From IMG/VR virus record IMGVR_UViG_3300042355_000825, positions 1 through 22,566 of that record: DNA of 22,566 nt. One strand, 5' to 3'. Position numbers and translations under genes: made by a program. This stretch comes from a virus. Below the pieces are notes generated by a model. The model was not told the origin of the DNA, ran no database searches, and saw only the letters and a list, made by a program, of their open reading frames with translations. Shown piece after piece: positions 1 to 22,566 of the stretch. The number at the start of each line of letters is the position of its first letter. Position 1 is the first letter of the stretch.

Positions 1-393
1 ACGCTCCAGATTCTCCGCAGCCAGTACGGCACCGTCGGCGAGGTGCTCTACGCGATCTGCCGCAAGCAATGCGAAGACAAGAAGATCAGCCGCGAAGACT
101 TTCTCGACGGCCTCCGCGGCGACGCGATCGAGGCCGGAGTAAAGGCGATCGAGGAGGAGCTTGTCGATTTTTTCCCCCCGCGCCTCCGCAAGATGGTCGG
201 ACTTCTCGCGACAAAGATGGACGAGGTCGCCGCGGAGATGCTCGGCCAGGCGGAGGCGCGAATGCAAGCGGCGACGGCGTCGAGTCTGCTCGAACAATCT
301 GGCACGCCATCTACGAAGCCGCAGGCATCCTCGGCGTCCACCCCGGAAAGTGGACGTTCCGAAACCTCCTCATCGCTCGCGACGCCCGCCTAG
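1..393 (+). CDS. Tail assembly chaperone-like protein, 5'-truncated (frame 1)
   Basis: The reading frame is open from base 1, so the true start lies outside the window. A GTG at 43 is in frame but need not be used. The product is a charged, helical protein lacking membrane segments, with an Ile-Glu-Glu-Glu stretch followed by FFPPRLRKMVGLL. It lies directly before the tape measure gene, the usual place for the lambda gpG-like chaperone that coats the tape measure protein during tail assembly. Third-codon-position GC is high up to about base 290. After that the frame reads as a Ser/Thr/Pro-rich tail that looks non-coding, and the -1 frame takes over. The functional protein therefore probably ends near 290-300 or is fused to the -1 frame. 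The chaperone role is inferred from position and frame structure, not from a recognised domain. Confidence 0.7.
   Translation, partial: TLQILRSQYGTVGEVLYAICRKQCEDKKISREDFLDGLRGDAIEAGVKAIEEELVDFFPPRLRKMVGLLATKMDEVAAEMLGQAEARMQAATASSLLEQSGTPSTKPQASSASTPESGRSETSSSLATPA
168..174 (+). promoter_or_regulatory. Candidate -1 slippery heptamer T TTT TTC
   Basis: In the frame of the upstream chaperone gene the bases read GAT TTT TTC CCC, so T-TTT-TTC fits the X-XXY-YYZ rule for -1 slippage and lies in a run of six T followed by six C. Slippage would give access to the frame that ends at 578. A problem is that codon usage suggests frame 1 stays coding for another 40 codons or so downstream. Confidence 0.3.
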
Positions 394-578
394 AAATGGA
401 TTGGTGGCATACCGCCAACCTGCTTGCCCAACAAGCCAACCTAAACAAAGCAAAGCACGCCCCAAGCACAGACCCGGCCCGGCTCAATCCGTTCGCCAAG
501 AAGGCCAAGCCAAGGCAGGCGACGCCAGAAGAAATTCAGAAACTCCTCGGACCTAACTGGCACGACGTGACCACATGA
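291..578 (+). CDS. Tail assembly protein, -1 frame part (gpT-like), no start codon of its own
   Basis: From about base 291 the coding signal moves to the frame ending at 578. It encodes IWHAIYEAAGILGVHP, then WTFRNLLIARDARLEMDWWH and a basic tail with NPFAKKAKP. The pattern of a short hydrophobic helix, W-T-x-R-x-L, then DWWHTANLLAQQAN resembles the small protein often found just before phage tape measure genes. No ATG, GTG or TTG exists in this frame between 69 and the conserved part. It is therefore expressed by -1 frameshifting from the preceding frame (as in lambda G/GT), by an unusual start, or the frame is split by an indel. An internal ATG at 396 would give only a 60-residue remnant. 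Its stop overlaps the tape measure start (ATGA). Confidence 0.6.
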   Translation, partial: RTIWHAIYEAAGILGVHPGKWTFRNLLIARDARLEMDWWHTANLLAQQANLNKAKHAPSTDPARLNPFAKKAKPRQATPEEIQKLLGPNWHDVTT

Positions 579-3500
579 GCGCTTCAAAGGTCAAAGCCGG
601 TCAGGTATTCGTCGAGATCGGCGCGGACCCGCGGGCTTTCTTCTCCGCCCTCAACAAAATTAACCGCCAGATCGGCAACCTCGGCCGGTCGATGAGCGGG
701 GCCGGCACCAAGATCGCCGGCATGGGGGCGGCGGCGTTGCTGCCATTCGGCGCGGCGATCCGCCAGGGCACGGCCTACCAATCAACGCTCTTGAACATTC
801 AGGCGAGCACCGGGGCGACCGCCGCCGAGCTTGACAGGATCCGCGCCGCCGGGATGCAAGTCTCCCAAGCCCTCGGCGTCGGCCCGACTGAGGCGACGCA
901 GGGCTTCCTAGAGCTCCTCAAAGCCGGCATGAGCCTGGAGCAAGTGCTCGGCGGTGCCGGGCAGACGGCGCTAGAGTTTGCCAAGGTCGGAAATATGGAC
1001 GTGGCCGCCGCCTCGGTGGTCATGGCCGACGCGATGAAAGTGTTTGGCGTTACGGCCGACGTTGCGGCAAACACGATGTCCTCTGCGGCCGATGCCTCCT
1101 CGACGAGTATCGAGGAAATGACAATGGCGTTTAGCCAGTCCGCCGCCGTGGCGGCGTTGGCTAATCAGTCGATGGGCGACCTGTCGGCGGCGTTGGCGGT
1201 GCTCGCCAACAACGGCGTCAAGGGCTCGGACGCCGGCACCAGCGTTAAGACAATGCTCATGCGGCTCATGGCTCCGGCTGACGACGCCGCCGTAGCCCTG
1301 GAGCAAGTCGGCCTGTCGGCAATGTCGTTCCGCGGTGCTGACGGCCAGATCAAACCGATGGTCGAGATCATCGGCACGCTCAACAGTGCCCTCGCCGGCA
1401 TGGATCAAGCGGCAAAAGACGACATCTTCCGCCGCATCTTTGGGCAAGATGCCATTCGAGCCGCTGCTATCCTGACGGCAACCGGCGTCGATGGCTTCAA
1501 CGCCATGACAGACGCGATGGGTAACGCCCTGCCGGTTAGCGAGAAATACAAAACGCTTTCGGCTGGCCTGGCCGGTGCAATGGCAAGCGTCGCCGCTGCC
1601 ATGCAGCGGGCGGCGATCGCCATCAGTGAGGCCGTCGGCCCTGCCCTCATGGCAATCGCCGGGCCGATTGGCGAGGTGATCGACGGGTTTACCAAGTTCG
1701 TCGTCGCCAATCAGGAGCTCGTCGCCGGGTTTGCGAGATTCGCCGTCGGCGCTGTCGGCGTCGGTGTGGCCCTTACTGGCGTCGGGCTTTCGTTGCAGGC
1801 TTCATCGTTTGCCATGGGCGCCCTTGGTAAATCGGTCGCCTTGGCTATGTCGCCGCTTTCAGTGTTGCTCGGAGCAACGTCCAGTCTCGGCAGGGTGTTT
1901 GCGGTCGCATCTGCGCAGGCGGTGGGGCTTGCGACCTCTGTAGGCGCGGCCATGCTGTCGGCCTCGTCTTCTGTGCTGTCGTTCGCGGCCAGCGCCGCAA
2001 CGTCACTGGCCGCCATGGCGGCCGCGTCGAGTGCCGGAATGGCAACACTGGCAGCGTCAACTACGGCCGGATTTGCACGAATGGCCGGGTCTGCGGCGGC
2101 CGCATCGCAAGCGATGTTTCCCGTGTTTTTTACCGGGTTCAATCGCGGCATCAGCGCCGGCGCCGGATTCTTTGCGGCTACGACACGCGGTCTCAACGGC
2201 GTCGTAATGGCGTCGGGTGTTCTTCGCACGGCGTTGCTTGCCGTGTCTGGCTCCGGCGTGGCACGGTTCGTGACGGACATCGGCAGCGGCCTTGCCCTTA
2301 CCTACAAATCGTTTGTTTGGTGGGCCACCGGGGCGACCGCACGAATGGCGCAATACATTGCCAGCATGACGGGGGCCGTGGGTGCGACCATCGCCTCGAC
2401 CGCTGCCATGGCGACGGCATGGATGGGAACCGCCGCTCGCGGCGTGCTGGCGTTTGTCGGTGCCTCAACGGCTGGCCTGGCAAGTTACCTAGGCGCGGCC
2501 GCCATGGCCGTCGCGGGATCTGTTGCGTCGGCCGCGGCAGTGGCGGCGGCGTGGCTCGCCCCGCTCGCTCCGTTCGCGTTGCTTGCGGCCGCTCTTGGAG
2601 GAGCGGTAGCGCTAGCCTATTCGTTTGGCGGTTCCATCAAGTCGGCTTTCTCTGGGCTAGGCGAGCTCGTCGGCCAAGCCGGTGCGGCGATCGGCGGCAC
2701 ATTCGGCGGCGCGATTGCAGAGGCGACGACCGTTTTCGGCGACCTCGCCACGACAGCCACCACGACATTCAACGGCATCTATTCCGCCATTGCCGAGGGC
2801 GACCTCTCTGGGGCAATGGACGTGCTCTGGGCCGGTCTCTACGCTGGCTGGCTCCGCGGCGTCGAGTCGATCATGAACGCGGTCGACCCGTGGGTCTCGA
2901 TGTTCCAGAATGCGTTCACGATTCTCGGAGCCGAAATCTACAAGATTTGGGATTCGCTCTGGACGAATGTCGGGGCCACCGTCAACACCGCCGGCGCTTA
3001 TCTGCTCGGCGCCTTCGACAACATCATCAACCCGATCCTCGCGGCGTGGGACACGCTCGAAGCCGGGATCCGCAAGTCGTGGAACCGCATTCAGTCCTTC
3101 TTAAAAAAAGGCTTTGATCTCAAAAAGGAAAACGACAAGGTCGACTCCGAGATGGCTGCCCGCCGGCGGCAACGGGAGATAGATCGCCCAGGCATTGAAG
3201 GCCGCACCGACAGGGCTGCCCAAGAGAACGCTCGGGCAGAAAAGGAGCGGGCCGACCGCGAGCGGGCCATCGACGACAACACCCAAGCCACGATTGACGG
3301 CCGCGAGGGTGAAAACGAGCGGCGTCGCGGCGAGCGTCGGGCGGCCACCGAAGCCGCCGAGGGTGCCGTTGCCGGCAAGGGTCGCGGCAAGCGCGAGACG
3401 CAAGCCCGCAACCAACAATTTACCGACCTCCTCAAACAGATCGAGGGGGCTAACTCGTCCGACAAACTCACCGATCTTTACGATGAGTTTCAGGCGCTGG

Positions 3501-3817
3501 CATCAAGTGGACGCCTTACGTCGCAGCAATCTATGGCGATCGAGGCCGCGTGGTGGAAGGCGCAAAACAAAATGTCGTCAGCCGCCGGAAAGGTTGGAGG
3601 CGCTGGGAGCTCGCCGGGTGAGCAAGCGGCCGCCGGAGCCGGCGCCGCCGGGGCGGACGCTGCCCAGAGCAAGGCCGAGGTGGCCGGGACGTTCTCCTCG
3701 ACAAACCTCGGGGGCATGGGTTTTGGCTCCTCGCTAGGCGAGAGGCAACTGAAGGCCCTCGAAACGATCGCGAGCAACACGTCGAACATGGAGGGCCCTG
3801 CCTACGCGCAGGAATAA
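575..3817 (+). CDS. Phage tail tape measure protein, TP901 family
   Basis: This 1080-residue protein sets tail length and is thought to be ejected with DNA into the host envelope. Residues about 60-330 have the TP901 core pattern: an ALGVGPTEAT block, FAKVGNMDVAAASVVMADAM, then GVKGSDAGTSVKTMLMRL and IFGQDAIRAA. Long Ala/Gly/Val hydrophobic helices occupy roughly residues 380-690, consistent with membrane-active segments. A strongly charged coiled coil rich in Arg and Glu spans about 850-930. By the rough rule of 0.15 nm per residue the tail would be about 160 nm, suggesting a long siphovirus tail (inference). ATG 575 overlaps the upstream TGA. Function is secure from domain pattern, length and position. 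Confidence 0.95.
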   Translation: MSASKVKAGQVFVEIGADPRAFFSALNKINRQIGNLGRSMSGAGTKIAGMGAAALLPFGAAIRQGTAYQSTLLNIQASTGATAAELDRIRAAGMQVSQALGVGPTEATQGFLELLKAGMSLEQVLGGAGQTALEFAKVGNMDVAAASVVMADAMKVFGVTADVAANTMSSAADASSTSIEEMTMAFSQSAAVAALANQSMGDLSAALAVLANNGVKGSDAGTSVKTMLMRLMAPADDAAVALEQVGLSAMSFRGADGQIKPMVEIIGTLNSALAGMDQAAKDDIFRRIFGQDAIRAAAILTATGVDGFNAMTDAMGNALPVSEKYKTLSAGLAGAMASVAAAMQRAAIAISEAVGPALMAIAGPIGEVIDGFTKFVVANQELVAGFARFAVGAVGVGVALTGVGLSLQASSFAMGALGKSVALAMSPLSVLLGATSSLGRVFAVASAQAVGLATSVGAAMLSASSSVLSFAASAATSLAAMAAASSAGMATLAASTTAGFARMAGSAAAASQAMFPVFFTGFNRGISAGAGFFAATTRGLNGVVMASGVLRTALLAVSGSGVARFVTDIGSGLALTYKSFVWWATGATARMAQYIASMTGAVGATIASTAAMATAWMGTAARGVLAFVGASTAGLASYLGAAAMAVAGSVASAAAVAAAWLAPLAPFALLAAALGGAVALAYSFGGSIKSAFSGLGELVGQAGAAIGGTFGGAIAEATTVFGDLATTATTTFNGIYSAIAEGDLSGAMDVLWAGLYAGWLRGVESIMNAVDPWVSMFQNAFTILGAEIYKIWDSLWTNVGATVNTAGAYLLGAFDNIINPILAAWDTLEAGIRKSWNRIQSFLKKGFDLKKENDKVDSEMAARRRQREIDRPGIEGRTDRAAQENARAEKERADRERAIDDNTQATIDGREGENERRRGERRAATEAAEGAVAGKGRGKRETQARNQQFTDLLKQIEGANSSDKLTDLYDEFQALASSGRLTSQQSMAIEAAWWKAQNKMSSAAGKVGGAGSSPGEQAAAGAGAAGADAAQSKAEVAGTFSSTNLGGMGFGSSLGERQLKALETIASNTSNMEGPAYAQE

Positions 3818-3820
3818 CCG

Positions 3821-4771
3821 ATGCCCCTCGCCTGGATCGAAGACAACGCCAGCCGCTCCGCCACGATCGTCCGCCTCGGGCGAAAGGCGGCGTCGTCATA
3901 CTCAAAGTCTTACAAGGTATTCGGCAGCACCGACGACACGGTCGTCCACGCCGAGGCCAACGCCAAGATCACGGCCGAGCTCGCCTACTGGCAGTATCCC
4001 GGCCAACCCAACGTACAACTGCGGGCCGAGTCCTACAGCGTCGCGTACCTCGGCGATGACGCCTGGCAAGTCACGATCTCCTATGAGAAGAGCGGCGCCG
4101 ACGACGACGATCAGCGTGATCCGCTCAAGCGGTCACGGTCGTTTGACACGAGCGGCGGCACGCAGCACATCACGCAAAGCCCGCTCTACGACGACACGAC
4201 TACGGCAATCGCAGGCCCCGACGGTCTGCCGATCGTGACGCGCACCGTCACTGGCGAGCGCAAGTATGCCGCCACTGGCTCGACGGCCCCTTCTCAGTTT
4301 GGAGCGATCGGCGTCGATGGTCAGTCTGTAAACGGCGTCGACATCGTCACCCCGGCTTTGTCGTGGACCGAGACATACGACGTGCCAAGCAGCTACGTTA
4401 CCGCCACCTATATCAAGCGGACGGCGTTCATCACGGGCACAGTCAATTCCGCAGCGTTTCGCACGTTCCGCGCTGGCGAAGTTTTGTTTATGGGTTGCAG
4501 CGGTAGCCAAGAATGGGACGACCAGCGAGGCAACGGCCCGTGGAGTCTGTCCTACAAATTCGTTGCCTCCCCAAATGCCGGGAGCGGAGAAACGCTCAAG
4601 GCGCTCAAGGTTGGCGACATATCTGGCATCGTGAAAAAGGGCCACGAGTATCTTTGGATCCGCTACGAAGACACCGTGTCGAGTAACGAATTGCTCAAAA
4701 AGCCCAAATTCGTTTACGTCAACGAGGTGTATCCGTCGGCAGACTTCTCGCAACTGGGGATCGGCACCTAA
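3821..4771 (+). CDS. Tail-tip / distal tail-like structural protein
   Basis: This 316-residue protein starts 3 bases after the tape measure stop and is therefore in the distal-tail position. It is rich in beta-forming residues and has no signal peptide or membrane helix. Notable segments are GVDGQSVNGVDIVTP (about 165-180), a TAFITGTVNSAAFRTF block (about 205-220) followed by GEVLFMGCSGS, and GHEYLWIRYED near residue 280. I recall similar blocks, with a GxVN-x-F-GEVLF core and a GxEYLWV/IRY motif, in tail proteins of planctomycete phages, but I could not check this. The likely role is a structural component connecting tail tube and tip. The exact identity (Dit, tip or baseplate) is not established. 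Confidence 0.65.
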   Translation: MPLAWIEDNASRSATIVRLGRKAASSYSKSYKVFGSTDDTVVHAEANAKITAELAYWQYPGQPNVQLRAESYSVAYLGDDAWQVTISYEKSGADDDDQRDPLKRSRSFDTSGGTQHITQSPLYDDTTTAIAGPDGLPIVTRTVTGERKYAATGSTAPSQFGAIGVDGQSVNGVDIVTPALSWTETYDVPSSYVTATYIKRTAFITGTVNSAAFRTFRAGEVLFMGCSGSQEWDDQRGNGPWSLSYKFVASPNAGSGETLKALKVGDISGIVKKGHEYLWIRYEDTVSSNELLKKPKFVYVNEVYPSADFSQLGIGT

Positions 4772-5448
4772 TGGCACGCCCCGACGGACGCATCGAGAAG
4801 GGTCAGCGGCTCTCGTCGGCGATCTCCGCCAGGGCGTGGAACCGGGCGCAGGAGGCGGCGGATCGGGTGCTCGGGGCGGGGACTGGATTTGAGGCCGACG
4901 GCATCCGCGGCCCGTCGGCTCCGTACACGTTTGTGTACGCAAAGAACGGCACAGGCTCCACCGTTGGCCGATGGAGCGTGCAATCAATCACGGGGCTTGA
5001 GATTACCCCCACAAGCAGCGAAACGGCTGCTGCCACAACGCAATTCCTTTCGATGCCATGCCTGACGCTAGGAGCCAGGTCGAGTGCGTCAGACACAACA
5101 AAGGCGTGGTGCGTCGCCCTAGAGCCAATCGAATCAAACAAGCTCGGCCGTGCGGCGGTGTCTGGCGTTGTGCAAGTGAAGGCGGCCGATCTGCAAAAGG
5201 CCAGCGGCTGCCGCGTGCTATACAAAAATGACGACTGGGCGCTCGTCGACATCAACGGCGGAATCGTGCGTGGCACGTTTTCTGGATCGTGGTCAAAAGG
5301 ATCGACGGCCACGGTTACTGATGCAACGTCTAGCAGCGTGACATATACGGCAAAAAACTATTTTGCCGCCCTGACTAGCAGCGGGACGAAAGCCTGCGCC
5401 ATCGCGTACGTCGGTGGCGAGTGGATCCTTATCGCGGTGGAGTGCTAA
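4771..5448 (+). CDS. Tail-tip or virion structural protein, unknown function
   Basis: The start ATG at 4771 overlaps the preceding stop in a TAATG junction, indicating translational coupling. The 225-residue product begins with a charged helix containing SARAWNRAQEAADRVLG (residues about 18-34). The rest is beta-rich, ending in a hydrophobic GGEWILIAVEC. Repeating small polar residues (SSGT, TSSS) are typical of virion proteins. A helical N-terminus with a beta-rich body, in a tail-tip operon, fits an adaptor or decoration protein. I do not recognise a named family. Expression as virion protein is inferred from its position between two tail genes. Confidence 0.6.
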   Translation: MARPDGRIEKGQRLSSAISARAWNRAQEAADRVLGAGTGFEADGIRGPSAPYTFVYAKNGTGSTVGRWSVQSITGLEITPTSSETAAATTQFLSMPCLTLGARSSASDTTKAWCVALEPIESNKLGRAAVSGVVQVKAADLQKASGCRVLYKNDDWALVDINGGIVRGTFSGSWSKGSTATVTDATSSSVTYTAKNYFAALTSSGTKACAIAYVGGEWILIAVEC

Positions 5449-6357
5449 ATGCTTGGGTCGCCATGTTCTCCATGCTGCGACGTTTGCACGCCATCGCGAT
5501 GGGCCCGCGACGCGACATCGGTGGAGGTAACGATTTCTGGAGGCGTCGACATCCTTGAGCAGTGGCAGTGTCGGAAACGATCCGCAAATGACCAGTTCGT
5601 ATTTTCCAGTGGAACCGTGGCGATAACCAGGGCGCTGAAGGGTTCCGTATTCAACGGCACGTTTTCCTTGTCGCGCTATCAGTATTTTGAGCAAAACGGC
5701 GAATTTTGGATATCCCGATGGAGGCATCGTTTCTCCGACAACGAAAATTCCGCGTCGCTAGTGACGATCGAACTAAACGACCTGACGTTGAGTCCGAGCC
5801 CAGCAACAAACGGGCCTCAAGTAACGGCCGACCTTTTCGTTGTCGCGCGTCAGTACATCGACACATCTGGCACGTTTTACGGCGTCGATGACATCCTAAG
5901 CCCCTCTGGCTTGTACGAAAACTATGGCGGCCAGTCATGGCCGCCTGGTCACACGGCGCGGAATTCGTATTCTCCGATGCAATTCAAAGACCAGTCACAA
6001 GCCACATCGGCTGTTCTGTGCAGGTCTAACGCGCAGCAATTCGACTTTTCAGTACCTGGCCGAGTGCGGGTCACGTCGTGGTCGTTAGTCAACGGATTCG
6101 GTGGCGTTAAATGGCCGAGCGTTCCTGGCGTTGACTATTTGAGTTTCGCGATCACATCGGACCCGTTGGGCCTGGGGTTTTTGGTGGACGACGGATTTGG
6201 CCAATGGCAAAGCCAATCAAATCTTCAGCCAGCGTTTTTCCCGTGGATTCCAAAAGACGCGAGCGGAAACTCCAATGACTACCAAACTTTTGATTTTCCG
6301 CTGAGTCCGACCTATTCACTACCGCAACTTGTGACGGTGGATATTTTCCTTGCCTAA
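5449..6357 (+). CDS. Virion-associated protein with Cys-rich N-terminus, possible receptor-binding protein
   Basis: ATG 5449 follows the previous stop TAA directly. The 302-residue product opens with CSPCCDVC (residues 6-13), a CxxCCxxC knuckle, then becomes a beta-rich protein containing many Asn, Ser, Phe and Tyr residues with no membrane helix. The last 100 residues are aromatic-rich (YLSFAITSDPLGLGFLVDDGFGQWQ). The base composition is noticeably more AT-rich than the tape measure gene, which is common for host-contact genes that turn over quickly. Position at the end of the tail module supports a receptor-binding or tip protein, but no family was recognised. The Cys cluster may bind metal or form disulfides. 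Confidence 0.55.
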   Translation: MLGSPCSPCCDVCTPSRWARDATSVEVTISGGVDILEQWQCRKRSANDQFVFSSGTVAITRALKGSVFNGTFSLSRYQYFEQNGEFWISRWRHRFSDNENSASLVTIELNDLTLSPSPATNGPQVTADLFVVARQYIDTSGTFYGVDDILSPSGLYENYGGQSWPPGHTARNSYSPMQFKDQSQATSAVLCRSNAQQFDFSVPGRVRVTSWSLVNGFGGVKWPSVPGVDYLSFAITSDPLGLGFLVDDGFGQWQSQSNLQPAFFPWIPKDASGNSNDYQTFDFPLSPTYSLPQLVTVDIFLA

Positions 6358-6634
6358 CCAGTGCCAGATAGACGCAGTAAAGCACCGCTGCCGGCGATGC
6401 GGCGCGTGGGTTTCTGGATTGCACGTCGTGCGCGAATGCGTGCCGGGTTTGGGCGATTTTGTGTCCGCGGCGCTTGATAGCGTCGGCATTACGAAACGAC
6501 GAGCGCAAAATGTCGCCGATTGGATTGGCGTCAAAAATTGCGGCTGCCACGAGCGGCAAGAGGCGCTCAACGAAATCGGCGACAAAATGCTCGCCATATT
6601 ACGCCCCCCGACCCCCTCCGGCCCGGCCTCCTAA
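6350..6634 (+). CDS. Small zinc-ribbon-like phage protein
   Basis: The 94-residue frame begins at TTG 6350, overlapping the upstream stop by 8 bases. I see no ATG or GTG early in this frame, so TTG is the most likely start. It encodes two Cys clusters: CRRCGAW near residue 14 and CGCHERQEALNEIG near residue 65. The second has the C-x-C-x-x-R-x-x-x-L-N layout often seen in small phage proteins of unknown function. A 4-Cys/His zinc site joining the two halves is plausible. The lower GC matches the upstream gene, suggesting they were acquired or evolve together. The role is unknown. Confidence 0.6.
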   Translation: MPNQCQIDAVKHRCRRCGAWVSGLHVVRECVPGLGDFVSAALDSVGITKRRAQNVADWIGVKNCGCHERQEALNEIGDKMLAILRPPTPSGPAS

Positions 6635-6643
6635 CCGGCCCTA

Positions 6644-7606
6644 ATGGGGCGCATGTCCGCACCATTCCGCGCCGCCCTCGCCGACGCCCTCGATTCCCCG
6701 CCGTGGATCCTGCCAGCCGTCCGCGAGATGCGCGGGATCGTGATCCCGGCAGGCGGCGAGCTCTACGGCCGCCTCGCCTGGAACCTCGTCACGACGCTCC
6801 GCGGGCTCGGATGCACGCTGCCGATTGAGATTTGGCACCTGGCCGACGAGATGCCGGCCGACATGGCCGCCGTGTTCTCCGAGGCCGGCTGTCGCCTGGT
6901 CGACGCCGACGCCACGCTCGCACGCCTCGGCATCACGCCGCGGGCCGTCGAGGCCGAGAGCGGCCGCGGACGTGGCTGGTGGCTCAAGGCCGCCGCCGTC
7001 CGCTACAGCGGCTTTGCGGAGGTGCTTCTCCTCGATGCCGACAACGTGCCGGCCCGCGACCCGACCTACCTGTTCAACGACAAGGCTTACACGCGGCCGG
7101 GTGCGTTCTTCTGGCCCGACCTTCCGCCGGTCGGCAACCGCTCCGAATGGGTGCCGGAGGCGGCGTGGCGAAACGTGGGCCTCGATCCCGTCTACGGGGC
7201 CCGGCCACTGGAGAGCGGCCAACTCCTCGTTGACCGCCGCCGCCACCTCCACGCGCTCGACATCGCCCTCCTCCTCAACGACTGGCGCGACTACGTCTAC
7301 CAATTCGTCTACGGCGACAAGGACACCTGGCTCCTTGCGTGGCACCTCGCCGGCAGCGAGTACGGCCTCCCGCGCCGCAACCCGGCCTATAGGCATCCGG
7401 CTATATGCCAACACGACGCCGCGGGCGAGCTCGTGTTTCAACACGCCTGCAACGGCAAGGACGATCTCGCCGCCGGGAAGATCATCCCCGGCATCGTCTC
7501 GCGGCGATTCGCACCGGATGCCGCGGCGAGTTTCGCCGAAAAGCGGCGCAGCCACCGGGAAATACCGGCTTTTGCGAATCCGCCGCCCTCGGGCATCGTG
7601 AAGTAA
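6644..7606 (+). CDS. Glycosyltransferase, GT71 / Mannosyl_trans3-like
   Basis: This 320-residue cytosolic enzyme has no signal peptide. Residues about 25-60 hold GIVIPAGGELYGRLAWNLVTTLR, resembling the nucleotide-sugar-binding first strand region. Next comes GRGWWLKAAAVRYSGFAEVLLLDADNVP (about 105-135), where DADN at about 131 is the DxD motif that binds the divalent metal and nucleotide sugar. PGAFFWPDL and ESGQLLVDRRRH follow, as in the alpha-mannosyltransferase (MNN1-like, GT71) group, and the W-L-K and FWPD blocks favour this group over GT8. The acceptor is unknown: virion proteins, host surface glycans or modified bases are all possible. It sits between the tail genes and the enzyme block, and ATG 6644 begins 9 bases after the previous stop. 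Confidence 0.75.
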   Translation: MGRMSAPFRAALADALDSPPWILPAVREMRGIVIPAGGELYGRLAWNLVTTLRGLGCTLPIEIWHLADEMPADMAAVFSEAGCRLVDADATLARLGITPRAVEAESGRGRGWWLKAAAVRYSGFAEVLLLDADNVPARDPTYLFNDKAYTRPGAFFWPDLPPVGNRSEWVPEAAWRNVGLDPVYGARPLESGQLLVDRRRHLHALDIALLLNDWRDYVYQFVYGDKDTWLLAWHLAGSEYGLPRRNPAYRHPAICQHDAAGELVFQHACNGKDDLAAGKIIPGIVSRRFAPDAAASFAEKRRSHREIPAFANPPPSGIVK

Positions 7607-7878
7607 TGCGACGCCGACGGACCGTCTACATCGCAGGGCAGCGGTGGAAAGTGCAATGGGACTGCCGCCTCCGCGGCTGTTACGGCATCTGCGACTACGA
7701 GACCAAGACAATCAAACTCGCCGCCGGCATGGATACGGCCGATCTCGTCGACACGATCCTCCATGAGTTCATCCACGCACGCTGGCCCGACCTCGATGAA
7801 ACGGCAGTCTCGGATATGGCGGAAACGTGCTCCAGATTTCTTGACGCGGCGGGTTTACTGCGACAGCACGAGGATTGA
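7606..7878 (+). CDS. Small HExxH metallopeptidase-like protein
   Basis: The ATG at 7606 overlaps the glycosyltransferase stop as TAATG. An in-frame start at 7405 lies inside that gene and is rejected. The 90-residue product has an N-terminal beta-rich part with GQRWKVQWDCRLRGCYGICDYETKTIKLA, then an HEFIHARWPDLDE helix (about residues 52-64) holding the HExxH zinc motif. An acidic residue in the following helix (SDMAE) could be the third ligand. This is the pattern of minimal phage SprT/IrrE-like zinc proteins. Its length is near the minimum for such a fold. Whether it cleaves peptides is unknown. Confidence 0.7.
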   Translation: MRRRRTVYIAGQRWKVQWDCRLRGCYGICDYETKTIKLAAGMDTADLVDTILHEFIHARWPDLDETAVSDMAETCSRFLDAAGLLRQHED

Positions 7879-7879
7879 C

Positions 7880-8134
7880 GTGGCAAAAACGCCAGACGCC
7901 ATAGCCGAGATTTCCGCAGCGGTGCGCCCAGGCAGACCGCGGACGTGGGATCAGCGCGTCGACCAGGCCAATCAACAAACGCTCCGAGACATCAAGGCGG
8001 CCTACCGCCGCGGCCAATTCGGGCAGTTCAAAAAACCAGCCTGCGAAGCCATCGCGGAGTATCTGCGGGCGCACGGGATCGCCGACGTGAAGTACCAGGA
8101 AATACAGAAATGGCTGGCAAAACCAGGCGAGTAG
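7880..8134 (+). CDS. Small basic protein, possible DNA-binding
   Basis: Start GTG 7880 is chosen because it follows the upstream TGA by one base and has GAGGA about 6 bases upstream; an earlier ATG at 7763 lies in the preceding gene. The 84-residue product is basic and helical, with a GRPRTWDQRVDQANQQTL segment and then KKPACEAIAEYLRAHGIADVKYQEIQKWL, which looks like a helix-turn-helix. The end overlaps the start of the phosphoesterase by 25 bases. No family is recognised. It could assist DNA packaging or regulation, but this is only inference from composition. Confidence 0.55.
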   Translation: MAKTPDAIAEISAAVRPGRPRTWDQRVDQANQQTLRDIKAAYRRGQFGQFKKPACEAIAEYLRAHGIADVKYQEIQKWLAKPGE

Positions 8135-9195
8135 TCGACGAGATTGCCGCCGGCGTTCAGCACGCTGGCCACCTCGCCGCCGATGCGGAGATCGCCCGGC
8201 TACGCTCGGAGCTCGCGTCGTACAAGGGTCGCTATAAGGCGGCGCTCCAGGCGATCGACGCCGAGAAGGCGCGGGCCGACGCCATCGCAGGGCTTGCAGG
8301 CATTAAGCCAACGCGGCCCGCCTTAACCACCGCTGTCAAGGCAAAGCACGCGGCTACCGCGATCGTCGTCCTCTCCGATTGGCATTGCGAAGAGACGGTT
8401 TCGCTAGAGCAGACAAACGGGCTGAACGAATACTCGCTCGACATCGCCGACCAACGAATCGCCGAGCTCGCCAGCCGCATCGCCACGCTCGTCGAGCACG
8501 AGCGCCGGCTTGTGAAGCTCGACCGGATCGTAATTGCCGCGATCGGCGATTTCATCTCGGGCCACATCCACGAAGAGCTCGTCGAGACGACCGCTCTGGC
8601 GCCTCTGGCCGCGATGCGGTGGGCTTCGAGCCGGCTTCGCGGGATTATCGACATGGCCGCCGACATGGCTCGCGAGGTGATCGTCGTCACCCAGCCCGGA
8701 AACCATGGCCGGAGCAACTTTGGCAAGCCACGCGCGAGCACGGGCCACGATCATTCGTTTGAGCAGAACGCATACCTCGTGATGGCCGCCGCCGAGACGC
8801 GGAAAAACGTCCGCTGGCAAGTGGGTGAAGGCTACCTCGGCTACCTCGATCTCGACGGGTTCACGGTTCGCTATCAGCATGGCGAGGCCATCAAATACAG
8901 CGGCGGGGTCGGCGGAATAACCATTGGCGTCAACAAGGCGCTTGCCCAATGGAACCGCAGCCGCACTGCGGATCTCGACATCTTCGGCCACTGGCACCAG
9001 TTCGGCTGGCTCCGCGGCCGCTACGTCTCGAACGGCAGCCTTATCGGCATGAATGCCTACGGGATCCGCATCAAGGCCGAATACGAGCCGCCGTGCCAAT
9101 CGTTCGTAGTGGTCGATCACGGCCGCCGCGAGGTGACGAAGGCGTTGCCAATCTTCTGCGACCGCGACCTCCAGAAGCGTCGCCATGCTCAGTGA
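8110..9195 (+). CDS. Calcineurin-like metallophosphoesterase
   Basis: The 361-residue enzyme starts at ATG 8110; extending upstream to 7945 would overlap the whole preceding gene. Residues 1-75 are a charged coiled coil. The metallophosphoesterase motifs then occur in order: SDWH (about 90; D-x-H), GDFISGH (about 146), GNHGR (about 197), HGE (about 257) and GHWHQ (about 293). These provide the two-metal site of the calcineurin/Mre11 superfamily. Phages encode this type next to other nucleic-acid enzymes, where it may be a nuclease or phosphatase acting on DNA or nucleotides. Substrate cannot be told from sequence. All metal-binding positions look intact. Confidence 0.85.
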   Translation: MAGKTRRVVDEIAAGVQHAGHLAADAEIARLRSELASYKGRYKAALQAIDAEKARADAIAGLAGIKPTRPALTTAVKAKHAATAIVVLSDWHCEETVSLEQTNGLNEYSLDIADQRIAELASRIATLVEHERRLVKLDRIVIAAIGDFISGHIHEELVETTALAPLAAMRWASSRLRGIIDMAADMAREVIVVTQPGNHGRSNFGKPRASTGHDHSFEQNAYLVMAAAETRKNVRWQVGEGYLGYLDLDGFTVRYQHGEAIKYSGGVGGITIGVNKALAQWNRSRTADLDIFGHWHQFGWLRGRYVSNGSLIGMNAYGIRIKAEYEPPCQSFVVVDHGRREVTKALPIFCDRDLQKRRHAQ

Positions 9196-9832
9196 TGACT
9201 ACCTCCGCACCGCCGAGCACCGCGCCCGCCGTTTCTCCGGTGCGTACACCGGCACCTCCGGCACCCTCGCCGCCGACGTTATCCGCCTTCTCGATTTGAT
9301 CCGCCACCAACGAAAGGAAATCGCCGCCATGGAACAAACGCTCGCCGAGGCCAACCTCCAACTCCGCGCCGCTGTCGAGGCCCGGCTCGGCCAAGGCTGC
9401 GCCGCAGACGCCGCCTGTTGCGAGCCGGAGCAGGAAGCCGAGGAGACGGCCGACACGATCCCCGTCGATTGGATCCTCCAAGGCGAGCGAGAACTCCACC
9501 GCGAAGAGGAGCCACGGTTCACGGGCGACGGCGTGCTCGCCGCCGACCTTGACGACGACAACCCAGCCGAGGCCCTGCTCCGCGAGACGCTGACGGCCGT
9601 CCGCGACCGCCGGCCGAAGTACGGCGGGCCGCGCGAGCACTTCAAGCGTACGGTCGGGATGATCAACGCCGCCTTCGCCGACGTGCTCAAACGCCCGCTC
9701 ACGACGAGCGATTGGGCGCTCATCATGACGCTCGACAAGGTGGCCCGTTTTCTCGGGCCAACGAAAACACACGACCAGATCGTCGACCTCGCCGGCTACG
9801 CCGCCTGTTTGGCTGAATGCGAACAGGCATAG
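9185..9832 (+). CDS. Phage protein with coiled-coil N-terminus and DUF6378-like C-terminus
   Basis: ATG 9185 overlaps the phosphoesterase end by 11 bases. Residues about 25-65 form a coiled coil (RHQRKEIAAMEQTLAEANLQ). A short acidic Cys-containing linker follows. The last 85 residues read RRPKYGGPREHFKRTVGMINAAF, then LTTSDWALIMTLDKVARFLG and IVDLAGYAACLAE. This YG-x-x-x-x-F, LK/DK-x-AR, DxAGYAA series is what I know of DUF6378-type phage proteins, which resemble all-alpha nucleotide pyrophosphohydrolases. A role in nucleotide pool control is possible. The fold assignment is moderate, the function is inference. Confidence 0.7.
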   Translation: MLSDDYLRTAEHRARRFSGAYTGTSGTLAADVIRLLDLIRHQRKEIAAMEQTLAEANLQLRAAVEARLGQGCAADAACCEPEQEAEETADTIPVDWILQGERELHREEEPRFTGDGVLAADLDDDNPAEALLRETLTAVRDRRPKYGGPREHFKRTVGMINAAFADVLKRPLTTSDWALIMTLDKVARFLGPTKTHDQIVDLAGYAACLAECEQA

Positions 9833-9871
9833 CCCCTACGGATTCGGCGTCGGCGGCCGTAGCGTGGGGGC

Positions 9872-10108
9872 GTGATCGCGAACGCGCATTTCCGCCGGGG
9901 CGGTGCCGACGGCCGCGAGCCAATCGCAGGCCCCGGAGAGATCACGTCGATCGCCAAGAACTACACACCGACGCAGACCTACTGGGGCAAGGTGACGAGC
10001 CGAAGGCCGCAACGACCTACCAATCCAGCCGACATCGAGCTCGTCGCCTACCAGTTGGGCTGCACGGTTGAAGCCGCCCGCCGCGCTATCAAATTCGGAC
10101 TGATCTAA
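9872..10108 (+). CDS. Small hypothetical protein with C-terminal helix-turn-helix-like segment
   Basis: The frame starts at GTG 9872, 39 bases after the previous stop, with a run of G shortly before it. The 78-residue product contains a basic N-terminal part and LVAYQLGCTVEAARRAIKFGLI at the C-terminus, which could be a small helix-turn-helix. Its stop TAA touches the ATG of the next gene, consistent with one transcript. I recognise no family. The start is uncertain because no ATG is available in this frame. Confidence 0.5.
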   Translation: MIANAHFRRGGADGREPIAGPGEITSIAKNYTPTQTYWGKVTSRRPQRPTNPADIELVAYQLGCTVEAARRAIKFGLI

Positions 10109-10639
10109 ATGGCGGACACCGTCACCGACACGTTGACCGGGCTTTTGCGGACCTCGCTGCAATGGAACCGCGTCGATGCCCAAGAGGTCGGCAGCGTGAC
10201 AAACCGCCGCACGGCCAGCGGTTCCTACGCCATCACCGACGGCGACGGGCCAGGCGAGGCGGATCTCGTGTTTGCCGACCAGCGGACCATTCCGGCAAAC
10301 GCGATCGAATCGTTTGACCTCTTGAACCTCTCGCAACAGGCGCTCGGCGTGACGGTGCCGTTCGTTTTCCGTCAGTTGCGGGTGATCCGCGTCGTCAACG
10401 AATCCACCACGCCCGGCCGCCGGCTCTTGGTGGGCGTCGATCCCGGCCGCCCGACCGCCGTGTACGCCGCCGAGGTCGGGCCAGGCTCTGAGTGGTGCGC
10501 CGTCAACCAGACCGACGCATGGGTCGTGACGGCCGCCAACTCGACGATCCGAATCTCGAATCCCAACGCGGCAGCGGTGACGTACTCGTTGTTTCTGATC
10601 GGCACCTCAACGGCGGCGGGAGGCAGCGGCAGTGGCTAG
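10109..10639 (+). CDS. Beta-rich structural-type protein, first of a tandem paralogous pair
   Basis: The 176-residue protein begins directly after the preceding stop. It is predicted beta-rich, with LQW near residue 17, GDGPGEADLVFADQRTI (about 45-60), LRVIRVVNEST (about 90-100), and NPNAAAVTYSLFLIGTS at the end. The same landmarks in the same order appear in the next gene, so the pair arose by duplication. There is no signal peptide. Such small beta-sandwich proteins placed after the tail and enzyme blocks may be capsid or tail decoration proteins. This is not shown by the sequence itself. Confidence 0.6.
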   Translation: MADTVTDTLTGLLRTSLQWNRVDAQEVGSVTNRRTASGSYAITDGDGPGEADLVFADQRTIPANAIESFDLLNLSQQALGVTVPFVFRQLRVIRVVNESTTPGRRLLVGVDPGRPTAVYAAEVGPGSEWCAVNQTDAWVVTAANSTIRISNPNAAAVTYSLFLIGTSTAAGGSGSG

Positions 10640-11123
10640 GGCGTTTTCTATGACTGGATCGGTGCGGCTGTCTCCGCAATGGACGGACGACCTTAACACC
10701 ACCAGCGTCCTAGATTCGACGCTGATCAACCTTGCGCTCACGTTGGCGGATGGCACCGGAGCCGGGCAAGCCAACTGCTACTGGAAAGACGTGCGGACGG
10801 TTGCCGGAAACCAGAGCGACACCATAGACCTAAACAGCCTGCCTCTGAAAGCGTTTAGCGGCGACGGAACACTTGCGCTATCGGCACTGCGTTTGATCTA
10901 TGTCCGCAATCTGTCGGAAACGCAACGCCTGACCTACGTTTTTGATGAGTCCCAGCGATCCATAGCTTTGACGCCGGGAGGTTTTTTTGTCTGGTCTGGG
11001 AGCGTCACGCTCAATGGTTCGGTCGTAGAGCCGACGTTTACTGCTACCGAAATACAAATCCTTAACGGTGCAGGCGCCGCAGCCAATTACGAAATTCTTC
11101 TCGTAGGAGTCGGCGCCACATGA
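10632..11123 (+). CDS. Beta-rich structural-type protein, second of a tandem paralogous pair
   Basis: The 163-residue frame opens at GTG 10632, overlapping the upstream stop by 8 bases; ATG 10650 is an alternative. The landmarks match the upstream paralogue: PQW, then GTGAGQANCYWKDVRTV, LRLIYVRNLSE and NGAGAAANYEILLVGVG. Identity is low overall, so the duplication is old or selection has diversified the copies. Base composition is more AT-rich than the first copy, and codon use is unlike the genes immediately downstream. No signal peptide or membrane segment. Function unknown, likely virion-associated by analogy with its neighbour. Confidence 0.6.
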   Translation: MARAFSMTGSVRLSPQWTDDLNTTSVLDSTLINLALTLADGTGAGQANCYWKDVRTVAGNQSDTIDLNSLPLKAFSGDGTLALSALRLIYVRNLSETQRLTYVFDESQRSIALTPGGFFVWSGSVTLNGSVVEPTFTATEIQILNGAGAAANYEILLVGVGAT

Positions 11124-11494
11124 TTTCCTCCGCCCCCGTAGCCGCCTCGGCTGACCTGTTCTCGCTCGCCGAAAAGGTGCGAGCATTCGTGGCGACCGCC
11201 AAAAGCGCCGCCGCGGGCGGGATCACGATCTCGGAGTTCGCCGAGCTCGCCGTCGCACTGCTCAAGATCGCCACCGCGGCCGCGGACGCGATCCCGGTGG
11301 GAGGAGCCGACCGCAAGGTATTCGTTCTCAACGCCGTCGGCCTCTTGTTTGACGAGGTCGCCGACCGCTGCATCCCTACGCTCGCGTGGCCGATCTGGCT
11401 CATCGTCAAGCCAGCCGCCCGCCAACTGCTCCTCCTCGTCGCCGCCGGTGCGATCGAATCCTTGTTGCCGCTGGTCAGAAAGGCCGCCGCATGA
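11120..11494 (+). CDS. Small hydrophobic protein, possible holin-like membrane protein
   Basis: ATG 11120 overlaps the preceding stop (ATGA). The 124-residue product has two hydrophobic Ala/Leu-rich regions: FAELAVALLKIATAAADAI (about 40-58) and TLAWPIWLIVKPAARQLLLLVAAGAIESLLPLV (about 85-118), with a basic C-terminus. It is the first of a run of membrane-type genes, where a phage holin would be expected. The helices are interrupted by charged residues, so membrane insertion is not certain. Holin is a suggestion from context only. Confidence 0.5.
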   Translation: MISSAPVAASADLFSLAEKVRAFVATAKSAAAGGITISEFAELAVALLKIATAAADAIPVGGADRKVFVLNAVGLLFDEVADRCIPTLAWPIWLIVKPAARQLLLLVAAGAIESLLPLVRKAAA

Positions 11495-11745
11495 TCTATG
11501 TCGCATTGCTCGGGGCTGCCGCCGCCCTGCTCTTTGGCCCGTCCGCATTGAAGGCCCGGCCCGCGATCCTCGGGCCTTCGGAGGCCGCCACGAAGCCGCC
11601 GCACCTCGCCCCGACCTACCAATCGGCGATCGCCGACCTCGCTCACGTCCGCCTCCGGCTCCTTCAAACGGAGAAGCTCGACGACAAGAGCAAGGCGGCA
11701 ATCGACACCCTAACGCTCGCCCTGGTGGCCGGGAGCGACGCATGA
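11491..11745 (+). CDS. Small membrane-anchored protein with soluble helical tail
   Basis: ATG 11491 overlaps the preceding TGA as ATGA. The 84-residue product starts with a hydrophobic segment (IYVALLGAAAALLFG, residues 2-16), then a Pro-containing linker and an amphipathic helix (SAIADLAHVRLRLLQTEKLDDKSKAAIDTLTLALV). The form, a short N-terminal anchor with a periplasmic or cytosolic helix, resembles spanin or holin partners in general layout only. No family recognised. Confidence 0.55.
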   Translation: MIYVALLGAAAALLFGPSALKARPAILGPSEAATKPPHLAPTYQSAIADLAHVRLRLLQTEKLDDKSKAAIDTLTLALVAGSDA

Positions 11746-12203
11746 GCGACCGCACCCGCTATACGCTCGCGGCCTGCCTCGTGGCCGGGTGTTTCCTGGC
11801 GTGGGCGCTAGAGGGCCGCCAAAGCCCCACGCCGGCCCCGCAGCCCGACGGCGGGCTCTCGATGCGTGGAATGTTCATTGGGCCCGAGGCGGCCGCCGAC
11901 GCGGCCAGGCTCGCGGCCCTCTGCGACGAGCTCGCCGAGTGCATCCAGGCCGACGGCATTCGCGAGGGTGGGCCGCGGCTGAAATCCGGCGTGGCGTTTG
12001 ATGATCTCCGCGTCGCCGCCCGCGAGGCCCGGCTCCGCGGCGAGTCGATCGGTGCCAGACAGCCGCACGCCCGCAAAGCCATTCACGATTATCTCGACCA
12101 GGCCGTCGGCACCTCGGGCGGGCCCGTGAGCCCCGAGCAGCGGTCGAAGTGGGTCGCCGCATACCGCGAACTGTCGAGGGCCTGCGCCGATGCGGCACGA
12201 TGA
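11742..12203 (+). CDS. Membrane-anchored or lipoprotein-like hypothetical protein
   Basis: ATG 11742 overlaps the previous stop as ATGA. Residues 9-24 are hydrophobic (LAACLVAGCFLAWALE) and include VAGC at 14-17, a possible lipobox, although the hydrophobic stretch continues beyond the Cys, which favours an ordinary membrane anchor. A Pro-rich linker follows (PTPAPQPDGG). The rest is helical, with LAALCDELAECIQADGI and a C-terminal YLDQAVG...WVAAYRELSRACADA. The last 14 bases overlap the protease gene. It may act with that protease at the membrane. Function unknown. Confidence 0.55.
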   Translation: MSDRTRYTLAACLVAGCFLAWALEGRQSPTPAPQPDGGLSMRGMFIGPEAAADAARLAALCDELAECIQADGIREGGPRLKSGVAFDDLRVAAREARLRGESIGARQPHARKAIHDYLDQAVGTSGGPVSPEQRSKWVAAYRELSRACADAAR

Positions 12204-13308
12204 CGCCTACCGATCGTGGCGGACGTTCGCCGCCACGGTGCTCCTGTTCATCGCGGCGGTGATCGCGGCCCGGTCGTGGCTGACGCTGGAGCGCAGCATC
12301 GACGGCCGGTTTGGCTATACGCCGGATCCCGAGGGGGCGCGGGCGTTTCTCGCCGAGCTTGGAAACGAGCGTTTCTTTTCGCAGGCCGCCCCCGAGGCGA
12401 TGCAAAAGGCTGCCGGCCGCGACACGTTTCTATACCGGGCCATGCAGCGTGCCCACCAGGCCCGCTACGGCAAGCCCTTTGTCGTAGGCAAACAACTTAA
12501 CGGTTCTTGCGTGGCGTGGGGTGCCATGCACGCCGTATGGATTGCCGAGGCGATCGACTGGGAATTGGGCAAGGCCAGCGAGCCGCCGCTCGCCCCGAGC
12601 ACCGAAGCGATCTACGGCGGGAGCCGTTGCGAAGCCAGGGGCAAGACGTTCGCGGGCTGGTCCGATGGGTCCACCGGATTCGCCGCGGCCAAGTGGCTCC
12701 GCGAGTGGGGCGTCGTGTACCGCAAGCCGTACGCGGGCGTCGATCTCACGACCTACAACGCCACGCTCGAAAAGGATTGGGGCGCGTATGGGTGCGGAGG
12801 CCAGGCCGACGGCGGCAAGATGGACGCCGAGGCCAAGCGGCACCCCTGTCGGCACGTCGTGGCGGTCCGCACTTGGGCCGAGCTTACGGCCGCGATCGAG
12901 GCGGGCTTCCCGGTGACGCTGGCAAGTTCGCAGGGCTTTTCCTCGACGCTCGGGCCGAGCGGCATCGCGGAGGCTCAAGGCACATGGATGCACCAAATGG
13001 TAGCGGTCGGCGTCAGGTACAAGGCCAACGGCGCCCCCGACGATCTCATCGCCATATTGAACTCTTGGGGTCCGAATTGGATCGGCCCGCAAGCCAACCG
13101 CTACCCGGACGATCTTCCGGCCGGCGCCTTCTGGGCACGCCGCCGCGTCGTCGAGGGGATGCTCGGCGACGCCTGGGCCATCGGCTCCGTCGAGACGGGC
13201 TTTAAGTGGCGCGACATCCACCACGGCGACTGGCTCGCGCCCGCCGTCGACACGCTCACGCGGCTCCCTGTCCGCAATCAGTTCCTCGACCCGTTGGGGC
13301 TCCCATGA
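12190..13308 (+). CDS. Membrane-anchored papain-like cysteine protease (C1-like)
   Basis: The 372-residue protein has an N-terminal membrane anchor (FAATVLLFIAAVIAARSWL, about residues 13-31) with basic residues before it. A C1-type triad is visible in the expected order: NGSCVAWG with Cys107, WMHQMVAVG with His268 and LNSWGPNW with Asn291. The NSWGxxW block is diagnostic of papain-like enzymes, and a Gln precedes the catalytic Cys by five residues. There is no obvious propeptide inhibitor motif. The mature domain is about 270 residues, slightly longer than papain. The gene lies in the run of membrane proteins after the virion genes. It could process virion or host envelope proteins, or exclude other phages; the substrate is unknown. 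Confidence 0.8.
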   Translation: MRHDDAYRSWRTFAATVLLFIAAVIAARSWLTLERSIDGRFGYTPDPEGARAFLAELGNERFFSQAAPEAMQKAAGRDTFLYRAMQRAHQARYGKPFVVGKQLNGSCVAWGAMHAVWIAEAIDWELGKASEPPLAPSTEAIYGGSRCEARGKTFAGWSDGSTGFAAAKWLREWGVVYRKPYAGVDLTTYNATLEKDWGAYGCGGQADGGKMDAEAKRHPCRHVVAVRTWAELTAAIEAGFPVTLASSQGFSSTLGPSGIAEAQGTWMHQMVAVGVRYKANGAPDDLIAILNSWGPNWIGPQANRYPDDLPAGAFWARRRVVEGMLGDAWAIGSVETGFKWRDIHHGDWLAPAVDTLTRLPVRNQFLDPLGLP

Positions 13309-13565
13309 CTTTGACCAATCGCCAACTCGTGATTCTCTGCCTCGCGTGCATGGCCGCCGGCTGGTGGCTGTCGAGCTCGCCCTCGTCGCCCGTCAACCCG
13401 AAGCCGCAACCCGACCGCCCGGTCCTCCGATTCCTGGCACGCGCGGCCAAGACCTTCCTATGGGTCGCCCTGGTCGCCGAAAAGCCGCCCGAGGAATTGC
13501 ACCTCGTACACGCCCGCGTAGGCGACGACGGTCAACCGCTCCTCGACCACTCCCGAGGCTGGTAG
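13305..13565 (+). CDS. Small membrane protein
   Basis: ATG 13305 overlaps the protease stop as ATGA; upstream in-frame starts lie inside the protease gene. The 86-residue product has a hydrophobic N-terminus with Cys residues (LVILCLACMAAGWWLSS, residues 8-24), a Pro/Ser spacer and a second moderately hydrophobic stretch (AKTFLWVALVA, about 48-58). The C-terminus is polar with several His and Asp residues. Coupled translation with the protease suggests a shared role at the membrane. No family recognised. Confidence 0.55.
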   Translation: MTLTNRQLVILCLACMAAGWWLSSSPSSPVNPKPQPDRPVLRFLARAAKTFLWVALVAEKPPEELHLVHARVGDDGQPLLDHSRGW

Positions 13566-13567
13566 CC

Positions 13568-13900
13568 ATGTGGCGTTCATTCATCGCATTCCTAGCGAGC
13601 CTGGCGGCCGAGCCTGCCGCCGTCGACCAGGAGCAGCCCCGCGCGGCTGCGGCCGTTGCGGTCGCCTACGCCGGGTTTGCAGTCGACGGCCCAGCCCCGG
13701 CACCAACGCCGGGCCCCGGCAAGTGCTGCGGCGAGTGCAAGGGCGGATGGATTACGCACGGCGACGGCCACCGCACACCCTGCCCCTGCCCGGCGTCGTG
13801 CAAATGCAAGCAGGGCGCGGGCTGCCCCGATGGAAATTGCGGCGTGCCGGGCGTGTCGCCCGCGACTGCTTCACCGGCCAAGCCCACGGGCGGGAGGTGA
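13568..13900 (+). CDS. Exported or anchored Cys-rich protein (zinc-binding-like)
   Basis: The 110-residue protein starts at ATG 13568, just after the preceding stop. Residues 1-14 are hydrophobic (MWRSFIAFLASLAA), then an Ala/Pro-rich linker. The core has nine Cys and two His in about 40 residues: CCGEC, then THGDGH, CPCPASCKCK and CPDGNC. The spacing CxxC-x-G-G...DGH...CPCP is reminiscent of the DnaJ zinc-finger region, and the mixture suggests two metal sites or several disulfides. The C-terminus is a Pro/Ala/Ser tail. Function unknown. It is the most unusual composition in the late region. Confidence 0.6.
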   Translation: MWRSFIAFLASLAAEPAAVDQEQPRAAAAVAVAYAGFAVDGPAPAPTPGPGKCCGECKGGWITHGDGHRTPCPCPASCKCKQGAGCPDGNCGVPGVSPATASPAKPTGGR

Positions 13901-13902
13901 CG

Positions 13903-14292
13903 GTGGGCGACACGCTCGACACGTTGACGCTAGACGCCCTGCGGGCAACCGTGCGGCACTTCATCGGCCCGCCCGGCGAGGCCCTAGAGCACACTTGCGA
14001 CGTGATCGTCGAGGAGGTGTGCCGGCAGTGGCCAGAGAAGACCATGGCCGACTACGCCGCCAAGCTCGACACGGTGGGCGACAAGGTGCTCGACGCGATC
14101 GCCGTGATTACGGCAAGGGTCCGCGAGCAGATCGAGGCCCGTTGGGGCGTCAAGCCAAGCCATACGGCGGCTCTCGACCTGGTGCTCCGGGGCTGCGTGA
14201 TAGAGTTTTGCAATCTCTGGTTTGCGAGCGCCGAGAACAGGATCGCCATGAGGGCGATCATTGCGGTTGTGCGGCACGCGCGGCGGACCTAG
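13903..14292 (+). CDS. Helical hypothetical protein at the end of the late operon
   Basis: GTG 13903 is chosen because GGAGG lies 6 bases upstream (13892-13896); GTG 13897, overlapping the previous stop, is the alternative. The 129-residue product is mostly helical: TLDALRATVRHFIG, an acidic middle with VIVEEVCRQWPEKTMADYAAKLDTVGDKVLDAIAVITARVREQIEARWG, then LVLRGCVIEFCNLWFASAENRIAMRAIIAVVRHARR. It has three Cys and no signal peptide. Its stop TAG shares the tetranucleotide CTAG with the stop of a minus-strand gene. No family recognised. Confidence 0.6.
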   Translation: MGDTLDTLTLDALRATVRHFIGPPGEALEHTCDVIVEEVCRQWPEKTMADYAAKLDTVGDKVLDAIAVITARVREQIEARWGVKPSHTAALDLVLRGCVIEFCNLWFASAENRIAMRAIIAVVRHARRT

Positions 14293-14432
14293 CCGACGAC
14301 CTGGCCGATGATGCGGATCGCGGCGTCGATGCCGCCGGCGATCGTCTGGGCAAGGTCGCTGTCGCTGCCGAGCTCCTGGCCGACGCGGACCCAGAGCAGG
14401 GTTTCCAAAAGACGATCCCAAACGCCTCGCAT
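14289..14432 (-). CDS. 47-aa small protein with strong ribosome binding site
   Basis: The minus strand carries AAGGAGGG, four bases and then ATG (start codon at 14430-14432, RBS at 14437-14444), a better Shine-Dalgarno than most genes here. It encodes MRGVWDRLLETLLWVRVGQE, then LAQTIAGGIDAAIRIIGQVVG and TAG. The protein is amphipathic with a Gly/Ile-rich hydrophobic C-terminal helix (about residues 29-46). It lies downstream of the excisionase-like gene, across the 43-bp palindrome, and its stop overlaps the stop of the convergent late gene. It may be a small membrane or regulatory peptide, or a decayed gene. No family recognised. Confidence 0.55.
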   Translation of the reverse strand: MRGVWDRLLETLLWVRVGQELGSDSDLAQTIAGGIDAAIRIIGQVVG

Positions 14433-14450
14433 AACGCCCTCCTTGGCTGG

Positions 14451-14493
14451 TTGACAGGTGACAACCGTACTATCGACGGTTGTCAGGTGTCAA
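14451..14493. promoter_or_regulatory. 43-bp imperfect palindrome, operator or promoter element
   Basis: Outer arms TTGACA (14451-14456) and TGTCAA (14488-14493) flank inner perfect 10-bp arms TGACAACCGT (14459-14468) and ACGGTTGTCA (14476-14485), with a 7-base centre. Each half carries two TGACA half-sites 8 bases apart (start to start). Both outer arms also match a -35 TTGACA, one per strand. It overlaps the 3' end of the excisionase-like gene and precedes the 47-aa gene. There is no T-run, so an intrinsic terminator is unlikely. Confidence 0.6.
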
Positions 14494-14655
14494 CTTGAGT
14501 GGGCGGGCGTCGTCTTTGTGAATGAAGAGAAGGCCGTCGATTACGACCGACCGCACGGTTCCGGCCTCGGCCCGTTTGCGCATCGCCTGGCGAGAGATGC
14601 CGACCGCCTTGGCGGCGTTGGTGCATGTGAGGTAGTCGGCCGTGTCGATACGCAT
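14470..14655 (-). CDS. Excisionase-like helix-turn-helix protein
   Basis: The 61-residue minus-strand product reads MRIDTADYLTCTNAAKAVGISRQAMRKRAEAG in two pieces, a clear MerR/AlpA-type winged HTH (AAKAVGISRQAMRKRAEAG at about 14-32), followed by a short wing-like strand with LLFIHKDDA. Start ATG is at 14653-14655. It is 21 bases downstream of the integrase stop, with the same orientation. Position and size match phage excisionases, which bend DNA at the attachment site and direct recombination towards excision. The C-terminus overlaps the 43-bp palindrome, so the gene's end could be bound by its own or another regulator. Confidence 0.7.
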   Translation of the reverse strand: MRIDTADYLTCTNAAKAVGISRQAMRKRAEAGTVRSVVIDGLLFIHKDDARPLKLTPDNRR

Positions 14656-14676
14656 GGTGGGAAATGCTACCCCGCC

Positions 14677-15606
14677 CTACGCCGTCCGTTTCCCTTTTGT
14701 GAATTTAGGGGGGGGGGGCATTGTGGGAGACTGGAGAGGACGGGGCCGCACGCGCGACCGCGACGCCGCCACAAGGGCCGGGTCGATGTAGGAAAGGCGA
14801 GCGATCTGCGAGCCTGGCCTATGCCCGAGTTGCTCGGTGGCCGAGCCCTCCTTTTGAATCTCGCAGTCGGTCGCGGAAGAGCGACGCAGCCATTTCCAAG
14901 TGCCAGAACGGATGCCGGCAAGGCGGACGATCCGTTTGAACTGAGCGGTAAACGTCTCGTGACTCGCCGTCCATGGCGTGACGAGCTCGCGGGGGTGGCC
15001 GACGAGCGACGCGGCCAGAGCCGCGAGCGTCTCGGGCGACAGGCGAGGGACGACCACGCTACCCGTCTTCGACTGGCCGAAGGCGATCGTTCCGTCGGGC
15101 CTCACCTGTTCGAGACGGAGCCGGCGGACCTGATCCTCCCAGCGGAGGCCCGCGTCCCACGCGACGCGAATGGCGAGATCCCACCAGGCGGATCGGCGGA
15201 TGCCGCACGGGTGCCACCGCTGGAGTCGCTGGCAGGCTACGAGGAGTTGGTCGACCTCTTCGAGGGTCCAAGCGACCGGAGGTTTCCACGGGCAGCGGAC
15301 TGGCCTCACGCGGCGCGTGGGCAGTTCGCAGAGGCCATCGTCGGCGGCGGCCCGCCACATGATGCAAACGTGATTTCTCTTCGAGCGGACGGTGTTGGGC
15401 GCGACGCCGCTCGCGGCATAGTCGCGGATCCATTCCGAGACGCTGGCCGCGTCGAGGTTCGTCAGCAACACAGGCCCACCGGCCCACCGCTCGAAAAGGC
15501 CGACGCTGATCGCGTATTGGCGCAGCGTCTCCGGCCGGCAGTCGTGAAAGAGGCCGTAGTCGCGGACGTACTCGCCGAGTGTCGTCGGGCCAGAGGCGCG
15601 GAACAT
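14677..15606 (-). CDS. int: Tyrosine-family site-specific integrase
   Basis: This 309-residue minus-strand protein has an N-terminal core-binding (SAM-like) domain with RPETLRQYAISVGLFERWAG, then a catalytic domain. Visible catalytic residues are Arg155 (GLRWED), Lys180 (GQSKTGS), Lys238-x-x-Arg241 (KWLRRSSAT), His262 (LGHRPGS) and Tyr273 (LSYIDP). Lys replaces the more common His of the HxxR box, a known variant. The last residues run into four Pro encoded by an 11-base C tract (G tract on the plus strand). It catalyses integration at attP, which I place at the tRNA fragment upstream of its start. No clear ribosome binding site precedes ATG 15606. Confidence 0.85.
   Translation of the reverse strand: MFRASGPTTLGEYVRDYGLFHDCRPETLRQYAISVGLFERWAGGPVLLTNLDAASVSEWIRDYAASGVAPNTVRSKRNHVCIMWRAAADDGLCELPTRRVRPVRCPWKPPVAWTLEEVDQLLVACQRLQRWHPCGIRRSAWWDLAIRVAWDAGLRWEDQVRRLRLEQVRPDGTIAFGQSKTGSVVVPRLSPETLAALAASLVGHPRELVTPWTASHETFTAQFKRIVRLAGIRSGTWKWLRRSSATDCEIQKEGSATEQLGHRPGSQIARLSYIDPALVAASRSRVRPRPLQSPTMPPPPKFTKGKRTA
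14708..14718. repeat. 11-base G homopolymer inside the integrase 3' end
   Basis: Eleven consecutive G on the plus strand encode the Pro297-Pro300 run near the integrase C-terminus. The gain or loss of one base would change only the last ten or so residues. Such a tract is prone to slippage during replication or to sequencing error. Confidence 0.8.
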
Positions 15607-15620
15607 CGTTGCGTGTCGAG

Positions 15621-15641
15621 GTGGGGCCGACAGTGGGGCCG
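15621..15641 (+). repeat. Direct repeat GTGGGGCCG x2 upstream of integrase
   Basis: GTGGGGCCG occurs at 15621-15629 and again at 15633-15641, a 12-base period, 15 bases upstream of the integrase start codon. It could be a pair of integrase arm-type sites or regulator sites. Two copies are weak evidence alone. Confidence 0.35.
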
Positions 15642-15688
15642 CCTACCCCGCTGCCGACGTACTACCGCAAGAGCATTTCCTCGCCCTT

Positions 15689-15707
15689 GGCTGGTTTCAA
15701 GCCAGCC
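15689..15707 (+). repeat. Short inverted repeat near the putative attP
   Basis: GGCTGG (15689-15694) and CCAGCC (15702-15707) form 6-bp arms around a 7-base spacer. It lies between the integrase start and the tRNA fragment. It may be part of the attachment region, but a chance occurrence in GC-rich DNA cannot be ruled out. Confidence 0.3.
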
Positions 15708-15731
15708 ACTCCAGCCGTCACAACCGGCCCG

Positions 15732-15798
15732 GCTTCAGTTCGTGTAGAGCATCGGTCTACGGAACCGAAGGTTGAAGGTTCGAGCCCTTCCGGGTGTA
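15732..15798 (+). other. tRNA-Arg(ACG) 3' part, putative attP
   Basis: A complete tRNA body except for the 5' acceptor strand can be folded. D-stem 3' strand GAGC (15747-15750) pairs with GCTT; the anticodon stem TCGGT/ACCGA (15752-15756, 15764-15768) encloses the loop CTACGGA with anticodon ACG; variable loop AGGTT; T stem GAAGG/CCTTC with loop TTCGAGC (15774-15790); acceptor 3' strand CGGGTGT then A (15791-15798). The expected 5' strand ACACCCG is missing at the right distance; the closest is ACAACCG, three bases too far away and with one mismatch. This is the signature of a phage attP that carries the 3' end of the host tRNA gene so that integration restores the tRNA. CCA is not encoded. 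Confidence 0.75.
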
Positions 15799-15809
15799 TT
15801 CGGCCGGTA

Positions 15810-15827
15810 GTGAACCGTATGGTTCAC
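15810..15827 (+). promoter_or_regulatory. 7-bp inverted repeat, operator candidate for the repressor gene
   Basis: GTGAACC (15810-15816) and GGTTCAC (15821-15827) form perfect arms around GTAT, 38 bases upstream of the XRE-type gene start. An outer GGCC pair flanks it. The location fits an autoregulatory operator; the tRNA fragment ends just upstream. Confidence 0.5.
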
Positions 15828-15865
15828 CAAGGCCGTGGGCAAGTGATCCCATGGAGGGCGAGGAA

Positions 15866-16126
15866 ATGGCGACAGCGGGCCGACAGAGACACCCCGGCGG
15901 ACGCCCCGCCGTGTACGAGTTGTCGCAGTTTGGCGAGCGGCTTAAGGCCAGGCTCGACCGCAAGGGCTGGTCACGCAACACCCTGTCGGAACGGACAGGC
16001 ATCAACGCCTCGACGCTTTGGCGGTGGATGGTCGGACGGGCGTCTCCGCCTCTCGACAAGGTGGTCGAGATCGCTGGCAAGGTGGGCTGTGAAGCGGCCG
16101 ACCTAATCCCAAAGAAAGCCCGCTAA
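15866..16126 (+). CDS. XRE-family HTH regulator (repressor/Cro-like)
   Basis: Start ATG 15866 has GGAGG 8 bases upstream (15853-15857); the ATG at 15851 is a less likely alternative. The 86-residue protein has a basic Gly/Arg/Pro N-terminus (GRQRHPGGRP), then a lambda-repressor-type HTH: FGERLKARLDRKGWSRNTLSERTGINASTLWRWMVGRASPPLDKVVEIAGKV, with the recognition helix near INASTLWRWM. It ends with DLIPKKAR. It has no C-terminal protease-type dimerisation domain, so it resembles Cro or a minimal repressor. It probably binds the inverted repeats on either side and controls the lysogeny decision. Confidence 0.8.
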   Translation: MATAGRQRHPGGRPAVYELSQFGERLKARLDRKGWSRNTLSERTGINASTLWRWMVGRASPPLDKVVEIAGKVGCEAADLIPKKAR

Positions 16127-16140
16127 AACCGGGTATTTCG

Positions 16141-16178
16141 TAAATCAAATAACTGCCGTTGACGGGTTATTTGATTTA
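16141..16178 (+). promoter_or_regulatory. 13-bp perfect inverted repeat, operator for the early region
   Basis: TAAATCAAATAAC (16141-16153) and GTTATTTGATTTA (16166-16178) are perfect inverted copies around a 12-base spacer. This AT-rich element stands out in GC-rich DNA, and the spacer includes TTGACG (16159-16164), a -35-like box for rightward transcription. I see no convincing -10 at 16-18 bases. It lies just after the regulator's stop, before the early genes. Confidence 0.6.
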
Positions 16179-16194
16179 TGCAATTCTCTCCCCC

Positions 16195-16211
16195 GTGACG
16201 TTCAACGTCAC
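16195..16211 (+). promoter_or_regulatory. 17-bp perfect palindrome, operator candidate
   Basis: GTGACGTT and AACGTCAC flank one central C. It sits 17 bases past the 13-bp inverted repeat and about 110 bases before the first early gene. Its sequence differs from the AT-rich repeat, suggesting a second regulator. Confidence 0.55.
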
Positions 16212-16320
16212 CGCCTCGGCTTGCATGGAGCGGCCGCGGCGACGCACCCACCAGGCGACGGACTGCCAATGGCTGCCAATCGAGGAGCGACGGGAGCCGC
16301 GCCACAGCAAGGAGGCTCAG

Positions 16321-16683
16321 ATGCAGCGCCACAAATTTCAAGCGTTGGTGACGGACGCTCAACTCCGCGGTTGGCGGAGAGCGGGAGTCACCTACGAATC
16401 CATCGCACAGATGACGGGGATGCGAATCTCCGAAGTCTTGCGCCGGCTACACACGCTCTATTCGGTGCCGAGGAGCCCCGACCCCTCGCCCGAGGCCATC
16501 GAGCAAGCTTGCGCCGAGATCCGGCGCGGCTGGTCGGAGGAGGAGCACGCTCAACGGTGCGTACAGCGGGCCGGCAGTTGGACGCCAGCCGTCGTACCCG
16601 TCTCCGTTCTGGGCTGTGTCAACGGTTGGCGGAGTGGCTTCGACGCACTGCCAGAGTCCATGCCCACCTGTGCGCGATCGTGA
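16321..16683 (+). CDS. Putative HTH regulatory protein, first gene of the early operon
   Basis: ATG 16321 is preceded by AAGGAGG (16309-16315) with a 5-base spacer, one of the strongest ribosome binding sites here; the in-frame ATG at 16159 lies in the operator region and is rejected. The 120-residue product has a helix-turn-helix-like segment (WRRAGVTYESIAQMTGMRISEVLRRLHTL, about residues 17-45), then a Pro/Glu segment with EIRRGWSEEEHAQRCVQRAGSWTP. The C-terminal 40 residues look less conserved, and another frame appears coding there too. It may be an early transcription regulator. No named family recognised. Confidence 0.6.
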   Translation: MQRHKFQALVTDAQLRGWRRAGVTYESIAQMTGMRISEVLRRLHTLYSVPRSPDPSPEAIEQACAEIRRGWSEEEHAQRCVQRAGSWTPAVVPVSVLGCVNGWRSGFDALPESMPTCARS

Positions 16684-16985
16684 GGCTCTACGGCAGCCCG
16701 TCGCGGGCCGGTGGGCAATCGCTCCAAGGCGACACCTACGCGGCCCGCGCGGCTGCCGGCGACCGCACGCTCTTGCATGAGGCGTTAACACTCGCGCTCG
16801 ACGAGCTCACGGCGATCCGCGAGGAGCTTGAGGCCCAGATGGCGGCGGCACCGCCGACGGTGGCACCGCCTGGCAGCAAAACAAAAGTCGACGAGATGGC
16901 GGCCCGCGCCGAGCGCGGCGACGCCCTGTTCATCGACGGCGATTCAAAGGGAGCCGACGACGGATCGCCGGCAAATCAAGGATGA
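16680..16985 (+). CDS. Small helical hypothetical protein
   Basis: GTG 16680 overlaps the previous stop as GTGA; TTG starts at 16578 or 16626 are alternatives that would overlap the preceding gene by about 100 bases. The 101-residue protein has an Arg/Ala-rich N-terminus, a helix with LLHEALTLALDELTAIREELEAQMAA (about 29-54), a Pro/Val linker and an acidic tail (GDALFIDGDSKGADDG). Its end overlaps the leader of csrA, so its translation could affect CsrA access to that RNA. No family recognised. Confidence 0.5.
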   Translation: MRLYGSPSRAGGQSLQGDTYAARAAAGDRTLLHEALTLALDELTAIREELEAQMAAAPPTVAPPGSKTKVDEMAARAERGDALFIDGDSKGADDGSPANQG

Positions 16986-17013
16986 CGTTTCGGCGGCGGC
17001 GACGGATCGCCGC
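16977..17013 (+). promoter_or_regulatory. Candidate CsrA-binding leader of phage csrA
   Basis: CAAGGATG (16977-16984) equals the core of the published CsrA SELEX consensus CARGGAUG. From 16996 to 17013 the sequence GCGGCGACGGATCGCCGC forms a perfect 7-bp hairpin (GCGGCGA with TCGCCGC) around the tetraloop CGGA, with A and T as closing pair, i.e. an ACGGAU presented at the loop. A further ACGGAT is at 16960-16965 and the ribosome binding site GGAGGG is at 17026-17031. Multiple GGA sites including the ribosome binding site are the layout of CsrA-repressed leaders. Confidence 0.6.
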
Positions 17014-17034
17014 TGGCCGGGTTTTGGAGGGTGA

Positions 17035-17232
17035 ATGCTCGTACTGAGTCGGAAAGAGGGTGAGTCGATCGTGGTGCCTGAGCACCGTATCGAGATTGTC
17101 GTCCGAGAGATCGACGGCGATCGCGTGAAGATCGGAGTCAAAGCCCCCGACGAGGTCGACATCTACCGCTCTGAATTGTGGCAAGAGTTGTGTTTTGAGG
17201 AATTTCAAAAAGGCAAAGGAGAACGGCAATGA
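17035..17232 (+). CDS. csrA: Phage-encoded CsrA-family RNA-binding regulator
   Basis: The 65-residue protein has the full CsrA pattern: MLVLSRKEGESIVV, IEIVVREIDGDRVKIGVKAPDEVDIYRSEL. Leu4 and Arg45 (equivalent to Arg44 of E. coli CsrA) are the residues that contact RNA and are present. GDRVKIGVKAP matches the hydrophobic core. It is dimeric in the known family and binds GGA-containing hairpins in 5' leaders, blocking or stabilising mRNAs. The start has GGAGG 4 bases upstream. The C-terminal tail QKGKGERQ is basic. It leads the recombination operon and its stop overlaps the next gene start (ATGA). It could reprogram host metabolism, or regulate phage early genes, including itself. Confidence 0.93.
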   Translation: MLVLSRKEGESIVVPEHRIEIVVREIDGDRVKIGVKAPDEVDIYRSELWQELCFEEFQKGKGERQ

Positions 17233-18188
17233 GTCTGAAGATCGTACGAGGCAAGCAGGCGACCGCATCGCGCGTGGTCGTGTACGGAACCGAAGGCATT
17301 GGCAAGAGCACGCTCGCCGGGCAGTTTCCGGCACCGCTGGTGCTTGACACCGAGGAGGGTACGCACCATCTCGATGTCGCCCGCGTCTCGTGTCACGACT
17401 GGACGACGCTCGAAGGGGCCATGCTGGAACTGGGCCGCGACCGCCAGGGCTTCGAGACGGTGGTCGTGGATTCCGCCGATTGGGCTGAGCGGCACCTCGT
17501 CGACCATTTGCTCCGCAAGAGCGGCAAGCGGTCAATCGAGGAGTTCGGGTTTGGCAAGGGCTACACCATGCTCGCCGAGCATTTTACGAAGCTTCTCGCG
17601 GCTGCCGACAGCCTGGTTCGCAACGGGCTCCACGTCGTTTTCGTCGCCCATTCGCAGGTGAAGCGCACAAGCCCGCCCGACCAGGATGAAGGCTACGACC
17701 GCTACGAACTCAAACTGACGAAGCAAACGGCGCCGCTCCTCCGCGAGTGGGCCGACGCCCTGCTCTTCTGTAACTACAAGCTCAAGGTCGTCGAGGGATC
17801 CGATGGCCGCATGAAGGCCCGCGGCGGAAAGGAGCGGATCATCTACGCCGAGCGGTCGGCGGCGTGGGACGCGAAAAACCGCTACGGCCTGGCGGCCGAG
17901 CTCCCGATGACGATCGACAGCCTCGCGCCGCTGTTCGCGAGCACGCCGGCCCCGGCGGCGCCGAAGCCGAAGGCGAAGCCAAAGACGCTCCGCGAGCGGA
18001 TCGCCGAGGCGGACAGCGTCCAAGCCCTCGGCGACATCGGCGACCTCATCGCCGAGCAAGAGTCGGCCGGCAAGCTCACGGGCGAACAGGTGGCGACGCT
18101 CATGGGGCTCATCAACTCGCGACACGCCGAGATTCAGCCGCCGACCGATGCCCCGTGGGAAAAGGAGGCCGCCGATGTCGTGGCATAA
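17229..18188 (+). CDS. Sak4-like AAA/RecA-type ATPase, phage recombination
   Basis: ATG 17229 overlaps the csrA stop; AGGAG is about 8 bases upstream. The 319-residue protein has Walker A YGTEGIGKST at about residues 19-28, LVLDTEEG (about 38-45), and Walker B VVVDSADW (about 78-85), followed by FVAHSQVKR as a sensor strand. This is the AAA_24 / Sak4 type, a single-domain RecA-like protein that supports phage single-strand annealing recombination with SSB. The C-terminal 80 residues are a basic Pro/Lys linker and a helical domain (LRERIAEADSVQALGDIGDLIAEQE). The SSB-like gene two genes downstream supports the assignment. Confidence 0.8.
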   Translation: MSLKIVRGKQATASRVVVYGTEGIGKSTLAGQFPAPLVLDTEEGTHHLDVARVSCHDWTTLEGAMLELGRDRQGFETVVVDSADWAERHLVDHLLRKSGKRSIEEFGFGKGYTMLAEHFTKLLAAADSLVRNGLHVVFVAHSQVKRTSPPDQDEGYDRYELKLTKQTAPLLREWADALLFCNYKLKVVEGSDGRMKARGGKERIIYAERSAAWDAKNRYGLAAELPMTIDSLAPLFASTPAPAAPKPKAKPKTLRERIAEADSVQALGDIGDLIAEQESAGKLTGEQVATLMGLINSRHAEIQPPTDAPWEKEAADVVA

Positions 18189-18402
18189 CGAAACACCGTG
18201 GGCCGCGAAGCGGCGCAAGGCCGCCGAGCAAAAGGCCGAGATTCTGCGCCGCATCGACGAGATCGAAGCCCTTGTCGGCCGTGTGCGGTCGGGCCACGTC
18301 TCGGAAAAGAAGGCGCTTGACCAGATCGAGGAGATCGCCCGCGACGGCGTCGAGGCGATCGTGAAGGTTGGACGCACACACACACCGGAGGTAACGACGT
18401 GA
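18175..18402 (+). CDS. Small charged helical protein in the recombination operon
   Basis: ATG 18175 is preceded by AAGGAGG (18163-18169) and overlaps the ATPase by 14 bases; ATG 18148 is in frame but has a weaker site. The 75-residue product is highly charged and helical: KRRKAAEQKAEILRRIDEIEALVGRVRSG, then KALDQIEEIARDGVEAIVKVG. It is a coiled-coil candidate with no recognised domain. Its place between the ATPase and the SSB-like protein suggests an accessory of the recombination complex. Confidence 0.6.
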   Translation: MSWHNETPWAAKRRKAAEQKAEILRRIDEIEALVGRVRSGHVSEKKALDQIEEIARDGVEAIVKVGRTHTPEVTT

Positions 18403-18878
18403 GCGACTGGTTTGATGACGTGGATTTCCCGCCGCAGCCTGCCGAGGCGTCCGCACCTCCGGCCGGCGAGCGGGAGCAACTCCCCGAGGGCGAGCACGCG
18501 ATGGAGATCAAGAAGGTGATCGACCACGATGATCGCTTGGAGGTGAGGCTCGCCCACGCCGAGCGGCGGTATGGGTGGGTCTTCTGTCGTCTCCCGAAGA
18601 CGGCCGAATGGGCCAAGCGCATCGCCCACGAGCTCCGCGTCGCGCTTGACATTCCCAAGGGCGGGCTGATGGCGGCCGTTGAGGCCGGCGACCTGGAGGG
18701 CAAGACGGTTGTCGCCCGCGTCTACCACCGGGCGACCGATCGCGGGACGTTCGTGAACGTCGGCGGGTTCAAGGGTGCAATTCAGCCGGAGGCGACGGAA
18801 CACAAGCCGCGACGTGGCACCGCCGCCAAGGTGCTCGCCGCTCACAAGGAGGTCGCACCAGATGACATCCCCTTCTAG
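18399..18878 (+). CDS. SSB-like / DUF669-type phage protein ending in DDIPF
   Basis: GTG 18399 overlaps the preceding stop and has GGAGG about 7 bases upstream. The 159-residue protein has an acidic N-terminus (MSDWFDDVDFPPQ), a beta-rich centre with HAMEIKKVIDHDDRLEVRLAH and VFCRLPKTAEWAKRIAHEL, GKTVVARVYHRATDRGTFVNVGGF, and ends in APDDIPF. An acidic tail closing with DDIPF is the protein-interaction tip of bacterial SSB. This fits the DUF669-type ssDNA-binding proteins found next to phage recombinases. It probably binds ssDNA and recruits host or phage repair proteins through its tip. Confidence 0.75.
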   Translation: MSDWFDDVDFPPQPAEASAPPAGEREQLPEGEHAMEIKKVIDHDDRLEVRLAHAERRYGWVFCRLPKTAEWAKRIAHELRVALDIPKGGLMAAVEAGDLEGKTVVARVYHRATDRGTFVNVGGFKGAIQPEATEHKPRRGTAAKVLAAHKEVAPDDIPF

Positions 18879-19056
18879 CGCGACGTTCCTCGGCGGGCCG
18901 CTCGACGGCACGACCTACCGCCGCGTCGGCGGGCGGTTTCCGACGCGGCTGGTGATGCCCGTCAACGGGCGGACGCATCTTTACGTCGCGATCTACGACG
19001 GGCGGCGTGTGACGTATCGGCATGTGCGGGCGATGGCGGTGGAGGTGGTGACGTGA
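18862..19056 (+). CDS. Small hypothetical protein
   Basis: ATG 18862 overlaps the preceding gene by 17 bases and has AAGGAGG (18846-18852) 9 bases upstream, which decides this start over 18775. The 64-residue product begins MTSPSSATFLGGPLDGTTYRRVG and continues with short beta strands (THLYVAIYDGRRVTYRHV). The FLGGPLDG opening is common in small phage proteins of unknown function. Coupled to the next gene by GTGA overlap. Confidence 0.6.
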   Translation: MTSPSSATFLGGPLDGTTYRRVGGRFPTRLVMPVNGRTHLYVAIYDGRRVTYRHVRAMAVEVVT

Positions 19057-19880
19057 AAAGGCCAGCCATCATGACGTTCTCACGCATCGCCAAGGCGTAC
19101 CTTGCCGAGCGGATCGTGTCGCACACCTACTCGGCCAACGTCTCGCGCATCGCCGCTAGGTGCGGCGAGGTGACGGTCGATCGCGTCAACGCCTATCTCC
19201 GCGGCATCGCCGCCGAGAAGGCATCGACGACCGTACGCTCCGAGCGGACGATCCTCCTAACGCTTTACTGTTGGGCCTACCAGACCGGCATGATCGACGT
19301 TGCACCGCGCGGCGTGATGAAGATCAAGGCCCGCAAGCGGCCAACGCAGGCGTGGACGGTCGGCCAACTGCGGGCCCTCGTCGAGGCCACGAAGGCGTAC
19401 GACGGCCGCCGGCTGCGGTCGGGGGCCGACCTCGGCCAGTTCCTTCGGTGCTGGGTGCTCCTCGCCTACGAGTGCGGGGCGCGGTTTGGCGACGTGATGG
19501 CGTTCACCGCCGACAGCGTCTCCGGCGACACGCTGGCATGGACGCAATCGAAGACGGGCGATCCTCTCACTCGACCGCTCACGCCGGCCTGTCTCACGGC
19601 TATCGACGCCATGCTTGCGGCCTCACCCGACGGCAGGATCCTCGGGTGGGCCTGCGGCCGCCGCATGGCGATGCGGTGGATGCGTGAGCTTCTCGACGGC
19701 CAGGGGCTCGGCGGCTCGTCGAAGTGGCTGCGCCGCTCTGGGGCCACTCATTGCGAAATGGAACAGGCCGGAGCCGGGCGGCTCCACCTCGGGCATCGCT
19801 CGCCTGCGCTGTTTGAGGCTGCCTACTGCGATTGGGGCCAGTTGCGAACGAAGACGCCGCGAACGCCGGCGTTGGTTTAA
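19053..19880 (+). CDS. Second tyrosine-family recombinase, early operon
   Basis: This 275-residue protein starts at GTG 19053, overlapping the upstream stop. It has a core-binding domain (FSRIAKAYLAERIVSHTYSANV, then NAYLRGIAAEKASTTVRSERTILLTLYCWA) and a catalytic domain with Arg144 (CGARFGD), Lys167 (QSKTGD), Lys224-x-x-Arg227 (KWLRRSGAT), His248 (LGHRS) and Tyr258 (EAAYCD). Box II has Lys as in the integrase. All catalytic positions are present. It lies in the replication/recombination operon, away from the attachment site. It may resolve genome multimers, invert DNA or serve a second integration mode; the sequence does not decide. Confidence 0.8.
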   Translation: MKRPAIMTFSRIAKAYLAERIVSHTYSANVSRIAARCGEVTVDRVNAYLRGIAAEKASTTVRSERTILLTLYCWAYQTGMIDVAPRGVMKIKARKRPTQAWTVGQLRALVEATKAYDGRRLRSGADLGQFLRCWVLLAYECGARFGDVMAFTADSVSGDTLAWTQSKTGDPLTRPLTPACLTAIDAMLAASPDGRILGWACGRRMAMRWMRELLDGQGLGGSSKWLRRSGATHCEMEQAGAGRLHLGHRSPALFEAAYCDWGQLRTKTPRTPALV

Positions 19881-19894
19881 CCAAGGAGGAAAAG

Positions 19895-20113
19895 ATGGAC
19901 GCCAGATTTCGTCGGGATTTTGAATCGGTTGAAGACTACCGCAGCCGCATGGCTGCCGGCGTTGACGAGGACGCCACCGCTCCAGCCGCACCGCAGCCCG
20001 AGCCGCCGTCGCCGTTCATTGTCGACGCGGGCATCTACACGAGTCGCCGGGATCGCGAGGCGATCCAGGCCGAGGAGGACAAGATCACGAGGCTCGAAAG
20101 GCTTGGCAGATGA
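19895..20113 (+). CDS. Small acidic/polar hypothetical protein
   Basis: ATG 19895 is preceded by AAGGAGG (19883-19889) with a 5-base spacer. The 72-residue product is helical and charged (RRDFESVEDYRSRM, and REAIQAEEDKITRLERLG at the end) with a Pro/Ala linker (APAAPQPEPPSPF) between. No signal peptide, no known motif. It follows the recombinase by 14 bases and may be an accessory protein of replication. Its stop overlaps the ATG of the next small gene. Confidence 0.6.
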   Translation: MDARFRRDFESVEDYRSRMAAGVDEDATAPAAPQPEPPSPFIVDAGIYTSRRDREAIQAEEDKITRLERLGR

Positions 20114-20232
20114 AACAACCGCCCCGCCCTGGGCGCAGTCGGCTGCCACAGACGGCCGCATGGGTCGCCGAGCGGGAGTGGCGCGTAACCACCGCAGCGA
20201 TGGCCGTGGAAAAACGAACAGGACTGCGGTGA
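20110..20232 (+). CDS. 40-aa small basic protein
   Basis: ATG 20110 overlaps the preceding TGA as ATGA and the frame runs to TGA 20232. The product is basic, Arg/Pro-rich at the start (MKQPPRPGRSRLP) with two Trp residues and ends in AVEKRTGLR. Codon use is more like the neighbours than the alternative frame through 20160-20280. It is short, so coding status is uncertain. About 50 bases without a gene follow before the next start. Confidence 0.4.
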   Translation: MKQPPRPGRSRLPQTAAWVAEREWRVTTAAMAVEKRTGLR

Positions 20233-20282
20233 CATCGCCGGATGCCGCACGACACGCGGCCAATACACAGGAAAGGATTCCG

Positions 20283-20603
20283 ATGAGCGACTATTACCTC
20301 GACACGATTACGCGGTGTGCGGATATGCCGCTGTTCAAGGCGGCCACGACCGCGACCAGCCAGGCCGCGAAGGCATCGCAGACGCGCGGCAAGAAGTCGG
20401 CCGACCATCGGCGGATCGTCGCCTACCTCGCGGGCCGGGCCGACGGGGCCACCGACGAGGAGATTGCCGACGGCCTGGAGATGAACCCGAGCACGGTAAG
20501 GCCGCGCCGGGGCGAGCTCGTGGAAGACGGCCGCGTCGTCGCGGCCGGCGAGCGGAAGACGAAGAGCGGGCGGCGGGCTGTGGCGTGGAGGGTGAAGCTG
20601 TGA
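20283..20603 (+). CDS. Winged-helix HTH protein
   Basis: ATG 20283 has AGGAAAGG nearby upstream (20269-20276); in-frame upstream residues to 19920 look non-coding. The 106-residue protein has a 35-residue polar N-terminus and then a winged helix: HRRIVAYLAGRADGATDEEIADGLEMNPSTVRPRRGELVEDGRVVAAGERKTKSGRRAVAWRV (residues about 40-102 as two stretches). The TDEEIADGLEM helix and STVRPRRGEL recognition helix are typical of phage MarR-like small regulators. It could control the replication operon that follows directly. Confidence 0.75.
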   Translation: MSDYYLDTITRCADMPLFKAATTATSQAAKASQTRGKKSADHRRIVAYLAGRADGATDEEIADGLEMNPSTVRPRRGELVEDGRVVAAGERKTKSGRRAVAWRVKL

Positions 20604-21088
20604 GCCTTAGCACTACCCGAGAACTTATTGCGTTAAAGGAGCGAGGCCCAGCGGCCGTTGCTCCAATTTGCTGCGAATGGCAAGGGTCTGTTGTACGGAC
20701 GTTTGAATCGTACGAAAAAAACCGCTTGCGTATGTACCGTCGCAAAGAGTGCTTTTTGGCGATGCAGGATTGCGTATTTCCAAAATTGAAAAACGACCTG
20801 CATTACGCATACCTGTTTTCAATCCGCACTTCAAGAAACGTCCGGTTTTACAAAGTCGGCGTTAGTTCTGATGTTTGCAGGCGATTTGATGCGTTTCGCC
20901 ATTCGTTCCCAACTGCCTTTCGTGCTGATGCCGTCAGGGTTGCAGTATTAAGTTTTGAAATAGCGGCAGAGCAAATGGAGCGCAGCGTATTACTTGCGTG
21001 TCACACGCTTTGGGTAGGAGGTGAGTGGCTCCGCGAGGTCATAGCTTCATCGCAACCGACGGGTATGAGGGCTAACGATGGCCGGTGA
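20600..21088 (+). CDS. GIY-YIG superfamily / T5orf172-like protein, lower GC
   Basis: GTG 20600 overlaps the previous stop and has GGAGG about 8 bases upstream. The 162-residue product has HYAYLFSIRTSRNVRFYKVGVSSDVCRRFDAF at about residues 69-99: a strand with Tyr pair, FYKVGVSSD, and Arg94/Arg95, as in the T5orf172/MUG113 branch of GIY-YIG nucleases. Glu127 and GGEW (140-143) fit the later catalytic Glu and the conserved gEW of this group. Codon use and base composition are distinctly AT-richer than in the flanking genes, suggesting recent acquisition. Role (nuclease, homing, host takeover or defence) is unknown. Confidence 0.65.
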   Translation: MSLSTTRELIALKERGPAAVAPICCEWQGSVVRTFESYEKNRLRMYRRKECFLAMQDCVFPKLKNDLHYAYLFSIRTSRNVRFYKVGVSSDVCRRFDAFRHSFPTAFRADAVRVAVLSFEIAAEQMERSVLLACHTLWVGGEWLREVIASSQPTGMRANDGR

Positions 21089-21911
21089 ATGGATCGCGCT
21101 CGACCTGGGCCTCCCCGACAAACCCGAGGTACAGGAGCTCATCGACATCACGGGCGAGCCGGTGGAGGTGGTCGTCTACCGCCTCTACCGCCTCTGGTCG
21201 TGGGCCTCGATGCACTGCGCCGACGGAACGGCCAAAATGACCCTCCCCCGGCTATGCCGGGTGTGCGGGGGAGATGTTTCTTTCTGGCGGGCTGTTGAGT
21301 CCGTCGGTTGGTTGGAGATCGACGAGACGGTCGCCACCGTTGCTGTCCCTGGATGGGATCGCCGGTTCAGCCAGGCGGCCAAGTCGAGAGCCCAGCAAGC
21401 CGACCGATCTCGGGCGTTTGAGGACCGGAATTCCGGCCGAAAACGTCCCCCAGGCCCTTCCGACGCTCACGCGCCGGAACGTCCGACGCCCGAGCGTCGC
21501 AGAGGAGAGGAGATAAGAGGAGAAATTCCTCCTCCTCCGCGCGAGGTTTCGTGGACTGAGATCCAAGCGGCGTGGAACAAGGGGCCCGGCAGGCCGTGGA
21601 AGCCCGCAGAGCCACCTAGCGGCCTCTCGGAGCGTCTTGCGGAGCACGGCTGGGGCGTTGCCGCCCTAGAGGCCATCGAGCGCCTACGGGGCTGCCGTTT
21701 CTTCAAGACCCCGCCCACCCTCTTGCAATTCGTCGGCCAAGGCTTCGTGGCGAAGATCTTGGCCGGCACCTACGACGAGCCGAAAGCCGCCAAGCCCGGC
21801 GGCAGGCACGACGACAAGCCGGCCGCCGTCGGCTTCCAAGGCGACGACCTGGCGGCCTTCGAGGCAGCACGCCGCCGGGAGCTCGCCAAACTCAAGGGGG
21901 CAGTCGCCTAA
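21078..21911 (+). CDS. O-like replication initiator / helicase-loader-type protein
   Basis: The 277-residue protein begins at ATG 21078, overlapping the upstream gene by 11 bases. Residues 1-100 read GEWIALDLGLPDKPEVQELIDITGEPVEVVVYRLYRLWSWASMHCADGTAKM in pieces, then FWRAVESVGWLEIDE, the N-terminal winged-helix of phage replisome organisers. A Pro/Arg-rich linker follows (about 125-160, with PPPPREVSW), then a C-terminal helical part with LQFVGQGFVAKILAG. This layout matches phage replication proteins that bind the origin and load the helicase. A linker of this type often holds the origin inside the gene, but I see no clear set of iterons. Confidence 0.7.
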   Translation: MAGEWIALDLGLPDKPEVQELIDITGEPVEVVVYRLYRLWSWASMHCADGTAKMTLPRLCRVCGGDVSFWRAVESVGWLEIDETVATVAVPGWDRRFSQAAKSRAQQADRSRAFEDRNSGRKRPPGPSDAHAPERPTPERRRGEEIRGEIPPPPREVSWTEIQAAWNKGPGRPWKPAEPPSGLSERLAEHGWGVAALEAIERLRGCRFFKTPPTLLQFVGQGFVAKILAGTYDEPKAAKPGGRHDDKPAAVGFQGDDLAAFEAARRRELAKLKGAVA

Positions 21912-21917
21912 CGCATT

Positions 21918-21942
21918 CGGCGGCGCGAGCCGCCGTGTTTTT
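21918..21942 (+). terminator. Intrinsic terminator after the replication gene
   Basis: CGGCGGC and GCCGCCG pair perfectly around a GCGA tetraloop (21918-21935), followed after TG by TTTTT (21938-21942). The stable stem, GNRA loop and T run 7 bases past the replication gene's stop are a textbook rho-independent terminator. It separates the replication operon from the last two genes. Confidence 0.8.
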
Positions 21943-21963
21943 GTGTCACTGGAGGACGTTTTC

Positions 21964-22260
21964 ATGCGATGGATCGTTTGTTTGTTTCTCATGGCAGCCG
22001 CCGCGACGGTTGCGGCGGATACCGTGGTCGTTCGTCGGCCCGTGGCGATCGTCACGGCCCAAGATCACGCCGTCGTGATCGCCAGGCGTGGGGCGCTCGT
22101 GCATAGCCAATGCAGCCAGACCGAAGGGATCGGCATGGGCAGCACGCCCGAGGCGGCTCGTAGGGCGTGTTGTTTCTTTGGGCAGCGCCAGATCATCGAA
22201 GAGGGCGTTGCCTACTCACCCGTTACTCGCCGCTGGTACGCGGTGATTCGGTACAGGTGA
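21964..22260 (+). CDS. Small secreted protein
   Basis: ATG 21964 has GGAGG 8 bases upstream (21951-21955); the in-frame 21943 start lies before the ribosome binding site. The 98-residue product has a signal peptide (MRWIVCLFLMAAAATVAAD, cut probably after residue 18). The mature part is beta-rich, with RRPVAIVTAQDHAVVIARRG, then a Cys pair (ARRACCFFGQRQ) and QCSQTEG, ending in TRRWYAVIRYR. It is secreted or anchored in the envelope. Together with the Cys, it may bind a surface component. No family recognised. Confidence 0.65.
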   Translation: MRWIVCLFLMAAAATVAADTVVVRRPVAIVTAQDHAVVIARRGALVHSQCSQTEGIGMGSTPEAARRACCFFGQRQIIEEGVAYSPVTRRWYAVIRYR

Positions 22261-22263
22261 ACC

Positions 22264-22566
22264 ATGGGCCGCATGTCCAGACAGAAGGGCAAGCGCGGCG
22301 AACGTGAGGCGGCAGCCGAGCTCGGCAACGTGTTCGGCTGCCCCTCGCGTCGTGGCGTGCAATACCATGGCGGGCCAGAGTCGCCTGACGTGGTGCTCGA
22401 AGGCGTCAACGTACACGTCGAGGCCAAACGCACCGAAAAGCTATCGCTATGGGCAGCCATCGAGCAGGCGTGTAGCGACGCACCAGAGGGCAAGGTGCCG
22501 ATGGTGTGGCACAAGTGCAACAGGCGCGAAAGCGTCGTGATCGTGCGTACGAGCGACCTTGGCAGG
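22264..22566 (+). CDS. Hjc-like PD-(D/E)xK Holliday-junction resolvase, 3'-truncated by window
   Basis: The frame starts at ATG 22264 and runs off the window with 101 residues seen. It begins MGRMSRQKGKRGEREAAAEL, then a stretch with SRRGVQYHG and GPESPDVVLEGVNVHVEAKR. Glu13, Asp42 (PD), Glu53 and Lys55 (ExK) build the nuclease site; QA near 68-69 and an Arg/Lys-rich part follow. This is the archaeal-type Hjc layout used by many phages for branch resolution. The C-terminus (VVIVRTSDLGR) matches the family end closely, so little may be missing. Confidence 0.75.
   Translation, partial: MGRMSRQKGKRGEREAAAELGNVFGCPSRRGVQYHGGPESPDVVLEGVNVHVEAKRTEKLSLWAAIEQACSDAPEGKVPMVWHKCNRRESVVIVRTSDLGR

What the first reader, a model, noticed from the sequence alone, without database searches (positions are those of the whole stretch)
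17035..17232. Phage-encoded CsrA heading the recombination operon
The 65-residue protein carries the full CsrA pattern with Leu4 and the conserved Arg (Arg45). It sits directly before a Sak4-like ATPase with ATGA coupling. A global RNA-binding regulator carried by a phage could rewire host metabolism or gate phage early translation. This is uncommon enough to merit testing.
Basis: partly seen in the sequence, partly recalled or inferred. Interest (0 to 1): 0.75.

Follow-up and report, generated by a model that had tools for sequence, protein, structure and literature searches.

The report
Phage CsrA with its own leader sites
A family of uncultured phages carries its own copy of the bacterial RNA-binding regulator CsrA just ahead of a DNA-recombination gene, and the RNA in front of it folds into the hairpins that CsrA proteins recognise, so the phage probably regulates its own recombination genes with it.

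Summary
17035-17232 encodes a bona fide CsrA (Pfam 72 bits, cut-off 27; AlphaFold2 model matches only CsrA/RsmA/RsmE in the PDB). Leu4 and Arg45 (= Arg44) are kept, purifying selection is strong, and it overlaps the Sak4 gene by ATGA. Phage csrA genes are already known. Two things appear unreported. (1) csrA upstream of sak4 is a clade trait: 47 of 80 and 50 of 66 Sak4 loci from uncultured phages carry it, mostly within about 250 bp. (2) The csrA leader is enriched in the CsrA recognition element, an ANGGAN hexaloop on a stem: 17 of 34 non-redundant leaders against 0.06 in control windows. On sites not chosen for pairing the stems covary strongly (score 0.69; shuffled 0.22), and reading phase does not explain them. 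The window has one perfect site, one with an A.C mismatch, and a GGAGG Shine-Dalgarno. A csrA-less sister clade partly keeps the hairpin directly before sak4, as if host CsrA could read it. Best reading: the phage CsrA binds its own leader and gates translation of the csrA-sak4 operon; 'rewires host metabolism' is unsupported. No binding was measured; the host (Planctomycetota-like) is inferred only from CsrA similarity.

The parts
17035..17232 (+). csrA: 65-aa CsrA-family RNA-binding protein (Leu4, Arg45; one residue longer than E. coli CsrA between strands 1 and 2)
   Evidence: dN/dS 0.016-0.13 in the near group
16994..17015 (+). proximal CsrA-type hairpin: 8-bp stem, ACGGAU hexaloop at 17002-17007, -33 from the csrA start
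   Evidence: covariation on unselected sites across the clade
16953..16972 (+). distal CsrA-type hairpin: ACGGAU loop at 16960-16965, stem with one A.C mismatch here but complete (G-C or G-U) in four of the five near relatives; lies in the 3' end of the upstream ORF
17026..17030 (+). Shine-Dalgarno GGAGG: third GGA, likely weak CsrA site 22 nt after the proximal GGA
17229..18188 (+). Sak4-like single-strand annealing ATPase (AAA_24), ATGA overlap with csrA
18148..18402 (+). small ORF overlapping the end of sak4, function unknown
18399..18878 (+). ORF in the same overlapping cluster, no family match
16221..16985 (+). upstream ORF (start uncertain), no family match; its last codons contain the distal hairpin

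Best explanation
The phage makes its own CsrA, which acts mainly on the phage's own mRNA. The dimer binds the proximal hairpin (and the distal one) in the csrA-sak4 leader through the ANGGAN loops and bridges to the GGA in the Shine-Dalgarno sequence. This blocks ribosome entry at csrA and, through the ATGA overlap, lowers translation of Sak4. The result would be a self-limiting, post-transcriptional timer or dose control of the recombination operon. Shown: CsrA protein; conserved position before sak4; recognition-type hairpins with covarying stems and a fixed loop in the leader; purifying selection. Inferred: binding by this CsrA, repression (not activation), bridging, coupling, and the benefit. 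In csrA-less sister phages that keep the hairpin before sak4, the host's CsrA could play the same part (inferred).
For: CsrA family and fold. csrA upstream of sak4 in 47 of 80 and 50 of 66 Sak4 loci. ANGGAN hexaloop with stem >=6 bp in 12 of 17 leaders against 0.02-0.04 expected, the next commonest loop class in 2; second set from a different Sak4 query, rule fixed beforehand: 5 of 17 against 0.01; together 17 of 34 against 0.06. On 30 distinct ACGGAT-anchored sites not chosen for pairing: 81% of cells paired against 51% shuffled, covariation score 0.69 against 0.22, 0 of 500 shuffles reach it, all 7 pairs change on both sides, slid registers <=0.27. Leader hits with >=4 bp: 35 on the mRNA strand, 0 on the other, clustering at about -80 to -98, -33 to -47 and -12. 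Elsewhere in the csrA loci hairpins with stem >=6 bp are rare: 46 in leaders, 9 in the rest of 402 kb on both strands, redundant loci counted. 0 of 78 chromosomal and 0 of 18 other phage csrA leaders have it. The distal hairpin is read in different codon phases in different lineages. ANGGAN hexaloop is the RsmE/RsmN recognition motif, and hairpin plus SD bridging is the glgC mechanism (PMC7652899; PMC3791407). CsrA and Sak4 similarities are correlated (Mantel r 0.33, 0 of 2000 permutations).
Against: No binding or expression data. In the window itself hairpin 1 has a mismatch, and in the full-leader ensemble its GGA is mostly paired. Stems of 7-13 bp are longer than most SELEX ligands (four or fewer contiguous pairs, PMC7652899), and the loop A and U can pair, leaving a CGGA tetraloop. 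About half of the csrA leaders lack a clear site with stem >=5 bp, and in many relatives csrA and sak4 are 70-230 bp apart, not overlapping. Within the near group the leader is no more conserved than its flanks, so the case rests on the distant comparison. The direction of regulation is not known.
Confidence: 0.66

Rival explanations
1. The leader is mainly a sensor of the HOST's CsrA: the hairpins let host CsrA set Sak4-operon translation, and the phage copy competes with, buffers or replaces the host protein.
For: A csrA-less Sak4 clade inside the csrA-positive part of the tree keeps the hairpin directly before sak4 in several members; no CsrA was found elsewhere on 22 csrA-less records. Planctomycetota genomes carry CsrAs 52-60% identical.
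Against: Most carriers encode their own csrA at this very place. The csrA-less records are fragments, and most csrA-less loci of the second set have no hairpin. The host is not identified.
Confidence: 0.2
2. The phage CsrA is a host-takeover factor that acts on host mRNAs (metabolism, motility), and its place next to sak4 is incidental.
For: CsrA is a global regulator in bacteria; phage JC1 csrA is described as a moron gene (PMC9144972).
Against: Repeated linkage to sak4 in diverged phages and cognate-type sites in its own leader point to phage-internal use; no host target was identified.
Confidence: 0.07
3. The repeats are a DNA operator for a phage repressor, not an RNA element.
For: GGCGACGGATCGCC has perfect inverted arms around a 4-nt centre and occurs twice; an HTH repressor-like gene lies at 15794-16126.
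Against: Arms change freely while pairing is kept and the asymmetric loop ANGGAN is fixed on one strand: 35 hits on the mRNA strand, 0 on the other. A DNA site would fix the arms.
Confidence: 0.03
4. The hairpins are intrinsic terminators or are explained by protein-coding constraint in the upstream ORF or by base composition.
For: GC-rich DNA; a short T run follows hairpin 2 in the window; the distal hairpin overlaps the upstream ORF.
Against: The T run is absent in L003 and L004; codon phase of the distal loop differs between lineages; dinucleotide shuffles and same-locus windows give almost none.
Confidence: 0.02

Closest known systems
E. coli csrA autoregulation and glgC-type CsrA repression
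   Same: CsrA binds a hairpin-loop GGA and a GGA in the Shine-Dalgarno sequence and blocks translation (PMC7652899).
   Different: Here both regulator and target are phage genes coupled to a recombinase; no CsrB-like antagonist RNA was found (no Rfam match apart from a tRNA).
RsmE/RsmN recognition hairpins (hcnA leader, RsmZ)
   Same: ANGGAN hexaloop on a stem (PMC3791407); the window loop is ACGGAU.
   Different: Longer GC-rich stems; binding not measured.
Pseudomonas phage RsmM-type csrA (phi297, F116 and others)
   Same: Phage-borne csrA; in phi297 it lies in the operon about 2 kb before a PD-(D/E)XK nuclease and a RecT annealing protein.
   Different: Only about 40% identity; no strong ANGGAN hairpin seen in the phi297 leader.
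Bcep22-like phage csrA (JC1, DC1)
   Same: Phage-borne CsrA (PMC9144972).
   Different: Lies between virion genes before the major capsid gene and is possibly virion-associated; not tied to a recombinase.

Membership tests
CsrA/RsmA (PF02599) | Profile score over the curated cut-off | tested here: met
   72.1 bits against 27
CsrA/RsmA (PF02599) | RNA-contact residues Leu4 and Arg44 equivalent, and the GxxAP segment | tested here: met
   Leu4, Arg45, G34, A37, P38 conserved
CsrA/RsmA (PF02599) | CsrA monomer fold (strands followed by a C-terminal helix) | tested here: met
   AlphaFold2 mean pLDDT 84.7; top PDB matches are all CsrA/RsmA/RsmE, TM 0.62-0.70 normalised by the query among the long alignments
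CsrA/RsmA (PF02599) | Domain-swapped homodimer with Leu4 and Arg44 at the RNA-binding edges | not testable with these tools
   only monomers can be predicted
CsrA/RsmA (PF02599) | Specific binding to GGA-loop RNA | not testable with these tools
   matching ANGGAN hairpins found in its own leader, binding not measured
CsrA-regulated leader | Two or more GGA sites, one at the Shine-Dalgarno sequence, spaced for bridging | tested here: met
   GGA at 16962, 17004 and 17026; one stem has a mismatch
CsrA-regulated leader | CsrA-dependent change in translation | not testable with these tools
   needs a reporter assay
Sak4-like annealing ATPase (phrog_124) | Profile match to the family | tested here: met
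   168 bits, residues 4-259

The most novel reading that the evidence does not exclude
A large group of uncultured phages runs a self-contained Csr circuit: a phage-encoded CsrA plus cognate hairpins in its own leader form a translational switch for the Sak4 recombination operon, and sister phages that lack csrA leave the same RNA switch to the host's CsrA.
Probability: 0.5. Interest if true: 0.8.

Novelty: new variant of a known kind. Interest (0 to 1): 0.68.

Why it matters
Phage and plasmid csrA genes have been noticed for years, but what they do was open; the 2020 survey calls for loss-of-function experiments (PMC7366521). Here the likely target is written beside the gene, so the question becomes directly testable with one purified protein and one 90-nt RNA. 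If true, it is a phage-borne post-transcriptional control of recombination genes by CsrA, and a place where host and phage Csr systems could meet.

Tried and rejected
Conservation of the leader within the near group (L002-L006) was not used as evidence, because the flanks are equally conserved. Pair counts were set aside as circular (sites chosen for pairing); one search uses ACGGAT sites not chosen for pairing. A pattern scan of all viral contigs for two CGACGGATCG sites found 32 contigs, and only the near relatives have them in front of csrA; the loose pattern is uninformative elsewhere. The A2 alignment query for csrA gave no new contigs. Host search: no close Sak4 in 392 Planctomycetota genomes, without a positive control; Planctomycete Sak4-like hits are 34-38% identical, and the four loci read have no csrA or strong hairpins beside them. 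The CsrA tree has too few columns to date the acquisition or name the donor. Rfam: no known RNA family in the leader. Literature: no paper in the library holds both Sak4 and CsrA. DNA operator, terminator and coding constraint were considered and rejected (see rivals).

Full report
What is there. The window is a linear IMG/VR virus record of 22,566 bases, 64% G+C, with a tail tape-measure gene at 575-3817 and phage integrase, replication and RusA-like genes further on. At 17035-17232 lies a 65-aa CsrA. It aligns over most of its length with E. coli CsrA and keeps the RNA-contact residues (Leu4; Arg45 = Arg44) and the GxxAP segment. An AlphaFold2 model (mean pLDDT 84.7) has only CsrA, RsmA and RsmE structures as significant or near-significant PDB matches, among them the RsmE-RNA complexes 2jpp and 2mfc. 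Five close relatives in other virus contigs are 91% identical, with dN/dS 0.016-0.13: the gene is kept by selection.

Synteny. The next gene is a Sak4-like annealing ATPase joined by ATGA. A search with this Sak4 gave 80 loci, of which 47 carry a CsrA upstream on the same strand; a second search with a diverged Sak4 gave 66 further loci, 50 with CsrA. Most csrA genes lie within about 250 bp of sak4; one group has it 0.8 to 2 kb away. CsrA and Sak4 similarities are correlated (Mantel r 0.33, 0 of 2000 permutations), so the pair has largely been inherited together. csrA is therefore a standing part of this recombination region in the group, not a stray moron. In the Pseudomonas phage phi297 a csrA also lies in the operon that leads to a nuclease and RecT, which may be a parallel case.

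The leader. In front of csrA the window has two copies of GACGGATCGCC. The second (16994-17015) is a perfect 8-bp hairpin with loop ACGGAU. The first (16953-16972) has the same loop and an A.C mismatch, which is a G-C or G-U pair in four of the five near relatives. The Shine-Dalgarno sequence is GGAGG at 17026. ANGGAN hexaloops are the recognition element of RsmE and RsmN (PMC3791407; PMC7652899), and a hairpin site bridged to a Shine-Dalgarno site is the classic repression layout (PMC7652899). In distant relatives the same loop sits on quite different stems, for example ccgccACGGATggcgg (L183), ccggcacgACGGATcgtgtcgg (L235), ccggcgtgACGGATcacgccgg (L207), ggccgcgAAGGACtgcggcc (L184).

Statistics. 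Of 17 non-redundant leaders (150 nt) 12 have an ANGGAN hexaloop on at least 6 bp; shuffles give 0.04 and random windows from the same loci 0.02; the next commonest loop class is seen in 2. On a second set, with the rule fixed beforehand, 5 of 17 against 0.01. Together 17 of 34 against 0.06, and 4 leaders have two or more against 0.01. All distinct ACGGAT sites in the leaders, not chosen for pairing, were aligned without gaps: 81.4% of cells pair (shuffled 50.9%), covariation 0.692 (shuffled 0.222, 0 of 500), every one of the 7 pairs changes on both sides, and slid registers score at most 0.27. Related sequences can inflate the shuffle control, but the slid control keeps relatedness. With at least 4 bp, the leaders hold 35 hits on the mRNA strand and none on the other. 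The distal hairpin lies in the 3' end of the upstream ORF but is read in two different codon phases in different lineages (DGS or TDR), so protein sequence does not explain it. Hairpins with at least 6 bp are nearly absent elsewhere in the same loci (redundant loci counted), and no hairpin with at least 5 bp is found in 78 chromosomal and 18 other phage csrA leaders.

csrA-less relatives. In the Sak4 tree a csrA-less clade (L182, L187, L196, L198, L202) sits beside csrA-positive ones with good support. Several of its members have the hairpin directly before sak4, for example ggtcgggggcggtcgACGGACcggccgcctccgatt at -85. No CsrA was found elsewhere on those records, but they are fragments. This suggests that the RNA element belongs to the sak4 operon and can outlive csrA, with host CsrA as a possible reader (inferred). 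The second set of csrA-less loci shows no such hairpins.

Mechanism. Most likely the phage CsrA represses its own translation and, through coupling, that of Sak4, giving a self-limiting dose or a delay. Activation, mRNA protection or Rho-related effects are not excluded. Against a simple picture: half of the leaders lack a clear strong site, the window's distal hairpin is imperfect and its GGA is mostly paired in the predicted ensemble, and stems are longer than in SELEX ligands (PMC7652899). None of the binding, repression or bridging steps is shown.

Known and new. CsrA genes in phages are known: 30 of 2517 genomes in one survey, function untested (PMC7366521); JC1 of Burkholderia (PMC9144972). 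No paper in the library mentions both Sak4 and CsrA, and I found no report of cognate leader sites for a phage csrA; the library covers open-licence papers only. The protein is a new member of a known family; the arrangement is a new variant. The host is unknown: the closest cellular CsrAs are mostly from Pirellulaceae and other Planctomycetota, but no prophage was found.

Noticed in passing
15727-15796: A tRNA-like sequence (Rfam tRNA, 31.8 bits) that ARAGORN does not call, just upstream of the minus-strand integrase (14677-15606); possibly part of the attachment site.
   Followed up: no
14677-15606 (-) and 19053-19880 (+): Two different tyrosine-integrase-like genes in one 22.6-kb phage record, one on each side of the csrA-sak4 region.
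   Followed up: no
L344 (phi297) 2501-5153: In Pseudomonas phage phi297 the csrA-family gene lies in the same operon direction about 2 kb before a PD-(D/E)XK nuclease and RecT, a possible independent link of csrA with phage recombination genes.
   Followed up: partly
L345 1371-1583 and 2501-2872: A Pseudomonas phage record with two genes annotated as global regulatory proteins (CsrA-like) about 1.1 kb apart.
   Followed up: no
L201, L203, L217-L225 and relatives: A divergent CsrA-like protein starting MPLRLDRREGQS with a longer first loop, 0.8-2 kb before sak4 and without leader hairpins.
   Followed up: no
L182, L197, L198 upstream of sak4: csrA-less leaders without an ANGGAN hairpin over the threshold that look rich in GGA within other short hairpins.
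   Followed up: no
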